The notes beneath the pieces are model-generated. The model made no database searches. It had not been told where the DNA came from and saw only the letters and a program-made list of their open reading frames with translations. 64,000 bases of DNA. Source: Streptomyces sp. V2I9. GTDB lineage: Bacteria > Actinomycetota > Actinomycetes > Streptomycetales > Streptomycetaceae. Shown here piece by piece: positions 1 through 64,000 of the stretch (within the stretch, counting starts at the first letter, position 1; each line of letters starts with the position of its first letter). The stretch covers positions 5,842,626 to 5,906,625 of the forward strand of contig NZ_JAUSZJ010000002.1 in assembly GCF_030817475.1 (NCBI RefSeq). The letters are read 5' to 3'. The position numbers were made by a program, and so were the translations under genes.

Positions 1-1
1 G

Positions 2-1963
2 GCCGCCGTGCACGCGGCGGGACTCGTGCACCGGGACGTGAAGCCGGGCAACGTCCTGCTGACGGCCGGCGGCCCCCGGCTGATCGACTTCGGGATCGCC
101 CGCGCCGCCGACGCCACCGCCCTCACCGCCACCGGCCTGATCGTCGGCACCCCCGGCTTCCTCCCGCCCGAGCAGGCATCAGGCGGCGCGGAGCCACCGG
201 CCGGGGCGGCCCGGTCCGGGGGCGCGGCGTCCCGGCCCACCGCGCCCGCGTCCGGCACCGGGGACGCGGCGGAAGGGCCCGCCGGCCCCGCCCCCGACGC
301 GCCGCCCGGCGCCGCCGGGGACGTCTTCTCGCTCGGCTGCCTCCTGGCGTACGCGGCCACCGGCCGGCCGCCCTTCGGCGGCGGCGCGGCCGACGCCGTC
401 CTGTACCGCACCGTGCACGACGCGCCCGACCTGGACGGCGTCCACGACGCGCCCCTGCGCGGGCTGCTGGAGCGGTGCCTCGCCAAGGACCCCGGCGGCC
501 GTCCGACCGCCGCGCGACTGGACACCCTGATCTCCGAGGACGTACCGGCCGGGCCCACCGGCGGCGGGCTGCCCGAGGACGTCGTCCGGATGATCGCGGA
601 CCGGTCCGCCGCCCTGCTGGCCCTGCCCGGCATCGACGCCACCGTGGCCGTCACCGACGAACCCGCCGCCCCGCGGCCCGCGTTCTCCCGCAGGACGTTG
701 CTCCTGCTCGCCGGCGGTGGCGCACTCGCCCTCGGGGCCGGGGCCTTGGCCGCCGTACGTCTCGCCCGCGACGAACCCTCCACCGGCGGCGGGGACGGAG
801 CCCCCGGCGGAAGCCGCTGGATCATCGGCCTGCACGCCGACCTCACCGGACCCCGCAGCGCCGCCGGGCGTGCCCAGGAACGCGGTGTCCGGCTCGCCGT
901 CGACCGCTTCAACGCCCTCGGCGACCCGCCCTTCCGGCTCGCCGTGAAGGTGCTCGACGACCAGGGGGACCCCGTCCGCTCCGCGCGGGTGGCCGAGGAG
1001 TTCGCCCGCGACCCGGAGGTCATCGCCGTCATCGGCCCCACCGGCGACGAGGCGGCCGGGGCGGCCCTGCCCGCGTACGACGAGGCCGCGCTGCCGGTCC
1101 TGACGGTGTCCGCCCTCCAGATCTCCTTCCCGAAACGGGCCAACGCCTCCTTCTTCCAGGCCGCCCCCTCCTACGCCGCGCTCGCCGTCCCCGTCGTCCA
1201 CCGCCTGCTGCTGCGCCCCGACGTCGAGCGGCTGGGCATCCTGGTCGACCGGGCCGGCGGGCAGGCGGCGTACCAGGCGGGTTACGCGACCAACCTGCTG
1301 ACCCCCCAGCTCACCACGGGCACCACCCACCCCCGCGTGGTGCCCGCCGGGACCACCGTCTTCGACCCGGTCCTCACCGACCTCCTGTCGAACCGGAGCG
1401 ACGCCCTCTTCTACGCCGGTGACGCGGCCGGCGCCTCACGGGCCGCCCGCATCCTGGCCGAGCTCTCCTTCGCCGGACCGCGCATGGCCCAGCACACCGT
1501 CATGGGGCCGGAGTTCCTGGAACAGGCGGGAGCGGCGGCCGAGGGCTGGGAGTTCGTCGCCCCGTTCACCGACGCGGCCGCCCCGGCCGCCGCGACGTTC
1601 GCCGCCGCCCACCGCAAACGCTTCGGCGCCGAACCCGCCGCCTGGTCGGCCGAGGCGTACGACGTGGCGGGGCTCGTCGCCCGCGAACTGGCATCCGTGG
1701 CGGAGGCCGCCGCGAGGGGCACGGCCGGTCCGGCGAAGGGAACGGCGTCCCCGGCGAAGGTGAGCGCGACACCCTCCGGCGACGGCCTGCCCACCCGGTC
1801 CGCGCTCTCCGCCGCGATCGCCGCGACCCGGTACGAGGGGATCTCGCGCACCTACGCGTTCGACGAGGAGCGTCAGCAACTCGTCGGCCAGGACGCCCAC
1901 CTGTACCGGGTGAAGGACGGCCGCATCCGCTACCTCGGCCCCGCCCCGAAGCCGAAGGACTGA
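2..1963 (+). CDS. Ser/Thr protein kinase fused to extracellular ligand-binding domain (5' truncated)
   Basis: The gene runs in from the left edge, so the kinase P-loop is missing. Visible are the catalytic loop HRDVKPGN, the metal-binding DFG (LIDFGIAR) and a P-P-E version of the APE motif ([11 protein letters not shown]). An Ala/Pro/Gly-rich insertion of about 40 residues follows and interrupts the kinase lobe before DVFSLGCLL. About 230 codons in, a hydrophobic stretch ([20 protein letters not shown]) is a single membrane helix. The remaining ~390 residues match the periplasmic receptor fold of branched-chain amino-acid ABC transporters (starts near [12 protein letters not shown]). Inferred role: a one-protein transmembrane sensor, ligand outside and kinase inside. 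The next gene is a paralogue with the same layout, starting one base after this stop codon. Ligand and substrates unknown. Confidence 0.88.
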
Positions 1964-1964
1964 C

Positions 1965-4247
1965 GTGCGGCCCCTCACCTCCGAGGACCCCCGCGCGGTC
2001 GGCCCGTACCGCACCCTCGTCCGGCTCGGCGCGGGCGGGATGGGCGTGGTCTACCTGGCGCGTTCGGCGGGCGGCGCGCTCGCCGCCGTCAAGGTGATCC
2101 GGGCCGAGCACGCCGCCGACCCCGGCTTCCGCGCCCGGTTCCGCCGGGAGGCCGAGGCCGCCGCCCGGATCACCGGCCCGTGGGTGGTGCCGGTGCTCGG
2201 CGCGGACACCGAGGCCCCCGAGCCGTGGCTGGCGACCGCGTACGTTCCCGGCCCCTCGCTGGGCGAGGCGGTGGGAGCCGGCGGACCACTGCCCACCGCG
2301 ACCGTCCGGGCACTCGGGAGCCGGCTGGCGGACGCCCTGGCCTCGGTCCACGCGGCGGGGCTGATCCACCGTGACGTCAAGCCCGGCAACGTGCTGCTGG
2401 CCCTCGACGGCCCCCGCCTCATCGACTTCGGGATCGCCCGCCACGAGGGCGCCTCCGCGCTGACCGCCACCGGCGCGGTGATCGGGACGCCCGGCTACCT
2501 GGCCCCCGAGCAGGCGTCGGCCGGGCCGCTGGGGCCGCCGTGCGACGTGTTCTCGCTCGGCTGCGTCCTCGTGTACGCGGCGACCGGGCGCGGTCCGTTC
2601 GGCGAGGGCGGCGGCGCGGGCGCCCTGTTCCGCACCGTCCACGAGGACCCCGACCTGACGGAGGTGCCGCCCGGTCTGGCTTCCTTGATCACCGACTGCC
2701 TGGCCAAGGACCCGGCCGCCCGCCCCACCGCCATCCAGGTCCGCGACGCCGTGGCGGCGGGCGGCCGGGATGCACGGGACGGAGAGGACCCGGCCGGGCC
2801 CCACGGCGCGTACCCGGCCGGGACGAGGGACCCGCGCGAGTCCCTGACCCGCTGGGGAGCCCCGGACCCGCACGACACGCCCCTCATCCCCTGGCACATG
2901 CCCGCCGGACTCTCCGCGTCGGTCGCCGAGCGGGCCGCCGCCGCCCTCGCCCTGCCGGACCCCGACCCCCTCCCCGTCACACCCGCCGCCCCCGGCCCCG
3001 CCGGGAGCGGGCCCGGCGGTCCGACGCGCCGAAGGCTCTCCACCCGCCGGGGCCTGCTGACCGCCGGGGCGGCCGGAGCCGTCGTCCTCGCCGGCGGGTC
3101 CACCGCGACCTGGCTCGCCCTGCGCAAAGGCGGCACGGGCGGACGGCCGGCGGGGTCCGGGACGACGCCCACGTACACCATCGGCCTCCACGCCGACCTC
3201 GGCGGCCCCGGCCGGGCCACCGGCCTGGCCCATCGGCGCGGCGCCCAGCTCGCCGTCGCCGATCACAACGCCCGTGAGGACAAGGCGTTCCGGCTCGCCC
3301 TGCGCACCGAGGACGACGCGGGAGACCCGGCGGCCGCGCTCCGGGCCGCCGGGAGGCTGGCGGAGGACCCCTCGGTCGTCGCGGTCCTCGGACCCACCGG
3401 GGACGTGCTGCGCGAGGACGTCGTCCAGCGGTACGGCGCGGCGCGGCTGGCCACGGTCGTCGTCGCGGCGGGCTCCAGCAGGGTCGGGACCGGCACCGGC
3501 CTGCGCCTCTGCCTGACCCGCCCCCTGGACCGCATGCTCGCCCCCGGCCTCATCGGCTTCCTCGCCGCCAACCGCCCCTCGGCCCGCGTGCTCCTCGTCG
3601 AGGACACGGCCGACGACGGCCTCGGAGCCGAGACCGGGCGCCTGTTCCGCAGCGCCCCGCCCGCCGGGACCACGCTCGTCGACCACCCCCTCGCCCGAGG
3701 CGGCGCGGGGTTCGGCGCGGCCGCCCGCAAAGCCGTCGGCGGCCGGGCCGACGCGGTGGTGTACGCGGGCGGCGACGCGTCCCGAGCCGCCCGGCTCGCC
3801 ACCGCGCTGGCGGCGGAGGGCTTCACCGGGGACCGGCTCGCCGCCGGGCCCGCCCTGGGCCCCGCCTTCCTCGACGGCGCGGGCGGGGCCGCCGACGGCT
3901 GGATCTTCGCCGAGGCGTACGCCGACCCCGCCGCCCTCCCCTCGGCCAGGGCCTTCACCGCCGCCCACCGCAAGCGCTTCGGCGCGCCCCCGGCGACCTG
4001 GGCGGCCGAGGCGTACGACGCGGTCGGCCTGATCGCCCGCGCCGCCGGGACGACCAGCGCCTCGGGGGAGGTGCGCCACGGCATCGGCGGGCGCCTCGTG
4101 CGGACCGAGCACCGGGGGATCGTGCGCACTCTCGCCTTCGACGCCTCCACCCGCCAGGTACGCGTCCCGGACGGGATCTTCCTCCACCGGATCGAGCGGG
4201 GCCGCCCCCGCTTCCTCGGCCCCTACGGCGACGTCCGGGCGGAGTGA
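1965..4247 (+). CDS. Ser/Thr protein kinase fused to extracellular ligand-binding domain
   Basis: This 760-residue protein is complete. Its kinase domain spans roughly residues 15-265: glycine loop GAGGMG at 22-27, ATP-anchoring K43, catalytic D137 in [12 protein letters not shown]154, and GTPGYLAPEQA. A low-complexity juxtamembrane linker follows. One hydrophobic helix lies near 363-385, just after RRGLL. From about residue 403 (TYTIGLHADLGGPG) to the end is a Leu/Ile/Val-receptor-like binding domain ending RFLGPYGDV. Topology predicts a cytoplasmic kinase and an external sensor. The GTG start lies one base after the upstream stop, with GAAGG before it, so the two paralogues form an operon and probably arose by tandem duplication. 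No PASTA repeats, so it is not a PknB-type peptidoglycan sensor. Confidence 0.92.
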   Translation: MRPLTSEDPRAVGPYRTLVRLGAGGMGVVYLARSAGGALAAVKVIRAEHAADPGFRARFRREAEAAARITGPWVVPVLGADTEAPEPWLATAYVPGPSLGEAVGAGGPLPTATVRALGSRLADALASVHAAGLIHRDVKPGNVLLALDGPRLIDFGIARHEGASALTATGAVIGTPGYLAPEQASAGPLGPPCDVFSLGCVLVYAATGRGPFGEGGGAGALFRTVHEDPDLTEVPPGLASLITDCLAKDPAARPTAIQVRDAVAAGGRDARDGEDPAGPHGAYPAGTRDPRESLTRWGAPDPHDTPLIPWHMPAGLSASVAERAAAALALPDPDPLPVTPAAPGPAGSGPGGPTRRRLSTRRGLLTAGAAGAVVLAGGSTATWLALRKGGTGGRPAGSGTTPTYTIGLHADLGGPGRATGLAHRRGAQLAVADHNAREDKAFRLALRTEDDAGDPAAALRAAGRLAEDPSVVAVLGPTGDVLREDVVQRYGAARLATVVVAAGSSRVGTGTGLRLCLTRPLDRMLAPGLIGFLAANRPSARVLLVEDTADDGLGAETGRLFRSAPPAGTTLVDHPLARGGAGFGAAARKAVGGRADAVVYAGGDASRAARLATALAAEGFTGDRLAAGPALGPAFLDGAGGAADGWIFAEAYADPAALPSARAFTAAHRKRFGAPPATWAAEAYDAVGLIARAAGTTSASGEVRHGIGGRLVRTEHRGIVRTLAFDASTRQVRVPDGIFLHRIERGRPRFLGPYGDVRAE

Positions 4248-4289
4248 GCCCGCGGGGGCGGAGTGAGCTCGTACGGCGACGTCCGGGCG
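4224..4289. repeat. 18-bp direct repeat at the end of the second kinase gene
   Basis: The 18 bases at 4224-4241, which encode the last residues of the kinase fusion, recur exactly at 4272-4289 just after its stop codon. GCGGAGTGAGC is also repeated between them. This looks like a small local duplication of the gene's 3' end. Confidence 0.7.
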
Positions 4290-4703
4290 CGGTGACCCGC
4301 GTGACGGGTCGTGCGGTGCCGGGCCGGGGAGCGGCCCAGGGGCAGCGGTCGTGAAGCCACCGCCGGTGAAGCCGGGGCCAGGCGTGAAGATCTTCTGCGG
4401 GCGCGCTTAAGAAATCCTCGATGGACCCGGGCCCCGTCGTACGGCAGATTGCTCCGTGACGGCCGAGGATGGCGCGTGGAGCCGTACGACGTGCGGCCCG
4501 TACGCCGTGCGCACGGTCCGCAGCCGTGACGTGCGCGCGACGTGCGGCCGGACACCGTGCTCCGCCCCGGCCCGCCGTGCCCCCGCCACCGGGGGCGACC
4601 CACCGATAACCACCGCAGACCACCCCGGGGGCCGCAGGTTCTTCCGACCTGCCCCGAGGCACCGGGGCATCCACTCGCGTACCGACGTCAGGGAGCCACA
4701 GCC
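4248..4703. other. Intergenic region before tdh
   Basis: No convincing gene lies in these 456 bases. They contain the duplicated kinase 3' end (4272-4289) and two copies of GACGTGCGGCC near 4488 and 4538. I see no recognisable promoter, riboswitch or terminator, although the tdh promoter must lie in or before this stretch. Confidence 0.5.
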
Positions 4704-5732
4704 GTGAAGGCACTCGTCAAGCAGAAGGCCGAGCCCGGACTGTGGCTGATGGACGTGCCGGAGCCGGAGTACGGCCCCACCGACGTCCTGATCAAGGTCC
4801 TGCGCACCGGCATCTGCGGCACCGACCTGCACATCCGCGCCTACGACGGCTGGGCCCAGCAGGCGGTCACCACCCCGCTGATCCTCGGCCACGAGTTCGT
4901 GGGCGAGGTCGCCGCGCTCGGTTCCGACGTCGCGGACGTCGCGGTCGGGGACCTGGTCAGCGGCGAGGGCCACCTCGTCTGCGGCAAGTGCCGCAACTGC
5001 CTCGCCGGCCGCCGCCACCTCTGCCGCTCCACCATCGGCCTCGGTGTCGGCCGGGACGGGGCGTTCGCGGAGTACGTGGTCCTGCCCGCCTCCAACGTGT
5101 GGGTGCACCGGGCCCCCGTCGACCTCGACATCGCGGCGATCTTCGACCCGTTCGGCAACGCCGTGCACACCGCGCTCTCCTTCCCGCTGGTCGGCGAGGA
5201 CGTCCTCATCACCGGCGCGGGGCCGATCGGCATCATGGCCGCCGCCGTCGCGAAGCACGCCGGGGCCCGCAACGTCGTCATCACCGACGTCAGCGAGGCC
5301 CGCCTCGACCTCGCCCGCAAGGTCGGCGTCAGCCTCGCCCTGAACGTCGCGGAGCACACCATCGCCGACGGCCAGCAGAAGCTCGGCCTGCGCGAGGGCT
5401 TCGACATCGGCCTGGAGATGTCCGGCCGCCCCGAGGCGATGCGCGAGATGGTCGCCAACATGACGCACGGCGGCCGGATCGCCATGCTCGGCCTGCCCGC
5501 CGAGGAGTTCGCCGTCGACTGGGCCCGGATCGTCACCTCGATGATCACCGTCAAGGGCATCTACGGCCGCGAGATGTTCGAGACCTGGTACGCCATGTCC
5601 GTCCTGCTGGAGGGCGGCCTCGACCTCGCCCCCGTGATCACCGGCCGGTACGGCTTCCGCGACTTCGAGGCGGCCTTCGACGACGCCGCGAGCGGCCTCG
5701 GCGGCAAGGTCATCCTCGACTGGACCGCCTGA
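4704..5732 (+). CDS. tdh: L-threonine 3-dehydrogenase
   Basis: Zinc-dependent medium-chain dehydrogenase that oxidises L-threonine to 2-amino-3-oxobutyrate with NAD+. The GTG at 4704 gives 342 residues, against 341 in E. coli Tdh, and has GGGAG eight bases upstream; the longer open frame is not supported. Catalytic zinc ligand C38 lies in [15 protein letters not shown] follows, and the structural zinc loop [15 protein letters not shown] begins at C93, as in the E. coli enzyme. The NAD-binding Rossmann motif is [12 protein letters not shown]. The next gene, 32 bp downstream, is kbl, the second enzyme of the same pathway, so the pair is an operon. Confidence 0.96.
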
Positions 5733-5764
5733 GACCGACCGACCGCACCCTTTAAGGAACCCGC

Positions 5765-6973
<1,209 letters not shown>

Positions 6974-7048
6974 CCGGGCGTCGTCCCCTCGCCGGGTGAC
7001 GCCGCTCGCCGGGTCGGGCACTCCGCCGCGACCCGGGACAATGGGTAC

Positions 7049-7978
7049 ATGATCGATGCGCGGCGGCTGCGAATCCTCCGTGCGGTGGCCGACCACCGCA
7101 CGGTGACCGCGGCCGCCGCCGCGTTGTACCTGACGCCCTCCGCCGTCTCCCAGCAGCTCGCCGCCCTGGAGCAGGAGACGGGCCACCGTCTCGTCGAACG
7201 CGGGGCGCGCGGGGCGCGGCTCACCGCCGCCGGGGAGATCCTGCTCAGCCACACCAATCTGGTCCTGGCCCAGCTGGAGCGGGCCGAGGCGGAGCTGGCC
7301 GACTACAGCGCGGGTGTCGCCGGTACGGTCACGGTCGCCGCGTTCGCCACCGGCATCGGCCTCGTCCTCGCCCCCGCCCTCACCGAGCTGGCCCGCACCG
7401 CGCCCGGCATCCGGGTCAAGGTCCAGGACGCCGAGGGCGACGCGAGCGTGCCGATGGTGCTGGACCGGCAGGTCGATGTGGCGGTGGCCGTCGAGTACCG
7501 GGGCGCGCCCGCCGAGGACGACCGCCGCCTCACCCGCGTCCCCCTGTACTCGGAGCCGTTCGACGCGGTGCTGCCCGTGGACCACCGGCTCGCGGACCAG
7601 GACCAGGTGGCGGTCGCGGACCTCGCCAAGGACCCGTGGATCGGCCCGTACCCCGGCAACCCGTGCCATGACGTGGTGGTCCTGGCCTGCGAGTTCGCCG
7701 GGTTCGCCCCCCACCTGGAGCACTCGTCGGACGATTTCCGTGCCGTCGTCGCCCTGGCCGGGGCGGACGCGGGGGTGGCCCTGGTGCCGCGCTCCGCGCT
7801 GCGCGGGATGGAGCTGACCGGGGTGGTCGTCCGCCCGGTCGAGGGCAGCGCCCCCACCCGCCGGGTCTTCGCCGCCGTACGCCAGGGGGCCGAGGGCCAT
7901 CCGCTGATCCGGCCGGTGCTGGACGCGATGGAGGCGGTGGCCGTACGGGAGACGGATCTGGCGGCCGGCAGGCCCTGA
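7049..7978 (+). CDS. LysR-family transcriptional regulator
   Basis: This 309-residue protein has an N-terminal winged helix-turn-helix (residues ~5-65: RRLRILRAVADHRTVTAAA, then SAVSQQLAALEQETG) and a periplasmic-binding-like effector domain from ~90 to 295. There is no Shine-Dalgarno sequence. GACAAT at 7037-7042 stands six bases before the ATG and could be the -10 of a leaderless transcript. It lies 83 bp downstream of kbl on the same strand. Whether it controls tdh-kbl is unknown. It ends 16 bp before the convergent VOC gene. Confidence 0.9.
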   Translation: MIDARRLRILRAVADHRTVTAAAAALYLTPSAVSQQLAALEQETGHRLVERGARGARLTAAGEILLSHTNLVLAQLERAEAELADYSAGVAGTVTVAAFATGIGLVLAPALTELARTAPGIRVKVQDAEGDASVPMVLDRQVDVAVAVEYRGAPAEDDRRLTRVPLYSEPFDAVLPVDHRLADQDQVAVADLAKDPWIGPYPGNPCHDVVVLACEFAGFAPHLEHSSDDFRAVVALAGADAGVALVPRSALRGMELTGVVVRPVEGSAPTRRVFAAVRQGAEGHPLIRPVLDAMEAVAVRETDLAAGRP

Positions 7979-7994
7979 CCCCCGTGGGTCCCGC

Positions 7995-8390
7995 TCAGGC
8001 GGTGCGGGGCTGGAGCAGGTCCCAGCGGTTGCCGTAGAGGTCCTCGAAGACCGCGACCGACCCGTACGTCTCGTGCCGGGGCTCCTCCAGGAACCGCACC
8101 CCGGCCGCCCGCATCCGCGCGTGGTCGGCCGCGAAGTCCTCGGTGTGCAGGAAGAAGCCGACCCGGCCGCCGGTCTGCGCCCCCACCGCCGCACCCTGCG
8201 CCTCGTCCTTCGCGCGGGCCAGCAGGAGGCCCGTACCGGGCGCGGCCCCGCGCGGGCGCACCACCACCCAGCGGGAGCCGTCGCCCCGGTCGGTGTCCTC
8301 GGCCACCGTGAAGCCGAGCGCGTCGCGGTAGAACGCGACCGCCTCGTCGTAGTCGCGGACAACCAGGGTGACCAGGGCGATCTGGGACAT
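7995..8390 (-). CDS. VOC (glyoxalase/bleomycin-resistance fold) family protein
   Basis: This 131-residue protein has one vicinal-oxygen-chelate domain: LVTLVVRDYDEAVAFYRDAL at the start, FFLHTEDFAADHARM in the middle and VFEDLYGNRWDLLQ at the end. Family members bind a metal and act as lyases, dioxygenases or drug-binding proteins; the substrate here cannot be told. The ATG at 8388-8390 is preceded by GGAGGGTCCCGCC, a good RBS, which rejects the much longer open frame upstream. A possible operator lies at 8424-8435. Confidence 0.85.
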   Translation of the reverse strand: MSQIALVTLVVRDYDEAVAFYRDALGFTVAEDTDRGDGSRWVVVRPRGAAPGTGLLLARAKDEAQGAAVGAQTGGRVGFFLHTEDFAADHARMRAAGVRFLEEPRHETYGSVAVFEDLYGNRWDLLQPRTA

Positions 8391-8423
8391 GGCGGGACCC
8401 TCCAGGGATGCTGCGGCGGTGAG

Positions 8424-8435
8424 GTTATACGTAAC
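8424..8435 (-). promoter_or_regulatory. Candidate operator/promoter of the VOC gene
   Basis: GTTATACGTAAC has inverted GTTA/TAAC arms in an unusually AT-rich patch 34 bp upstream of the VOC start codon. Symmetry and position suit a small dimeric repressor (ArsR, MarR or TetR type), but no regulator gene adjoins it. Confidence 0.35.
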
Positions 8436-8624
8436 ACTATCCTCTCGGCCCCGGAAGCCGCCGCCCCGGCGCCGGGACGTAGCCGCCCCGCATCCCGGAC
8501 GCCGCCGCGCCGGCCGCGGCGTTCCGGCCGCCCCGGACCCCCGTCGCCCGCGCGGCCCCGGCGTCCTGCCCGGCGGGGGCCGCCCGCGCCTGCCCGGCCG
8601 CGGTCTCCCGGCACAATGTCCCGC

Positions 8625-9281
8625 ATGCACATCGTGGACGGGACGAGCGGCGGCGGCCGGGCCGCGCTGGCGGAGCGGGCCCGCACGCTCGCGGAGTCCG
8701 GACGGCGCGCCCTCCTCGGGATCGCGGGCCCGCCCGGAGCCGGGAAGTCCACCCTCGCGGCACAGCTGGTCGCGGCCCTGGACGGGCGCGCCGCCCTCGT
8801 CCCGATGGACGGCTTCCACCTGGCCGCCGCCGAGCTGGCCCGCCTCGGCCGCGCCGACCGCAAGGGCGCGCCCGACACCTTCGACGCGGCCGGGTACGCG
8901 GCCCTGCTGCGGAGGCTGCGCGCGCCGGACCCGGTCCACGCGGTCTACGCCCCGGCGTTCGACCGGTCCCTGGAGGAACCGGTCGCGGGCGCCCTCCCGG
9001 TGGGGCCGGACGTCCCGCTCGTCATCACCGAGGGCAACTACCTGCTGCACGACGACGGCCCCTGGGGCGAGGTGCGCGGGCTGCTGGACGAGGTGTGGTT
9101 CCTGGACCTCGACCCGGTGGTCCGGGCGGGCCGGCTCGTCGACCGCCACGTCCGCCACGGGCGGCCCCGGCCCCGCGCCGAGGAGTGGGTGGCCCGGTCC
9201 GACGAGGCCAACGCCCGGCTGGTGGAGCGGGGCCGCGACCGCGCCGATGTGCTCGTGCGGCTGACGCGGGCCGAGGCCTGA
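8625..9281 (+). CDS. P-loop nucleoside/sugar kinase-like protein (uridine kinase superfamily)
   Basis: The protein is about 218 residues. It has a Walker A motif GPPGAGKST near the N-terminus, DGFHLAAAEL typical of the uridine kinase/pantothenate kinase-like group, and ITEGNYLLHDDGPW, the signature of the YggC/FrcK-type nucleoside triphosphate hydrolases. The family phosphorylates small molecules with ATP; the substrate is not predictable here. Two in-frame ATGs occur (8616 and 8625), neither with a Shine-Dalgarno. CACAAT at 8612-8617, seven bases before 8625, favours a leaderless transcript starting at the second. Confidence 0.82.
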   Translation: MHIVDGTSGGGRAALAERARTLAESGRRALLGIAGPPGAGKSTLAAQLVAALDGRAALVPMDGFHLAAAELARLGRADRKGAPDTFDAAGYAALLRRLRAPDPVHAVYAPAFDRSLEEPVAGALPVGPDVPLVITEGNYLLHDDGPWGEVRGLLDEVWFLDLDPVVRAGRLVDRHVRHGRPRPRAEEWVARSDEANARLVERGRDRADVLVRLTRAEA

Positions 9282-9392
9282 CAGGCACACGCACGCGTCA
9301 TCCTGGCCGAGATCCGATGGCCGCGTACGCCCACCGGGCGGCCGGGATCGGGCAGGATGCTCCGTGCCGTGTCGTACCGCCAGGAGGCCCCG

Positions 9393-10538
9393 ATGTCCCG
9401 CCCCAGCCCGTCCGCCGAGCACTCCGTCCCGCCGCCCTTCACCGCCGACGACTACCGGGCCCGGATGGCGCGGGCCGCCGAGTCCGCCGCCGAGGCCGGA
9501 CTCGCCGGGGTCGTCGTCGCGCCCGGACCCGACCTCGTCCACCTCACCGGCTACCGCCCCGTGAGCACGGAACGCCTCACCCTCCTCGTCCTGCGGGCCG
9601 GCCACGACCCCGTGCTGGTGGTCCCGACGCTGGAGGCCCCCGACGCGGCCGCCGCCACCGGTGCTCCCGCCCTCACCCTGCGGGACTGGACCGACGGCAA
9701 GGACCCGTACGCGGTGACCGCTCCCCTGCTGGACGCCGAGGGCCGTTTCGGGGTCAGCGACAATGCCTGGGCGATGCATCTTCTGGGCCTGCAACGGGAG
9801 TTGCCCGGCACCTCCTACACCCCGCTCACCGAGGCGCTGCCGATGCTCCGGGCGGTGAAGGACGCCGCCGAGCTGGAACGGCTCGCCGCCGCCGGGGCCG
9901 CCGCCGACGCCACGTACGAGGAGATCCTCAAGGTGCGCTTCTCCGGCCGCCGGGAGACCGACGTGGCCACCGACCTCGCCGCACTGCTGCGGGAGTTCGG
10001 CCACTCCCAGGTGGACTTCACGGTCGTCGGCTCCGGCCCCAACGGGGCCAACCCGCACCACGAGGCGGGGGAGCGCACCATCGAGCGGGGCGACATGGTC
10101 GTCCTCGACTTCGGCGGACTCAAGCACGGTTACGGCTCCGACACCTCCCGTACGGTCCACGTCGGGGAGCCCACCGCCGAGGAGCAGCGGGTCCACGACA
10201 TCGTCCGCGAGGCCCAGGCGGCGGGCTGCGCCGCCGTGCGGCCCGGCGTCGCCTGCCAGGAGATCGACCGTGCGGCCCGCGCGGTGATCACCGAGTTCGG
10301 CTACGGCGACCGGTTCATCCACCGCACCGGCCACGGCATCGGCGTCACCACCCACGAGCCGCCCTACATGATCGAGGGCGAGGAGCAGCCGCTCGTCCCC
10401 GGCATGTGCTTCTCCGTGGAGCCGGGCATCTACCTTCCGGGCCGGTTCGGCGTCCGGATCGAGGACATCGTGGCGGTGACCGAGGACGGCGGGCGGCGGC
10501 TCAACACCACCGCCCGCGAACTGGCCGTCGTGGAGTAG
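9393..10538 (+). CDS. M24-family metallopeptidase (Xaa-Pro aminopeptidase-like)
   Basis: This 381-residue protein has an N-terminal creatinase/prolidase domain (to about residue 130) and a C-terminal pita-bread catalytic domain. Dinuclear metal ligands are visible in VVLDFGGLKHGYGSDTSRT (two Asp), GHGIGVTTHEPP (His), FSVEPGIYLPG (Glu) and VRIEDIV (Glu). It is predicted to be a cytosolic aminopeptidase that removes N-terminal residues preceding proline. The ATG at 9393 was chosen because CAGGAGG precedes it. It converges with treZ across a 37-bp gap containing a small hairpin. Confidence 0.9.
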   Translation: MSRPSPSAEHSVPPPFTADDYRARMARAAESAAEAGLAGVVVAPGPDLVHLTGYRPVSTERLTLLVLRAGHDPVLVVPTLEAPDAAAATGAPALTLRDWTDGKDPYAVTAPLLDAEGRFGVSDNAWAMHLLGLQRELPGTSYTPLTEALPMLRAVKDAAELERLAAAGAAADATYEEILKVRFSGRRETDVATDLAALLREFGHSQVDFTVVGSGPNGANPHHEAGERTIERGDMVVLDFGGLKHGYGSDTSRTVHVGEPTAEEQRVHDIVREAQAAGCAAVRPGVACQEIDRAARAVITEFGYGDRFIHRTGHGIGVTTHEPPYMIEGEEQPLVPGMCFSVEPGIYLPGRFGVRIEDIVAVTEDGGRRLNTTARELAVVE

Positions 10539-10552
10539 GACGTCGGGGTCGA

Positions 10553-10571
10553 GCCGCCGGGGCGAGGCGGC
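10553..10571. terminator. Small hairpin between convergent genes
   Basis: GCCGCC and GGCGGC form a 6-bp stem with a 7-base loop in the 37-bp gap between the peptidase and treZ stop codons. It could serve both directions but is short. Confidence 0.35.
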
Positions 10572-10575
10572 CGGG

Positions 10576-12336
10576 TCAGTCGTCCGCCAGCACCACGCAC
10601 GACTCCGGCGGCAGGTGCAGCACCCCGTCCGGCCCCGGCGCCTCCACCGGCTCCCAGGCTGCCAGCACCCGCCCGCCGGAACGCCGGTGGCGGCCGTGGC
10701 CGAGCGGGATCGCGGCCGGCTCGTCCGCCAGGTTCACCACGACCCGCAGGTCCCCCCTGCGGTACGCGAACCACCGGGCGTCCTCGTCGAACGCGGTCTT
10801 CACCGACGCCAGATCGGGATCGTGCAGATCGGGCAACGTGCGGCGCAGCGCGATGAGTTCGCGGTACCAGGCGAGCAGCCGTGCGTGCGGTTCGCGCTCC
10901 GGCTCGGTCCAGTCGAGGCAGGAGCGGTCCCGCGTCGCGGGGTCCTGCGGGTCGGGAATCTCCTCCTCCGCCCAACCGTGCGCCCCGAACTCCCGCCGTC
11001 TGCCGTTGCGTACGGCCTCCGCCAGCTCCGGGTCCGTGTGGTCGGTGAAGAACTGCCAGGGGGTGCGCGCCCCCCACTCCTCACCCATGAACAGCATCGG
11101 GGTGAACGGTCCGGTCAGCACGAGGGCGGCGGCGCACGCCTGGAGGCCGGGGGAGAGGGAGGAGGCCAGCCGGTCGCCCAGCGCCCGGTTGCCGATCTGG
11201 TCGTGCGTCTGCGCGTACCCGACGAAGCGGTGTGCCGGGGTGCGGGACACGTCCACCGGGCGGCCGTGGGTGCGGCCCCGGAAGCTGGAGAAGGTCCCGT
11301 CGTGGAAGAACGCCGACGTCACCGTCTTGGCGAGGGCGGCGAGCGGGGCGCGGGCGAAGTCGGCGTAGTAGCCCCGGGACTCGCCGGTGAGCGCGGTGTG
11401 CAGGGCGTGGTGGAAGTCGTCGTTCCACTGGGCGTGCAGCCCGAGGCCGCCCGCCGGGCGCGGCGTCGTGGTGCGCGGGTCGCAGAGATCGGACTCGGCG
11501 ATCAGCCCGAGCGGCCTGCCGACCTCGGCGGCCAGCGCGTCCACCGCCGTCGACAGCTCCTCCAGGAACGTGAGCGCGCGGGTGTCGGCCAGCGCGTGCA
11601 CCGCGTCCAGGCGCAGCCCGTCGAGCCGGTAGTCGCGCAGCCAGGCCAGCGCGCTGCCCAGCAGGAACGCCCGCACCTCGTCGGAGCCGGGCGCGTCCAG
11701 GTTGACCGCCGCGCCCCACGGGGTGTGGTGGGTGTCGGTGAAGTACGGGCCGAAAGCGGGCAGGTGGTTGCCGGAGGGGCCCAGATGGTTGTGGACGACG
11801 TCCAGGACCACCCCGAGCCCCAGCCCGTGTGCTGTGTCGACAAAGCGCTTCAGCCCCTCGGGGCCGCCGTACGGCTCGTGCACCGCCCACAGCGAGACGC
11901 CCTCGTATCCCCAGCCGTTGACGCCCGGGAACGGGCAGACGGGCATCAGCGACACATGGGTGACGCCCAGCTCGGCGAGATGGCCCAGCCGGGCCGCCGC
12001 CGCGTCGAAGGTGCCCTCCGGGGTGTACGTGCCCACGTGCAGCTCGTAGAGCACGGCACGGTTGAGCCGCCGTCCCTCCCACGCGGTGCGCCAGGCGTAG
12101 GCGGCCTGGTCGACGACCGCGCTCGGCCCGTCCGGCCCGTCCGGCTGCCGCCGCGAGCGGGGGTCCGGCAGCAGCGGCCCGTCGTCCACCCGGAAGCCGT
12201 ACCGGTCCCCGTCCGATGCCTCCGCCTCGGCCGTCCACCACCCCTCGCGCCCCGGATCGCGCTCCATCGGGGACCGGACCTCCGCCGCCTCCAGCACGAC
12301 CGAGTCCGCCCCGGGGGCCCACACCTCGAACTGCAT
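10576..12336 (-). CDS. treZ: Malto-oligosyltrehalose trehalohydrolase
   Basis: This GH13 enzyme of 586 residues hydrolyses the bond next to the terminal trehalosyl unit of maltooligosyltrehalose and releases trehalose. MQFEVWAPGADSVVLEA opens an N-terminal CBM48-like domain. The catalytic (beta/alpha)8 barrel shows LDVVHNHLG, GLRLDAVHAL (nucleophile Asp), LIAESDL (acid/base Glu) and YAQTHDQIGN. The ATG at 12336 has GAGGAG seven bases upstream; a start 51 bases further up is less likely. TreY and TreX/GlgX, the other enzymes of the pathway, lie 6-10 kb away on the same strand rather than adjacent. Confidence 0.95.
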   Translation of the reverse strand: MQFEVWAPGADSVVLEAAEVRSPMERDPGREGWWTAEAEASDGDRYGFRVDDGPLLPDPRSRRQPDGPDGPSAVVDQAAYAWRTAWEGRRLNRAVLYELHVGTYTPEGTFDAAAARLGHLAELGVTHVSLMPVCPFPGVNGWGYEGVSLWAVHEPYGGPEGLKRFVDTAHGLGLGVVLDVVHNHLGPSGNHLPAFGPYFTDTHHTPWGAAVNLDAPGSDEVRAFLLGSALAWLRDYRLDGLRLDAVHALADTRALTFLEELSTAVDALAAEVGRPLGLIAESDLCDPRTTTPRPAGGLGLHAQWNDDFHHALHTALTGESRGYYADFARAPLAALAKTVTSAFFHDGTFSSFRGRTHGRPVDVSRTPAHRFVGYAQTHDQIGNRALGDRLASSLSPGLQACAAALVLTGPFTPMLFMGEEWGARTPWQFFTDHTDPELAEAVRNGRRREFGAHGWAEEEIPDPQDPATRDRSCLDWTEPEREPHARLLAWYRELIALRRTLPDLHDPDLASVKTAFDEDARWFAYRRGDLRVVVNLADEPAAIPLGHGRHRRSGGRVLAAWEPVEAPGPDGVLHLPPESCVVLADD

Positions 12337-12528
12337 CCACCACTCCTCGTCGCCGGCCGGGGCGCGCGGCCACCCGGCGGGCTCCACGATCCACGCGACG
12401 GACTCTGTTCCCGCCGGCCACCGGCCATTAAGGTCTGGTCCTGATCATTGCCCGGCGAGGTTCCCGCTCATACAGGTTTTGTTCACGCGCACTGCTTTCG
12501 CTCATACGTACGGCTGCTGGAGGCCGCG

Positions 12529-13923
12529 ATGACCCTGCCGATCTTCCCGCCCGGCTTCCTCTGGGGAGCCTCCGCCTCCGCCTTCCAGACCGAGGGGGCG
12601 GTCGACGCGGACGGCAAGGGCCCCTCCGGATGGGACGCCTTCGCCGCACAGCCGGGCCGGATCAAGGACGGCACGGACACCACCCGCGGCACCGGCTTCC
12701 ACGCCCGCTACCGCGAGGACGTCGCCCTGCTCGCCGGGCTCGGGGCCGACGCCTTCCGGTTCTCCGTCAGCTGGCCCCGCGTGGTGCCCGGCGGCAGCGG
12801 AGCCGTCAACGCCGACGGGCTCGACTTCTACGACCGGCTCGTCGACGAGCTGTGCGCCCACGGCATCACCCCCGCCCCGACCCTCTACCACTGGGACACC
12901 CCGCTCCCGCTGGAGGAGGCCGGCGGCTGGCTCCACCGGGACACCGCCTACCGCTTCGCCGAGTACGCGGGCATCGTCGCCGAACGCCTCGCCGACCGGG
13001 TCCCGATGTGGATCACCGTCAACGAGCCGGCCGAGGTCACCCTGCTGGGCTACGCGCTCGGCGAGCACGCCCCCGGCCGCACCCTCCTCTTCGACGCCCT
13101 GCCCGCCGCCCACCACCAGCTCCTCGCCCACGGCCTCGCCGTCCGCGCCCTGCGCGCGGCGGGCGCGGACAACATCGGCGCGGCCTTCTCGCACGCCCCG
13201 GTCTGGACGGCGGGCGACACCGACGAGGACCGCTTCGGCGCGGAGCTGTACGACACCCTCACCAACTGGCTCTTCGCGGACCCCGTCCTCACCGGCCGCT
13301 ATCCGGACGAGAGCCTCGCCGCCCTGATGCCCGGCCCGGCCGCGGACGACCTGAAGGTCATCTCCACCCCGCTCGACTGGTACGGCGTCAACTACTACAA
13401 CCCCACCCTCGTCGGAGCTCCCCGCCCGGAGGCCCTGGAGACCTTCTCCGGCTTCACGATGCCCGCGGAACTCCCCTTCGGCATACGCGAGATCGAGGGG
13501 TACGAGAAGACCGGCTTCGGCTGGCCGGTGGTCCCCGAAGGGCTCACCGAGATCATCACCACGCTGCACACCCGCTACGGCGACCGCCTCCCGCCGCTCT
13601 ACATCACCGAGAACGGCTGCGCCCTGGAGGAACCCCACGCCGACGACCGCCGCATCGCCTACCTGGAGAGCCACCTCACCGCCCTGCGCGCGGCGATGGA
13701 CGCCGGGGTGGACGTACGCGGCTACTTCACCTGGTCCCTCACCGACAACGTCGAATGGACGGAGGGCGCCTCCCAGCGGTTCGGCCTGGTCCACATCGAC
13801 TACGAGACCCTGACCCGCACGCCCAAGAAGTCCTACGCCTGGTATGCCGACCTGATCCGCGCCCAGAAGGCCGGGAAGCGGAATCCGGCGGCCGAAAAGG
13901 CTTACGCGACGCCCCCCGAGTGA
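12529..13923 (+). CDS. GH1 family beta-glucosidase
   Basis: This 464-residue enzyme is predicted to release beta-linked glucose (or galactose) from disaccharides and aryl glycosides in the cytoplasm; it has no signal peptide. The N-terminal signature FLWGASASAFQTEG is present. The acid/base E166 lies in TVNEPAEVT and the nucleophile E361 in YITENGCAL, so both catalytic residues are intact. The ATG at 12529 follows TGGAGGCCGCG. It is divergent from treZ and followed 15 bp later by a fucosidase on the same strand, suggesting a glycoside-use pair. No sugar transporter adjoins it. Confidence 0.94.
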   Translation: MTLPIFPPGFLWGASASAFQTEGAVDADGKGPSGWDAFAAQPGRIKDGTDTTRGTGFHARYREDVALLAGLGADAFRFSVSWPRVVPGGSGAVNADGLDFYDRLVDELCAHGITPAPTLYHWDTPLPLEEAGGWLHRDTAYRFAEYAGIVAERLADRVPMWITVNEPAEVTLLGYALGEHAPGRTLLFDALPAAHHQLLAHGLAVRALRAAGADNIGAAFSHAPVWTAGDTDEDRFGAELYDTLTNWLFADPVLTGRYPDESLAALMPGPAADDLKVISTPLDWYGVNYYNPTLVGAPRPEALETFSGFTMPAELPFGIREIEGYEKTGFGWPVVPEGLTEIITTLHTRYGDRLPPLYITENGCALEEPHADDRRIAYLESHLTALRAAMDAGVDVRGYFTWSLTDNVEWTEGASQRFGLVHIDYETLTRTPKKSYAWYADLIRAQKAGKRNPAAEKAYATPPE

Positions 13924-13938
13924 TCGATACTTCCCGCC

Positions 13939-15069
13939 ATGGTCGCTTCATGGTGGTCCCGCGCCCAACTGGGGATCTTCGTTCACTGGACACCCGCATC
14001 CGTCCCCGGCTGGGCCCCGCCCCACGTGCCCGCCGCCGAACTCCCGGCGGCGGGACGGCGTGCGCCGCTGGGCTGGACCTCGTACGCGGAGTGGTACGAG
14101 AACGCGCTCCGCTTCCCCGGCTCCCCGGTCGCCGCCCACCACCGCGCCACCTACGGGAAGCGCCCCTACACGGAGTTCGGCCGCGACTTCGAGGACGGGC
14201 TCGCCACCTGGGACCCGACCGCCTGGGCCCGCGCCTTCCGGGAGGCCGGGGCCGGATACGCGGTCCTCGTCACCAAGCACCACGACGGCTTCTGCCTCTG
14301 GCCCTCCGGGACGAAGAACCCGCACCGCCCCGGCTGGCACACCACCCGCGACGTGGTCGGTGAATTCGCCGAAGCCGTACGGGCCGAGGGCCTGCGCTTC
14401 GGCGTCTACTACTCCGGCGGACTCGACTGGACCTTCGACGACCGGCCCATCGGCACCGCCGCCGACATGTTCTCCGCCGTCCCGCGCGGCGGCTACCCCG
14501 CCTACGCGGACGCGCAGCTGCGCGAGCTGATCCGCCGGTACCGCCCCGACATCCTCTGGAACGACATCGCCTGGCCCGCCTCCGCCCAGGAGATCCGCTC
14601 GCTGGTCGACTTCTACCGGTTCACCGTTCCGCACGGTGTCGTCAACGACCGGCTGCTGCCCTACGCGCCGCACTGGCGGGCTCTGACCCTGCCCGGCGCC
14701 AAGGCGCTCCACACCTGGTGGGACCGCCGGACGGTGGCGCGGGGCGAGGGCTTCGTCCCGCGCACACCGCCCGTCTTCGACTTCCGCACCCCGGAGTACG
14801 CCCGCTACGACGGCTCCGATCCGTACGAGATCACCCGCGGCGTGGACCACAGCTTCGGCTACAACCGCAACTCCGGCCCGGACGCCTTCATCGACCGGGC
14901 GGCGCTGACCTCACTGGTCCGCGACACGGCGGCCGACGGCGGGAACGTGCTGCTCAACGTGGGACCGCGCGGCGAGGACGCGACGATCCCCGCCGAGCAG
15001 CGGCTCCGCCTGGAGTGGCTGGCCGAGGAGGCCGGGGCGCTCACACCAGGTGGATCCGTTCCTGGGTGA
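13939..15069 (+). CDS. GH29 family alpha-L-fucosidase
   Basis: This 376-residue protein starts directly with the GH29 catalytic barrel (QLGIFVHWTPASVPGW), followed by VTKHHDGFCLWPS and the catalytic ILWNDIAW with nucleophile D209. Length agrees with a single catalytic domain; the C-terminal beta-sandwich of larger family members is absent. There is no signal peptide, so it probably acts on internalised fucosides. No RBS is visible; GATACT lies seven bases before the ATG. The last 29 bp overlap the 3' end of the convergent acetyltransferase gene. Confidence 0.92.
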   Translation: MVASWWSRAQLGIFVHWTPASVPGWAPPHVPAAELPAAGRRAPLGWTSYAEWYENALRFPGSPVAAHHRATYGKRPYTEFGRDFEDGLATWDPTAWARAFREAGAGYAVLVTKHHDGFCLWPSGTKNPHRPGWHTTRDVVGEFAEAVRAEGLRFGVYYSGGLDWTFDDRPIGTAADMFSAVPRGGYPAYADAQLRELIRRYRPDILWNDIAWPASAQEIRSLVDFYRFTVPHGVVNDRLLPYAPHWRALTLPGAKALHTWWDRRTVARGEGFVPRTPPVFDFRTPEYARYDGSDPYEITRGVDHSFGYNRNSGPDAFIDRAALTSLVRDTAADGGNVLLNVGPRGEDATIPAEQRLRLEWLAEEAGALTPGGSVPG

Positions 15070-15952
15070 CCGGGTATCCGGCGCGGGCGAACGCGGCGGC
15101 CATCGGCACATTGCCCCGGTCCGTCGCGGCGGCGACGAACGAGGCACCCTCCTCGACCAGGAAGCGCGTGCACTCCACCAGCAGGTCGTAGCCGTAGCCG
15201 TGCCCGCGCGCCTCGGGAACGACCCCGATGAAGCCGACGCAGGGACCCGAGGGGTTGTGCGCGGGCACCTGGATGCCCGCCACCTCCCCGTCCGGCGTGT
15301 ACGCGAGCCGCAGCCACTCCCTCGGCGACGGGCACCAGTGGAAGAAGTCCAACTCCTCCCGCGCCGCGGCCTCCAGACCTCCGGGGCCCTCGATGGCCCG
15401 GCGGGCGTGGGCGTCCAGCGTGGACGCGTGTACGCGGCGCAGCACGTCGAGGACCACCTCGTCGTCCGGCTCGGGGCGGTGGACGAGCCGCCCGGTCCGC
15501 TCCGGCAGCGGGCATCCGGGGGTCCACCGGTACTGATAGCGCTCGACCAGCGGCTCCAGACCGGCCGCCGTCGCGGCGGAGACCCGCCCCTCGACGGCCG
15601 CCCGCACCACCGGGTCGTCCCGCCAGCCGGCGGGCGCGATCAGCTCGTACTCCTTGTCGAACGGGGCGCGGCGCAGGAGTTCGGCGCCCGCCTCCGCCTC
15701 CCCGTCCGCGAAGTCGAACCAGTTGAGCAGCACGGGCTCGGTGTCGTCGGGCCCGCCCCACCAGGCGGCCCTGGCCACCACCGTGCCGTCGCGCAGGGCG
15801 ACCCAGGTCCAGTCGGGACGGTACTCGCCGCCGTCGGTGGTCGAGGTGTAGCGGTGGCCGAACGCCCCACGGCCGACGAGGGCGGCGTCCTGAAAAGAGT
15901 GGAAAAGACCGGCGTCGCTCGGGGTGAGCGCGCGGATGACCGGATCGGTCAT
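15041..15952 (-). CDS. GNAT family N-acetyltransferase (double domain)
   Basis: This 303-residue protein appears to hold two GNAT folds. The C-terminal one carries the acetyl-CoA loop (GFIGVVPEARGHGYGYDLL) and a family-typical FVAAATDRGNVPMAAAFARAGY. The N-terminal half (TDPVIRALTPSDAGLF) is more degenerate. The acceptor substrate is unknown. The ATG at 15952 follows GGAGGATCTCTTC, a clear RBS, so the ten extra upstream codons are not used. It overlaps the fucosidase gene tail to tail by 29 bp. Confidence 0.86.
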   Translation of the reverse strand: MTDPVIRALTPSDAGLFHSFQDAALVGRGAFGHRYTSTTDGGEYRPDWTWVALRDGTVVARAAWWGGPDDTEPVLLNWFDFADGEAEAGAELLRRAPFDKEYELIAPAGWRDDPVVRAAVEGRVSAATAAGLEPLVERYQYRWTPGCPLPERTGRLVHRPEPDDEVVLDVLRRVHASTLDAHARRAIEGPGGLEAAAREELDFFHWCPSPREWLRLAYTPDGEVAGIQVPAHNPSGPCVGFIGVVPEARGHGYGYDLLVECTRFLVEEGASFVAAATDRGNVPMAAAFARAGYPVTQERIHLV

Positions 15953-16292
15953 GAAGAGATCCTCCGGGGAGAAACGCGGCACTCCCGGTCAGACGGAGTC
16001 CGACACCGCCCGGTGGACGGGGCGGGAGCGCGCGGATGGGATGAAGCTGCGGATGCCGGCGGTACCGGTGGTGTTCGCACGCACGGTCCCCCCTCCCTTC
16101 ACGGCCTCGACCGATGTCGGTGCCGACCGTAGCGGCGGCCCGCGCACGCCGTCCACCGAATTCGACCGGGCGGTCCCCGCGCCCCGCGGGGCGTCCCCGC
16201 GGAGGGTTCCGCCGGGGAGCGGCGCAGGTCAGCGGCGAGGAAACACGGGCTCGTCTGGACACTCCGGGCCCTTCGGCCCGACAATCGTCGAC
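15953..16292. other. Intergenic region between divergent genes
   Basis: These 340 bases separate the acetyltransferase from the FHA gene and must hold both promoters. A perfect 14-bp palindrome CGCCCCGCGGGGCG lies at 16178-16191. GACAAT at 16280-16285 is seven bases before the FHA start codon. Nothing else is recognisable. Confidence 0.5.
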
Positions 16293-17159
16293 GTGACATC
16301 CTCCTCCGAGTTCCACACGGGTTCCGCGCGGCTGTCGGACGCCCAGCGCGACCGTGTCCTCGGCGCGCTCAGAGAGGGTGCCGCCCAGGGCAAGCTGTCG
16401 CACGACACCTTCATGCGCCGCATGGAACTCGCCCTCGCGGCCCGGCGTCCGGAGGAGCTGGCGGTCCTCACCTCCGACCTGGACGGTGGAGGCCGCTGGT
16501 CCCAGGGACTGGTCCGCGCGGTGGGCGGGATCTCCGCCTTCCCCGGACGGCTGCGCCGAGCCTGGCAGACCGAGCGGCTCCCCAAGCTGCTGCTGCCCGT
16601 GCCCGGACCGCACCCGCTCCTCATCGGCCGCGACCCGGCGAACGGACTGCGCCTCAACCACGAGACGGTCTCCCGGCTGCACGCCGAACTCCGCGCGCTG
16701 AACGGCCGCTGGCTGCTGCGCGACCTCGGCTCCACCAACGGCACCTGCGTCAACGGCCAGCGGCTCGTCGGCTCCATCCCGGTGCGGGACGGGGACCAGG
16801 TGAGCTTCGGCCACATGAGCTTCCGCCTCACCGCCCCCGCCCACCGGCCGCTCGAACTGCCGCCGCCGCCCGAGCCCCGCCCACCGGCCGCCGCACAGCC
16901 CGAACTGCCGAGACAGCACGCGCCGGGCCCGCAGCCGGGCGCCCTGGAGGGGCCACGGCCGGGGGCGGCGCCTCCGCCGCCCGCGGGCGCGTATCCGCCG
17001 CCCGCCCCGGAGCGCCCGCGGCCCGGTGAGCTGTCTCCGCCGCATGTCCCGGACCGGCCACCCCACGTCTCGGGGCGGCCGTCGCCCGGCCCCGAGCTGC
17101 CGCCGCCCGGCCCCGGCCGGGCTCCGCACCCGCCCGAGCCTCCGCGTCCGGAGGCATGA
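16293..17159 (+). CDS. DUF1707 and FHA domain protein
   Basis: This 288-residue protein begins with a DUF1707 segment (RLSDAQRDRVLGALREGAAQ, then LSHDTFMRRMELALAARRPEEL), common in actinobacterial proteins of unknown function. An FHA phosphothreonine-binding domain follows at about 105-190, with LIGRDPANGLRLNHETVSRLH and DLGSTNGTCVNGQRL. The last ~95 residues are a Pro-rich low-complexity tail. FHA domains recognise Ser/Thr-kinase products, so a link to the membrane kinases at the left end is conceivable but unproven. The GTG start is chosen because GACAAT stands seven bases upstream and no RBS exists (predicted leaderless). Confidence 0.88.
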   Translation: MTSSSEFHTGSARLSDAQRDRVLGALREGAAQGKLSHDTFMRRMELALAARRPEELAVLTSDLDGGGRWSQGLVRAVGGISAFPGRLRRAWQTERLPKLLLPVPGPHPLLIGRDPANGLRLNHETVSRLHAELRALNGRWLLRDLGSTNGTCVNGQRLVGSIPVRDGDQVSFGHMSFRLTAPAHRPLELPPPPEPRPPAAAQPELPRQHAPGPQPGALEGPRPGAAPPPPAGAYPPPAPERPRPGELSPPHVPDRPPHVSGRPSPGPELPPPGPGRAPHPPEPPRPEA

Positions 17160-17275
17160 GCCCCGCGCTCGCCCGGCCCACCCGCCGATCCGCCCCCGGC
17201 GACCGTCGGAACGGAGCCTGGCGGCCCCGACGCCCCCTCACCCGAACGGCCGTACGCTCCCTGCGGCGTGTCTCG

Positions 17276-17314
17276 GCCGGTGGTCCCCTGGGAGAGTGCG
17301 CGCCGACCACCGGC
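17276..17314. promoter_or_regulatory. 10-bp inverted repeat before the P450-like gene
   Basis: GCCGGTGGTC (17276-17285) and GACCACCGGC (17305-17314) are perfect inverted arms 19 bases apart, 23 bp before the P450-like start codon and 117 bp after the FHA stop. It may be a terminator for the FHA gene or an operator. Confidence 0.45.
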
Positions 17315-17337
17315 GCACCGACTCCAGGGGGCTGGGG

Positions 17338-18363
17338 ATGCCGGCCGACCGCCCCGAAGTCCTGCCCGACGCCCGTCGCCCGCACCGGATCGCGGGCGGG
17401 CAGCCGGGGCTCCTCGCTCCGGGAGCCACGACGGACCCGTACCGGCTGCGCCTCTACCGCCTGCTGCGTACCGAGTACCCCCTCGGCTACGACCCGGTCC
17501 TGGACGCCTGGCTGTTGAGCCGGTACGCGGACGTCGCCCTGGCCCTCACCGACCCCCGGTTCACCGGCTACCCGCACGACGGGGTCCCGCGCGGCCTGGC
17601 GGCCGTCCCGCTCGGCCTCTGCCGGGGCGGCCTGGTCTGCACCCCGGCCGCCTGGCCGTTCCACACCGTCGAACCGGTCGTCGAGCGGACCGCGTACGTT
17701 TTGGCCCGCCGGATCTCCGGACGCGACCGGGCCGACCTGGTCGCCGACTTCTGCCGCTGGCTGCCCACCGGAGCGGCCGCGGCGGTCTCCCCCGCGGGCC
17801 TGAACGGCCGGTACCGGGGCGACCTGCGGCGGCGGACCGGCCGTGGAGCCGACGACTGCGCCGCCTCCACCGCGCTGCGCGAGCACGCCCTCGCCTCGTT
17901 CCTGGCGAACATGCTGGACGACCCCGATCTGCGGGCCGCCGCGACAGCCGGAGAACCGGCCGGGCACAGCGCCGCGACGTTGCTCGGGCGGGCCTGGGCC
18001 GAGACCCTGCGCCGCGATCCGCCGGTCCAGATCGTGCTGCGCCGCACCCGTACCGCCGTGGCCGTCAGCGGCGGCACGCTCCCCGCCGGGGCGCCCGTCG
18101 CCTGCCTCATCGGCGCGGCGGGCCGCGACCCGGCCCGGTTCGCCGCGCCCGACCGCTTCGACCCGCTGCGGGCCGACGCGGACACCCTGCTCACCGGCCC
18201 GGCGAACTGTCCCGCCGCCCGCCTCGGCCGGCTGGAGGCCGAACACGGCCTGCGCGCCCTGCTGACGGCGATGCCGGGCATCCGCTGGGCCGACGGCTTC
18301 CGGCCGGTGGCGGGCGGCCTGCTCACCCGAGGCCCCCGCACCCTGCTTGTCCACCCGTCCTGA
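17338..18363 (+). CDS. Cytochrome P450-like protein, short and atypical
   Basis: This 341-residue protein is related to bacterial cytochromes P450 (usually ~400). YRLLRTEYPLGYDPVLDAWL and LSRYADVALALTDPRF match the P450 N-terminal region. ETLRRDPPVQ is the ExxR motif, and DPARFAAPDRFDPLR matches the meander region. The heme-ligand loop is shortened to GPANCPAARLGRLEAEHGL: the cysteine and the following A..L.RLE helix remain, but the usual F-G-x-G-x-H residues are gone. No I-helix A-G-x-x-T was found. It may be a divergent P450 or a non-catalytic relative. No ferredoxin gene adjoins it. GGGG before the ATG may serve as RBS. Confidence 0.72.
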   Translation: MPADRPEVLPDARRPHRIAGGQPGLLAPGATTDPYRLRLYRLLRTEYPLGYDPVLDAWLLSRYADVALALTDPRFTGYPHDGVPRGLAAVPLGLCRGGLVCTPAAWPFHTVEPVVERTAYVLARRISGRDRADLVADFCRWLPTGAAAAVSPAGLNGRYRGDLRRRTGRGADDCAASTALREHALASFLANMLDDPDLRAAATAGEPAGHSAATLLGRAWAETLRRDPPVQIVLRRTRTAVAVSGGTLPAGAPVACLIGAAGRDPARFAAPDRFDPLRADADTLLTGPANCPAARLGRLEAEHGLRALLTAMPGIRWADGFRPVAGGLLTRGPRTLLVHPS

Positions 18364-18468
18364 CGTCCCCGGCCCTCGCCCGCGCGCCCTCCTGCGCACC
18401 GACCTGGCGACCGGGTGAACCCGCGTCGCACCGGAACCGTCGCGTGCGGTCCGGCCCGCCCCCTCCGC

Positions 18469-20844
18469 TCAGCCCCGCGCGCGCCGCAACAACACCGCCG
18501 GCCGCTCGGCGAACAGCTCGCCCGCCCGCACCGCGCCGCCGCCCGCGAACTCCCGGCCCGGCGAGTCCGACAACAGGTCCTGCCAGACACCGCCGTCCGG
18601 CAGCTCCAGCACCGTGTCCCCCCAGCCGCCTCCCTCGGCCAGCCGCAGCGACAGCCGGGTCACCGCCGTGACCACCTCGCCCGCCCGGCAGAACGCCACC
18701 AGATGGGCGGCGGCCGGACCGGAGGCCGTCAGCGGCTCGTACGTCCCCGACGCCCCGAACACGTCCGGCATCTCCCGCCGCAGCCGCAGCGCGGCCGACG
18801 TCAGCTCCTGCTTCTCGTCCGGGGCGTCCGGCCGCCGGAACGGCCGCCGGTTGTCCGGGTCGACCAGGGCCAGGTACTCGCTCTCCGTGCCCTGGTAGAG
18901 GTCCGGAACCCCCGGCATCGTCAGCTGCACCAGCGCCGCCCCCAGCACGTGGGCGCGTACATGCGGGGCGAGCGCGTCCGCGAACTCGGTGATCCGGGTA
19001 CGGGCCGGGCCCGACGCACGCCCCGGACCGGCCGCGACGAAGTCCGCCACCGCCCGCTCGTAGGCCGGGTCCGACTCCGTCCAGCTGGTGGACAGGCCCG
19101 CCTCGCGCACCGCCTTCAGCAACGCCGGCTCCAGCCGCCCACCCAGCTCCTCGGCCGGCAGCTCCGCGCAGCCGTACGCCGACTGCCAGGCCGCCCACGC
19201 CAGTTGGCGGTCCGGAGCGGCGACCGGCGTCGCCGCGGTCATCTCCGCCACCAGCGCCGCCCATCGCTCCGGGCACTGCGAGAGCACCGCGATCCGGGCC
19301 CGTACGTCCGCACTGCGCTTGGTGTCGTGCGTGGTCAGGACCGTGCCGGAGGCCGGCCGGTCACGGGCGGTCCGGGCGGCGAACGCGTGGAACTCCTCCG
19401 GTGACACGGCGGGCCGCCCCGGATCGCCGCCCACCTCGGTGGCCGACAGCAGCGGAACGTACCGGTAGAACGCCGTGTCCTCCACCGATTTGGCGTGCAG
19501 TGCGGACGCCGTCTGGGCGAACCGGGCGCAGAACGCCGCCTGTTCCACCCCGCCGCCGAGCCGCCCGAGCGCCAGCTCCCGTACGACGTCCACGGCCGCC
19601 GCCTCCTCCGGCACGGCGAACACCGCCTTCGCGTCCCGGACCGCCTCGTCGGTCAGCGTCTCCTCGGCGGTGCGGGACGGCGGCTCGCCCGCCGTGACGT
19701 ACGGCCGGTAGACCGGGACGCGTACCAGCAGCTCCCGGATCGCGGTCCGCAGCGCCCACGGGGCATGGTCGCGCAGCGCGGGGTCCCGGTCGCACACCGC
19801 GGTGGCGAGCCGGGTCAGCCAGGCGGTCTCGGCGGCCAGCTCGTGGGTCACCACCCGGTACGCGGCCCGGCGCACCGTCGCCGTCCAGTCGCCACCCCGG
19901 TCGGCGGGCGCTCCCGCGAACTCACGGTAGAAGCCCAGCAGTTCGGCTGCCCCGACCGGGTCGGTGAACAGGCCGTCGATCCGGTGCAGCGCGTCGTACC
20001 CCGTGGTGCCCGCCACCGCCCACTCCGACGGCAGGCGCTCGTCCCCGGTGAGGATCTTCTCGACCACCGTCCAGCGGCCGCCGGTGGCGTCGTGGAGCCG
20101 TTCCAGATAGGCGGCCGGGGCGGCGAGGCCGTCCGGGTGATCGATGCGCAGCCCGTCGAGGACGCCGTCGCGGAGCAGTTCGAGGACCTTGGCGTGGGTG
20201 TCCTCGAAGACCTCCGGATGCTCCACGCGCACCCCGATCAGCTCCGGGACGGTGAAGAACCGCCGGTAGTTCAGCTCGGTGCGGGCGAGGCGCCACCAGC
20301 CGAGCCGGTAGTGCTGCCCGTCCAGCAGCTCCGGCAGCGGAAGGCCCGCCGTGCCGGCCCGCAGCGGGAACGCGTGGTCGTGGTAGCGCAGCACCTCCCC
20401 GTCCACCGTCAGATGCTCCAGCTCCTGGCCGAGCGGCCCGCCGAGCACCGGCAGCAGCACCTTCCCGCCGCCCGCCGCCCAGTCGATGTCGAACCAGCGG
20501 GCGGACGGGGAGCCGGGGCCCTCCCGCAGCACCTCCCACAGCCGGCGGTTGTGCCGGGGCGAGGCCGCCATGTGGTTGGGCACGATGTCCAGGATCAGCC
20601 CGAGGCCGTGCTCGCGGGCGGCCGAGGCGAGCGAGCGCAGCCCCTCCTCGCCGCCCAGCTCCGCCCGGACCCGGCCGTGGTCGACCACGTCGTAACCGTG
20701 GGTGGAGCCGGGGACCGCCTCCAGGACGGGGGAGAGGTGGAGGTGCGAGACGCCGAGCGCGGCGAGGTACGGCACGGCCTTCTCGGCGGCGGAGAACGGG
20801 AAGTCGGGCTGGAGCTGAAGCCGGTACGTGGCGGAGGGCGTCAT
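18469..20844 (-). CDS. treY: Malto-oligosyltrehalose synthase
   Basis: This GH13 enzyme of 791 residues isomerises the reducing-end alpha-1,4 bond of maltodextrins to alpha-1,1, making maltooligosyltrehalose for TreZ. Start and length fit the family. Motifs: TYRLQL at the N-terminus, LGVSHLHLSPVLEAVPGSTHGYD, LDIVPNHMA, GLRIDHPDGLAAP (nucleophile Asp), VVEKIL.GDE (acid/base Glu) and TVLTTHDTKRSADVRARI. It lies 81 bp downstream of treX/glgX on the same strand, so the two are probably co-transcribed. It converges with the P450-like gene. Confidence 0.96.
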   Translation of the reverse strand: MTPSATYRLQLQPDFPFSAAEKAVPYLAALGVSHLHLSPVLEAVPGSTHGYDVVDHGRVRAELGGEEGLRSLASAAREHGLGLILDIVPNHMAASPRHNRRLWEVLREGPGSPSARWFDIDWAAGGGKVLLPVLGGPLGQELEHLTVDGEVLRYHDHAFPLRAGTAGLPLPELLDGQHYRLGWWRLARTELNYRRFFTVPELIGVRVEHPEVFEDTHAKVLELLRDGVLDGLRIDHPDGLAAPAAYLERLHDATGGRWTVVEKILTGDERLPSEWAVAGTTGYDALHRIDGLFTDPVGAAELLGFYREFAGAPADRGGDWTATVRRAAYRVVTHELAAETAWLTRLATAVCDRDPALRDHAPWALRTAIRELLVRVPVYRPYVTAGEPPSRTAEETLTDEAVRDAKAVFAVPEEAAAVDVVRELALGRLGGGVEQAAFCARFAQTASALHAKSVEDTAFYRYVPLLSATEVGGDPGRPAVSPEEFHAFAARTARDRPASGTVLTTHDTKRSADVRARIAVLSQCPERWAALVAEMTAATPVAAPDRQLAWAAWQSAYGCAELPAEELGGRLEPALLKAVREAGLSTSWTESDPAYERAVADFVAAGPGRASGPARTRITEFADALAPHVRAHVLGAALVQLTMPGVPDLYQGTESEYLALVDPDNRRPFRRPDAPDEKQELTSAALRLRREMPDVFGASGTYEPLTASGPAAAHLVAFCRAGEVVTAVTRLSLRLAEGGGWGDTVLELPDGGVWQDLLSDSPGREFAGGGAVRAGELFAERPAVLLRRARG

Positions 20845-20925
20845 GGACTCCTACGTACCCCGCCCGTGCCGATCCGTGTCACCCCGCTCGGAACCTCACC
20901 CTCGCGCCGCGCCGCCCACCGGCCC

Positions 20926-23055
<2,130 letters not shown>

Positions 23056-23472
23056 GATGAAGACTCTTCCACTTCTGATCCGGGGGCTGCGGCTTTCCTC
23101 GGCCCGATGGCTCCTCGAACATTTCCCGAATACGTCCAGAATCTTCCCCGAAACCGGGGCGCTCACCTAGGACGTCGCCCGGTGCGGCCGGGTCCCGTCG
23201 CCCGCGACGCCTCGCACCGGTCAACTTCGGACACCTCCGTGCCGCCCCGGACGTGCTTCCGGACGTCCTCACCCGGCGGCCGTCCGGTTCCCGCCCCGGA
23301 GCGGGGGGCCCAATCGCTATGAATCCGCTCACTCCGCCCGATCTCACCCCACAGAACAAGCCGCACATTCCCAGGAGTTGGGAAAGTCCCCTGTGCATCG
23401 GGCTGCGTCGCGTCGCGCTCCCGGAGTACCCTTCCTTGATCGTTGGGTGGGGGAGTGGAAGGCGGTACGCGG
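23056..23472. other. Divergent intergenic region between glgX and the HEPN gene
   Basis: This 417-bp region is less GC-rich than its surroundings and must contain promoters in both directions. I see no gene, riboswitch or clear -35/-10 pair that can be assigned with confidence. Confidence 0.45.
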
Positions 23473-24708
23473 GTGAGCTCGGGAGGGTTCGAGCTACCCC
23501 CAGGTGACGCAGGTCGCGAGGGGGAGACGACCGATGCCCCGCCCGGGGCGGTGTCCCTCGCGCAGCCCATGGAGATCGGCGCCGAGCTGGACTGGGGATC
23601 GGAGTCCTGGAACGAGGTGCGGACCCGGGCCCAGCGGGCCGGGCGCGCCTATATCTGGCTGAATCTGGTCGAACAGCGTCTGCGGGCCGTCGTCGCCGCG
23701 GTGCTCCGGCCGATCTACGAGCCGGTGCACGGCGAGGAGTGGGTGGTGGCCGCCGCCGGACCGGCCGGGCAGGAGTGGGTGCAGCGCGCCGTCGCCGTAC
23801 GCGAGGTGTCGCGCCGCAAGGGCTACCTGCTGGACCCGGCCGACGACAACGTCCTCAGCTTCCTGACGCTGCCGCAGCTGCGCGAGCTGATGGTCCAGCA
23901 CTGGCCGTGCTTCGAGCCGTACTTCGACGACCGGCGCGACGTCGAGCTGGCGCTGGACGAACTCGAGGTCGCGCGCAACGTGGTCTCCCGCAACCGGGCG
24001 CTGAACGAAGCGGTGCTCGCCCAGGCGGAGCGCGCGTCCGCCCGGCTCCTGGACATCCTCGGCGGCGGGGCGGGCGTGCCCTCGGCCGACCGGCTGCCGG
24101 TGGACGCGGTGGAGGAGCTGGTCGGCGACCGGTACGCGGACGTGGTCTCCGTCCACTCCGACCGGGTGCGGCTCCAGCGCCAGCTGCCCGCCGAGGACCT
24201 GTTCGGCGGGGCGCGGCGGCTCGACGCCATCGGGATCGGGCTCAACCTGCTCGTGCAGAACTTCTCCGGCCGCCGGCTCGTGCGGCTCGCCGAGTCGGGC
24301 TGCCGGGTGCGGCTGCTGTTCATCAACCCGGCCAGCAGCGCGGTGAAGCGCCGGGAGCGGGAGCTGGGCCTCAAGAAGGGTGAGCTGAGCCGCTCGGTGG
24401 AGATGAACATCCTGCACATGCGCCGCGTGCGCTCCCGGCTCCGTGATCCGGGCGCGTTCGAGATCCAGGTCTTCGACGAGACCCCGCGCTTCACCGCCTA
24501 CCTGGTGGACGGCGACGGGCCCGACGCGGTGGGCGTCGTCCAGCCCTATCTGCGGCGGGCACGGGGCATGGAGGCGCCGGTGTTCGTGCTGCGCGGCGGG
24601 GGCAGGCGCACGGTGGTGCGCGCGGGGCAGGACAGCGAGCACGGCCTGTTCGAGACGTACCGCGAGGAGTTCGAATCGGTCTGGACGGACTCCCGGCCGG
24701 TCTCCTGA
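23473..24708 (+). CDS. SAV2148-type HEPN domain protein with C-terminal PLD-like/DUF5919-like region
   Basis: This 411-residue protein is of a family widespread in Streptomyces and known as SAV2148-type HEPN. The helical N-terminal half contains R79-x6-H86 (RPIYEPVH), which matches the R-x4-6-H motif of HEPN ribonucleases. From about residue 240 (ARRLDAIGIGLNLLVQNFSG) to the end it resembles the phospholipase-D-like sensor module DUF5919 (RRLVRLAESGCRVRLLFINP, HGLFETYREEFESVW) without HKD catalytic motifs. The GTG start gives the family-typical N-terminus SSGGFELPPGDAGREG. A role in RNA cleavage or stress response is an inference. A very strong terminator follows two bases after the stop codon, so it is transcribed alone. 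Confidence 0.85.
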   Translation: MSSGGFELPPGDAGREGETTDAPPGAVSLAQPMEIGAELDWGSESWNEVRTRAQRAGRAYIWLNLVEQRLRAVVAAVLRPIYEPVHGEEWVVAAAGPAGQEWVQRAVAVREVSRRKGYLLDPADDNVLSFLTLPQLRELMVQHWPCFEPYFDDRRDVELALDELEVARNVVSRNRALNEAVLAQAERASARLLDILGGGAGVPSADRLPVDAVEELVGDRYADVVSVHSDRVRLQRQLPAEDLFGGARRLDAIGIGLNLLVQNFSGRRLVRLAESGCRVRLLFINPASSAVKRRERELGLKKGELSRSVEMNILHMRRVRSRLRDPGAFEIQVFDETPRFTAYLVDGDGPDAVGVVQPYLRRARGMEAPVFVLRGGGRRTVVRAGQDSEHGLFETYREEFESVWTDSRPVS

Positions 24709-24710
24709 CC

Positions 24711-24749
24711 GGGACCTGGCACGCCCCTCGGAGGGGCGTGCCAGGTCCC
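24711..24749 (+). terminator. Strong terminator after the HEPN gene
   Basis: A perfect 18-bp stem (24711-24728 with 24732-24749) with a three-base loop CGG begins two bases after the stop codon. No U-tract follows, as is usual in Streptomyces. Confidence 0.88.
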
Positions 24750-24858
24750 CAGGCGGGTAGGCGCGGACGGGAGCGGTCCGGCGGGCGGCCGTCGTGGCAC
24801 ATCCCGCCCGGCCGCTCTCCTGACGGCCCGTGGACGGCGGGGTCCGTCCGTCGCTGAT

Positions 24859-26171
24859 GCTCCTATTGCTGTCAAGCGGCTTGAAGCCAGTCGCGGTAGG
24901 AGTGGGCGAGGTCGTCGTCCCTGCTGAGTCCTCGTTCAAGTCTGGAGATAGTGGTTGGCCAGACTCCGAAGTGCTGGGCGACGGCGGTGAGGGTGACGTT
25001 CCTGGCCTGCCGCATGGGCCGCAGATCGGCTATGCCCGGGATGGTGACCGTGCTGGTGAGGCAGCGGAACATCTCCCGGGCGATGGCCCGTTTCAGCATC
25101 CGGATGATTTCCTTCTTCGTCCTTCCGGCAGCGGTCTGTCGCGCAACGTAGGCGCGGGTCCGGGCGTCGCCGGACATGCGGACCAGGGCGATGCGGTAGA
25201 GGGCTGCGTTGGCCGCTCGGTCGCCGCCCCGGGAGAGTCGGTGCCGGTTGGTTCTGCCGCTGGAAGCAGGGACCGGGGCAGCCCCGCACAGCGCTGCGAA
25301 GGACGCCTCGGTCCGCATCCGTTCGGGGTTGCCGCCCGCGGTGATCAGCAGTCGTGCGGCGGTGTCGGGGCCGACACCGTAGGCGGCCCGCAGGCCCGGG
25401 TTGTGGGTGGTGACCTCGGCATCCAGGGCCCGCGTCAGTGTTTCGTGCTCGGCGGTGAGCTCCTTGACCCGGCGGGCGAGGCTCTTCAACGCGGTCAGCA
25501 CGGCGATGTGGAGGGCGTCACCGGCCGGCCGCAGCCGGGCCAGGGCCTCGGTGCGATCGGTGCCCTTGAGCTGCCCGTACTTCGCGCGGATGGCTTCCGG
25601 GGCAGTGATGAGGACGTTGCCGATCTGATTGAGCGCGGCGGTGCGGGCCTTGACGGCGGAGCGGGCTGCGTTGTGCAGGGCACGTATCCCGGCGACCGTG
25701 TCGTCCTTGGGGGAACTGGAGGCTCTGCCGGACAGGGCGGCGCGGGCGGCGGCGTAGGCGTCGATCGGGTCGGACTTGCCGGTGCGGCGCCGTTCGGCCT
25801 TGTCGGGGCGGTTGACCTCGACAACCTGGTGCCCGTGGGAGCGGGCGGTCCGCGTGAAACCGGCCCCGTAGGACGAGGTGCCTTCCACCCCGATCGAGAC
25901 CACACGCCCGTGCGCGGCCAGGAAGGCCAGGGCTGCCGCGTATCCAGCGGCGGTGGTGGAGAACTCCGCATCCGCGAGATGACCGCCGTTTTCGCTGATC
26001 ACAGCGACGTGGACGGTGTCAGCGTGGGAATCGGCCCCACCGAACACATCCTGGTCCACGGTGTCCGCCGCAACCTCTGATGCCATGCTGATACTGCCTT
26101 CCCAGCCGAAGGTGGGCGCCGGCCGGGTGGCGCAGACAGGACATTGAAGGGGCTTCTGACCAAGCTCCTAT
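24859..26171 (-). mobile_element. IS110-family insertion sequence (ends provisional)
   Basis: An intact IS110-type transposase is flanked by the direct repeat GCTCCTAT at 24859-24866 and 26164-26171, a spacing of 1305 bp, within the size range of the family. IS110 elements lack long terminal inverted repeats, and their ends share only a short core, so this repeat may mark the boundaries. Taken literally it leaves only ~80 bp of non-coding left end, short for a bridge RNA; the true left end may extend to about 26.3 kb. TCAAGC-G-GCTTGA is a small inverted repeat at the transposase stop codon. Confidence 0.6.
24872..26086 (-). CDS. IS110-family transposase (DEDD recombinase)
   Basis: This 404-residue RNA-guided-type recombinase is complete. 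The N-terminal RuvC-like DEDD domain begins VFGGADSHADTVHVAV with D19, then SIGVEGTSSYG and GKSDPIDAYAAARAAL. The C-terminal Tnp domain has ALCGAAPVPASSGR with the serine expected to attack DNA, and RAANAALYRIAL. The last ~45 residues (LTAVAQHFGVWPTTISRLERG) form an XRE-like helix-turn-helix, which is common in streptomycete members. No stop codon or frameshift, so it may be active. It sits between the HEPN gene's terminator and the exonuclease promoter and appears to disrupt no gene. Confidence 0.95.
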   Translation of the reverse strand: MASEVAADTVDQDVFGGADSHADTVHVAVISENGGHLADAEFSTTAAGYAAALAFLAAHGRVVSIGVEGTSSYGAGFTRTARSHGHQVVEVNRPDKAERRRTGKSDPIDAYAAARAALSGRASSSPKDDTVAGIRALHNAARSAVKARTAALNQIGNVLITAPEAIRAKYGQLKGTDRTEALARLRPAGDALHIAVLTALKSLARRVKELTAEHETLTRALDAEVTTHNPGLRAAYGVGPDTAARLLITAGGNPERMRTEASFAALCGAAPVPASSGRTNRHRLSRGGDRAANAALYRIALVRMSGDARTRAYVARQTAAGRTKKEIIRMLKRAIAREMFRCLTSTVTIPGIADLRPMRQARNVTLTAVAQHFGVWPTTISRLERGLSRDDDLAHSYRDWLQAA

Positions 26172-26366
26172 CAGGTCATGTTCCGCCCGGCCGGAGCCAT
26201 GAGAACGAGCTCCGGCAGCCGGACAGAACAGCGCGAAGACAGCCCAGCAGGGCGTCAGTCAGTGCCCGAGTCACGACCGCCGGAACCCGAGTATCAGCAT
26301 CAATGTCAGTGCTGCGTGCGAGGGTGGTCGTCACGTGGGGAAAGCACCACAGACGGAGGTAACGGG
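26087..26366 (-). ncRNA. Candidate bridge-RNA region of the IS110 element
   Basis: In IS110 elements the non-coding end upstream of the transposase encodes the bridge RNA that pairs with target and donor DNA. These 280 bases upstream of the transposase start (minus strand) contain a clear 8-bp hairpin (26190-26197 with 26209-26216, 11-base loop) and a second GCGCC/GGCGC stem near 26117-26134. I could not identify the target- and donor-binding loops. Part of the region must also contain the exonuclease promoter and its RBS. Confidence 0.35.
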
Positions 26367-27080
26367 ATGAGCTGGCTCAGCGGGACGTTGATGGCGTTCG
26401 ATCTGGAGACGACGGGGACGGACGTCGAGTCCGACCGCATCGTCACGGCCGCGGTCGTCCGGCTGGAGGCGGACGGCTCCGTGTCCGGGGAGCGGACCTG
26501 GCTGCTGAACCCCGGCGTGGCCATACCCGAGCAGGCGTCGGCCATCCACGGCATCTCGACCGAACGGGCCCGCGAGCACGGGGTCCCGGCCGCATCCGCG
26601 ATCGAGGAGATCGCCGGAGCGGTCGCCGACGGGCTGCGCTCGGGGACCCCGCTGGTGGTGATGAACGCGCGCTACGACCTGTCCCTGCTCGACCGCGAGT
26701 GCCGGCGGTACGGGGTCGCGTCGGTCAGCGAACGGCTGGGCGCGGCGCCCTCACCCGTCATCGACCCGCTGGTCCTCGACAAGCACGTGGACAAGTACCG
26801 GAGGGGGAAGAGGGCCCTCCACGCCCTGTGTGCCCACTACGGGGTCCCGCTCGACGACGCGCACGACGCGCGGGCGGACGCCGTCGCCGCCGCGCGGGTG
26901 GTGCGGAGCATGGGGGAGAAGCACCAGCCGGTCGGGGTGATGCCCCTGGAGGACCTGCACGCCCTCCAGACGCAGGCGGCGGCCGAGCAGTCGCTGTCCC
27001 TCCAGGCCTACCTGCGTCGCACCTCGGACCCGGCGGCGGTCGTCGAACCGGCCTGGCCGCTCATCCCCCGGATGCGCTGA
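26367..27080 (+). CDS. DnaQ-like 3'-5' exonuclease (DEDDh)
   Basis: This 237-residue protein has the exonuclease/DnaQ fold. ExoI is LMAFDLETTGTD with D12 and E14; ExoII is VVMNARYDLSLLDRE; ExoIII is AHDARADAVAAARV, giving the His and last Asp of the DEDDh group. It is predicted to degrade single-stranded DNA or RNA from the 3' end. The chosen ATG has CGGAGGTAACGGG before it. It is a stand-alone exonuclease without a polymerase domain, and its ~60-residue C-terminal extension is of unknown role. The IS110 element lies directly upstream and may have separated it from its original upstream context. Confidence 0.9.
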   Translation: MSWLSGTLMAFDLETTGTDVESDRIVTAAVVRLEADGSVSGERTWLLNPGVAIPEQASAIHGISTERAREHGVPAASAIEEIAGAVADGLRSGTPLVVMNARYDLSLLDRECRRYGVASVSERLGAAPSPVIDPLVLDKHVDKYRRGKRALHALCAHYGVPLDDAHDARADAVAAARVVRSMGEKHQPVGVMPLEDLHALQTQAAAEQSLSLQAYLRRTSDPAAVVEPAWPLIPRMR

Positions 27081-27184
27081 GCGGATTCCTGGCGGGGCGT
27101 CAGCTCGGGACCGGGCCCGAAGCCGACGCGGCGCCCGCTGTTCCCCGTGCCCGGCCGCCACCGGTACCGCACGTCGGCCCCGTG

Positions 27185-28051
27185 TCAGAACGGGTACCAG
27201 CGGACCTCCGGGTCGCCCTCCCGCAGGGACGCCACCCGGCGGCGGAACTCCGTCAGCGCCTTCGGGTTGGCCGGGGCGTGCTGGGAGACCCAGGCGCAGC
27301 TGGCCGTCTCGCGGGCGCCGCGCAGGACCGTGCACCCCTCCCACTCCCGGACGTCCCAGCCGTACGCGGCGGTGAAGGCGTCGTAGGCCGCCGGGTCGAG
27401 CCCGTAGCGGTCGCGGGAGAGGGCGAGGACGACCAGGTCGTGCTCCCGCAGATCGGTGGAGAACGTCTCCAGGTCCACCAGCACCGGGCCGTCCGGGCCG
27501 ACCTGGACGTTGCGGGGGAGCGCGTCGCCGTGGATCGGGCCAGGCGAGAGGTGCGGGACGAGGGCGGCGGCCGCCGTCGCGAAGCCGTCGCGGCGCTCGC
27601 GGAGGTAGTCGGCGTCCGCCGGGTCGATCGCGTCCCCCGCCAGCGTCAGCCACCGCTCCACGCCACCCAGCAGTTCGCGGCGCGGCAGCGTGAGCTCCGC
27701 CGGGGCCGGCAGCGCGTGCACCAGGGTGAGCAGCGGCGCCAGGTCGCGCGGCTCGGCGGGCCGTACAGGTTCGGGGAGCCGGTGCCACAGCGTCACCGGG
27801 TGACCCTCCACCAGCCGGGCCCCGCTCTCGGCGGCGCGTACGGCCGGGACGCCGGAGGCGGCGAGCCAGTCGGCCAGAGCCACCTCCCGCTCGGCCCGCT
27901 CCCGCAGCTCGGGGTGGCCGGTGGAGTCCCGGCCGACCTTGATCACCAGGTCACCGGCGGCGAACACCGCGTTCTCGCCCAGCGCGAGCAGCTCCGCCGC
28001 GCCGGGGAGCCCGGCGGCCGTCAGCACCTCGCGCGCACGCATCTCGTCCAT
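27185..28051 (-). CDS. Aminoglycoside phosphotransferase (APH) family protein
   Basis: This 288-residue kinase-like fold shows GENAVFAAGDLVIKVGR (nucleotide-binding lobe), the catalytic loop GPIHGDALPRNVQVG (H-G-D....N) and the metal-binding VLVDLETFSTD. The family includes antibiotic, choline and homoserine kinases; nothing here points to a specific substrate, so antibiotic resistance should not be assumed. The ATG at 28051 is the first that fits the conserved N-terminus (MDEMRAREVLTAAGLPG). It is divergent from the ABC importer genes. Confidence 0.85.
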   Translation of the reverse strand: MDEMRAREVLTAAGLPGAAELLALGENAVFAAGDLVIKVGRDSTGHPELRERAEREVALADWLAASGVPAVRAAESGARLVEGHPVTLWHRLPEPVRPAEPRDLAPLLTLVHALPAPAELTLPRRELLGGVERWLTLAGDAIDPADADYLRERRDGFATAAAALVPHLSPGPIHGDALPRNVQVGPDGPVLVDLETFSTDLREHDLVVLALSRDRYGLDPAAYDAFTAAYGWDVREWEGCTVLRGARETASCAWVSQHAPANPKALTEFRRRVASLREGDPEVRWYPF

Positions 28052-28194
28052 GGGTGCGATTTTCGCATCCGTGCAGGCCGCCTTGACGAACCGACGACCC
28101 GTCAGCACGATGACGGAGGTCTTCCGGGCAGCTGGAACGTGATGAAGCCCGCCTCAGGCGCATCAGGGACTTACCGGACAGAGGGGTCTTCTTC

Positions 28195-29232
28195 GTGACA
28201 TCGGTGACTGCGGCGGAGCGGTCCGGACCCGGCGGCCCCCGCAGCGGGCACGACGGACCGGGCGGGCGTGACGGCTCCGGCGGGCAGGGCGGGCGGACGG
28301 GAAACTCGTGGCGTCCGGGACGGTCCGGCCGGCCTCCGGACAAGGTGTTCGGGAACGGGGCCGCCTGGTTCCTGGTGCTCCCCGCGCTCCTCCCGATCCT
28401 GGTCCTCAGCGTCGGCCCCCTCCTCTACGGCATCGCGCTCTCCTTCACCGACGCCCAGTCCGGCCGGACCCGCTCCACCCGGTGGATCGGCGCGCTCAAC
28501 TTCCAGGACCTGCTGCACGACACCCTGTTCTGGGACTCGTTCCGGATCGGTCTGCTCTGGGCCGCGGGCGTCACCGTCCCGCAGTTCCTCCTGGCGCTCG
28601 GCCTCGCGCTGCTGCTCAACCAGAACCTGCGGATGCGCTGGCTGGCCCGCGCGCTGGCGATCATCCCCTGGGCGATGCCCGAGGTCGTCGTCGGCATCAT
28701 GTGGCGGCTCGTCTACGCCCCGGACGCCGGCATCCTCAACGAGACCGTCCGCGACCTCGGACTCGGCGACGGCCGGGACTGGCTGACCGGTCTCGCCACC
28801 GCGCTGCCCGCCGTGATCCTCGTCGGCATCTGGGCGGGGATGCCGCAGACCACGGTGGCCCTGCTCGCCGGACTCCAGAACACCCCGCGCGAACTCCACG
28901 AGGCGGCGGCCCTGGACGGGGCGGGCGCCTGGCGCCGGTTCCGTACGGTCACCTGGCCCGCGATCAAGCCCATCGCCCTGGCCGTCAGCGCCCTCAACCT
29001 GATCTGGAACTTCAACTCGTTCGCGCTCGTCTACGTGCTGACCAGCGGCGGACCCGGCGGCCGGACCCGGCTGCCGATGCTCTTCGCGTACGAGGAGGCC
29101 TTCCGCTACGGCCAGTTCGGCTACGCCGCGGCGATGGGCTGTGTGATGGTCGCGGTGATCTCCGTGCTCCTCGCCCTCCACCTCGTCGGCCGCCTCAGGG
29201 GAGGGGAGGGCCGATGGGACGAGAACCGATGA
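28195..29232 (+). CDS. Carbohydrate ABC transporter permease (MalF/UgpA type)
   Basis: This 345-residue inner-membrane protein follows a Gly/Arg-rich cytoplasmic N-terminus of ~55 residues. Six hydrophobic helices are recognisable from NGAAWFLVLPALLPILVL onward. The EAA loop for ATPase contact is LHEAAALDGAGAWRRFRTVT. It is predicted to form the channel for sugar import with the next gene product. The GTG start at 28195 lacks a strong RBS. It overlaps the next gene by 19 bp. No ATPase is encoded nearby; Streptomyces importers of this type commonly share the MsiK ATPase. Confidence 0.92.
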   Translation: MTSVTAAERSGPGGPRSGHDGPGGRDGSGGQGGRTGNSWRPGRSGRPPDKVFGNGAAWFLVLPALLPILVLSVGPLLYGIALSFTDAQSGRTRSTRWIGALNFQDLLHDTLFWDSFRIGLLWAAGVTVPQFLLALGLALLLNQNLRMRWLARALAIIPWAMPEVVVGIMWRLVYAPDAGILNETVRDLGLGDGRDWLTGLATALPAVILVGIWAGMPQTTVALLAGLQNTPRELHEAAALDGAGAWRRFRTVTWPAIKPIALAVSALNLIWNFNSFALVYVLTSGGPGGRTRLPMLFAYEEAFRYGQFGYAAAMGCVMVAVISVLLALHLVGRLRGGEGRWDENR

Positions 29233-30098
29233 GGCGGAGCCCGCGGCCGCGTGAGTCCACCGGGCTGCGTACCGGCAGGGCCGCCCGCACCGGGCAGTAC
29301 CTGGCCCTCCTGGCCTACCTGGTCTTTCTCGCGTTCCCGTTCGTGTGGCTGATCTCGACCGCCTTCAAACCCGCCCGCGAACTGGGCTCGCTGCACCCCA
29401 CCTGGATTCCCGAGCAGCCCACCCTGGACAATTTCCGTCAGGCCTTCGACGAGCAGCCGCTGCTCCAGGCCGCCGCCAACTCCCTGCTCGCCGCCGTCGG
29501 CGCGGCCGTGATCTCCGTCGTGATCGCCACCCCGATGGCGTACGTGATGGCGCGCCACCGGGGCCGCCTCGCCACCGCGGCGACCGGCTGGGTCGTGGTC
29601 AGCCAGGCGTTCCCGTTCGTCCTGGTGATCATCCCGCTCTTCCTGGTCCTGAAGAACCTCCATCTGATCAACACCTTGGGGGGCCTGGTCCTCGTCTACG
29701 TCGTCTGGTCGCTGCCCTTCGCCCTGTGGATGCTCGCCGGCTACGTACGCGCCGTGCCCCCCGAGCTGGAGGAGGCCGCCGCCGTCGACGGGGCGGGCCG
29801 GGTGCGGACCCTCGTCTCGGTCGTGGCCCCGCTGCTCGCCCCCGGCCTCGTCGCCACCGCGCTGTTCGCCTTCATCACCGCATGGAACGAGTTCTTCTTC
29901 GCGCTCGTCCTGCTCAAGACTCCGGAGAAGCAGACCTTGCCGGTCGTCCTCACCCACTTCCTCGGCGCGGAGGGCGTGGCCGACCTCGGTCCGCTCGCCG
30001 CCGCCGCGTTCCTCGCCACCCTCCCCTCCCTCGTCCTCTTCGCCTTCATCCAGCGGCGGATCACCGGGGGGATGGCGGCCGGGGCGGTGAAGCACTGA
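29214..30098 (+). CDS. Carbohydrate ABC transporter permease (MalG/UgpE type)
   Basis: This 294-residue membrane protein has about six helices (YLALLAYLVFLAFPFVWLIS first) and the EAA loop LEEAAAVDGAGRVRTLVSVV. It pairs with the preceding permease. Two possible ATG starts exist, 29214 and 29229; the first is preferred because GGAGGG precedes it, and it overlaps the upstream gene. The stop codon overlaps the start of the binding-protein gene (TGATG), indicating coupled translation. Confidence 0.92.
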   Translation: MGREPMRRSPRPRESTGLRTGRAARTGQYLALLAYLVFLAFPFVWLISTAFKPARELGSLHPTWIPEQPTLDNFRQAFDEQPLLQAAANSLLAAVGAAVISVVIATPMAYVMARHRGRLATAATGWVVVSQAFPFVLVIIPLFLVLKNLHLINTLGGLVLVYVVWSLPFALWMLAGYVRAVPPELEEAAAVDGAGRVRTLVSVVAPLLAPGLVATALFAFITAWNEFFFALVLLKTPEKQTLPVVLTHFLGAEGVADLGPLAAAAFLATLPSLVLFAFIQRRITGGMAAGAVKH

Positions 30099-31396
30099 TG
30101 CGCGCCGCGGTCCGGCGGGCGGCCACCGCCGCCGCCGTCCTGGCCATGCTCCTCACCGGCTGCACCGGCGGCGGTGACGGCGGTCGGGACGCGGACGGCA
30201 CGATCCGGCTCCGGTTCCAGTCGCTGGCCTGGCAGAAGGAGTCCGTCGACGCCAACAAGCAGCTGGTGGAGGAGTGGAACGCCGCTCACCCCGGCGTCCA
30301 GGTGGAGTACGTCCAGGGCAGCTGGGACAGTGTCCACGACCAGCTGCTCACCTCGTTCGAGGGCGGCGAGGCCCCCGACATCATCCATGACGCCTCGGAC
30401 GACCTGGCCGACTTCGCGTACGGGGGCCATCTCGCCGATCTCCGCCCCCACCTGCCCGCCCGGCTCAAGGCCGACATCCCCGAGCGGTCCTGGCGTACCA
30501 CCACCTTCGGCGAGGGCGTCCACGGGGTGCCGTTCCTCCAGGAACCGCGGGTCCTCATCGCCAACACCCGGCTGCTGAGAGCGTCGGGCGCGCGGATGCC
30601 GACGCCGGAACGGCCCTGGAGCTGGCAGGAGTTCCGCCAGGTGACGAAGGCGCTGACCGGGAAGGGCCGGTACGGGATCGCCTGGCCGCTCAAGGAGCCG
30701 GTCTCCGTCACCCTGAACCTGGGCCTGTCCGGCGGCGGCCGGCTCTTCCACCGGGACGGTGACGGGAAGGCGGTGCTGCGCTTCGGGCGGGGCGACGGTG
30801 TGGTGCCCGGCACCATCCACGACCAGGTCAACACCGACCGCAGCGCGGCCCGCGGCGCGCTGGGCATGGGCGGCTCGGACGCGCTGCCCGGCTTCTTCGG
30901 CGGCAAGTACGCGATGCTCCCGCTCGGCTTCTCCTACCGTCAGCAGATCATCCAGCAGGCCCCCGAAGGGTTCGACTGGACGGTCCTGCCGATGCCCGCG
31001 GGCGCGGGCGGCGCGGTCCAGGGCGTGAGCCCGCAGACGCTGTCGGTGGCGGAGGAGAGCCCGCACAAGAAGGAGGCCGTCGCGTTCATCGACTTCCTGC
31101 TGCGGCCCCCGAACATGGTGCGCCTGGCGCGCGGCGACTGGATGCTGCCCACCGGGACGGAGGCGCTGGCCGACCCGTCGCTGCGCTCCGCGGAGCACGG
31201 CTGGGCCGTGGGCGCCGCCCTGGCGAAGGGGCTGCGGCCCGCGCCCGCGCAGTCGGTGCGCGGCTACCCCGAGTGGAAGGACAAGGTGGCGACCCCCGCG
31301 TACCAGGAGTTCTACAGCGGAGCGATCGACGCCGGAGAGCTGAGCGAACGGCTGGTGGAGGACGGCAACCGGGTGCTGGCCCGCTACCAACGCTGA
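30098..31396 (+). CDS. Sugar ABC transporter substrate-binding lipoprotein
   Basis: This 432-residue protein has a lipoprotein signal: a hydrophobic stretch ending MLLTGC, with the cysteine as the lipid anchor. The extracellular solute-binding family 1 fold shows LVEEWNAAHPGVQVEYVQG, VHGVPFLQEPRVLIANT, FFGGKYAMLPLGF and EAVAFIDFLLRP. It captures an oligosaccharide or polyol outside the membrane; the ligand is not predictable. The ATG overlaps the permease stop. The binding protein comes last in the operon, whereas in most family operons it comes first. No regulator adjoins. Confidence 0.92.
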   Translation: MRAAVRRAATAAAVLAMLLTGCTGGGDGGRDADGTIRLRFQSLAWQKESVDANKQLVEEWNAAHPGVQVEYVQGSWDSVHDQLLTSFEGGEAPDIIHDASDDLADFAYGGHLADLRPHLPARLKADIPERSWRTTTFGEGVHGVPFLQEPRVLIANTRLLRASGARMPTPERPWSWQEFRQVTKALTGKGRYGIAWPLKEPVSVTLNLGLSGGGRLFHRDGDGKAVLRFGRGDGVVPGTIHDQVNTDRSAARGALGMGGSDALPGFFGGKYAMLPLGFSYRQQIIQQAPEGFDWTVLPMPAGAGGAVQGVSPQTLSVAEESPHKKEAVAFIDFLLRPPNMVRLARGDWMLPTGTEALADPSLRSAEHGWAVGAALAKGLRPAPAQSVRGYPEWKDKVATPAYQEFYSGAIDAGELSERLVEDGNRVLARYQR

Positions 31397-31413
31397 TCCG
31401 GAGAGGAGAGAGG

Positions 31414-31443
31414 TTGCACGAGACGTCTCGTCTCGTTTAGGGT
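31414..31443 (+). promoter_or_regulatory. Promoter of the glycosyltransferase gene with embedded palindrome
   Basis: TTGCAC (31414-31419) and TAGGGT (31438-31443) form a -35/-10 pair 18 bases apart. The -10 ends seven bases before the ATG, predicting a leaderless mRNA. The perfect 14-bp palindrome ACGAGACGTCTCGT (31418-31431) lies between and overlapping the two, as a TetR-type repressor site would; an extra half-site GTCTCG follows at its end. Confidence 0.75.
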
Positions 31444-31450
31444 CGCCGAC

Positions 31451-32650
31451 ATGACGGAATCCCCGCGTGCCCACATCGCCATGTTCTCCATCGCCGCCCA
31501 CGGGCATGTGAACCCGAGCCTCGACGTCATCCGCGAACTCGTCGACCGCGGGCACCGGGTCAGCTACGCCATCCCCGCCTCCTTCGCGGACAAGGTCGCC
31601 GCCGTCGGAGCCGAGCCGGTGATCTGGAACTCGACCCTGCCGACCGACGAGGACCCCGACGCCTGGGGCACGGAGCTGATCGACAACATCGAACCCTTCC
31701 TCGCCGACGCCGTCCAGGCGCTCCCGCAGCTCGCGGACGCCTTCGCGGGTGACGAGCCCGACCTCGTCCTGCACGACATCACCTCCTATCCCGCCCGCGT
31801 CCTCGCCCACCGCTGGGGTGTCCCCGCCGTCTCCCTCTGGCCCAACCTGGTCCCCTGGGACGGGTACGAGGAGGAGGTGGGGGAGCCGATGACCGCCGAG
31901 CTGAAGCAGACCGAGCGCGGCAAGGCGTACTACGCGCGCTTCGACGGCTGGCTCGCGGAGAACGGCATGGGTCACATCTCCTCCGACGACTTCGTGGCCC
32001 GCCCGCGCCGCGGCCTCGTCCTGATCCCCGAGGCGCTCCAGCCGAACGCGGACCGGGTGAACCGCGAGATGTACACCTTCGTCGGGGCCTGTCAGGGCGA
32101 CCGCTCCGACCAGGGGGAGTGGCAGCGGCCCGCCGGCGCGGAGAAGGTGCTGCTGGTCTCGCTGGGCTCCTCGTTCACCAAGCAGCCCGCCTTCTACCGG
32201 GAGTGCGTCGCGACCTTCGGCGACCTGCCCGGCTGGCACGTGGTGCTCCAGATCGGCGCGCACGTCGACCCCGCCGACCTCGGTGACGTACCCGGCAACG
32301 TGGAGGTGCGCGACTGGGTGCCGCAGCTGGCCGTGCTCCGGCAGGCGGACGCCTTCATCACCCACGCCGGCGCGGGCGGCAGTCAGGAGGGGCTCGCCAC
32401 CGGCACCCCGATGGTCGCCGTGCCGCAGGCCGTGGACCAGTTCGGCAACGCCGACATGCTCCGCTCGCTGGGGGTGGCCCGGCACCTTCCCATGGAGGAG
32501 GCGAACGCCGCGACCCTGCGCGAGGCGGTGCTCGCCCTCGTGGACGACCCCGAAGTCGCGGCCCGCTGCGCGTTGTTGCGCGAGCAGATGGCGCGCGAGG
32601 GTGGCACCCCGCGGGCCGCCGACCTCATCGAGGCGGAGCTGTCGCGCTGA
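31451..32650 (+). CDS. Macrolide-type glycosyltransferase (GT1, OleD/Mgt-like)
   Basis: This 399-residue GT-B fold enzyme resembles the macrolide-inactivating glycosyltransferases of Streptomyces (Mgt, OleD, OleI), which move glucose from UDP-glucose to a macrolide hydroxyl. It shows [20 protein letters not shown] at the N-terminus and the nucleotide-sugar signature [20 protein letters not shown] with [14 protein letters not shown]. Family members vary in acceptor and may also modify flavonoids. The promoter contains a palindrome suggesting inducible control by a TetR-type regulator, but none is encoded nearby. No polyketide genes are in the window, so a self-resistance role is only possible. 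A strong terminator follows. Confidence 0.9.
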
Positions 32651-32682
32651 GCGGACCCGTCGGACGGATATCCGGACGCGTC

Positions 32683-32730
32683 CCGTCCCGCCCCACCTGC
32701 CGTGGCCTGCGGCTTCGTGGGGCGGGACGG
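32683..32730 (+). terminator. Terminator after the glycosyltransferase gene
   Basis: A perfect 14-bp stem (32683-32696 with 32717-32730) and a 20-base loop begin 33 bases after the stop; CTCTGTTT follows. Confidence 0.82.
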
Positions 32731-32802
32731 CTCTGTTTCGGCACGGTGAAGCCGGTGTGACAGCGGTTCCGGTCGGCGCATCTGCACGCACGCCCTGGCG
32801 AT

Positions 32803-32879
32803 TTCACACCCGGGGGCCGGGCGTTCACCCCTCTCGCGCGGGCCTTCACAGACCTTCACGAGTCTTCACGCGGCGTCAC
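32803..32879. promoter_or_regulatory. Phased array of TTCAC motifs
   Basis: TTCAC occurs at 32803, 32824, 32845, 32855 and 32865, then GTCAC at 32875. Spacing is 21, 21, 10, 10 and 10 bases, so all copies face the same side of the helix. Direct TTCAC repeats recall PhoP boxes of Streptomyces, whose unit is 11 bases. This is a candidate binding site for a response regulator, lying ~340 bp before the subtilase gene. Confidence 0.55.
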
Positions 32880-33218
32880 ATCGGCCCAGCGGCTTCGACG
32901 GGGCGCCGGCGCCCCTCGGGGAGGTCGGTCGCCCGGCGCCCCGACAGCCGCACTGAGCAGGCGATATGGACTACCGGGGCGGCCGTGCTACGTCGTCGTC
33001 GGCGGGCCGATCCGGTCGGGCCGACGGCTCGGGGGCGCTCCGCGACCGCTGTGACCAGCCACGGCCGTTTTCCCCTTACGCAACCTTGTTGAGCAAGTCA
33101 CACCTCCATGAAGGTCTTGAACTGTGCTCGTCAATCGGTCAGGGTTTCGAGCCAGCCCACGGAGATCTTCCGGCCGAGGGCCAACCCCCCACAAAGAATG
33201 ACGAGGAGAGCCCTCTTC

Positions 33219-34421
33219 ATGGCCAAGCACCAGCGCACCCGTCGTATCAAGCTGACCGCCGCCGTCACCGCCGTGGCGGCCGCCGCCGGAGTCACCCTCG
33301 TCGGGACCTCCTTCGCCGGAGCCGCGCCGGCTCCGATGGGAACGGTCTACGGCACGGACGCGGCCACCGCCGTCTCCGGCAGCTACATCGTCATGCTCGA
33401 CGAGAAGAAGGCCGACAAGGCCGACCTCGCCGAGGAGTACGGCGGCAAGCTCAAGCGCGACTACTCCTCCAGCATCAACGGCTTCTCCGCCAACGGCCTT
33501 TCGGAGACCGAGGCCAAGCGCCTCGCCGCCGACCCGGCCGTCGCCAAGGTGGTGCAGAACAAGAAGTTCAGCATCGACGCCACCCAGGACAACCCGCCGT
33601 CGTGGGGTCTGGACCGCATCGACCAGACCGAGACCGCGGGCGACAAGGCCTACACCTACCCCGACGCGGGCGGCGAGGGCGTGACCGCGTACGTCATCGA
33701 CACCGGTGTCCGCGTCACCCACCAGGACTTCGAGGGCCGCGCCACCTCCGGCTTCGACGCCATCGACAACGACGACGACGCCGACGACGGCAACGGCCAC
33801 GGCACCCACGTGGCGGGCACCATAGCCGGGGCGGCGCACGGCGTCGCCAAGAAGGCGAACATCGTGGCCGTCCGCGTCCTCGACGACAACGGCTCCGGCA
33901 CCACCGAGCAGGTCATCGCCGGGATCGACTGGGTCGCCGCCAACGCCAAGGGCCCGTCCGTCGCCAACATGAGCCTCGGCGGCGGGGCCGACCCGGCCCT
34001 CGACGCCGCGGTCCAGAAGGCCATCGCCGCGGGCATCACCTTCGGCGTGGCCGCCGGGAACGAGTCCAGCGACGCCGGCCAGGGCTCGCCCTCCCGCGTC
34101 CCCGAGGCGATCACCGTCGCCTCGTCCACGGTGGACGACGAGCAGTCCTCGTTCTCCAACTACGGCTCGGTCGTGGACATCTACGCGCCGGGCTCGGACA
34201 TCACGTCCACCTGGAACGACAGCGACAGCGGCACCAACACCATCTCCGGAACCTCCATGGCGACCCCGCACGTCGTCGGCGCGGCCGCCGTCTACCTGGC
34301 GGGCCACCAGGACGCCACCCCGGAGGCCGTCGCCACGGCGCTCACCGAGGGAGCCACCCCGGACGCCATCAGCAACGCCACCGAGGGCACCGCCAACAAG
34401 CTCCTCAAGGTCGTCGAGTAG
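33219..34421 (+). CDS. Secreted S8 family serine protease (subtilisin/proteinase K type)
   Basis: This 400-residue preproprotein has an Arg/Lys-rich signal peptide (KHQRTRRIKLTAAVTAVAAA) cleaved near SFAGAAPA. An inhibitor-I9-type propeptide (SGSYIVMLDEKKADKADL) follows. The catalytic domain has D161 (YVIDTGVRVTH), H194 (GNGHGTHVAG) and S346 (SGTSMATPHV); all three are intact. It is predicted to be an extracellular protease for nutrient release or development. The ATG at 33219 was chosen because GAGGAG lies about 11 bases upstream and the signal peptide begins there. A terminator hairpin lies 80 bp downstream. Confidence 0.95.
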   Translation: MAKHQRTRRIKLTAAVTAVAAAAGVTLVGTSFAGAAPAPMGTVYGTDAATAVSGSYIVMLDEKKADKADLAEEYGGKLKRDYSSSINGFSANGLSETEAKRLAADPAVAKVVQNKKFSIDATQDNPPSWGLDRIDQTETAGDKAYTYPDAGGEGVTAYVIDTGVRVTHQDFEGRATSGFDAIDNDDDADDGNGHGTHVAGTIAGAAHGVAKKANIVAVRVLDDNGSGTTEQVIAGIDWVAANAKGPSVANMSLGGGADPALDAAVQKAIAAGITFGVAAGNESSDAGQGSPSRVPEAITVASSTVDDEQSSFSNYGSVVDIYAPGSDITSTWNDSDSGTNTISGTSMATPHVVGAAAVYLAGHQDATPEAVATALTEGATPDAISNATEGTANKLLKVVE

Positions 34422-34502
34422 CACCCCGGTCCAACGCCCCGGCTCCGACCGGCCACCGGGCGGCGGCGGCCCCACACCCCGCCGCCCGGACACCGCGCAC
34501 AC

Positions 34503-34539
34503 CAGCCGCCGCGCTCTCCCCCACGGGGCGCGGCGGCTG
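34503..34539 (+). terminator. Terminator after the subtilase gene
   Basis: A perfect 12-bp stem (34503-34514 with 34528-34539) with a 13-base loop, followed by CGCCGTTTCC. Confidence 0.72.
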
Positions 34540-34573
34540 CGCCGTTTCCCGAGGGGCCCTAAGGTGGATCGCC

Positions 34574-35122
34574 ATGACGACGACGTACGCGGCACTGCTG
34601 TGCGGGATCAACGTGGGCGGCGGCAAGAAGGTCCCGATGGCCGAACTGCGCACCGTGCTGACCGAGCTGGGACACACGGACACCACCACCTACCTGCAGA
34701 GCGGCAACGCCGTCTTCCGCAGCGACGAGGACGACGAGGACGCCCTCGCCGGGGCCCTGGAACAGGCCTTGCACCGGAGGTTCGGCTTCGCCGTCGACTG
34801 CCTGGTCCGTGACGCGGGCTACCTCGCCGCCGTCGCCGCCGCCTGCCCCTTCCCCGCCGCCGAACTGGCGGGCAAGCAGCTCCACGTCACCTACTTCGAC
34901 CGGGCCGTGGACGCGGAACGCTTCGCCGGCCTGGAGGCGGAGTCCTTCCTGCCGGAGGAGTTCCGCCTCGGCGACCGCTGCCTCTACCTGTACGCCCCCG
35001 ACGGCCTCGGCCGCTCCAGGCTGGCCGTGGCGCTGGCCCGCCCCCGCCACGTCAAGGGCCTCACCGCCACCACCCGCAACTGGAACACGGTCGCCAAACT
35101 GGTGGAGCTGACCCGCGACTGA
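34574..35122 (+). CDS. DUF1697 family protein
   Basis: This 182-residue protein has the DUF1697 signature: YAALLCGINVGGGKKVPMAE at the N-terminus, TYLQSGNAVFRS, and GLTATTRNWNTVAKLVEL at the C-terminus. Function is unknown; the N-terminal fold is ferredoxin-like. TAAGGT at 34560-34565 lies eight bases before the ATG and may be the -10 of a leaderless transcript (or AAGGTGG a weak RBS). It converges with the end of the sulfur cluster. Confidence 0.87.
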   Translation: MTTTYAALLCGINVGGGKKVPMAELRTVLTELGHTDTTTYLQSGNAVFRSDEDDEDALAGALEQALHRRFGFAVDCLVRDAGYLAAVAAACPFPAAELAGKQLHVTYFDRAVDAERFAGLEAESFLPEEFRLGDRCLYLYAPDGLGRSRLAVALARPRHVKGLTATTRNWNTVAKLVELTRD

Positions 35123-35225
35123 ACCGGCGCAGGGAGGGGGCGGGCCCCCGGGGCCGCACCGCCGGGCTCCGCGGCACGGGGGCGGCGACGGGTTGTCCGT
35201 CACCACCGCCCGGAACCCGGCCCGG

Positions 35226-35257
35226 CGCCCTGCCGGTCCGAACGAACCGGCAGGGCG
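35226..35257 (-). terminator. Terminator of the sulfur assimilation operon
   Basis: A perfect 12-bp stem (35226-35237 with 35246-35257) with loop CCGAACGA lies 13 bases beyond the last gene's stop on the minus strand. By symmetry it could also end the DUF1697 transcript. Confidence 0.82.
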
Positions 35258-35270
35258 GACGTTCCGGCCC

Positions 35271-36035
35271 TCACGCCGACAGCGACGCCCCCGCGACCAC
35301 CCGCGCCGCGTCGTACCGGTCGAGCAGCAGCCGCGCCAACTCCGGTGCCGGTCCCAGCACATCGGCCAGGACATCCGCACCGGCGGCCTCCGCACCGGCC
35401 GCGATGCGGTCGGGGAGGCGGCCGGGTGCGATGACGTACGGGGCCACCGCCACCCGGTCCACGCCCTCGGCGCGCAGTGCCCGGACCGCCTCCTCGGTGC
35501 GGGGGAAGGCGCCGGGACGAGCAGCGGAGGCGAACGCAGGCCGCACGGCGCACCAACCGGTGTGCCGCAGCTCCCGCGCGATTTCAGCGATCACTGCGAT
35601 CGCCTCCGGGTCTGTGGATCCCGCCGCGGCCAGGACGAGCCCGGTCCGGGGGAGGTCTGCGGGGCGGGCCCCGGCCTGCCGCAGCCGCCTGCCGAGGGTG
35701 GCGTTGAGCAGCGGGGACGGGCCGAGCACGTCCGCCTGACGGATATGCAGCCGCGGCAGCCTGGCACGGGCCTCGCGCAGGACCGAGGGGATGTCGGTCC
35801 TGGCATGGAACGCACGGGTCAGGAGGAGCGGCACGGCCACCACCTCGTCCGCCCCCTGTGCGGCCAGGCGCTCCAGCACGCGGGGCACGGACGGGGCGTT
35901 GAAATCCAGGAACGCGGTCTCCACACGCTGCCCCGGCCGCTCGGCGCGTACCCGCCCGGTGAGCGCGTGCACGGTCGCGGCATGCCGCGGGTCGCGGCTG
36001 CCGTGGGCGATGACGAGGAGGACGGGGTGCGTCAT
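35271..36035 (-). CDS. Sirohydrochlorin chelatase (CbiX/SirB family)
   Basis: This 254-residue protein has two CbiX-like halves. The metal-binding histidine is in LLVIAHGSRDPRHAATV; VPLLLTRAFHARTDIP carries the second conserved His. The family inserts Fe2+ (or Co2+) into sirohydrochlorin. Here it is the last gene of the sulfur cluster, 7 bp after the transporter permease gene, and its likely product siroheme is the cofactor of the sulfite reductase encoded at the head of the cluster. That context favours ferrochelation for siroheme over cobalamin synthesis. The siroheme methyltransferase is not in the window. Confidence 0.88.
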   Translation of the reverse strand: MTHPVLLVIAHGSRDPRHAATVHALTGRVRAERPGQRVETAFLDFNAPSVPRVLERLAAQGADEVVAVPLLLTRAFHARTDIPSVLREARARLPRLHIRQADVLGPSPLLNATLGRRLRQAGARPADLPRTGLVLAAAGSTDPEAIAVIAEIARELRHTGWCAVRPAFASAARPGAFPRTEEAVRALRAEGVDRVAVAPYVIAPGRLPDRIAAGAEAAGADVLADVLGPAPELARLLLDRYDAARVVAGASLSA

Positions 36036-36042
36036 GGTGGGC

Positions 36043-36969
36043 TCAGTTCTTGACGAGAAGACCGCGGCTGCGCAGCACCCACCGCTCCAGCGGACTGAAG
36101 ATCAGCAGGTCGATCGCGATGCCGACGAACAGGATGAGCAGGATCGACAGGAAGATCCCCGGCATGTCGAAGTTGCTGCGGCCGTTCTCCAGCAACTGAC
36201 CGAGTCCCAGACCCAGTTCGGGGGAGGAGGCGATGATCTCGGCGGCCATCAGCGAGCGCCAGGAGAAGGCCCACCCCTGCTTGAGGCCCGCCAGATAGCC
36301 GGGCAGCGCCGCCGGGAGCACGATGTGCCAGGTCCCGCGCAGCCCGGTCGCGCCCAGCGTGCGCCCCGCCCGGAGGAACAGCGGCGGCACCTGGTCGACG
36401 CCGGAGACCAGCCCGTTGGCGATCGACGGCACCGCGCCCAGCAGGATCACCGCGAACATCATCCGGTCGTTCAGCCCGAGCCAGATCACCGCCGGGGCCA
36501 CCCACGCCACCGAGGGCAGCGACTGGAGCCCGGACAGGATCGGGCCGATCGCGGCGCGGACCAGCTTCACCCGTGCCACCAGCAGCCCCAGCGGCGTACC
36601 GATGGCGACCGCGAGGAGGAAGCCGAGCAGACCGCGCGAGACGCTGGTCCACACGACCTCCAGCAGGGTGCCCGCCAGCCACATCTCCCGCGCGCTGTCC
36701 CACACGGCGGACGGCGGCGGCAGTTTGTACGTCTCCGTCACCCGGGCACGGACCAGCAGCTCCCAGACCACCAGGACCAGCGCCACCGCCACGACCGGCG
36801 GCAGTACCTTGTGCAGCAGCACCTCGCGCACCGGGGTGCGGCGGATCTGTACGGCGTCGAGCGCGTCGAGCCCCGCCTCCAGCCCCGCCAGATCGTCGGT
36901 CTTCGCGCCGACGCCGCCGGCCGCCGCGTCCGGCCGCTTCCGGTCGGACGTGATGTCAGTGCTGGCCAT
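36043..36969 (-). CDS. ABC transporter permease (SsuC/TauC family)
   Basis: This 308-residue membrane protein has six helices (LPPVVAVALVLVVWELLV first) and the loop typical of sulfonate/nitrate/taurine permeases (LRAGRTLGATGLRGTWHIVL). The ATG at 36969 overlaps the upstream ATPase gene by 14 bp. With the ATPase and binding lipoprotein it forms an importer; its place in the cys cluster points to a sulfur compound such as a sulfonate or sulfate ester, or sulfate itself. Confidence 0.9.
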   Translation of the reverse strand: MASTDITSDRKRPDAAAGGVGAKTDDLAGLEAGLDALDAVQIRRTPVREVLLHKVLPPVVAVALVLVVWELLVRARVTETYKLPPPSAVWDSAREMWLAGTLLEVVWTSVSRGLLGFLLAVAIGTPLGLLVARVKLVRAAIGPILSGLQSLPSVAWVAPAVIWLGLNDRMMFAVILLGAVPSIANGLVSGVDQVPPLFLRAGRTLGATGLRGTWHIVLPAALPGYLAGLKQGWAFSWRSLMAAEIIASSPELGLGLGQLLENGRSNFDMPGIFLSILLILFVGIAIDLLIFSPLERWVLRSRGLLVKN

Positions 36970-37747
36970 GTCGGCGGATCTCCCCACGCAGTTCTTCGGT
37001 GATCTCGACGGACAGCTCCGCCACGGCGGTGTCCTCGATGCGGCGCGGCTGCTCGATGTCGACCGTCCACTCGCGGGCGATCCGGCCCGGCCGGGAGGAC
37101 AGCAGCACGACGCGCTGCGCCAGCCGTACGGCCTCGCGCACGTTGTGCGTGACGAAGAGGACCGAGGCGTTCGTCTCCGCCCAGATCCGGGTCAGCTCGT
37201 CATGCAGCACATCGCGGGTGATGGCGTCCAGCGCCGCGAACGGCTCGTCCATCAGCAGCAGTTGGCTGTCCTGCGCGAGAGCGCGGGCCATGGCGACGCG
37301 CTGCCGCATCCCGCCGGACAGCTCGTGCACCCGCTTGCCGTACGCCCCGCCGAGCCGGACCAGTTCGAGCAGCCGCTCCGCCTCGGTGCGGCGCGCCGCC
37401 TTCGGGACCCCGCGCAGCCGCAGAGCCAGTTCGATGTTCTTGCCCGCGGTCAGCCACGGGAAGAGGGCGTGCTCCTGGAACATCAGGGCCGGCCGCCCGC
37501 CGGGGGTCTCGATGGACCCCGCGGACGGGCGGTCGAGTCCGGCCACCAGGTTCAGCAGCGTCGACTTTCCGCACCCGGAAGCCCCCAGGAGGGTGACGAA
37601 CTCGCCCGGAGCGACATCGAGCGAGATGTCGTCCAGCACGAGCTGCGCACCCGTGGGTCCGGCGAAGGACTTCGAGACGTGCGTGAGACGGGCGGCGTGC
37701 CCGACCGCCGTACGGTCCTCGGCCTTGGTGAGGGTGGTGGTCGCCAT
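36956..37747 (-). CDS. ABC transporter ATP-binding protein (SsuB/TauB family)
   Basis: This 263-residue ATPase has Walker A (GASGCGKST), the Q-loop (MFQEHALFPWLTAGKN), the signature LSGGMRQRVAMARALA, Walker B (LLLMDEPFAALD) and the switch His in FVTHNVREA. It energises the adjacent permease. The ATG at 37747 is preferred over a GTG nine bases upstream because GGAGG stands eight bases before it. Confidence 0.93.
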   Translation of the reverse strand: MATTTLTKAEDRTAVGHAARLTHVSKSFAGPTGAQLVLDDISLDVAPGEFVTLLGASGCGKSTLLNLVAGLDRPSAGSIETPGGRPALMFQEHALFPWLTAGKNIELALRLRGVPKAARRTEAERLLELVRLGGAYGKRVHELSGGMRQRVAMARALAQDSQLLLMDEPFAALDAITRDVLHDELTRIWAETNASVLFVTHNVREAVRLAQRVVLLSSRPGRIAREWTVDIEQPRRIEDTAVAELSVEITEELRGEIRRHGQH

Positions 37748-37795
37748 GGTCGTCACCTCCTGGGAATCCTTGCGTCCTGGTACGGATGGGCGGAG

Positions 37796-38908
37796 CTACT
37801 TGACGCCGAGGCCCGCGTCGGCGACCTCGGGCCGGCCCTCGGCCTTGAGGATCTTGTTCAGCGGGCCCAGGTCGTAGATGCCCTGGAGGTTCGGCTCCTT
37901 GAGCAGACCGGACTTGACCGAGTGCCCGGCCTGCGTCTTGAGCGTCTCGGCCAGCGGGTCGTCGGTGATCTCGATGGACTCCCACGCCGGGTCGAGGATC
38001 TCCGGGGCCAGCGGCTTGCCGCTCAGCTTCTCCAGCGCCTCGTTGGCGGACGCCTTGGCCTTCTCCGGGTTGGCGTTGATCCACTTGTTGGTGGCGACCG
38101 AACCCCTGAGCACCGCCTCGACCACGTCCGGGTGCTCGTCGAGGAACTTCTGCGACACGATGATGTTCGTGATCACGAACTTCTTGTCGGGCCACAGGTC
38201 CGTCTCGTCGAGGAGCACCTTCGCACCCTGGGAGACGAGCTTCGAGGCGGTCGGCTCGGGCACCCACGCGCCGTCCAGGTCACCGGACCTGTAGGCGTCG
38301 GGCGTCACCTTGTTGTCCGAGCGGACCACGGAGACGTCGCCCTTGCCGCTCTGGGCGTCGACCTTCCAGCCCTTCTCGGAGATCCAGTTGAGGAAGGCCA
38401 CGTCCTGGGTGTTGCCGAGCTGCGGGGTGGCGATCTTCTTGCCCTTGAGGTCGTCCAGGGTCGAGATCTTCTTCGGGTTGACGACCAGCTTCACCCCGCC
38501 GGAGGCCGAGCCGGAGATGATCCGCAGCCCCTTGCCCTGGGACTTGCTGTACCCGTTGATGGAGGGGGAGGGGCCGATGAAGCCGAGGTCGATGGAGCCG
38601 GCGTTGAGCGCCTCGATCTCGGACGGGCCCGCGTTGAAGGTCGTCGACTCGACCTTGGTGCCGCCCAGTTCCTTCTGGATGGTGCCTTCCTGGATACCGA
38701 CCAGGGCGGTGGCGTGCGTGAGGTTCGGGAAGTATCCGATCTTCACGGTGTCGGAGGAGAGCTTCTTCCCTCCGGCGGAGACGTTCGCCTTGGCGTCGTC
38801 GTCCTTCGCCTCGGAGCCGTAGCCGCAGGCGGTGGCCGCCACGGCGAGCAGCGGCAGGGCGGCCAGGGCGGCGAGGCCGCGGCGAACGGTGGAACGGGGG
38901 GCAGGCAC
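37796..38908 (-). CDS. ABC transporter substrate-binding lipoprotein (SsuA-like)
   Basis: This 370-residue protein has a signal peptide ending AVAATAC, with the cysteine as lipid anchor. The NMT1/SsuA-like fold shows VKIGYFPNLTHATALVGIQE, GPSEIEALNAGSIDLGFIGP and DLDGAWVPEPTASKLV. It binds the transported sulfur compound outside the cell. The GTG start follows GAGAGGAAAGCCTCCC. It is 224 bp downstream of cysN, so it may be read through or have its own promoter. Confidence 0.9.
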   Translation of the reverse strand: MPAPRSTVRRGLAALAALPLLAVAATACGYGSEAKDDDAKANVSAGGKKLSSDTVKIGYFPNLTHATALVGIQEGTIQKELGGTKVESTTFNAGPSEIEALNAGSIDLGFIGPSPSINGYSKSQGKGLRIISGSASGGVKLVVNPKKISTLDDLKGKKIATPQLGNTQDVAFLNWISEKGWKVDAQSGKGDVSVVRSDNKVTPDAYRSGDLDGAWVPEPTASKLVSQGAKVLLDETDLWPDKKFVITNIIVSQKFLDEHPDVVEAVLRGSVATNKWINANPEKAKASANEALEKLSGKPLAPEILDPAWESIEITDDPLAETLKTQAGHSVKSGLLKEPNLQGIYDLGPLNKILKAEGRPEVADAGLGVK

Positions 38909-39037
38909 GGGAGGCTTTCCTCTCGTCGGCCCGGCGCTCGCGTCCCGCTGTCGGTCAGGGGGGCGCGGCCGGGAGATCGGCAGGTCTTCGGCGGTGCGGG
39001 CGGTGCTGGAGGGCGCGCGAGCGGTGCGCGTACGTCA

Positions 39038-39133
39038 TCACGCACATCGCCCCACGCCTCCCTGGCCGCTGCCGAGGGCACCGCTGCCCACGCGGCCGCC
39101 CTCCTTCGCGAAGGTGGAGAAGAAGTCGGTCAT
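39038..39133 (-). CDS. Possible small ORF after cysN
   Basis: An ATG at 39133 overlaps the cysN stop codon as TGATG and opens 31 codons (MTDFFSTFAKEGGRVGSG...) ending in TGA. The overlap continues the coupled pattern of the operon, but the product is Gly-rich without a recognisable motif. It may be chance. Confidence 0.25.
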   Translation of the reverse strand: MTDFFSTFAKEGGRVGSGALGSGQGGVGRCA

Positions 39134-40464
39134 CAGAAGTCCCACGCGTCGTCGTCGGCGGCCGTGACGGCTTCGGCGACGGCGGCGAAGGCGGCGCCCG
39201 CCATGCCGGCGCTCAGCGTCGTCCCGTCCGCCGGGTCGATCAGCAGGAACGAACCGGTGCGCCGGGAGTCCTCGTACGCGTCGAGGGCGAGCGGCTCGGC
39301 GGTGCGCACGACGACCCGCCCGATGTCGTTGGCGACGAGCCGCCCCGGAGCCGGGTGCTGGGAGAGGTCGTCCAGGGTGAGCCGCGACGGGATGTCCTTG
39401 ACGATCGCCTTGACGGTGCGGGTGGTGTGCTTGAGCAGCACCCGCTGACCGACCGAGAGCGGCTCGTCCGCGACGTGGCAGACGGTCGCCTCGACGTCCC
39501 GGGTGACGGCGGGGGCGTCGTCGGCCGGGGCGATCAGGTCGCCGCGCGAGATGTCGATGTCGTCGGCCAGCCGGAGCGTCACCGACTGCGGGGCCCAGGC
39601 GATGTCCACGCTCTCCCCCAGCGCGTCGATCCCGGTGATCGTGGTCGTCCGTCCGGAGGGGAGCACGGAGACGGCCTCGCCCACCCGGAACACGCCGGCC
39701 GCGATCTGCCCGGCGTACCCCCGGTAGTCGGGGTGCTCGGCGGACTGCGGGCGGATCACGTACTGCACGGGGAAGCGCGCGTGGCAGGCGGTGAGGTCGT
39801 GGCTGACCGGGACCGTCTCCAGGTGTTCCAGGACGGTCGGTCCGCCGTACCAGTCCATGTGCGCGGACGGCTCGACCACATTGTCCCCGGCGAGCGCCGA
39901 GATCGGGATCGCGGTGATCTCCGGGACGCCCAGGGACGCCGCGTACGCGGTGAACTCCTCGGCTATCGCGGCGAACACCGGCTCCGCGTAGGCGACCAGG
40001 TCCATCTTGTTGACGGCGAGCACCACGTGCGGGACGCGCAGCAGCGCGGCGACGGCGGCGTGCCGGCGGGTCTGCTCGACGACCCCGTTGCGGGCGTCGA
40101 CCAGGACCACGGCCAGCTCCGCCGTGGAGGCCCCCGTCACCATGTTCCGCGTGTACTGCACATGGCCCGGCGTGTCGGCGAGGATGAACCGGCGGCGGGC
40201 GGTGGCGAAGTAGCGGTAGGCGACGTCGATGGTGATGCCCTGCTCGCGCTCGGCCCGCAGTCCGTCGGTCAGCAGCGCCAGGTCCGGCGCCTGCTGGCCC
40301 CGGTTGAGCGAGGCCAGCTCGACGGCCTCCAACTGGTCGGTGAGGACCGACTTGGAGTCGTGCAGCAGACGTCCCACGAGGGTGGACTTGCCGTCGTCGA
40401 CCGACCCGGCGGTGGCGAAGCGCAGCAGGGTGGTGGTGCTCAACTGCTCAGCTGTGGTGGTCAT
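39133..40464 (-). CDS. cysN: Sulfate adenylyltransferase subunit 1 (GTPase)
   Basis: This 443-residue EF-Tu-like GTPase drives APS formation together with CysD. The GTP-binding P-loop is AGSVDDGKSTLVGRL, followed by ERERQGITIDVAYRYF-type switch I (here EREQGITIDVAYRYF), DTPGHVQYTRNM and NKMDL. Length fits CysN without a fused APS kinase; CysC is encoded separately. The ATG directly abuts the cysD stop codon (TAA-ATG). Confidence 0.96.
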   Translation of the reverse strand: MTTTAEQLSTTTLLRFATAGSVDDGKSTLVGRLLHDSKSVLTDQLEAVELASLNRGQQAPDLALLTDGLRAEREQGITIDVAYRYFATARRRFILADTPGHVQYTRNMVTGASTAELAVVLVDARNGVVEQTRRHAAVAALLRVPHVVLAVNKMDLVAYAEPVFAAIAEEFTAYAASLGVPEITAIPISALAGDNVVEPSAHMDWYGGPTVLEHLETVPVSHDLTACHARFPVQYVIRPQSAEHPDYRGYAGQIAAGVFRVGEAVSVLPSGRTTTITGIDALGESVDIAWAPQSVTLRLADDIDISRGDLIAPADDAPAVTRDVEATVCHVADEPLSVGQRVLLKHTTRTVKAIVKDIPSRLTLDDLSQHPAPGRLVANDIGRVVVRTAEPLALDAYEDSRRTGSFLLIDPADGTTLSAGMAGAAFAAVAEAVTAADDDAWDF

Positions 40465-41403
40465 TTAGAAGTACCCCTCGCGCTTGCGGTCTTCCATCGC
40501 GGCCTCGGACATCTTGTCGTCGGCGCGGGTCGCGCCCCGCTCGGTGAGCCGGGAGGCGGCGATCTCGGTGATCACGGAGTCCAGCGTCGTGGCGTCGGAG
40601 TCGACGGCCCCGGTGCACGACATGTCACCGACCGTGCGGTAGCGCACCAGCCGCGTCTCCACGGCCTCGTGCTCCTTGGGGCCGCCCCAGTGACCGGCCG
40701 TGAGCCACATGCCGTTGCGGTTGAACACCTCGCGCTCGTGGGCGAAGTAGATCTCCGGCAGCTCGATCCCCTCGCGCTCGATGTACTGCCAGACGTCCAG
40801 CTCGGTCCAGTTGGAGATCGGGAAGACCCGGACGTGCTCTCCGGGAGCGTGCCGCCCGTTGTAGAGCTGCCACAGCTCGGGGCGCTGGCGCCGCGGGTCC
40901 CACTGCGAGAACTCGTCGCGGAGCGAGAAGACCCGCTCCTTGGCGCGCGCCTTCTCCTCGTCGCGCCGGCCACCGCCGAACACCGCGTCGAAGCGGTGGT
41001 GCTGGATGGCCTCGGTGAGCGGGACCGTCTGGAGCGGGTTGCGGGTGCCGTCGGGGCGCTCGCGGAGCTTTCCGGCGTCGATGTACTCCTGCACGGAGGC
41101 GACGTGCAGCCGCAGCCCGTGCTTCTTCACCGTACGGTCGCGGTACTCCAGCACCTCGGGGAAGTTGTGCCCGGTGTCCACGTGCAGCAGGGAGAACGGA
41201 ACCGGCGCGGGCGCGAACGCCTTGAGCGCCAGGTGCAGCATCACGATCGAGTCCTTGCCGCCGGAGAAGAGGATCACCGGACGCTCGAACTCGCCCGCGA
41301 CCTCCCGGAGGATGTGGACCGCCTCGGACTCCAGGGAGTCCAGGTGGCTGAGCGCGTACGGGTGCGCTGTGCCTTCCGGCACGGTGGTGGTGACGGCACT
41401 CAC
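40465..41403 (-). CDS. cysD: Sulfate adenylyltransferase subunit 2
   Basis: This 312-residue ATP-pyrophosphatase-fold enzyme makes adenylyl sulfate (APS) from ATP and sulfate with CysN. The PP-loop motif is ILFSGGKDSIVMLHLA; HVDTGHNFPEVLEYRD and VFGGGRRDEEKARAKERVFS follow. The GTG at 41403 overlaps the cysC stop (GTGA), so translation is probably coupled. The C-terminus KMSEAAMEDRKREGYF is family-typical. Confidence 0.96.
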   Translation of the reverse strand: MSAVTTTVPEGTAHPYALSHLDSLESEAVHILREVAGEFERPVILFSGGKDSIVMLHLALKAFAPAPVPFSLLHVDTGHNFPEVLEYRDRTVKKHGLRLHVASVQEYIDAGKLRERPDGTRNPLQTVPLTEAIQHHRFDAVFGGGRRDEEKARAKERVFSLRDEFSQWDPRRQRPELWQLYNGRHAPGEHVRVFPISNWTELDVWQYIEREGIELPEIYFAHEREVFNRNGMWLTAGHWGGPKEHEAVETRLVRYRTVGDMSCTGAVDSDATTLDSVITEIAASRLTERGATRADDKMSEAAMEDRKREGYF

Positions 41404-41945
41404 GCCAGGCCCCTCTCGGTGAGCAGCGCGTGGAGCGCCGCCGCTGACTCCTGCACGGTCTGCTGGTGCGACTCGATCCGCAGGTCGGGCGATTCGGGGG
41501 CCTCGTAGGGGTCGTCGACCCCGGTGAGCCCGCTGATCTCGCCGGCCGCCTGCTTGGCGTACAGCCCCTTCACATCGCGTACGGAGCACACCTCGACGGG
41601 CGTGGCGACGTGCACCTCCAGGTAGGTGGTGGACTCGGCGGCGTGCCGCTTGCGGACGGCCTCGCGGCTGTCGGCGAACGGGGCGATGACGGGGACCAGC
41701 ACCTTCACGCCGTTGGCGGCGAGCAGTTCGGCGACGAAGCCGATCCGGGCCACGTTGGTGTGCCGGTCCTCGCGGGAGAAGCCGAGGCCCGCCGAGAGGA
41801 ACTCGCGGATCTCGTCGCCGTCGAGCACCTCCACCTTGTGGCCCTCGGTCCGCAGCCGGCCCGCCAGCTCATACGCGATGGTGGTCTTGCCCGCGCTCGG
41901 CAGACCGGTGAGCCAGATCGTGGCCCCCGTCTCCGTCACGCTCAT
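41400..41945 (-). CDS. cysC: Adenylylsulfate (APS) kinase
   Basis: This 181-residue kinase converts APS to PAPS. The Walker A is GLPSAGKTT; DGDEIREFLSAGLGFSREDR and GFVAELLAANGVKVLVPVIA follow. Three in-frame ATGs exist (41969, 41951, 41945); the last has GGAG six bases upstream and gives the family-typical N-terminus, while the first would overlap the cysH stop. PAPS would be needed for sulfotransferases even though the CysH encoded next to it looks APS-specific. Confidence 0.93.
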   Translation of the reverse strand: MSVTETGATIWLTGLPSAGKTTIAYELAGRLRTEGHKVEVLDGDEIREFLSAGLGFSREDRHTNVARIGFVAELLAANGVKVLVPVIAPFADSREAVRKRHAAESTTYLEVHVATPVEVCSVRDVKGLYAKQAAGEISGLTGVDDPYEAPESPDLRIESHQQTVQESAAALHALLTERGLA

Positions 41946-41968
41946 CGACATCTCCTGATCAGTCGTCA

Positions 41969-42685
41969 TCAGCCGTGCAGTCCGCATTCGGTCTTGCCGC
42001 GCCCGGCCCAGCGTCCGGCCCTGGCGTCCTCGCCCTCCAGCACCCGGCGGGTGCAGGGCGCGCAGCCGACGGAGGCGTAGCCGTCCATCAGCAGCGGGTT
42101 GGTGAGCACCCCGTGCTCGGCGACGTAGGCGTCCACGTCGTCCCGGGTCCAGCGGGCGATGGGGGAGACCTTCACCTTGCGGCGCTTGGCGTCCCAGCCC
42201 ACGACCGGGGTGTTCGCTCGGGTCGGGGACTCGTCGCGGCGCAGGCCCGTCGCCCACGCCGCGTACGCGGTGAGACCGTCCTCCAACGGCTTCACCTTCC
42301 GCAGCGCGCAGCACAGGTCCGGGTCGCGGTCGTGCAGCTTCGCGCCGTACTCGGCGTCCTGCTCGGCGACCGTCTGCCGCGGGGTGATCGTGAGGACACG
42401 GACGTCCATCACCGCGTCCACCGCGTCGCGGGTCCCGATGGTCTCCGGGAAGTGGTAGCCGGTGTCCAGGAAGACCACGTCCACGCCCGGCATCACTCGG
42501 GAGGCCAGGTGCGCGACCACCGCGTCCTCCATCGAGGAGGTGACGCAGAAGCGCGGCCCGAAGGTCTCGGCGGCCCATCGCAGGATCTCGGCGGCGGAGG
42601 CGTCCTCCAGCTCCCGTCCGGCCCGCTCGGCCAGCTCCCGGAGTTCCTCGCCGGTCAGCTCGTCGGATAGCTGAGTGCCCGTCAT
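41969..42685 (-). CDS. cysH: Phosphoadenylyl/adenylyl-sulfate reductase, [4Fe-4S] APS type
   Basis: This 238-residue enzyme reduces activated sulfate to sulfite. Four cysteines, C125-C126 (DLCCALRK) and C208/C211 (GCAPC), are the [4Fe-4S] ligands that distinguish APS reductases from the cluster-free PAPS reductases of enterics. The catalytic cysteine is C234 in KTECGLH. The ATG overlaps the stop of the upstream small gene (ATGA). Confidence 0.95.
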   Translation of the reverse strand: MTGTQLSDELTGEELRELAERAGRELEDASAAEILRWAAETFGPRFCVTSSMEDAVVAHLASRVMPGVDVVFLDTGYHFPETIGTRDAVDAVMDVRVLTITPRQTVAEQDAEYGAKLHDRDPDLCCALRKVKPLEDGLTAYAAWATGLRRDESPTRANTPVVGWDAKRRKVKVSPIARWTRDDVDAYVAEHGVLTNPLLMDGYASVGCAPCTRRVLEGEDARAGRWAGRGKTECGLHG

Positions 42686-42861
42686 ATCCGGTCCCCTTCG
42701 CCGTCGTTGCGCTGTACGCCCCGAGCCAGCAGGCCCAGGAACCTCAGCTGGAACGCACGGTTGCAGGAGGCGCATTCCCAGGCGCCGTGGCCGGTCTCGT
42801 TGGGGCGCAGGTCCTCGTCGCCGCAGTACGGGCAGTGGAACGGGGCGGCTCGCTCGCTCAT
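42682..42861 (-). CDS. 59-residue zinc-ribbon protein between cysI and cysH
   Basis: A 59-codon gene (MSERAAPFHCPYCGDEDLRP...) lies exactly between cysI and cysH. It overlaps the cysI stop codon at its start and the cysH start codon at its end, both as ATGA. C10-x2-C13 and C30-x2-C33 form a zinc-ribbon (or rubredoxin-like metal) site separated by 16 residues. The C-terminus (FQLRFLGLLARGVQRND) may be an amphipathic helix. The position inside a tightly coupled operon argues that it is translated and works in sulfite or APS reduction, perhaps as a small metal-binding or electron-transfer partner, but this is inference. Confidence 0.85.
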   Translation of the reverse strand: MSERAAPFHCPYCGDEDLRPNETGHGAWECASCNRAFQLRFLGLLARGVQRNDGEGDRI

Positions 42862-44555
42862 GACAGCGACTCCGCACCGGCACGCGCCGCCCAGGTGGCG
42901 AACCGCTCGCCGTCCTCACGTTCCTCCTGGAAGCGGCCGAGCACCCGCTCGACGTAGTCCGGCAGTTCGGCCGACGTGACCTTGAGGCCGCGGACCTTGC
43001 GGCCGAACCCGGCCTCCAGGCCGAGCGCACCGCCGAGGTGCACCTGGTAGCCCTCGACCTGGTCGCCGTTCGCGTCCAGCATCAACTGGCCCTTGAGGCC
43101 GATGTCCGCGACCTGGATACGGGCGCAGGCGTTCGGGCAGCCGTTGATGTTGATGGTGATGGGGTGGTCGAACTCCGGGAGGCGACGCTCCAGTTCGTCG
43201 ATGAGGGCCGCACCGCGCGCCTTCGTCTCGACGATCGCCAGCTTGCAGAACTCGATGCCGGTGCAGGCCATCGTGCCGCGCCGGAAGGGGGAGGGGGTGA
43301 CCTTGAGGTCGAGGGCCTCCAGGCCGGCGACCAGGGAGTCGACCTGCTCCTCGGCCACGTCCAGCACGATCATCTTCTGCTCGGCGGTGGTCCGCACCCG
43401 GCCGGAGCCGTGCTGGTCCGCCAGGTCCGCGATCTTGGTGAGCGTGGAGCCGTCGACCCGGCCCACCCGCGCGGCGAAACCGACGTAGAAGCGGCCGTCC
43501 TTCTGCCGGTGCACCCCGAGGTGGTCGCGCCAGGTCCCGGCGGGCTGCTCGGGCGCGGGCCCGTCGATCAGCTCGCGCTTGAGGTACTCGTCCTGGAGGA
43601 CCTGGCGGAACTTCTCGGGCCCCCAGTCCGCGACCAGGAACTTCAGCCGGGCGCGGGTGCGCAGCCGCCGGTAGCCGTAGTCGCGGAAGATCCCGATGAC
43701 CCCGCCGTACACGTCGGGCACCTCGTCCAGCGGTACCCAGGCGCCGAGCCGCACCCCGAGCTTCGGGTTGGTGGAGAGGCCGCCGCCGACCCAGAGGTCG
43801 AAGCCGGGGCCGTGCTCCGGGTGGTTCACGCCGACGAAGGCGACGTCGTTGATCTCGTGCGCCACGTCCAGATGTGGGGAGCCGGAGATCGCCGTCTTGA
43901 ACTTGCGGGGCAGGTTGGAGAAGTCGGGGTTGCCGATGAACCGGCGCTGGATCTCGTCGATGGCCGGGGTGCCGTCGATGATCTCGTTCTCCGCGACGCC
44001 CGCCACGGGGGAGCCGAGGATGACGCGCGGCGTGTCGCCGCACGCCTCGGTGGTGGACAGGCCCACCGCTTCGAGCCGCCGCCAGATCTCCGGCACGTCC
44101 TCGATGCGGATCCAGTGGTACTGCACGTTCTGCCGGTCGGTGAGGTCCGCCGTGCCGCGCGCGAACTCCTGGGAGATCTCCCCGATCACCCGCAGCTGGC
44201 GGGTGGTCAGCCGGCCGCCGTCGATGCGGACCCGCAGCATGAAGTGCTTGTCGTCCAGCTCCTCCGGCTCCAGCACGGCCGTCTTGCCGCCGTCGATACC
44301 GGGCTTGCGCTGGGTGTACAGGCCCCACCAGCGCATGCGTCCGCGCAGGTCGTTCGGGTCGATGGAGTCGAAGCCGCGCTGGGAGTAGATCGTCTCAATA
44401 CGTGTCCGTACGTTGAGACCGTCGTCGTCCTTCTTGAACTGCTCGTTCCCGTTCAGGGGGGTGTGGTGGCCCATGGCCCACTGGCCCTCGCCACGGTGGC
44501 GTCCGGCCTTGCGGCGGGGCGTGGCGGGCGCAGGCTGATCCGGGGTGGCGGCCAT
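42858..44555 (-). CDS. cysI: Assimilatory sulfite reductase (ferredoxin), siroheme-[4Fe-4S]
   Basis: This 565-residue monomeric enzyme reduces sulfite to sulfide with six electrons from ferredoxin. The four cluster/siroheme cysteines are C431 and C437 (CTGIEFC) and C473 and C477 (NGCPNAC). The nitrite/sulfite reductase half-domains are repeated, as usual (DRQNVQYHWIRIEDVPEIW; TAEQKMIVLDVAE). The ATG at 44555 follows GAAGGACG. It heads the operon and is preceded by a leader peptide gene. A nitrite reductase of the same superfamily is excluded mainly by context. Confidence 0.95.
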   Translation of the reverse strand: MAATPDQPAPATPRRKAGRHRGEGQWAMGHHTPLNGNEQFKKDDDGLNVRTRIETIYSQRGFDSIDPNDLRGRMRWWGLYTQRKPGIDGGKTAVLEPEELDDKHFMLRVRIDGGRLTTRQLRVIGEISQEFARGTADLTDRQNVQYHWIRIEDVPEIWRRLEAVGLSTTEACGDTPRVILGSPVAGVAENEIIDGTPAIDEIQRRFIGNPDFSNLPRKFKTAISGSPHLDVAHEINDVAFVGVNHPEHGPGFDLWVGGGLSTNPKLGVRLGAWVPLDEVPDVYGGVIGIFRDYGYRRLRTRARLKFLVADWGPEKFRQVLQDEYLKRELIDGPAPEQPAGTWRDHLGVHRQKDGRFYVGFAARVGRVDGSTLTKIADLADQHGSGRVRTTAEQKMIVLDVAEEQVDSLVAGLEALDLKVTPSPFRRGTMACTGIEFCKLAIVETKARGAALIDELERRLPEFDHPITININGCPNACARIQVADIGLKGQLMLDANGDQVEGYQVHLGGALGLEAGFGRKVRGLKVTSAELPDYVERVLGRFQEEREDGERFATWAARAGAESLS

Positions 44556-44670
44556 GACAATACGTCCTTCGGGACTGCGGGAGGGCGGCTCTGAGCGGCA
44601 CACTCGCGCTGAGGCGCGGCGGTGCGCAGGGCGATTCAGAGGGAAGAAGAAGGCGGCGGTGCTGGGTCTC

Positions 44671-44754
44671 TCAGCTCACCGGACAGATGGCGCTGGACAT
44701 GCGGCCGAGGTCGACGTGGCGTCGACTCACCAAGGCAATTCCAGTTCCAGGCAT
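44671..44754 (-). CDS. Cysteine-containing leader peptide of the sulfur operon
   Basis: A 27-codon ORF on the minus strand, ending 115 bp before cysI, encodes a peptide starting MPGTGIALVSRRHVDLGR and ending SSAICPVS. SRRHVDLxR followed by a cysteine is the signature of leader peptides found before sulfur genes in Streptomyces. The Cys codon (TGT, rare in this genome) sits four codons before the stop. It probably senses cysteine availability through ribosome stalling and controls readthrough into cysI. Confidence 0.85.
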   Translation of the reverse strand: MPGTGIALVSRRHVDLGRMSSAICPVS

Positions 44755-44785
44755 GACGGAAGCGTGTCACGCGCCTCTCGGGGCA

Positions 44786-44810
44786 GTCCACCACTATCCG
44801 CTATGTGGAC
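44786..44810 (-). promoter_or_regulatory. Inverted repeat upstream of the cys leader
   Basis: GTCCAC (44786-44791) and GTGGAC (44805-44810) flank a 13-base AT-richer centre containing GATAGT, a -10-like hexamer in minus orientation. It lies 32 bp upstream of the leader ATG and may be the promoter with an operator for a sulfur regulator. Confidence 0.5.
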
Positions 44811-44944
44811 GTGTATGTCCCGAAGAGTGAGACGGTGTGGTGTCGGTCACGCACAGCGGTGCTGGCATTGGGTGGTAAATCGCCCATAAGGGGTCTGGTG
44901 GGGTCGGGGGGCACCCGACCGGCCACCGCCGGGGGGCGGAAAGC

Positions 44945-44970
44945 CCGCCCTCCGGGCGCCCGGAGGGCGG
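44945..44970 (-). terminator. Palindromic terminator after the acetyltransferase gene
   Basis: A perfect 26-bp palindrome (13-bp arms, no spacer) lies 68 bp beyond the stop codon of the minus-strand acetyltransferase gene and upstream of the cys promoter region. Confidence 0.6.
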
Positions 44971-45038
44971 AGTGGCGCTCGGACCCGCCACGCGCAGAAG
45001 CCCCACGCCGCCCCGCCCCCCGGGAGGTCACCGGCGGC

Positions 45039-45629
45039 TCAGTGCGCTCCGGGCCACGGGCCCGGCGTCGCCACCTCCGGCTCCACCTCGGTCTTCGTCT
45101 CGAAGAGCCGGAAGCCGCGCCGCAGGTAGTTGTCCATCGCGTGCGGGCCGTCCAGGGAACAGGTGTGCAGCCACACCCGCTTCGTAGCCGCCCGCCCGGG
45201 CCACCGCTCCGCCACGTCCCAGGCGCGCGCCACCCCGTACGACAGGAGGTGCCCGCCGATCCGGCGGCCCCGGAACGCCGGGATCAGTCCGAAGTAGACG
45301 ATTTCGACCACGCCGTCGTCCTGCGCGTCCAGCTCGACGTACCCGGCCGGCGTGCCGTTCTCGTACGCCACCCAGGTCTCCGCGCCGGGCCGCCGCAGGA
45401 CCTCGTCCCACTGGGCGTACGTCATGCCCAGCCGGTCGGTCCACCGGATGTCCCCGCCCACCGCGGTGTACAGGAACCGGCTGAACTCCGGTGACGGGAC
45501 CCCGGACCGGACGACGCGCACGTCGCCCTCCGGTGCGGACGCCGGGCGGAGATCGGCGGGCGAGGTCTGCTCCAGCGACCAGACGGTCACCTCGGTGGTC
45601 GGGGCTGCGGGCTGCGGGGTGTCGCTCAT
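45039..45629 (-). CDS. GNAT family N-acetyltransferase
   Basis: This 196-residue protein has a GNAT fold: WVAYENGTPAGYVELD, VEIVYFGLIPAFRGRRIGGHLL (acetyl-CoA pyrophosphate loop) and VWLHTCSLDGPHAMDNYLRRGF. The acceptor is unknown. The ATG at 45629 (MSDTPQPAAP) begins the folded region; the open frame continues ~96 codons upstream through a repetitive tract and could in principle add a Gly/Arg-rich extension. Transcription ends at the palindrome at 44945-44970. Confidence 0.87.
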   Translation of the reverse strand: MSDTPQPAAPTTEVTVWSLEQTSPADLRPASAPEGDVRVVRSGVPSPEFSRFLYTAVGGDIRWTDRLGMTYAQWDEVLRRPGAETWVAYENGTPAGYVELDAQDDGVVEIVYFGLIPAFRGRRIGGHLLSYGVARAWDVAERWPGRAATKRVWLHTCSLDGPHAMDNYLRRGFRLFETKTEVEPEVATPGPWPGAH

Positions 45630-45659
45630 GACGGCCAGAAAACCATGGGCCCGCCGACG

Positions 45660-45894
45660 CGCACACAGCGGGCCCGCCCCCACGCGCGGCGAGCCCGCGC
45701 GGGACCCCGCGCACCCGAACCCCACCGCCCCGGTCGCGCCCCCCACACGCGGGGCGCGCCACCCCACGCGGGGCCCGCCCCCACACCGGGTCGGCCCCCC
45801 ACACCGGGCCAGCCCCCACGTGGGGCCCGCCCCGCACCGTGTCGGCCCCATACGCCGGGGCAGTCCCCCTACCCGGGTCCCGCCCCGCCGGGCG
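45660..45894. repeat. Degenerate tandem repeat, ~17-20 bp units
   Basis: The gap between the acetyltransferase and GAF-regulator genes consists of about eight imperfect copies of a unit like CCCCACACCGGGTCGGCC. It includes the perfect palindrome CCCCACGTGGGG at 45814-45825. Many units can fold into short hairpins. No gene is supported here. Confidence 0.6.
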
Positions 45895-47244
45895 TCACGC
45901 ACCCTCGGAGAGCCCACCGCCCCCGGTGCCAGCTCGCCCGAAGTTCCCTCGGTCCACTCCGGCCGCCCGGCGCGCCTCCGCCACGACCGGCGCCATCGAG
46001 TGCGGCAGCAGATCCGCGCCGTGCTCCGGGTGGACCACCTCCACCTCCACCCCGTCGGCGAAGCGGTACGGGCGGTGGGCCAGGATCTCCGCCAGATGAC
46101 GCCGCAGCCGGGAGACCTCCGCCCGGACCGTCACCGTCCGGGTCGCGTCCCCGAAGAGGTCCCGTGCCAGCTCCGAGGCCGTCCGCCCCTCCCGGTGCGC
46201 CGCCAGTGCGAACAGCAGCTCGGCATGGCGCGGCGAGAGCCGCTGCGTACGGTTGCCGAGCGGTCCGGCCAGATGCACGGCGAGCGCCCGGGGCCGGCTC
46301 AGGTCCAGCACCACCCGGCGCGGCGTTCCCTCGGCCGTGCCGTCGCCCACCTGCACCAGCCAGCCGCCCGGCAGCGGCTCGACCCGGCACATGCCGAGCG
46401 AGGGCAGCCACACCCGGCCCGGCCGCAGCGACTTCGGCAGCGGCAGCCGGTCCACCGGGGCCATCCCGGTCACCGCCGCCAGCCGCCCGTGCACGTCCAC
46501 CGCCAGCGCCCGCCCGCCGATCCGGCACAGGATCGGCGCGGCCACCGCCCGCAGCCGCTCGATCTCCGCCAGGTGGCGGGTGCGGAGCTCGGCCTCCGCG
46601 AGCCGGGCCACCGAGTCGACCAGGGCCAGGGTCGCCGGATGGAACGTGGAGGCCGGTCCGCTGATGTCGACGATCCCGAGCAGCCGCCCGTCGCGCGGGT
46701 CCCGGACCGGAGCGGCCGCACAGGTCCAGTCGTGCAGCGCCCGGATGAAGTGCTCGGCCGAGTGGACCTGGATCGGGACCCGCGCGGCCAGCGCCGTCCC
46801 GATCGCGTTCGTCCCCGTCGCCGCCTCGGTCCAGGCCGCCCCCTCCTCCAGGCAGATGCCGTGCGCCCGGCGCAGTACCCCCGTGTTGCCCTGCCGCCAC
46901 AGCACCCGGCCCTCGGTGTCGGTCACGACCATGATCTGCTGCGCCGCGTCCGCGATCGAGGCCAGCCCCGCCCGCAGCAACGGCATCAGCTCGCCGAGCG
47001 CCGTACTGTGCCGCCGGTGCTCGATCTCGTCGGCCTCCAGCAGCTCGCTGTCCGGAGACTGGTCGGGGTCGAGGCCGCACCGCACCGCCCGGTCCCACGA
47101 GGCGTCGATCTCCGCCCGCGGCGCCACGGACACCTGGTCCCCGGTCAGCCGTGCCTCCCGTGCCCGGTGGAGCAACCGGACCGTCTGGCGGCCCGCCCCC
47201 TGGCCCGTCACCCTTGCCACCCCCGCAGAACCTGTGCCCGTCAT
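45895..47244 (-). CDS. GAF domain transcriptional regulator (AcoR-like sensor, no AAA+ domain)
   Basis: This 449-residue protein opens with an ADP-like region (VRLLHRAREARLTGDQVSVA, then EIDASWDRAVRCGLDP) and a GAF domain at ~95-215 with TGTNAIGTALAAR and GRLLGIVDISGP, as in the AcoR/acetoin regulator family. It lacks the sigma-54-interacting AAA+ module. A C-terminal winged-helix-like segment (LSPRHAELLFALAAHREGRT, then VRAEVSRLRRHLAEIL) probably binds DNA. It is common in Actinobacteria near aldehyde or alcohol dehydrogenase genes; here its neighbour is an acyl-CoA dehydrogenase. The ATG at 47244 follows GGGGGAG. Effector unknown. Confidence 0.85.
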   Translation of the reverse strand: MTGTGSAGVARVTGQGAGRQTVRLLHRAREARLTGDQVSVAPRAEIDASWDRAVRCGLDPDQSPDSELLEADEIEHRRHSTALGELMPLLRAGLASIADAAQQIMVVTDTEGRVLWRQGNTGVLRRAHGICLEEGAAWTEAATGTNAIGTALAARVPIQVHSAEHFIRALHDWTCAAAPVRDPRDGRLLGIVDISGPASTFHPATLALVDSVARLAEAELRTRHLAEIERLRAVAAPILCRIGGRALAVDVHGRLAAVTGMAPVDRLPLPKSLRPGRVWLPSLGMCRVEPLPGGWLVQVGDGTAEGTPRRVVLDLSRPRALAVHLAGPLGNRTQRLSPRHAELLFALAAHREGRTASELARDLFGDATRTVTVRAEVSRLRRHLAEILAHRPYRFADGVEVEVVHPEHGADLLPHSMAPVVAEARRAAGVDRGNFGRAGTGGGGLSEGA

Positions 47245-47568
47245 GGTCCCGGTCTCCCCCGAACGCTTCCCGACCCGCCCACCCGGACCATCCTGCCGGG
47301 CCGCCCGCCCCGGAGTTGCAACCCTTTGCAACTCTGGCGAGATCTCCGAGGCCGTACCAGAGTGACAGAGACACTGTGCGCCGGGCATGTCCCGGCCGCC
47401 CCGTGTCGCAGAAGCATGGAGGGTGGTGCCGTGTCGGCGCAGCACCACCCTCCGTCGCTCCGCGGCCCGCCGGCCCCCGCGAGACGGCCCGCCGCCCCCG
47501 ACGATCAACCCCCCGCCGTGACCGTACGACGGACGGCAGGGCCCACGATCCGGCCCCCCTCCCCGCTC
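47245..47568. other. Intergenic region between the acyl-CoA dehydrogenase and GAF regulator genes
   Basis: These 324 bases hold the hairpin at 47418-47453 and, near 47360-47380, a loose inverted repeat (CAGAGTG...CACTGTG) that could be an operator of the GAF regulator. No gene is supported. Confidence 0.45.
47418..47453 (-). terminator. Terminator after the acyl-CoA dehydrogenase gene
   Basis: A perfect 12-bp stem (47418-47429 with 47442-47453) and a 12-base loop lie 116 bp downstream of the dehydrogenase stop on the minus strand, upstream of the GAF regulator. It could alternatively be an operator. Confidence 0.6.
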
Positions 47569-49206
47569 CTACGGAGCGGACGGCCGGGCCCGCTCCACCA
47601 CCGAGGCCAGATCCAGGCTGTGCGGCAGCGTCCCGAACGACGAGCCCCAGTCACCGCCGAGGCGCGAGGCGCAGAACGCGTCCGCCACCTCCGGCGGCGC
47701 CCAGCGGACCAGCAGCGATCCCTGGAGCACCAGGGCGATCCGCTCCACCAGTCGCCGGGCCCGCCCCTCCGCGCCCGCCAGATCGGCCAGCTCCGTCAGC
47801 AGCTCCCTGACCGCCGCGTCCAGCCGGTGATCCGCCCCGCGCGCCCTGCCCACCTCCCGCAGGAACGCGTCGAACGCCTCCGGCTCCCGCCGGAGCGCCC
47901 GCAGCACGTCCAGCGCCTGCACATTGCCCGATCCCTCCCAGATCGAGTTGAGCGGCGCCTCGCGCAGCAGCCGGGGCATCCCCGACTCCTCCACGTACCC
48001 GTTGCCGCCCAGGCACTCCAGCGCCTCGCCCACCACGGCCGAGCAGCGCTTGGTGACCCAGAACTTCGCGGCGGGCACCGCGAGCCGCAGAAAGGCCCGC
48101 TCCTCCTCGGTGTCCGCGTCGTACGCGGCGGCCAGCCGCATCGCCAGCACCGTCGCCGCCTCCGACTCCACCGCCAGATCCGCCAGGACGTTGCGCATCA
48201 GCGGCCTGTCGATCAGCGGCCCGCCGAACGCCCTGCGGTACGCGCTGTGATGGACCGCCTGCGACACCGCCTGCCGCATCAGCGCCGCCGACCCCACCAC
48301 GCAGTCGAACCGGGTGGCCGCCACCATCTCGATGATGGTGCGCACCCCACGCCCCTCCTCACCGACCCGGCGCGCCCACGTCCCGTCGAACTCGACCTCG
48401 GCCGAGGCGTTGGACCGGTTGCCCAGCTTGTCCTTCAGCCGCTGGATCGAGAAGACGTTCCGCGTGCCGTCCGGGAGCACCCGCGGCAGCAGGAAGCAGG
48501 TCAGCCCGCCCGGTGCCTGTGCCAGCACCAGGAAGCCGTCCGACATCGGCGCCGAACAGAACCACTTGTGCCCGGTGAGCAGATATCCGTCCCCGCCCGG
48601 CAGCGGCTCCGCCCGCGTCGTGTTGGACCGCACGTCGCTGCCGCCCTGCTTCTCCGTCATGCCCATCCCGAAGAGCACCCCGGCCTTCCCCGCCGCGGGC
48701 CGCAGCCCCTCCTCGTAGACGTACGAGGTCAACAGGGGCTCCCACTCCGCCGCCAGCGCCGGATCGGTCCGCAGCGCGGGCACCGCGGCGTGCGTCATCG
48801 ACAGCGGGCAGCCGTGCCCCGCCTCGGCCTGCGTCCAGACCAGGAACCCCGCCGCGCGCCGCAGATGCCCCGACGGCCGCCCCCAGGCGTCCGTCAGCCC
48901 GGCGGACACGGCATGGCCCAGCAACCGGTGCCAGGCCGGGTCGAACTCCACCTCGTCGACGCGGTGCCCGTACCGGTCATGGGTGCGCAGCACAGGTGGG
49001 TACGCGTTCGCCCGCGCGCCCCACTCCCGGGCCTGGGCGGAACCGGCGGCCCGGCCGAGCTCACCGAGTTCCCGGAGCGCGACCGCCCGCTCCGCGGGAG
49101 CGACATGCCGCTCGACGGCTTCGGACAGGGCCCGGTCGGCGGCGAAGACATCATGGCCGACCAGCGGCGGAACCTGATTGGTCACGGTGTGGGTGGTAGC
49201 TGCCAT
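47569..49206 (-). CDS. Acyl-CoA dehydrogenase, AidB-like
   Basis: This 545-residue flavoprotein is close in length to E. coli AidB (541) rather than to ordinary acyl-CoA dehydrogenases (~380). It has GMGMTEKQGGSDVRSNTTRA (FAD/substrate loop), LTGHKWFCSAPMSDGFLVLA, VGEALECLGGNGYVEESGM and LNSIWEGSGNVQALDVLRAL. AidB responds to alkylation damage and binds DNA; whether this member is metabolic or protective cannot be told. The ATG has no RBS, but TACCGT lies six bases upstream, predicting a leaderless transcript from a promoter shared with the divergent gene. Confidence 0.9.
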   Translation of the reverse strand: MAATTHTVTNQVPPLVGHDVFAADRALSEAVERHVAPAERAVALRELGELGRAAGSAQAREWGARANAYPPVLRTHDRYGHRVDEVEFDPAWHRLLGHAVSAGLTDAWGRPSGHLRRAAGFLVWTQAEAGHGCPLSMTHAAVPALRTDPALAAEWEPLLTSYVYEEGLRPAAGKAGVLFGMGMTEKQGGSDVRSNTTRAEPLPGGDGYLLTGHKWFCSAPMSDGFLVLAQAPGGLTCFLLPRVLPDGTRNVFSIQRLKDKLGNRSNASAEVEFDGTWARRVGEEGRGVRTIIEMVAATRFDCVVGSAALMRQAVSQAVHHSAYRRAFGGPLIDRPLMRNVLADLAVESEAATVLAMRLAAAYDADTEEERAFLRLAVPAAKFWVTKRCSAVVGEALECLGGNGYVEESGMPRLLREAPLNSIWEGSGNVQALDVLRALRREPEAFDAFLREVGRARGADHRLDAAVRELLTELADLAGAEGRARRLVERIALVLQGSLLVRWAPPEVADAFCASRLGGDWGSSFGTLPHSLDLASVVERARPSAP

Positions 49207-49211
49207 GCCGA

Positions 49212-49218
49212 TACGGTA
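49212..49218. promoter_or_regulatory. Shared bidirectional -10 element
   Basis: TACGGTA reads as TACGGT on the plus strand and TACCGT on the minus strand. Each hexamer ends six bases before the start codon of its gene (GTG 49224 plus, ATG 49206 minus). The entire gap between the divergent genes is 17 bp, so -35 contacts must lie inside the coding regions. Confidence 0.6.
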
Positions 49219-49223
49219 AGGAG

Positions 49224-50414
49224 GTGCAGGCAGCAAACGAAACACCCGAGCGGCCACCGGGCCGGCTCCACCGGGCGCGAGCGCTCTACCGCAACGTCTC
49301 CAAGCGGCGCATGGCGTGGCATCTGCTCAAGGACACCGTCAACTCGTGCATCGAGTACCGCATCCTCGGACTCGCGGCCGAGGCGGCGTTCTTCACCCTG
49401 CTCTCGCTGCCCCCGCTGCTGCTCGGCCTGATCGGCCTGCTCGGTTACGTCGACGAGTGGACGACCACCACCACGGTCGCCTCCATCGAACGCAACATCC
49501 TCTCCGCCTCCCACACGGTGCTGTCCGAGCGCGGGGTCAACGACTTCGCCAAACCCCTGCTCGCCGACGTCACGACCGGGGCCCGCCCCGACATCATCTC
49601 CATCGGCTTCGCCATCGCCCTGTGGTCCGGCTCCCGCGCGGTGAACGTCTTCATCGACACCATCACCGTCATGTACGGCCTCGACGGCCACCGCGGCATC
49701 GTCAAGACCCGCCTGCTCGCCTTCCTGCTGTACGTCGTCGCCCTGCTGCTGGGCGCGGTGGTGCTGCCGCTGCTGGTCGTCGGACCGGACCGGGTGGTCG
49801 AGTTCGTGCCCTGGGGCACCGAGGTCATAGCCGTCCTGTACTGGCCGCTCGTGATACTGCTGACCATCGCGTTCCTCACGACGCTCTACCACGTGTCCGT
49901 GCCGGTGCGCTCGCCCTGGATCGAGGACGTACCCGGGGCGCTGGTGGCGCTCGCCATGTGGGTCCTCGGCAGCTTCCTCCTCCGGATCTACCTGACCAGC
50001 ACCGTCGAGGGCCCGACCATCTACGGCTCCCTGGCGGCGCCCATCGCCGTCCTGCTGTGGATCGGCATCTCCGCCTTCGCGGTCCTGGTCGGCGCCGCGG
50101 TCAACGCGGCCATCGACCGGGTGTGGCCCTCGCTCGCCACGGCCGCCGCCCGCGAGGCCACCGAACGCGCCAGGGCCGCGCAGGCCGCCGAGTTCGTCGC
50201 CCGGACCCGCTCGGCCGCCTACGCCGGCCTGGGCGACGAGGACGACGAGGACGGCGGTCCCGCGTACATGCCCTCAGAGTTCCCCGAGCGCTGGTCCCGC
50301 TTCCTGCCGCCCGACGACGTGAAGTCCCGGCTGCACGCGACCCGCGAGAAGGAGTCCAAGGACGCCAAGGGACCCTCGGGGGCCACGGACGCCGGGGAGC
50401 CGCCCCCGCGTTAG
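49224..50414 (+). CDS. YihY/BrkB family inner-membrane protein
   Basis: This 396-residue protein has about six membrane helices. YRILGLAAEAAFFTLLSLPP is the family signature, with ALWSGSRAVNVFIDTITVMY and YGSLAAPIAVLLWIGISAFA. The acidic/charged C-terminal tail of ~90 residues (GDEDDEDGG) is cytoplasmic. The family is formerly annotated as RNase BN or virulence factor; its function is unclear, possibly transport. AGGAG touches the GTG directly, too close for a Shine-Dalgarno, while TACGGT six bases before favours leaderless initiation. Confidence 0.85.
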   Translation: MQAANETPERPPGRLHRARALYRNVSKRRMAWHLLKDTVNSCIEYRILGLAAEAAFFTLLSLPPLLLGLIGLLGYVDEWTTTTTVASIERNILSASHTVLSERGVNDFAKPLLADVTTGARPDIISIGFAIALWSGSRAVNVFIDTITVMYGLDGHRGIVKTRLLAFLLYVVALLLGAVVLPLLVVGPDRVVEFVPWGTEVIAVLYWPLVILLTIAFLTTLYHVSVPVRSPWIEDVPGALVALAMWVLGSFLLRIYLTSTVEGPTIYGSLAAPIAVLLWIGISAFAVLVGAAVNAAIDRVWPSLATAAAREATERARAAQAAEFVARTRSAAYAGLGDEDDEDGGPAYMPSEFPERWSRFLPPDDVKSRLHATREKESKDAKGPSGATDAGEPPPR

Positions 50415-50423
50415 CGTGGAGGC

Positions 50424-51281
50424 ATGCCCCGGCCACGCCAGCGGTACCAGGAGCGGCCGTCCCGGCTGGACGGCGCCGTCGTCTGGACGCTGGACGTCCC
50501 GCCCGGACCGCGCCCGGCCGCCCGGTCCGTCCTGCCGGACGGCTGCATGGACCTGATCTGGACCGGCGGCCGCCTGATCGTCGCCGGGCCCGACACCCAC
50601 GCCTTCCGGGTCGACCCCCGCACCAGCGGTTCCTGCGCCGCGATCCGGTTCGGGCCCGGCACCGCCCCCGTACTCCTCGGCGTACCGGCGCACGAACTGC
50701 GCGACCTCCGGGTCGATCTGGCCGGACTCCTGCCCCGTACCGCCGTCGCGGCGCTCGCCGGACGGATCGAGCGGGCCGCCGACCCCGCCACCGCCCTGGA
50801 GGACTTCGCGCTCGCCCGGTCCGCCGACACCGGCCCGCCGGACCCGCTCACTGCGGCCGTCGCCGACCGGTTGCGCCGTGGCAGGTCCGTCGCGGACACG
50901 GCCGCGGAAGTCGGCCTCGGGGCCCGACAGCTGCACCGCCGCTCGCTCGCGGCCTTCGGTTACGGCCCCAAGACCCTGGCGCGCGTCCTCCGCCTCCAGC
51001 GCGCCCTGGCCCTCGTCCGCACCGGCCTCCCCTACGCGGAGGCGGCGTGCGCGGCAGGCTGCGTCGACCAGGCGCACCTGGCCCGCGAGATGCGCGCCCT
51101 GGCCGGTACGACGCTCGGCGCCTACTTCGCGCCGGACGAGGAGGCCGCGCCGGGGGCGGCGGCCCGGCCGGACGAGGACGCGGAGTCGGGGGCGGCGGCC
51201 GTTCCGGGGGAGGCGGTCCTCTCGTCCGAGGCGGCGAACAACGACACCCCGCAGCCGTCCGGGTCCAGCACGACCGCGTAG
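50424..51281 (+). CDS. AraC-family transcriptional regulator
   Basis: This 285-residue protein has an N-terminal sensor region with VLPDGCMDLIWTGGRLIVAG, as in the DUF6597-type AraC proteins, and a C-terminal double helix-turn-helix (VADTAAEVGLGARQLHRRSL; AEAACAAGCVDQAHLAREMR). The last ~45 residues are Ala/Glu/Ser-rich and lie over the 3' end of the opposite VOC gene. TAGCGT (50412-50417), overlapping the upstream stop codon, ends six bases before the ATG and may be a leaderless -10. It probably controls the VOC gene it overlaps, as is common for such pairs. Confidence 0.85.
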   Translation: MPRPRQRYQERPSRLDGAVVWTLDVPPGPRPAARSVLPDGCMDLIWTGGRLIVAGPDTHAFRVDPRTSGSCAAIRFGPGTAPVLLGVPAHELRDLRVDLAGLLPRTAVAALAGRIERAADPATALEDFALARSADTGPPDPLTAAVADRLRRGRSVADTAAEVGLGARQLHRRSLAAFGYGPKTLARVLRLQRALALVRTGLPYAEAACAAGCVDQAHLAREMRALAGTTLGAYFAPDEEAAPGAAARPDEDAESGAAAVPGEAVLSSEAANNDTPQPSGSSTTA

Positions 51282-51613
51282 CGCTGCCCCCACACCGCGT
51301 CCCAGGGCTTCAGATGCCCGGTGTGTCCGGCCCCGACCAGCTCCGCGTACAGCGCGTCCACCTCCTGCGGGCTGTCGCAGACGAAGGCGAGCGCCACCCG
51401 CTCCCCGCCCGCCGGACGCTTCCACTCCGGATCGAACGAGGCGATGACCTCCTCCGTGTCCCACAACAGCCGCTGCCCGCCCGGCAGGGTCACCTCCACG
51501 TGGGGCGCGGCCTTTGCCCCGGCGGGGATGTCCAGGCCGAGCCGCCGGTAGAAGGCGAGCGAGGCGGTGAGGTCGGCGGTGATGATGCTGATGGCGTCGA
51601 ATCGTGGAGTCAT
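51122..51613 (-). CDS. VOC family protein
   Basis: This 163-residue protein has one VOC domain: MTPRFDAISIITADLTASLA, then FYRRLGLDIP, VALAFVCDSPQEVDALY, and QRYAVVLDPDGCGVSLFA. The last ~35 residues are a low-complexity Ala/Ser tail, encoded entirely within the antiparallel end of the AraC gene (160-bp overlap). TACGGT at 51620-51625 (minus strand) ends six bases before the ATG, predicting a leaderless mRNA. Substrate unknown. Confidence 0.85.
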   Translation of the reverse strand: MTPRFDAISIITADLTASLAFYRRLGLDIPAGAKAAPHVEVTLPGGQRLLWDTEEVIASFDPEWKRPAGGERVALAFVCDSPQEVDALYAELVGAGHTGHLKPWDAVWGQRYAVVLDPDGCGVSLFAASDERTASPGTAAAPDSASSSGRAAAPGAASSSGAK

Positions 51614-51733
51614 GCCCCGACCGTAGGCACCCGGCCCGGCCGGCGTCTTGGACGAATCGGTCGCCGGGCATGGAGGTCCCGCGCGACCGCCCGCACCCGG
51701 CGGGCGGCCTCGCCGGCCGACGGGCCCGCACGG

Positions 51734-51798
51734 CAGGCGGCCCCCGGGCAGGCGGCCCCCCCCCGGACAGGCGGCCCCCCGGACAGGCGGGCCCCGGA
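51734..51798. repeat. Four-copy GC-rich tandem repeat
   Basis: Four units beginning CAGGCGG and followed by a C-tract start at 51734, 51749, 51768 and 51784. They vary only in the length of the C-run (4 to 9). The nine-base run is prone to slippage and to sequencing error. It lies in the gap between the VOC and hydroxyacyl-CoA dehydrogenase genes. Confidence 0.75.
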
Positions 51799-51895
51799 GC
51801 GTCAGTTCCCCGGACCGCCGGGCCGTGCCGCCCGGCGGGAACTCACCGACCGGCCACGCCCGCCGACCCGTGGGGCCACGCCCGCCGCCGGCCCC

Positions 51896-53446
51896 TCAGC
51901 CCGAGCACTCGGCGGGCGAGGTCCCCGGATCGGTCAGGGCCAGCCCCAGGGCCGCCCGTTCCGTGAGCCACCGCGTCGGCCGGTGGCGCGGGTCGCCCGT
52001 CGTCGCGTGCAGCGCCCGCTGGAGCGCCAGCATCCGTACGGCCCCGACCCGCTCGCCCCAGGCCAGCGGCCCGGCCGGATAACCGAGGCCGGTGGTCACC
52101 GCCAGATCGATGTCGGCGGGCGTGGCGATCGAACGCTCCGCGATCGAGCAGCCGACCGCCACCACGGAGGACAGCAGCCGCTGCGCGACCGAGCCCGCGG
52201 TGTCCCGCACCACCGACACCGCGTACGGCTCCTCGCCCGCGGCGGCCCGCGCCAGCACCGCCCGCGCGTCCCGAGCGGCCGCCGGGTCGCCCGCCGCCGT
52301 CACCGCGAGGACCCGCCGCCGCCCCGCCGCCGGCAGCACCTCCACGCCGAACGTACGCTTCCGGGGCAGCCCGCCCTCCGCGACCGCCGCCGACACCGCC
52401 GTCCCCCAGACGGGCACCAGCACCACGGCCTCCGGCGACGGCTCCGCGCCCCGATCGATCCGGGCCCCCGCCGCCTCCAGGGACCCGGCCAGCTCCTCCT
52501 CGTACGCCGCCGTCTCCGGCCGCCCGCCCCGGACCAGGAACACCGGGCGCTCCCCGTCCCCGGTGACCGGGCCCTCCGGCGCGGGGCCGGACACCCCGTC
52601 GCCGTACGCGTACCAGCCCCGGCCCGTCTTGCGGCCGTGCAGCCCCGCCACCACGCGGTTCGGGGTCAGGAAGGACGGGCGCAGCCGGTCCTCGTACCGG
52701 AAGCCCTGCCAGATCGAGTCGATCACCGCGGCCGTCACGTCGAGGCCCGTCAGGTCCATCAGTTCGAAGGGGCCCATCCGCAGCCCCAGGACGTCCCGCG
52801 CGATCCGGTCGATCCCGGCCGGGTCCGCCACGGATTCCTCCAGCAGGGCCAGCGCCTCGGTCACCAGCCCTCGTCCGGCGTGGTTGACCAGGAAGCCGGG
52901 GGAGTCCGCGACGGTCACCGCCCGGTGGCCGCAGCCCTCCACCAACGCGGTCAGCAGCTCCGGGATCTCCGGCCGGGTCGCGGCCCCCGGCACCACCTCG
53001 ACGATCCGCATCAGCGGCACCGGGTTGAAGAAGTGCAGTCCGGCCAGGCGCGAGGGGTCCTGGAGCGTCGCGGCGATCCGCGTCACCGACAGGGAGGAGG
53101 TGTTGGTCGTGAAGACGGCGGAGGAGGGCAGCGCCCGCTCCAGCCTCCCGAACACCTCGGCCTTGGTGCCCAGGTCCTCCCGTACGGCCTCGATCACCAG
53201 CTCCACCTCCGGGCCCGCCTCCCACGGATCGGCGAGCGGAACCAGCCGGGCCACGGACGCGTCCCGGCCGGCGGCGGACATCCGGCCCTTGGCGACCGCC
53301 CGGTCCAGCATCGCCACGACGAAGTCCAGCGCTTCCTTCACCGCCTCGGGGCGTACGTCACCCAGCTCGACGGTGTGACCGGCGCTCGCCGCCCACTGGG
53401 CGATGCCGCGGCCCATGGCCCCGGCTCCGACGATCCTGATACGCAT
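51896..53446 (-). CDS. 3-hydroxyacyl-CoA dehydrogenase (PaaH/Hbd type)
   Basis: This 516-residue NAD-dependent enzyme oxidises L-3-hydroxyacyl-CoA to 3-oxoacyl-CoA. It has the Rossmann motif VGAGAMGRGIAQWAASAGH, the catalytic HFFNPVPLMRIVEVVPG, and GFLVNHAGRGLVTEAL. A duplicated C-terminal 3HCDH domain (SVAQRLLSSVVAVGCSIAER, then GLGYPAGPLAWGER) gives the long PaaH-like form. It lies 50 bp downstream of the CoA-transferase B gene on the same strand and is probably in its operon, so it could feed 3-oxoacyl-CoA to the thiolase encoded nearby. Confidence 0.92.
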   Translation of the reverse strand: MRIRIVGAGAMGRGIAQWAASAGHTVELGDVRPEAVKEALDFVVAMLDRAVAKGRMSAAGRDASVARLVPLADPWEAGPEVELVIEAVREDLGTKAEVFGRLERALPSSAVFTTNTSSLSVTRIAATLQDPSRLAGLHFFNPVPLMRIVEVVPGAATRPEIPELLTALVEGCGHRAVTVADSPGFLVNHAGRGLVTEALALLEESVADPAGIDRIARDVLGLRMGPFELMDLTGLDVTAAVIDSIWQGFRYEDRLRPSFLTPNRVVAGLHGRKTGRGWYAYGDGVSGPAPEGPVTGDGERPVFLVRGGRPETAAYEEELAGSLEAAGARIDRGAEPSPEAVVLVPVWGTAVSAAVAEGGLPRKRTFGVEVLPAAGRRRVLAVTAAGDPAAARDARAVLARAAAGEEPYAVSVVRDTAGSVAQRLLSSVVAVGCSIAERSIATPADIDLAVTTGLGYPAGPLAWGERVGAVRMLALQRALHATTGDPRHRPTRWLTERAALGLALTDPGTSPAECSG

Positions 53447-53496
53447 GGCGATGGGGCCCTTTCGGCAGAGGAGGACGTGAACACGGTCGGGTCGGG

Positions 53497-54372
53497 TCAG
53501 CGGAGGTAGACGCGGTGCGGATCGACATCCTCCCGCAGGAGCCGCAGCTCCGCGGGGGTGGGCGGGGCCGTCGTCGTGACCCGGCCCGCGGTCCTCAGCT
53601 CCCAGCCCGTCGCGGCCCGCACCTGCTCGACCGTCACTCCGGGATGCACGGCGACCAGCCGCAGTTCGTCCCCGACGCCTTCCCGCGCGAGGACGCCGAG
53701 TTCGGTGACGACCCGTGTGACGCCGATACCCAGCGGGCGGATACCGTCCGCCAGCGCCCGGTCCGGGCCCGGTGTGGTGCAGAAGTCGAGGGCGCGGGCG
53801 AAGGAGCGCGGGGTGTGGCGGCGCATCACGACGAACACCTCCCGGGCGTTCGCCATCACCTCGACCGCGCCCCCGGACCCCGGCAGCCGTACCGTCGGGC
53901 TCTCCCACTCCCCGATGACCGAGGTGTTGAGGTTGCCCCACCGGTCGATCTGCGCGGCCCCCAGGAACCCCACGTCGATGTGGCCGCCCTGGAGCACCGA
54001 GCCGAACAGGGTGGGCAGGGACACCACCGCCTCGGCCCCCGTGATCAGGACGGCGTCCGCGATGGTCTCCGGCAGCTGGGACGGGTGCGCCCCGCAGACC
54101 CCGGACTCGTACACCACCTCGATGCCCGGCGCGACGGTCAGCGCCGCCAGCTCGACCGCCAGGGTCGGCAGCCCGATCCCGGCGAACACCGTGCGGCGGC
54201 CCGCCAGTTCACGCGCGGCGACGACCGCCGACAGCTCGGAGGCGGTGACGGGGCCGCCGGCCTCGACCGCTTCCGCCACGGCGGTCCTCCCCGGCCCGTC
54301 CGTCACGGCGGTCCTCCCCGGCCCGGCAGGCGCCCCGGCGCCCTCCGTACGTGCCGTGTCCCGCCCGCTCAC
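53497..54372 (-). CDS. CoA-transferase subunit B
   Basis: This 291-residue class I CoA-transferase beta subunit carries the catalytic glutamate in VVYESGVCGAHP, the glutathione-like E-S-G signature. FAGIGLPTLAVELAAL and GFLGAAQIDRWGNLNTSVIG are family-typical. An Ala/Gly/Pro-rich stretch of ~40 residues precedes the fold. The GTG overlaps the stop codon of subunit A (GTGA). The pair resembles glutaconate/3-oxoadipate/IpdAB-type enzymes; the acid substrate cannot be fixed from sequence. Confidence 0.9.
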   Translation of the reverse strand: MSGRDTARTEGAGAPAGPGRTAVTDGPGRTAVAEAVEAGGPVTASELSAVVAARELAGRRTVFAGIGLPTLAVELAALTVAPGIEVVYESGVCGAHPSQLPETIADAVLITGAEAVVSLPTLFGSVLQGGHIDVGFLGAAQIDRWGNLNTSVIGEWESPTVRLPGSGGAVEVMANAREVFVVMRRHTPRSFARALDFCTTPGPDRALADGIRPLGIGVTRVVTELGVLAREGVGDELRLVAVHPGVTVEQVRAATGWELRTAGRVTTTAPPTPAELRLLREDVDPHRVYLR

Positions 54373-55328
54373 AGCCGCCTCCCGTAGTCCACCGACCCGC
54401 TCAGCGCCTCGCCCACCGCCAGCCCCGCCCAGAACTCCTCACCCTGCTTCGCCACGTACTCCGCGTGATCCGCCGTCCCGTACACCCACTCCTCCAGCCA
54501 CGCCCGCAGCCGCGCCGGATCCGCGCTGATCGCGGACCAGGACCGGTAGAAGGCGTTGTCCCGGTCGTAGTGGCCCTGCGCGAACGACGGATGCGCCCCG
54601 CGCGGACAGACCACCACCGCGTCCACCGCGTGCGCGGGGATCAGCGTGCGGTTCGGGTCCGCACGGATCACCTCGTCCGCCACCAGCTCCTCCACCACCA
54701 CGATCGCCCGGTCCGCCGCGTACACCGCCTCGGCCTGGACCCCGGTCAGGCCCCAGATCTGGGTGTTGCCCCGGCGGTCGGCGCGTTGCGCGTGGACGAT
54801 CGTCACATCCGGGTTCACAGGCGGTACCACGTAGATCTGCTCGGGCCGCCCGTCCGGCCCCGGATACGGCGAAGTGACCTTGCGGATGGCCGGGTTGACC
54901 GCGGGCAGGTCGCTCCCGCCGTACGAGCGCAGTGGATGGAACGGCAGCCGCTGCGCCCCCGCGACGTAGCGGCACACCATCCCGTAGTGGCTGTACTCCT
55001 CGAACTCCAGCGGCTCCGGATCGGCCCGCTCGATCCGCCGCCGCAGTTCACCGAGCGAACCGGCGGAGGAGTTGCCCACGAACGACGAGACCAGCCGCGT
55101 CACGCAGCCCGCCGCCAGCATCTGGTCCACCACGATGTCCGCCGTCATCCGTACGACGGTCAGGCCGCGCCGGCCCTGCCGGATGATCTCGTGGCCCGCG
55201 GCGGTCGGGATGAGGTGGGTGAACCCCTCCAGGCTCACGGTGTCCCCGTCGCGCACATGGCGCGCGACGGCCTCCCGCAGCGGGACGACCTTGTCCGCCG
55301 CCCTGCCGTCGGCCGGCGTCCGTTCCAC
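54369..55328 (-). CDS. CoA-transferase subunit A
   Basis: This 319-residue alpha subunit has VSLEGFTHLIPTAAGHEIIR and VSSFVGNSSAGSLGELRRRI, typical of the GctA-like group in Actinobacteria. With subunit B it moves CoA between carboxylic acids. The GTG start follows GGGGAG. It is the first gene of a minus-strand operon (A, B, hydroxyacyl-CoA dehydrogenase) divergent from a LysR gene, and the candidate LysR site at 55387-55400 is 58 bp upstream of its start. Confidence 0.9.
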   Translation of the reverse strand: MERTPADGRAADKVVPLREAVARHVRDGDTVSLEGFTHLIPTAAGHEIIRQGRRGLTVVRMTADIVVDQMLAAGCVTRLVSSFVGNSSAGSLGELRRRIERADPEPLEFEEYSHYGMVCRYVAGAQRLPFHPLRSYGGSDLPAVNPAIRKVTSPYPGPDGRPEQIYVVPPVNPDVTIVHAQRADRRGNTQIWGLTGVQAEAVYAADRAIVVVEELVADEVIRADPNRTLIPAHAVDAVVVCPRGAHPSFAQGHYDRDNAFYRSWSAISADPARLRAWLEEWVYGTADHAEYVAKQGEEFWAGLAVGEALSGSVDYGRRL

Positions 55329-55386
55329 AGCACTCCCCGGCGTCGGTGTACAGGTCGCCCCACCGTGCCAGGGCTCATTGATCGGT

Positions 55387-55400
55387 GTCCAATACCGAAT
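55387..55400. promoter_or_regulatory. Candidate LysR operator, site 1
   Basis: GTCCAATACCGAAT lies between the divergent CoA-transferase and LysR genes and is flanked by TCGGT/ACCGA inverted arms (55382-55398). A near-identical 14-mer in reverse orientation lies before the thiolase gene (56453-56466). Confidence 0.6.
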
Positions 55401-55507
55401 TAGGCTCGGATTGAGATGCCCGACGTATCACCGGGGGTGCCGGAGGCACCGCGGGCGGAAGAAGACCGGGAAGACGGAGACCGGGGAGCCGGGAAGGGGG
55501 GACCCGC

Positions 55508-56425
55508 GTGGAACTGCGCCATCTGAGAGCCTTCCTCACCGTGGCCGAGGAACTGCACTTCGGCCGGGCCGCCAAACGCCTCCAGATGGCACAGCCACCC
55601 CTGAGCCAGCAGATCCGGCAGGTGGAGAAGGAGCTCGGCGTCCAGCTCTTCCGCCGCAACACGCGCTCCGTACGGCTCACCGGCGCGGGGGAGGCGTTCC
55701 TCGACCCCGTACGGACCGTCCTCGACGACCTCGACACCGCCGTACGGGCCGCCCGCTCCGCGGGGAAGGGCGAATACGGCCGGGTCACCATCGGCTTCGC
55801 CGGGGCCTCCAGCCACGAGACGCTGCCCCGCCTCACCCGCGCCGTACGCGCCGCGCACCCCGGACTCGAACTGGTCATGACCGGTCAGACGTACGCCGAC
55901 GTCGCGCTGAACCGGGTCGCCGACGGCTCGCTCGATCTGGGCTTCGTCCGGCTGCCGGTGAACCGGCCCGGAGTGGAACACCGGGTGATCGACGAGGAGG
56001 AGCTGCTCTGCGCCCTGCCCTGCGACCATCCGCTCGCCCGGTTCGACGCCGTGCCGCTCGGCGAACTGGCGGACGAACCGTTCGTCTCCTTCCCCGCCAA
56101 CACCGGCTCCACCGTGCGCAACGCCCTGACGGAGGCGTGCGAGGGAGCCGGGTTCACTCCGCGCGTCGTCCAGGAGGCCCCCGACTCGTACACGATCATG
56201 GCGCTCGTCGCCGCCGGGGTCGGCGTCACGCTCACGGTCACCTCCGTACGGCACATCCAGCAGAGCGGTCTCGTCTACCGCCCCCTCGCCGGACCGCCCA
56301 TCCGGCTCCAGGCGGCCCTGGCATGGCGGGCCGACAACCCCTCCGCCGCCCTGCACGCCGTGCTCGCCGTCGCCCGCGACGCCCTGCCGACCCCCGGACC
56401 CGGCCCGCGTACGGGACCCGATTGA
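55508..56425 (+). CDS. LysR-family regulator of the CoA-transferase/thiolase genes
   Basis: This 305-residue protein has a helix-turn-helix MELRHLRAFLTVAEELHFGR, then AQPPLSQQIRQVEKELG, close to the BenM/CatR group that senses aromatic-acid metabolites. The effector domain follows at ~90-290. GTG start after AAGGGGGGACCCGC. Its location between two catabolic transcription units sharing a 14-bp element makes it their likely regulator and the pathway likely an aromatic- or dicarboxylic-acid one. No ring-cleavage genes are present in the window. Confidence 0.9.
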   Translation: MELRHLRAFLTVAEELHFGRAAKRLQMAQPPLSQQIRQVEKELGVQLFRRNTRSVRLTGAGEAFLDPVRTVLDDLDTAVRAARSAGKGEYGRVTIGFAGASSHETLPRLTRAVRAAHPGLELVMTGQTYADVALNRVADGSLDLGFVRLPVNRPGVEHRVIDEEELLCALPCDHPLARFDAVPLGELADEPFVSFPANTGSTVRNALTEACEGAGFTPRVVQEAPDSYTIMALVAAGVGVTLTVTSVRHIQQSGLVYRPLAGPPIRLQAALAWRADNPSAALHAVLAVARDALPTPGPGPRTGPD

Positions 56426-56446
56426 GACGCCCCCTCTCTCCATGGG

Positions 56447-56489
56447 CTTCGCATCCGGTATTGGACCGGCTCAGTCCCCGGATGCGAAG
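56447..56489. promoter_or_regulatory. Inverted repeat and candidate LysR operator, site 2, before the thiolase gene
   Basis: CTTCGCATCCGG (56447-56458) and CCGGATGCGAAG (56478-56489) are perfect 12-bp arms with a 19-base spacer. Inside and overlapping the left arm is ATCCGGTATTGGAC (56453-56466), whose complement matches site 1 at 13 of 14 bases. It may also terminate the LysR transcript. Confidence 0.6.
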
Positions 56490-56549
56490 GTCACCCCGTA
56501 CCCGGCCCGCCCCCGCACTCCGACCGCCCCGCCGAAGGAAGGCCCCGCC

Positions 56550-57770
56550 GTGCAGCCCGATGTCGTCATCTGCGAGCCCCTGCGCACCCCCATCGGCCGG
56601 TTCGGCGGGGCTTTCGCCCAGCAGACCCCCGCCGCGCTGGCCGCGCGCGTCATCGCGGAGATCGTCGCCCGGACCGGCATCGACCCCGTCCGGGTCGACG
56701 AGGTGATCCTCGGCCACGCCTACCCGACCAGCGAGGCCCCCGCCATCGGCCGGGTCGCCGCCCTGGACGCCGGACTGCCCCCCACGGTCACCGGTTCCCA
56801 GATCGACCGGCGCTGCGGCTCCGGGCTCCAGGCGGTGCTGGACGCGGCGATGCAGATCCGGGCCGGGTTCAGCGACGTCGTGATCGCGGGCGGCGTCGAT
56901 GTGATGAGTGCCGCGCCCTACTACACCCACGACGGACGCTGGGGCATCAAGGGTCCCGGCCTCCAGCTCCACGACGCCCTCGCCCGCGGCCGCGTCACCG
57001 CGGGGGGCATCCACCACCCGGTCCCCGGCGGCATGATCGAGACGGCGGAGAACCTGCGCCGCGCGTACGGCATCAGCCGCGCCGACCAGGACGCCCTGGC
57101 CCTCCGCTCCCAGCGTCGCGCGGCCCGTGCCGCCGCCGAGGGCCGCTACGACGCGGAGACCGTCCCCGTCACCGTACGCACCCGCAAGGGCGAGACGGCC
57201 ATCACCGCCGACGAGCACCCCCGCCCCGACACCACGGCCGACCAACTCGCTTCCCTGCGACCGGTGATGGCGAAGTCCGACCCGGATGCCACGGTCACCG
57301 CGGGCAACGCCAGCGGCCAGAACGACGCGGCCGCCGCGTGCCTGGTCACCAGCGCCGCGACCGCCGAACGGCTCGGTCTCGTCCCGCTCGTCCGCCTCGT
57401 CTCCTTCGCCCGCGCCGGAGTCCCCGCCGCGACGATGGGTATCGCCCCCGTCTCCGCCACCCGCGCCGCCCTGGACCGGGCGGGCCTCACCCTCGCCGAC
57501 CTCGACCTGATCGAGCTGAACGAGGCGTTCGCCGCCCAGGTCCTGGCCTGCACACGGGAGTTGGGCCTCGGCGAGACGGACCACGAGGAGCGGATCAACG
57601 TCAACGGCTCGGGCATCTCACTCGGCCACCCGGTCGGCGCCACCGGAGCGCGCATCCTCGCCACCCTCACCCGCGAACTCCACCGCAGCCAGGGACGGTA
57701 CGGCCTGGAGACGATGTGCATCGGCGGCGGCCAGGGCCTCGCCGCGATCTTCGAACGCATCGATGGCTGA
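56550..57770 (+). CDS. Acetyl-CoA acyltransferase (thiolase)
   Basis: This 406-residue thiolase cleaves 3-oxoacyl-CoA with CoA. The nucleophilic C89 lies in IDRRCGSGLQAVLDAAMQI; the other active-site motifs are NEAFAAQVLA, GSGISLGHPVGATGAR (His) and CIGGGQGLA (second Cys). The GTG at 56550 follows GAAGGAAGG and begins the conserved PDVVICEPLRTPIGRFGG. With the CoA-transferase and hydroxyacyl-CoA dehydrogenase it completes conversion of an acid to acetyl-CoA units; a PcaF-like role (3-oxoadipyl-CoA) is possible. Confidence 0.94.
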   Translation: MQPDVVICEPLRTPIGRFGGAFAQQTPAALAARVIAEIVARTGIDPVRVDEVILGHAYPTSEAPAIGRVAALDAGLPPTVTGSQIDRRCGSGLQAVLDAAMQIRAGFSDVVIAGGVDVMSAAPYYTHDGRWGIKGPGLQLHDALARGRVTAGGIHHPVPGGMIETAENLRRAYGISRADQDALALRSQRRAARAAAEGRYDAETVPVTVRTRKGETAITADEHPRPDTTADQLASLRPVMAKSDPDATVTAGNASGQNDAAAACLVTSAATAERLGLVPLVRLVSFARAGVPAATMGIAPVSATRAALDRAGLTLADLDLIELNEAFAAQVLACTRELGLGETDHEERINVNGSGISLGHPVGATGARILATLTRELHRSQGRYGLETMCIGGGQGLAAIFERIDG

Positions 57771-58064
57771 GGGCGGTACGCCGCTCGAAGCCGAGCCGGA
57801 ACAGGAATAGTCCGTACTCCGGGTCGAGCCGGACGCGCAGGGGCGTCGTAGGGACGGTAGGCCCGCGCTGGCGTGACGGGCGCCGTTCGGAGAACTCCGA
57901 GAGTGGTGCGGCCGTCGGGACGCCTCTCCGGCTGGGCGGCACAGAGGTTGAGCGGTCCGACCCCGTCGAACCGACCGCCCCACGCGCACACGCGAAGGCC
58001 CGGCCGGACAGTCCCCGCTGCCCGGCCGGACCTCGTTCTCCCGTGGGAGCTCCGGCAGCCCTGA
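57771..58064. other. Gap between thiolase and chaplin genes
   Basis: These 294 bases separate two convergent genes. CCCGGCCGGA is repeated directly at about 57999 and 58020. I find no supported gene or clear terminator. Confidence 0.45.
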
Positions 58065-58730
58065 TCAGTCCCGCGCGCCGCGGGCGCGGCGCATCAGCAC
58101 CGTGCCGCCGAGCAGCAGCGCGGCGCTCGCGCCGGCGGCCAGCCCCAGGTCGGCGGCGCCGGTGTCGGCGAGGTGCGCACCCGGAGTGTTGGGGCCGGGC
58201 GTGCCGGTGCCGGGGGTCCCCGAACCGGGGGTGTCGGTACCGGGCGTGTCGGTCGGCGGCTCGTACACCGGGGGCTCGTCCACGGGCGGTTCGTTCACCG
58301 GGGGCTCGTCGACCGGCGGCTCGTCCACCGGCGGCTTGTCCACCGGGGGTTCGTCGACCGGCGGCTCGTCCACGGGCGGCTCGTCCACGGGCGGCTCGTC
58401 GACCGGGGGTTCGTCGACCGGCGGTTCATCGACGGGCGGCTCGTCGACCGGGGGCTCGTCGATCGGCGGGTGGTTGTGCTTCGGGCCGTCGGCGTTCACG
58501 CAGGTGTTGCCGAAGGCAGGGTTCAGCAGGGCGATCACATTGACGGTGTTGCCGCAGACGTTGACCGGGATGTGCACCGGCACCTGCACGGCGTTGCCCG
58601 AAGCGACTCCCGGCGAGCCGACCGCCGCCCCCTCGGCCGCCGCGTCGGCGTGCGCGGTGCCGCCCACCGCCGCCAGGAGGCCTGATGCGGCCGCCATGAC
58701 GATCATGCTTTTGTTCAGGACCTGTCGCAT
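58065..58730 (-). CDS. Sortase-anchored chaplin with PPVDE repeat stalk
   Basis: This 221-residue surface protein has a signal peptide (to about GGTAHA), one chaplin domain (AVQVPVHIPVNVCGNTVNVI ... NPAFGNTC, with the two conserved cysteines), then fourteen five-residue PPVDE-type repeats and a Thr/Pro/Gly spacer. It ends with the sorting signal LADTG, a hydrophobic helix and RRARGARD, matching the LAxTG class used by streptomycete SrtE sortases. It should be covalently linked to the hyphal wall and nucleate the hydrophobic coat. Long chaplins of S. coelicolor (ChpA-C) carry two chaplin domains; this one has one plus a repeat stalk. ATG after GGAAGGGCAAGTA. Confidence 0.93.
   Translation of the reverse strand: MRQVLNKSMIVMAAASGLLAAVGGTAHADAAAEGAAVGSPGVASGNAVQVPVHIPVNVCGNTVNVIALLNPAFGNTCVNADGPKHNHPPIDEPPVDEPPVDEPPVDEPPVDEPPVDEPPVDEPPVDEPPVDKPPVDEPPVDEPPVNEPPVDEPPVYEPPTDTPGTDTPGSGTPGTGTPGPNTPGAHLADTGAADLGLAAGASAALLLGGTVLMRRARGARD
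58260..58469. repeat. Fourteen tandem 15-bp units within the chaplin gene
   Basis: Exactly fourteen 15-bp units encode PPVDE with single variants (PPIDE, PPVDK, PPVNE, PPVYE). Copy number is likely to vary between strains. Confidence 0.9.
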
Positions 58731-59280
58731 TACTTGCCCTTCCTTAGGACATTCGCCAGGACATCGCGTGGGTGCTTCGCACGCGGGGACGGGCAGCCGT
58801 AGGGCGGCGGAGCCGCAGCACGGCCGGAGCCCGCGGGAAACCCTGGTGAAAAATTTGGTGAAGACGTGCGCGTTGCACGACTGCCCTAACGACTCGGGGC
58901 GGGGCGGGAAACTTGGAGTTGCGGGGAAGTTGTGTAATCACCCGAATAGGTGGTGGCCGTAGGGCTCGCGTATCCCGGCTGTCAGCGCGAGAAAAACGAT
59001 TCGTCGCCAACTCGATGCATTTCACGCCTGGTTGACCGTGACAGTCTCGACTCCGTCCGCACGAGCATGCGTCAGAACCGGTGACCATCGCCCACCCGTT
59101 CGGGCGAATGGCCGCATACGTCGGTACGTGCAATTCCTTCACGAACGTGCGGCCGTGCGGACCGGGTGCGCGGCCACTCCCGGCGTCCGGCATTCGGGTG
59201 AATACGCGGAACCAAATGGCCTCGGGCCGGGTTGACCAGGGCGCTCCGCCACGGGGCAATCGGTGCGAGAAGGGTTAATC
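58731..59280. other. Intergenic region between the chaplin and rodlin genes
   Basis: These 550 bases are AT-richer than their surroundings and hold the divergent promoters of the long chaplin and the first rodlin. ATTCGGG-type motifs occur at 58941-58947 (reverse) and 59192-59198. No gene is supported. Confidence 0.5.
59189..59211 (+). promoter_or_regulatory. Conserved upstream motif of coat genes, copy 1
   Basis: GGCATTCGGGTGAATACGCG lies about 90 bp before the first rodlin gene. GGCATTCGGG recurs exactly at 59813-59822 before the short chaplin, with 8 of the next 13 bases also shared. Confidence 0.45.
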
Positions 59281-59682
59281 GTGATCAAGAAGGTTCTGGC
59301 TACGGGCGCTGTCGCCGCCTCCGTCCTCGGTCTCGGCACGACGCAGGCCATGGCCATCGCCAACGACGGCGGCACCACGACGCTCAACGGCAACGGTGCT
59401 TCGCAGGCGTACGGCAACTCCGAGACCCACGGCGACTGGAGCCCGCAGTTCGCGCTCGTCCAGGGCTCGCTGAACAAGCCCTGCATCGCCCTGCCGGCCA
59501 AGGCGAACGTCGGTTCGCTGCTCGGCGTCGTGCCGATCTCGGTCCAGGACATCAACGTCCTGTCCTCGCCGCAGAACCAGCAGTGCACCGAGAACTCCAC
59601 CCAGGCCAAGGGCGACGAGGCCCTGTCGCACATCCTGGAGGACATCCCGATCCTCTCCGGCAACGGCGCCGGCAACAACTGA
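59281..59682 (+). CDS. Rodlin (first copy)
   Basis: This 133-residue secreted protein has a signal peptide MIKKVLATGAVAASVLGLGT ending near AMA. The mature part ([20 protein letters not shown] ... LSGNGAGNN) is the rodlin family, which with chaplins forms the paired-rod layer on aerial hyphae and spores. Two cysteines are present (NKPCIAL, NQQCTEN). The GTG follows GAGAAGGGTTAATC. It is nearly identical to the second copy over the mature region. A long hairpin follows. Confidence 0.94.
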   Translation: MIKKVLATGAVAASVLGLGTTQAMAIANDGGTTTLNGNGASQAYGNSETHGDWSPQFALVQGSLNKPCIALPAKANVGSLLGVVPISVQDINVLSSPQNQQCTENSTQAKGDEALSHILEDIPILSGNGAGNN

Positions 59683-59699
59683 CCCGCGGCCTTCCGACT

Positions 59700-59744
59700 C
59701 GGGCCCGAGCCCTCGGCGTTCCTCCACCGAGCGGCTCGGGCCCG
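59700..59744 (+). terminator. Terminator after the first rodlin gene
   Basis: Outer 12-bp stem (59700-59711 with 59733-59744) plus an inner CTCGG/CCGAG stem. Confidence 0.75.
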
Positions 59745-59812
59745 TTGCTCTGCCGGGGCGCGATGCGGCCGCTGCCGTGCGTGTTCTCCGCGGTGCGGCA
59801 GCCGGGCGTTGC

Positions 59813-59835
59813 GGCATTCGGGCGTATATCCGGGA
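59813..59835 (+). promoter_or_regulatory. Conserved upstream motif of coat genes, copy 2
   Basis: GGCATTCGGGCGTATATCCG lies 162 bp before the short chaplin start codon. It matches the motif before the first rodlin; GCATTCGGG also occurs reversed at 60348-60356 before the small secreted protein gene. Confidence 0.45.
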
Positions 59836-59974
59836 ATTCGCCCGTCGAACAGTTCCTCTTCCGGACGTTCATCGTTACGTAGGACAGCGCCGGAGTCGTG
59901 AGAGATCAGGACCTGACTCGGGCGGACGCGACAGTCGTGGCCGCACCGGACTCCGCCGAGGAAAGGGTAGAGAA

Positions 59975-60208
59975 GTGAAGTACACCAAGGTTGCCGCAGT
60001 CGCCGCCGGTACGCTCATGGCGATGGGCGTCGCCGCGCCGGCCATGGCCGACGCGGGTGCCGGGGCCGTCGCCGCGCACTCCCCGGGCGTGCTGTCCGGC
60101 AACATCGTCCAGGCCCCGATCCACATTCCGGTCAACGTCTGCGGCAACACCGTCAACGTGATCGGCGTGCTGAACCCGGCCTTCGGCAACACCTGCGCCA
60201 ACGTGTGA
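59975..60208 (+). CDS. Short chaplin
   Basis: This 77-residue protein has a signal peptide (KYTKVAAVAAGTLMAMGVAA, cleaved near AMA) and one chaplin domain GNIVQAPIHIPVNVCGNTVN ... NPAFGNTCANV with both cysteines. It lacks a sorting signal, so it is of the small secreted type (ChpD-H) that self-assembles into amyloid-like fibrils and lowers surface tension. The GTG follows GAAAGGGTAGAGAA. It lies between rodlin genes in the same orientation and is followed by a strong hairpin. Confidence 0.94.
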   Translation: MKYTKVAAVAAGTLMAMGVAAPAMADAGAGAVAAHSPGVLSGNIVQAPIHIPVNVCGNTVNVIGVLNPAFGNTCANV

Positions 60209-60246
60209 CCTGGTGACCGGTCGGGCCGCAGGCCCGCGTAACCGAT

Positions 60247-60278
60247 GGGCCCCGGACGGCAGATGTCGTCCGGGGCCC
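60247..60278 (+). terminator. Terminator after the short chaplin gene
   Basis: A perfect 12-bp stem (60247-60258 with 60267-60278) with an 8-base loop, followed by TTCCT. Confidence 0.8.
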
Positions 60279-60467
60279 TTCCTGCGCCGGATTCACCCCT
60301 GTTCGGACAGGTGGGCGATGCCGGAGAAAGATGGTGTCCCATAGTTTCCCGAATGCGGACTGATCGTTGATCAGAAGGAAAGCGGCAGAAGTCACAGGCA
60401 AAGAAGACCTTGTGTGCGGCACGGAGACGTGACCGAAGCAGACGCCGCGCGGAAGGGAACCAGAAAA

Positions 60468-60758
60468 GTGAAGTACGCGAAGACCGCCGCCCTCGTTGTC
60501 GGTTCCGTGGCTGCCCTCGGAGCGGCTGCCCCCGCCTTCGCCGCTACTACGCCCACGGCCCCCAACTTCAGCCTCGACGGCGGCCTGAACCAGGTGATGG
60601 CCAGCGCTCCGCAGGTCGTCGACCCGCTGGTGGACACGGCCGCCGAGACCACCGAGACGCTCTCGGAGAACGGCACGGTCGGCAAGCTGGCGGGCCAGGC
60701 GACCGGTGCGGTCGAGGGCGCGGCTCCGCTGCTGGGCGGCGTCCCCCTCGGCGGCTGA
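60468..60758 (+). CDS. Small secreted protein of the coat cluster, function unknown
   Basis: This 96-residue protein has a signal peptide KYAKTAALVVGSVAALGAAA cleaved near AFA. The ~65-residue mature part has no cysteine, starts TTPTAPNFSLDGGLNQVM and ends GGVPLGG; it is acidic and Ala/Thr-rich with a likely central helix (DPLVDTAAETTETLSENG). I do not recognise the family. The N-terminus resembles that of the short chaplin next to it, and the position between chaplin and rodlin genes suggests a coat or assembly role. GTG after GGAAGGGAACCAGAAAA. Confidence 0.85.
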   Translation: MKYAKTAALVVGSVAALGAAAPAFAATTPTAPNFSLDGGLNQVMASAPQVVDPLVDTAAETTETLSENGTVGKLAGQATGAVEGAAPLLGGVPLGG

Positions 60759-60827
60759 CCGCCGCGGCACGGCCGATTCTCCAGGCTTCTTCGTCTGATC
60801 CGCATCCTTACCCAGAAGGGCTTTTCC

Positions 60828-61238
60828 ATGTTCAAGAAGATCATGTCCTCGGCGGCCGTCGCCGTCTCCATCGTCGGCGTCTCCGCCGCGGCCGCCCCCT
60901 CCGCCATGGCCATCGCCAACGACGGCGGCACCACGACGCTCAACGGCAACGGTGCTTCGCAGGCGTACGGCAACTCCGAGACCCACGGCGACTGGAGCCC
61001 GCAGTTCGCGCTCATCCAGGGCTCGCTGAACAAGCCCTGCATCGCCCTGCCGGCCAAGGCGAACGTCGGTTCGCTGCTCGGCGTCGTGCCGATCTCGGTC
61101 CAGGACATCAACGTCCTGTCCTCGCCGCAGAACCAGCAGTGCACCGAGAACTCCACCCAGGCCAAGGGCGATGAGGCCCTGTCGCACCTGCTGAACGACA
61201 TCCCGATCCTCTCCGGCAACGGCGCCGGCAACAACTGA
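60828..61238 (+). CDS. Rodlin (second copy)
   Basis: This 136-residue rodlin has a different signal peptide from the first copy (FKKIMSSAAVAVSIVGVSAA) but an almost identical mature part. Over 336 aligned bases (60903-61238 against 59347-59682) I count about six differences, including V to I and HILED to HLLND. The ATG follows AGAAGGGCTTTTCC. Rodlins form the ordered rodlet layer with chaplins on the aerial surface. Confidence 0.94.
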   Translation: MFKKIMSSAAVAVSIVGVSAAAAPSAMAIANDGGTTTLNGNGASQAYGNSETHGDWSPQFALIQGSLNKPCIALPAKANVGSLLGVVPISVQDINVLSSPQNQQCTENSTQAKGDEALSHLLNDIPILSGNGAGNN

Positions 61239-61278
61239 TACCGGGAAGCGGGGGTCCGCACCGTCCGACACGCGTGGC

Positions 61279-61334
61279 GCCGGTCCATGCCGCCGTCACG
61301 GCGACCGTTCTTCGCCGTGACGGCCGGGACCGGC
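61279..61334 (+). terminator. Terminator after the second rodlin gene
   Basis: Inner 13-bp stem (61292-61304 with 61312-61324) inside an outer 8-bp stem GCCGGTCC/GGACCGGC. Confidence 0.72.
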
Positions 61335-61446
61335 CCTTCGGAGTGCACGGACCACGGTGTGCGGGAGCCACCGGCCGGGGCATCCGGTTGGGCCGGATGC
61401 CGTAGCCCCGGCTGACGATCCGGGCCGGGCCGGGTAGGGCCTTCCC

Positions 61447-61653
61447 ATGGATCCGTACGACAGTCAGACCTCGCAGAGTGGTGAGCGGCACCCCGCGCCG
61501 ACCGGCACCCCGATCTACGACCGGCTCGTCGCCGAATGGCGGGCTGCCGGCGGCGACCACCCCTTCGCCGAACCGGATCCGGGCGCGGCCCCTCGCCGTG
61601 GCGTCGGGTTCGTACCGGCGGCGCGCACCTCGGAACCGGCCCCTGGGAACTGA
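61447..61653 (+). CDS. Small hypothetical protein
   Basis: This 68-residue protein contains GTPIYDRLVAEWRAAGGDHP, a motif I associate with short conserved proteins of Streptomyces; no function is known. The C-terminal half is low-complexity. TAGGGC at 61435-61440 ends six bases before the ATG and there is no RBS, so a leaderless mRNA is likely. It sits between two rodlin genes but has no signal peptide. Confidence 0.65.
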   Translation: MDPYDSQTSQSGERHPAPTGTPIYDRLVAEWRAAGGDHPFAEPDPGAAPRRGVGFVPAARTSEPAPGN

Positions 61654-61770
61654 GGAAAGCGTCGATCTCGCGCCGGAAACAACCCATTTGAGTGGTACCG
61701 CGCAACCGATCAGGGGCAGTGGCAGTTGATCAGTACGTTCCACAACGGAACGCTCCGAAAGGTGAAGTTG

Positions 61771-62178
61771 ATGAAGAAGATGATGGCCGGCGCTGCAGTG
61801 GCCGTGTCCCTGCTCGGTCTGTCCGCTGCTGCGGCTCCCTCGGCCATGGCGATCGGCAACGACGGGGGAACCACCACCCTCAACGGCAACGGTGCCGAGT
61901 CGGAGATCGGCAACGCCGAGACGGAGGGCGACTTCAGCCCGCAGAGTCAGCTCGTCCAGGGCACCCTGAACAAGCTGTGCGTCGGCCTGCCCCTCAAGGC
62001 CAATGTCGGTTCGCTCATCGGTGTCGTGCCGATCGCGGTCCAGGACGTCAACGTCCTCTCCAACCCGCAGAACCAGCAGTGCGCCGACAACTCGACCCAG
62101 GCCAAGGGCGACGAGCCGCTGTCGCACATCCTGGACGACATCCCGGTCCTCTCGGGCAACGGCGTCGGCAACAACTGA
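61771..62178 (+). CDS. Rodlin (third, divergent copy)
   Basis: This 135-residue rodlin has a signal peptide ([20 protein letters not shown], cleaved near AMA). The mature part [20 protein letters not shown] ... LSGNGVGNN is clearly homologous to the other two but differs at many positions, especially [18 protein letters not shown]. The ATG at 61771 follows AAAGG eight bases away. S. coelicolor has two rodlins (RdlA, RdlB), so a third, diverged copy may have a distinct role. Confidence 0.93.
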
Positions 62179-62203
62179 CGCACCACAATCTGAGGCGTTG
62201 AAC

Positions 62204-62239
62204 GCGGGCGGTCCGGAGATCACTCTCCAGGCCGCCCGC
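62204..62239 (+). terminator. Terminator after the third rodlin gene
   Basis: GCGGGCGG (62204-62211) pairs with CCGCCCGC (62232-62239); an inner GGAG/CTCC stem lies between. Confidence 0.65.
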
Positions 62240-62296
62240 CGCCGTTCCCGCGACGCGACACGCACGCCGTCCGCGGCGGGGGTGGCGCGCACGGGG

Positions 62297-62330
62297 GAGG
62301 CCCACCACCCCACGCGGGGTGATGGGCCTC
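62297..62330 (-). terminator. Terminator after the DUF5949-like gene
   Basis: A 15-bp stem with one mismatch (62297-62311 with 62316-62330) and a four-base loop, 32 bp beyond the minus-strand stop codon. Confidence 0.65.
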
Positions 62331-62362
62331 GGACGGGTCTCCTGAACGGCGGGGCGCCGTCC

Positions 62363-62863
62363 TCAGCCCAGGGAACGGACCGGAAGCAGGCAGTGCGCGG
62401 CCGTGCGGACGACGTCCTCGTCCGTGACGAAGGCGCGCAGCCGGTCCTCGCCGATCGGGTGGCCGGGTACGGCTTCCGGCCACGGGGTCGTGGCGAACAT
62501 CCCGTACACCTGTCCCTGCCCTTGGGCCGCGGCGAGCCACTCCGCGGGCGCGGGGTACTGCGCCGAGAGGTGAGGGAGCGTCAGGACGGCCTGGCCCGCC
62601 TGGACGAGGAGCTTCGCCTGGATGCCCGGAGTCTCGGCCGCGTCCTGGATCGGGCCGCCGACGCGGAGACCCGCGCGCCCCAGTGCGGCGCGCATCGCCT
62701 CGCGGCCCACCACCGGACCGTCCTGGCCGTCGCCCAGCGAGTAGGCGAGGAGGAAGGCGGTGTCCTGGTCGGCGCCCGGCTGCCGGCCGCTCCAGCCGAT
62801 CAGGATCTGGGTGCCCAAGTGGGCCTGGGTGAACGTGCCGACGGGGGCCTGGGGTGTGGTCAT
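62363..62863 (-). CDS. DUF5949-like protein
   Basis: This 166-residue protein resembles the streptomycete family DUF5949: TQILIGWSGRQPGADQDTAF, LLAYSLGDGQDGPVVG, IQAKLLVQAGQAVLTLPHLS and FATTPWPEAVPGHPIGEDRL. No catalytic motif or membrane segment is visible; function unknown. The ATG at 62863 (MTTPQAPVGTFTQ) starts the conserved region. Divergent from rsgA. The family name is recalled and should be treated as likely, not certain. Confidence 0.75.
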   Translation of the reverse strand: MTTPQAPVGTFTQAHLGTQILIGWSGRQPGADQDTAFLLAYSLGDGQDGPVVGREAMRAALGRAGLRVGGPIQDAAETPGIQAKLLVQAGQAVLTLPHLSAQYPAPAEWLAAAQGQGQVYGMFATTPWPEAVPGHPIGEDRLRAFVTDEDVVRTAAHCLLPVRSLG

Positions 62864-62979
62864 GCTCGGCACCCTAACGGCCACGGACCGGGCTCCATGC
62901 ACGCGTATCACTCGATAGAGGGAGATCTACGGCTGAGCCAGGAGAAAAGCACCGGCCTCGCGGTGCTGCGGAAAACCTG

Positions 62980-63010
62980 TTGACGGTGGTCCCCGGGTGA
63001 GCGCTAGGGT
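62980..63010 (+). promoter_or_regulatory. Promoter of the uORF-rsgA unit
   Basis: TTGACG (62980-62985) and TAGGGT (63005-63010), 19 bases apart, match streptomycete vegetative promoters. The transcript would start near 63017, giving a ~200-base leader before rsgA. Confidence 0.65.
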
Positions 63011-63079
63011 GATGACCGTTCCGCACACGGCGCTGACGTGTGCGACCGGAGCCAGAGGAACCAGGAGGTGAGGACATTG

Positions 63080-63151
63080 ATGACTGTCGTTGCGATGGGC
63101 ACTGCCCACAACCGGAAGAGCATCGTCCTCATCCCCGTGGCCACCGGCTGA
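63080..63151 (+). CDS. 23-codon upstream ORF before rsgA
   Basis: An ATG at 63080, preceded by a near-perfect Shine-Dalgarno (AGGAGGTGAGG), opens 23 codons (MTVVAMGTAHNRKSIVLI...) ending in TGA. The rsgA TTG lies 63 bases downstream. The strong RBS suggests real translation, perhaps a regulatory uORF or a tiny protein. I recognise no family. Confidence 0.5.
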   Translation: MTVVAMGTAHNRKSIVLIPVATG

Positions 63152-63214
63152 CCGACTTATCCCACATCTCCGCGCCGAGCGCGCGTGCCGGGGCCACCCT
63201 GTGAAGGGTTTCCC

Positions 63215-64000
63215 TTGTCTTTCTCGTTCACTTCTTCCTCCACCGTCTCCTCCTCGCACCCGCTGGCTCCGTACGGCTGGGACGAGGACTGGGCGGCGGC
63301 CTTCTCCCCGTACGCCGAGCAGGGCCTCGTGCCCGGACGGGTCGTGCGGGTGGACCGCGGCCGATGCGACGTGGTCACCGCCGACGGCACGGTCCGCGCC
63401 GACACCGCGTTCGTGGTGCCCCGCGACCCGATGCGGATCGTCTGCACCGGTGACTGGGTGGCGCTCGACGCCGACGGTGACCCCCGGTTCGTCCGTACGC
63501 TGCTGCCGCGCCGGACCGCCTTCGTCCGCTCGACCTCCTCGCAGCGGTCCGAGGGCCAGGTGCTCGCCACCAACATCGACCACATCGTCATCTGCGTCTC
63601 GCTCGCCGTCGAACTGGATCTCGGCAGGGTCGAACGGTTCCTCGCGCTCGCCCTGTCGAGCTCCGAGGGGGCCGCGCTGCTGGGCGACGGCACCGGCGGG
63701 GCGTACCAGCCTCAGCCGATCGTGGTCCTGACCAAGGCCGACCTGGTTCCCGACGCGGCCACCCTGTCCCACCTGGTCCAGGACATCGAGGCCATCGCCC
63801 CCGGCGTCCAGGTGCTGCCCGTCAGCTCCACCACCGGGGAGGGGCTCGACGTGTTCGGCGCCATCGTCTCGGGCGGCACGAGTGTGCTGCTCGGCATCTC
63901 CGGCGCCGGCAAGTCCACCCTGGCCAACACCCTGCTCGGCAGCGACGTGATGGAGGTGCGGGCCGCGCGGGACGTGGACGGCAAGGGCCGCCACACCACC
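63215..64000 (+). CDS. rsgA: Ribosome small subunit-dependent GTPase A (3' truncated)
   Basis: The first 262 residues of RsgA (YjeQ/YloQ), a circularly permuted GTPase that helps mature the 30S subunit. After a Ser-rich N-terminus comes LAPYGWDEDWAAAFSPYAEQ, an OB-fold (~40-105), then the permuted G motifs in order G4 (VVLTKADL), G5 (LPVSSTTGEGL) and G1 (GISGAGKST). G3 and the C-terminal zinc finger lie beyond the window. The TTG start is the only one in frame near the conserved N-terminus, with GAAGGG seven bases upstream; TTG starts are rare and imply low initiation efficiency. Confidence 0.88.
   Translation, partial: MSFSFTSSSTVSSSHPLAPYGWDEDWAAAFSPYAEQGLVPGRVVRVDRGRCDVVTADGTVRADTAFVVPRDPMRIVCTGDWVALDADGDPRFVRTLLPRRTAFVRSTSSQRSEGQVLATNIDHIVICVSLAVELDLGRVERFLALALSSSEGAALLGDGTGGAYQPQPIVVLTKADLVPDAATLSHLVQDIEAIAPGVQVLPVSSTTGEGLDVFGAIVSGGTSVLLGISGAGKSTLANTLLGSDVMEVRAARDVDGKGRHTT

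What the first reader, a model, noticed from the sequence alone, without database searches (positions are those of the whole stretch)
26087..26366. Candidate bridge RNA of an intact IS110 element
The transposase is intact and the upstream non-coding region contains an 8-bp GC-rich hairpin (26190-26216) and a second small stem. IS110 recombinases are known to use a bridge RNA from this position.
Basis: partly seen in the sequence, partly recalled or inferred. Interest (0 to 1): 0.55.

Follow-up and report, generated by a model that had tools for sequence, protein, structure and literature searches.

The report
Jumping gene aimed at repair promoters
The spot holds the guide RNA of a bacterial jumping gene, and the guide appears to spell out the switch that turns on DNA-repair genes in Streptomyces, so the element settles beside those switches while leaving their key parts standing.

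Summary
It encodes a canonical IS110 bridge RNA (scaffold 26131-26292, minus strand): target-binding loop, linker hairpin, donor-binding loop. The structure is kept in 98.1% of pair cells across 23 distinct relatives. Both target guides co-vary with flanking target DNA; both donor guides match the element's own ends.

The new part is the target. The left guide spells the -26 box (TGTCAGTG) of the PafBC/RecA-NDp DNA-damage promoter. Of 70 insertion flanks of this clade, 46 have TAnnnT exactly 8 nt downstream and none at any other spacing from 2 to 22. Downstream genes include uvrB, AlkZ-like, dnaN-like and helicase genes. The window copy sits at a conserved promoter of a DnaQ-like exonuclease gene; insertion leaves -26 and -10 intact. 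A sister clade with the same RNA scaffold but other guides shows 0 of 21. My paper searches found nothing linking IS110 to PafBC. Expression and activity are untested.

The parts
24857..26305 (-). IS110-group element, 1449 bp counting one copy of the 2-bp core (cores at 24855-24856 and 26304-26305)
   Evidence: common ends of four copies and relatives, length, empty site
24872..26086 (-). IS110 recombinase, 404 aa
   Evidence: Pfam; match to IS621 and ISCro4 chains of solved structure
24920..25024 (-). C-terminal helix-turn-helix of the recombinase (residues 355-389, HTH_31 below Pfam cut-off), absent from the sister clade
26087..26303 (-). left end (LE), non-coding
26131..26292 (-). bridge-RNA scaffold
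   Evidence: model R1 hit, 192.2 bits; structure test
26258..26265 (-). left target guide GCACTGAC
   Evidence: co-variation with target, 0 of 2000 shuffles
26229..26237 (-). right target guide TTCGCGCTG (pairs with CAGCG of the right flank)
   Evidence: co-variation with target, 0 of 5000 shuffles
26164..26171 (-). donor guide ATAGGAGC, same as the right end AATAGGAGCAT
   Evidence: alignment and right ends
26142..26147 (-). donor guide TCAATG, complement of the left end CATTGA
   Evidence: alignment; both sides changed in L029, L030, L048
24870..24875 (-). -35 (TTGACA) of the predicted circle-junction promoter, overlapping the stop codon
26296..26301 (-). -10 (GATGCT) of the predicted circle-junction promoter
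26304..26311 (+). host target: -26 box TGTCAGTG, its first two bases being the core
   Evidence: consensus printed in PMC5656591
26320..26325 (+). host target: -10 box GAGGGT
   Evidence: conserved as GAnnGT in relatives without the element
26367..27080 (+). host gene behind the target promoter: RNase_T/DnaQ-like exonuclease
   Evidence: Pfam

Best explanation
The left end of this IS110-group element encodes a bridge RNA. The excised circle joins right end to left end and so forms a housekeeping-type promoter (TTGACn-17/18 nt-nATnnT) that transcribes the RNA and the recombinase. The donor loop pairs with the two ends of the element. The target loop pairs with host DNA reading GCACTGA-CA-GCG, which is the -26 box TGTCAGTG of a DNA-damage (PafBC/RecA-NDp) promoter seen from the other strand, plus a few bases upstream of it. 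The recombinase inserts the circle at the CA/TG core, at the upstream edge of the -26 box, with the left end against the promoter. The -26 box, the 8-nt spacer, the -10 box and the host gene stay intact, so the insertion costs the host little. Shown by sequence: element ends, RNA structure, guide-target and guide-donor matches, identity of the target, conservation of the target promoter at empty sites. Inferred: transcription of the RNA, RNA-guided recombination, PafBC control of these promoters in Streptomyces, and working of the promoter after insertion.
For: Structure: 98.1% of cells paired, 21 cells with two-sided changes, 0 of 500 shuffles for these measures. Left guide: mean exact run 3.78 against 1.67 shuffled, 0 of 2000, 60 flanks. 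Right guide: 28 pairs, 0 of 5000. Donor guides. Target: TAnnnT at 8 nt in 46 of 70 flanks, at other spacings from 2 to 22 in 0; for flanks starting TGTCAGTG 30 of 43 against 1463 of 6196 genomic sites in 42 genomes, 21 of 33 after merging similar flanks. Start codon 5-9 nt behind the -10 in 33 of 62. 15 of 55 scanned downstream proteins are repair, replication or helicase families. The motif in this genome precedes recA, uvrB and others, 7 of 10 scanned. Empty site and conserved promoter. Sister clade with other guides: 0 of 21. Junction promoter in 23 of 23 (the search pattern itself asked for TTGA).
Against: No expression or activity data. 24 of 70 flanks lack a full TAnnnT, the window's own among them (GAGGGT), though A and T at positions 2 and 6 occur in 64 of 70 each. 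One of four copies here (L013) has no -10 and lies at the 5' end of a gene on the other strand (my reading). IS256-like coding sequence is a target of one variant (L029, L030). Shuffles ignore relatedness. Some flanks are relics or share ancestry.
Confidence: 0.83

Rival explanations
1. Guide only, promoter by survivorship: the RNA reads only a short sequence (TGTCRGTG and a few neighbours), insertions land wherever it occurs, and selection removes all but the harmless ones at promoters. This is a sub-version of the best explanation: same RNA, but no special preference for promoters.
For: Insertions without a -10 exist (24 of 70 lack TAnnnT); guide-target pairing needs only bases next to the core.
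Against: Seven copies that are at least 99.6% identical within their genomes, so recent, already show nAnnnT in 6 of 7, while this genome has 201 TGTCRGTGC sites. Small numbers.
Confidence: 0.55
2. Recognition beyond the guide: the extra C-terminal helix-turn-helix of this clade, or the open state of active promoters, helps the recombinase to choose promoters.
For: The domain is present in the promoter-targeting clade and absent in the sister clade; the clade is monophyletic at 100/100; recent copies are already at promoters.
Against: One clade, one origin: the two traits may be linked by chance. Guides alone explain the -26 box. The IS256-targeting variant keeps the domain.
Confidence: 0.25
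3. The conserved left-end RNA is only a leader that controls translation of the transposase.
For: It lies directly upstream of the recombinase start; control of ISPpu9 transposase by small RNAs and leader structure is reported (PMC8450116, only the start of its abstract seen in a listing).
Against: Loop sequences change in step with flanking target DNA and with element ends, which a leader does not explain. Transposase-less copies L074 (246 bp) and L053 (363 bp) keep both ends.
Confidence: 0.04
4. The TGTCAGTG at the left end belongs to the element, which carries a mobile outward promoter.
For: Most copies carry it at the same place (68 of 73 start TGTC[AG]G).
Against: Relatives without the element carry TGTCAGTG-N8-GAnnGT at the same place (21 of 29 loci examined); spacer and -10 differ at every site.
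Confidence: 0.02

Closest known systems
IS621 and the IS110-group bridge RNA (PMC11208160; sections 5, 6, 12 and passages read)
   Same: Bridge RNA in the left end; two loops, the first for target and the second for donor; 5' side pairs with the bottom strand, 3' side with the top strand; 2-bp core; promoter made at the circle junction.
   Different: Target is a stress-regulon promoter box, not REP elements; core is CA; the recombinase has an extra C-terminal helix-turn-helix.
seekRNA of IS1111 and IS110 elements (PMC11187229; section 13 and passages read)
   Same: RNA from the non-coding end directs target choice; each IS has its own target.
   Different: The passages read name no transcription-factor promoter as a target.
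PafBC / RecA-NDp DNA-damage promoters of Actinomycetes (PMC5656591, PMC6789036, PMC11804915, PMC5087735; passages read)
   Same: The target DNA matches tTGTCRgtg-8 nt-TannnT, and the motif precedes recA, uvrB and other repair genes in this genome.
   Different: It is the host target, not part of the element; PafBC dependence was not tested here.

Membership tests
IS110 group of the IS110 family | Recombinase with DEDD RuvC-like domain (PF01548) and PF02371 domain | tested here: met
   both above Pfam cut-off; catalytic residues not checked one by one
IS110 group of the IS110 family | Long left end, short right end | tested here: met
   LE 217 nt, RE about 15 nt (coordinates read)
IS110 group of the IS110 family | Sequence-specific insertion around a 2-bp core shared by both ends | tested here: met
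Bridge RNA | Structured RNA in the left end with two internal loops | tested here: met
Bridge RNA | First loop complementary to target, co-varying with it | tested here: met
Bridge RNA | Second loop complementary to donor ends | tested here: met
   read from the alignment, no shuffle test
Bridge RNA | Transcribed, bound by the recombinase, needed for recombination | not testable with these tools
   needs small-RNA sequencing, binding and recombination assays
Bridge RNA | Promoter formed at the circle junction | tested here: met
   sequence only, 23 of 23 junctions; the right end was found with a pattern that asked for TTGA
Target = PafBC/RecA-NDp promoter | tTGTCRgtg - 8 nt - TannnT upstream of DNA-damage genes | tested here: met
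   46 of 70 exact; recA, uvrB and others behind the motif
Target = PafBC/RecA-NDp promoter | Bound by PafBC and induced by DNA damage | not testable with these tools
   needs ChIP-seq and RNA-seq

The most novel reading that the evidence does not exclude
A clade of IS110 elements has joined two recognition devices, a bridge RNA that reads the -26 box and an extra C-terminal helix-turn-helix on the recombinase, to home to active DNA-damage promoters. Insertion spares the promoter, so the element rides on the host's repair regulon, and damage-opened promoters may couple transposition to stress.
Probability: 0.2. Interest if true: 0.85.

Novelty: new variant of a known kind. Interest (0 to 1): 0.66.

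Why it matters
IS110 elements are known to choose targets by RNA, but what their guides are selected to find is mostly unknown. Here a guide appears tuned to a promoter box that recurs in many copies in every one of 42 Streptomyces genomes checked. That would explain how one element finds safe sites in many hosts. It is a testable case of RNA-guided homing to a regulon, offers natural guide variants with matching targets for bridge-RNA work, and gives a way to list DNA-damage promoters by reading insertion sites.

Tried and rejected
Rfam: no match in the window. The first look for TAnnnT used the wrong index range; recounted. The first right-guide script had a pattern that matched nothing; repaired, where some right ends may be picked wrongly (L018, L022, L026, L033, L035); I kept them, which works against the result. 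One search printed nothing (pattern too strict); replaced. The idea that the helix-turn-helix was captured from a host gene: a 37-bp match recurs in many Streptomyces genomes, but the one looked at lies in a LacI-type regulator and looks like motif similarity; dropped. Excess of left-end over right-end remnants (against 81): suggestive, but only two candidates per genome were scored, so not counted as evidence.

Rows dropped: of 73 distinct flanks, 3 (L071, L072, L075) were left out of the 70; their alignment starts at query base 16 and may be shifted, and L072 and L075 would fit the motif if shifted by one base. Of 62 downstream ORFs, 7 were not scanned by Pfam (L013, L018, L028, L029, L030, L036, L082; judged doubtful or off the point). 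Of 15 motif sites of this genome one is the L012 insertion; 14 were fetched, 13 had a coding-like ORF, 10 proteins were scanned. Of 29 loci looked at for the empty site, 24 printed a candidate: 21 with TGTCAGTG, one with TGTCAGTA, two wrong picks. Sister-clade flanks: 21 that my pattern could place; the rest unresolved.

Full report
What was claimed.

The element. The window lies in a Streptomyces genome (genus judged from matching plasmid records, and same-genus hits). The transposase 24872-26086 (minus) is intact, with both IS110 domains, and matches the IS621 and ISCro4 recombinases of solved structure. Four copies occur in the genome, at least 99.6% identical over aligned parts; one (L012) has a 147-bp internal deletion. 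All end at the same two points. Core-to-core length is 1449. The window insertion has an empty counterpart in another Streptomyces genome, aligned over the whole 600-base joined flank at 87% identity.

The RNA. Twenty-five left ends (23 distinct) were aligned. The consensus fold has a long target stem-loop with an apical hairpin, a linker hairpin and a donor stem-loop. Pair counting: 98.1% of cells paired, 6 pairs with two-sided changes, 21 such cells; 0 of 500 shuffles reached the observed percentage, two-sided cells or covariation score; 18 of 500 reached the number of pairs and 24 of 500 the number of pair types. A covariance model built from the alignment scores the window copy, which is in the alignment, at 192.2 bits at 26131-26292. 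It finds matches in 46 of 150 family genomes and in 11 of 17 genera.

The guides. The left side of the target loop carries GCACTGAC, the sequence found outside the left end. In other copies the two change together: GGCA with GGCA in 18 flanks, GGGT with GGGT in 12, GCCA with GCCA in 7 and so on; mean exact run outward from CTGA 3.78 against 1.67 shuffled, 0 of 2000, 60 flanks. The right side of the loop pairs with the other flank: 28 pairs, mean run with wobble 3.14 against 1.61, 0 of 5000. The donor loop carries ATAGGAGC, as in the right end, and TCAATG, the complement of the left end CATTGA; L029 and L030 change both partners. Shuffles ignore relatedness, so these tests are optimistic; the agreement of several guide classes with their own target classes is the sturdier point.

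The target. In promoter orientation the left flank reads TGTCAGTG. [quoted passage not shown] I collected 73 distinct left flanks; 68 start TGTC[AG]G, and 70 were used. TAnnnT follows at exactly 8 nt in 46 of 70 and at no other spacing from 2 to 22. For flanks starting TGTCAGTG the share is 30 of 43, against 1463 of 6196 such sites in 42 genomes; 21 of 33 after merging similar flanks. In 33 of 62 cases with a coding-like ORF the start codon lies 5-9 nt behind the -10, as in leaderless transcripts. Of 55 downstream proteins scanned, 15 are repair, replication or helicase families: UvrB (2), UvrA-like (1), AlkZ-like (3), DnaN-like (2), polymerase A (1), DEAD helicases (4), SNF2-type (1) and the window's exonuclease (1). 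As a check on the motif, TGTCAGTG-N8-TAnnnT has 15 sites in this genome and 0 for the reversed pattern; the genes behind it include recA, uvrB, UDG, AlkZ-like, dnaN-like, DEAD and exo/endonuclease families, 7 of 10 proteins scanned.

The window site. The exonuclease gene behind the insertion (26367-27080) has a conserved promoter in relatives: TGTCAGTG-N8-GAnnGT in 21 of 29 loci examined. The element sits on its upstream edge and leaves it whole.

A natural control. A sister group (recombinases about 50% identical) uses the same RNA scaffold with other guides. In G496 seven copies with the guide CAACTGAC all lie at CAACTGACA. None of 21 placeable sister flanks has TAnnnT at 8 nt. In a tree of 31 recombinases the promoter-targeting clade is one side of a branch with 100/100 support, and only its members carry the C-terminal helix-turn-helix (intact members). 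Whether that domain helps to find promoters is unknown.

Mechanism. Joining the ends puts TTGACn and nATnnT 17-18 nt apart in 23 of 23 junctions (the right end was found with a pattern asking for TTGA, so that half is not independent). This would drive the RNA and the recombinase, as reported for IS621 (PMC11208160 section 5). Pairing of both loops then directs insertion at the CA core. Because the left end faces the -26 box, box, spacer and -10 are kept. Two explanations of the promoter bias remain: removal of harmful insertions by selection, or recognition beyond the guide. Seven very recent copies in two genomes, six of them with nAnnnT at the -10 position, hint at the second but do not settle it.

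Known or new. RNA and recombinase are a standard IS110-group set. A guide tuned to a stress-regulon promoter is not described in what I could search: IS110 with PafBC, 0 papers; insertion sequence with RecA-NDp, 0; IS110 with promoter, target site, Streptomyces, insertion sequence and DNA damage, 0; wider searches listed nothing to the point. The library holds open-licence papers only and no bioRxiv preprints.

Limits. No expression, binding or transposition data. PafBC control in Streptomyces is inferred from the motif and the genes behind it. Of the 73 flanks 23 belong to alignments that reach the far end of the element and 50 to shorter ones, many of them relics; TAnnnT occurs in 14 of 23 and 32 of 50.

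Noticed in passing
L074 (L112), L053 (L113), L085: Non-autonomous copies: 246, 363 and 682 bp core to core, with both ends and at least part of the bridge RNA but without most of the transposase gene; L074 and L085 lie at uvrB promoters.
   Followed up: partly
L021, L022, L026, L033, L035: Longer elements (1748-1984 bp core to core) with an extra small ORF between the transposase and the right end: DUF7660 in L021, weak DUF1877 in L033, shared unknown protein in L026 and L035.
   Followed up: partly
L029, L030, L031: A variant with the guide ATCACTGAC lies inside what looks like an IS256-type transposase gene (my reading of the flanks, not searched): a retargeted guide.
   Followed up: partly
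L086, L092, L094 and other loci: Many short left-end remnants (43-157 bp) still abut the promoter box, apparently more than right-end remnants; detection may be biased.
   Followed up: partly
24920-25024: The C-terminal helix-turn-helix of the recombinase occurs in the promoter-targeting clade and is missing from the sister clade.
   Followed up: partly

Follow-up and report, generated by a model that had tools for sequence, protein, structure and literature searches.

A short ORF upstream of cysI, a member of the RRHVDL family of actinobacterial leader peptides, probably acts in cis, in our judgement, as a cysteine sensor in which ribosome pausing would raise expression of the cysI operon. 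The ORF lies in a 64,000-nucleotide stretch of the Streptomyces sp. V2I9 genome (the window), at positions 44671 to 44754 of the minus strand (44754-44671), and runs from an ATG start to a TGA stop, encoding the 27-residue peptide MPGTGIALVSRRHVDLGRMSSAICPVS. Its only Cys codon, TGT, is codon 24 (44683-44685), three codons ahead of the stop, and 115 nt separate the leader stop from the ATG of cysI (44555-44553) on the same strand. The original prediction had described a 27-codon ORF with a single near-terminal TGT codon 115 bp from cysI, and in these particulars it was exact, with only the strand omitted. Strong support for its central claim, that the sulfur operon has a cysteine leader peptide here, comes from the family match, the position of the mycobacterial nirA uORF, the sulfur genes downstream, and the codon-locked Cys. 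The gene that follows, cysI (42858..44555, minus), encodes a NirA/SirA-type ferredoxin sulfite/nitrite reductase (PRK09566, 390 bits; CysI, 178 bits [NCBIfam]; both below the cut-offs), and its orthologue stands downstream of the mycobacterial leader.

Leader family, conservation, and promoter

Comparison with the NCBIfam models revealed a match of the leader to NF042934 ("putative leader peptide"; cis_reg_atten), with 32.9 bits against a cut-off of 27 (E, 3.4e-8), covering model positions 2 to 19 of 19. No feature of the window leader speaks against membership, and it is also a short ORF adjoining a sulfur/cysteine gene. NF042934 is a general model and asserts no tested function for the window leader. 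Judged by its sequence, the window ORF is a real cysteine leader peptide and falls under this model; leader peptides of this kind are already known in databases, and the window leader adds to them. Since curated NCBI models now call the leader, with NF042934 above its cut-off, the earlier remark that the ORF is too short for routine gene calling is outdated. Rfam and Pfam searches with the leader returned no match.

In order to follow the leader through the genus, the regions upstream of cysI were located via the CysI N-terminus in 80 further same-genus genomes, or 81 with that of the window, whose CysI N-terminus matched at genome position 5887180. Every one of the 81 primary cysI loci had the leader, its motif reading HVDL in 78, HVDF in one, and HVDH in two. 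One of the same-genus genomes also carries a second, divergent copy of the sulfite/nitrite reductase, and this copy is without a leader. Over codons 8 to 24, parsimony assigned 54 synonymous and 22 nonsynonymous changes to 79 cysI leaders, giving an N/S of 0.41 compared with 2.4 to 3.0 expected; these counts are approximate because the tree was built from the leader locus itself. Residues S10, R11, R12, H13, V14, D15, R18, S21, and C24 never changed across the cysI leaders, and codons 11 to 15 of the RRHVDL core (codons 11 to 16; 44707..44724, minus) were free of nonsynonymous change in the 79 sequences. Codon 12 always specifies Arg and takes all four CGN forms, with 19 synonymous changes and no nonsynonymous one. 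Of 65 unique cysI leaders, 8 have another Cys, at codon 17. This pattern of substitution indicates that the leader core codons are under protein-level purifying selection.

These data bear on two explanations that dispense with a functional peptide. GC-rich DNA abounds in short ORFs (10 kb here contains 83 of 20 amino acids or more), and the window ORF could have arisen by chance; the 81/81 conservation, the curated family match, and the purifying selection refute this, leaving it a negligible probability. The second explanation places the conservation chiefly in an RNA or DNA element, with the peptide as a by-product. It would account for codons 9, 13, 14, and 24, which show zero synonymous changes in the cysI leaders, and for the ability of codons 10 to 15 to form a hairpin. 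It is, however, at odds with the use of all four CGN codons around a fixed Arg at codon 12 and with the low N/S, and the peptide is common to different leaders despite their differing nucleotide sequences, so we consider this explanation very improbable. The candidate hairpin itself, GTCGACG-CCA-CGTCGAC (44710..44726, minus), has a 7-bp stem in the RRHVD codons, and the free third base of codon 12 falls in its loop. Codon 11 invariably ends in a purine (CGG or CGA, never the common CGC), and codon 10 is almost always AGT, which makes up 2% of Ser codons. This odd choice at codons 10 and 11 is weakly suggestive of the leader hairpin; codon preference could also explain it.

Ahead of the leader, the arrangement TGGACT-N18-CACGCT-TCCGTC-ATG is conserved in the genus. 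It comprises a putative -35 element, TGGACT (44785..44790, minus; a conserved TGGACtg column block), an 18-bp spacer, and a putative -10 element, CACGCT (44761..44766, minus), six bases before the ATG; CACGCTtCCgtC-ATG is conserved in 78 cysI leaders. Among 65 other leaders, the commonest place for a TANNNT hexamer is -13/-12 from the start, with 19 cases there and 0 to 5 at any other offset. With a -10 element six or seven bases from the start codon, a ribosome-binding site would not fit, and the mRNA is therefore predicted to be leaderless, with the cysI transcript beginning at the A of the leader ATG, as in mycobacteria. Tandem palindromes of the form GTCTC-N7-GRGAC-N6-GTCC-NNAT..GGA lie upstream of the leader promoter (44791-44833, minus) and are well conserved in the genus. 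They are likely an operator for a sulfur regulator, and we take their GAC-N6-GTC core to resemble the McbR box of Corynebacterium. The sequence GTCCACATAGCGG from the palindrome region was found again ahead of the cysO-cysM leader.

Codon usage at the sensor cysteine

The sensor Cys codon (44683..44685, minus) lies nine codons past the motif Asp (Asp+9) and is TGT in 79 of the 79 cysI leaders of the tree. Across distinct leaders of the family, the Cys at this position is encoded by TGT in 62 of 63 cases, whereas TGT accounts for 29 of 196 Cys codons (14.8%) in the downstream genes. At their other Cys positions, these leaders mostly use TGC, as in 23 of 24 cases at Asp+2. Of nine further leaders from other genera, eight also had TGT at Asp+9; in the remaining one, a variant, TGT lies at Asp+7. 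The binomial value for this lock, 2e-50, is too strong because the leaders share ancestry. All seven leaders of the window genome have TGT, for which the chance is about 2e-6 (0.148^7) if independent origin of the codons is assumed. Within a partial coverage of the literature, we know of no earlier report of a TGT lock at Asp+9, and on these sequence comparisons it appears to be new here. Four family leaders are without the sensor Cys, ending before the stop in ..SAMGSQG, ..SSAY, ..CSAI, and ..SSAY; they precede glutathione-S-transferase-like genes (read from sequence) and may be decayed or differently tuned copies.

Conservation of the leader extends far beyond the Cys codon, to all the other invariant residues from S10 to S21 named above, and the motif is retained across many downstream genes. 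This would be expected of nascent-peptide arrest, in which the invariant RRHVDLxRxxSAxC in the exit tunnel would halt the ribosome on a metabolite, with the Cys merely part of the motif. Arrest by sequence alone, however, needs no locked TGT over TGC, and the mycobacterial members depend on cysteine runs; we think arrest of this kind unlikely. The reading that we prefer remains that of a cysteine sensor acting at the TGT codon. How one codon might suffice is a matter for a more speculative proposal, to which we give similarly little credence: a lone UGU, which the Cys tRNA decodes through G-U wobble, might, in its fixed RRHVDLxRxxSAx-Cys nascent-peptide context, leave the ribosome hypersensitive to a drop in Cys-tRNA charging or to the loss of a sulfur-containing tRNA modification. 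If this were true, one codon would do the job of the codon run in other attenuators. The position-specific TGT lock offers a sharp and cheap test of a single codon as a sensor.

The segment between the leader and cysI

In the favored mechanism, the first ribosome would load directly onto a leaderless mRNA starting at the leader ATG. When charged Cys-tRNA is scarce, it would pause at the single TGT three codons before the stop, and the pause would change the state of the downstream RNA, giving higher expression of cysI and the remaining sulfate-assimilation operon; with ample cysteine, the ribosome would finish and depart, and cysI would stay low. Three elements of this scheme are inferred: that the ribosome pauses at TGT, which way the response runs, and that control, as reported for mycobacteria, falls on translation initiation rather than on transcription. 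The original prediction held that the segment between leader and cysI can fold and that ribosome stalling gates cysI through this folding. The first part is true of the segment, although it is not distinctive, as any GC-rich segment folds; the second found no support in our folding tests and stays a transfer from the mycobacterial system. The reading of the ORF as a cysteine leader is, on our analysis, probably right in kind.

A consensus fold of the leader plus the segment to cysI gave no strong conserved structure. The cysI ribosome-binding site, AAGGAC, is predicted to be paired (p ~0.9) in a candidate hairpin, GTCC-CGAA-GGAC (44564..44575, minus), which is found only in the larger clade and is missing in others. 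Stalling was modelled by blocking a ribosome footprint at the Cys codon, and it left the accessibility of the cysI SD unchanged (mean of 4.32 kcal/mol free versus 4.24 kcal/mol stalled). This counts against the sensor model; the test was equally flat for the mycobacterial relatives, however, and a test that is blind there too argues only weakly against translational control. A second candidate hairpin joins the leader tail to the sequence right after the stop (44656..44684, minus). Here the cognate sequences beat permuted ones in 993 of 1,000 cases; the effect is small (0.46 kcal/mol), and the permutations ignore relatedness. A few loci, inspected by eye, had suggested that the leader tail (TGT-CCG) pairs with the cysI SD; this was rejected, with a cognate value of -9.78 kcal/mol versus -10.03 kcal/mol permuted (rank, 0.90) and a family-wide mean rank of 0.44 over 60 loci. 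That this pairing is not above controls also weighs against the sensor model. It looks good only for cysteine dioxygenase leaders and partly for cysO leaders.

No intrinsic terminator was found between the leader and cysI, a difference from the classical transcription attenuator. The same sensor could nevertheless act on transcription if, once the ribosome is off the leader, Rho binds the C-rich, G-poor RNA ahead of cysI and terminates transcription early, an outcome blocked by a paused ribosome or by refolding. The composition of the post-leader segment is consistent with this (genus means of C, 0.44, and G, 0.26, compared with C, 0.36, and G, 0.38, in the upstream flank), its C/G ratio being 1.69 on average and never under 1.39. 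The missing intrinsic terminator points the same way, and Rho was proposed for mycobacterial cys leaders by Seliverstov in 2005 (PMC1262725). On the other hand, C-richness by itself is weak evidence, and a ribosome paused at codon 24 would shield only the beginning of the segment. Moreover, a 2026 paper cites the mycobacterial work as a case of translation attenuation (PMC13236596). We regard an output through Rho as rather unlikely and retain translational control as the working model.

Regulated genes and comparison with known leader systems

The window genome contains five NF042934 matches above the cut-off and two more slightly under it. These seven leaders, the window's included, all precede sulfur or cysteine genes, namely those for a cysO-like protein with cysM, cysteine dioxygenase (PF05995), a sulfatase, cysI, a 3-mercaptopyruvate/thiosulfate sulfurtransferase, a dicarboxylate-type symporter, and a flavin reductase (read from sequence). 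Related genomes have further leaders before SfnG, SsuE, SsuA-type, FMN-dependent monooxygenase, and similar sulfur-scavenging genes. The seven leaders of one genome could act together. Because cysteine dioxygenase degrades cysteine, a leader before its gene is a misfit with simple cysteine-starvation induction and, thus, a challenge to the sensor model in that form; along with the locked TGT, it is a part of this system worth following.

Cysteine dioxygenase is preceded by a family leader in six genomes of the genus and by a different leader in one genome of another family. In the six genus leaders, the tail CCGTCCTG is complementary to CAGGACGG at the SD of the gene. Two genomes have a family leader ahead of an apparent ROK-type regulator gene (read from the sequence of one), presumably a regulator of the same type as CysR in Corynebacterium. 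Between cysI and cysH, a 59-amino-acid Cys-containing protein with CPYC and CASC motifs is encoded (42682-42861, minus). SCO6101, its likely Streptomyces coelicolor counterpart, has been reported to be essential for methionine production (PMC11356490).

Among Streptomyces systems, the trpL and leuL attenuators also consist of a leaderless short ORF with codons for the operon product (PMC8079986). Several classical Streptomyces attenuators have terminator hairpins, whereas none was found at the window leader. A survey of Streptomyces lividans described eight leaders, none of them for cysteine (PMC8079986). Ms5788A (NF042933), the uORF of cysA2/sseA, belongs to the same wider family, and its counterpart in the window genome precedes the sulfurtransferase (41.9 bits); it is another leader of another operon, and the window peptide is not matched by NF042933.

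The comparison with Ms4527A (NF042936), the uORF of nirA/Msmeg_4527 in Mycobacterium, is more extensive. The two leaders share the place before a nirA/sirA-type reductase, a gap of 114 to 116 nt, and an IALV.RRH.DL.R core, and both are predicted to be leaderless. In mycobacteria-like genomes, LVARRHIDLKRVCSCCCLP stands 114 to 116 nt before the orthologous reductase. The Ms4527A model gives this peptide 57.7 bits and that of the window 28.2 bits, the latter under the 45-bit cut-off. Ms4527A has three or four Cys residues, whereas the window leader has one and so does not share its Cys-rich C terminus. Of 81 sampled genera of the class, 39 had candidates by the Ms4527A model (E <= 0.001), many of these candidates weak, and most of those that were read precede the same reductase. 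The mycobacterial uORF set of Canestrari (2020), nirA/Msmeg_4527 included, is reportedly cysteine responsive. Shell et al. (2015) identified the small ORF of nirA/Msmeg_4527 as a conserved leaderless uORF and one example of the cysteine-rich leaderless uORFs that are ribosome occupied in M. smegmatis (PMC4633059). The 2026 paper, citing Canestrari 2020, states that translation attenuation was shown for cysteine genes of M. smegmatis (PMC13236596). Taken together, the window leader is likely an orthologue of the Ms4527A leader that works alike, and through it the cysteine leader system that was tested in mycobacteria would reach the main Streptomyces sulfur operon.
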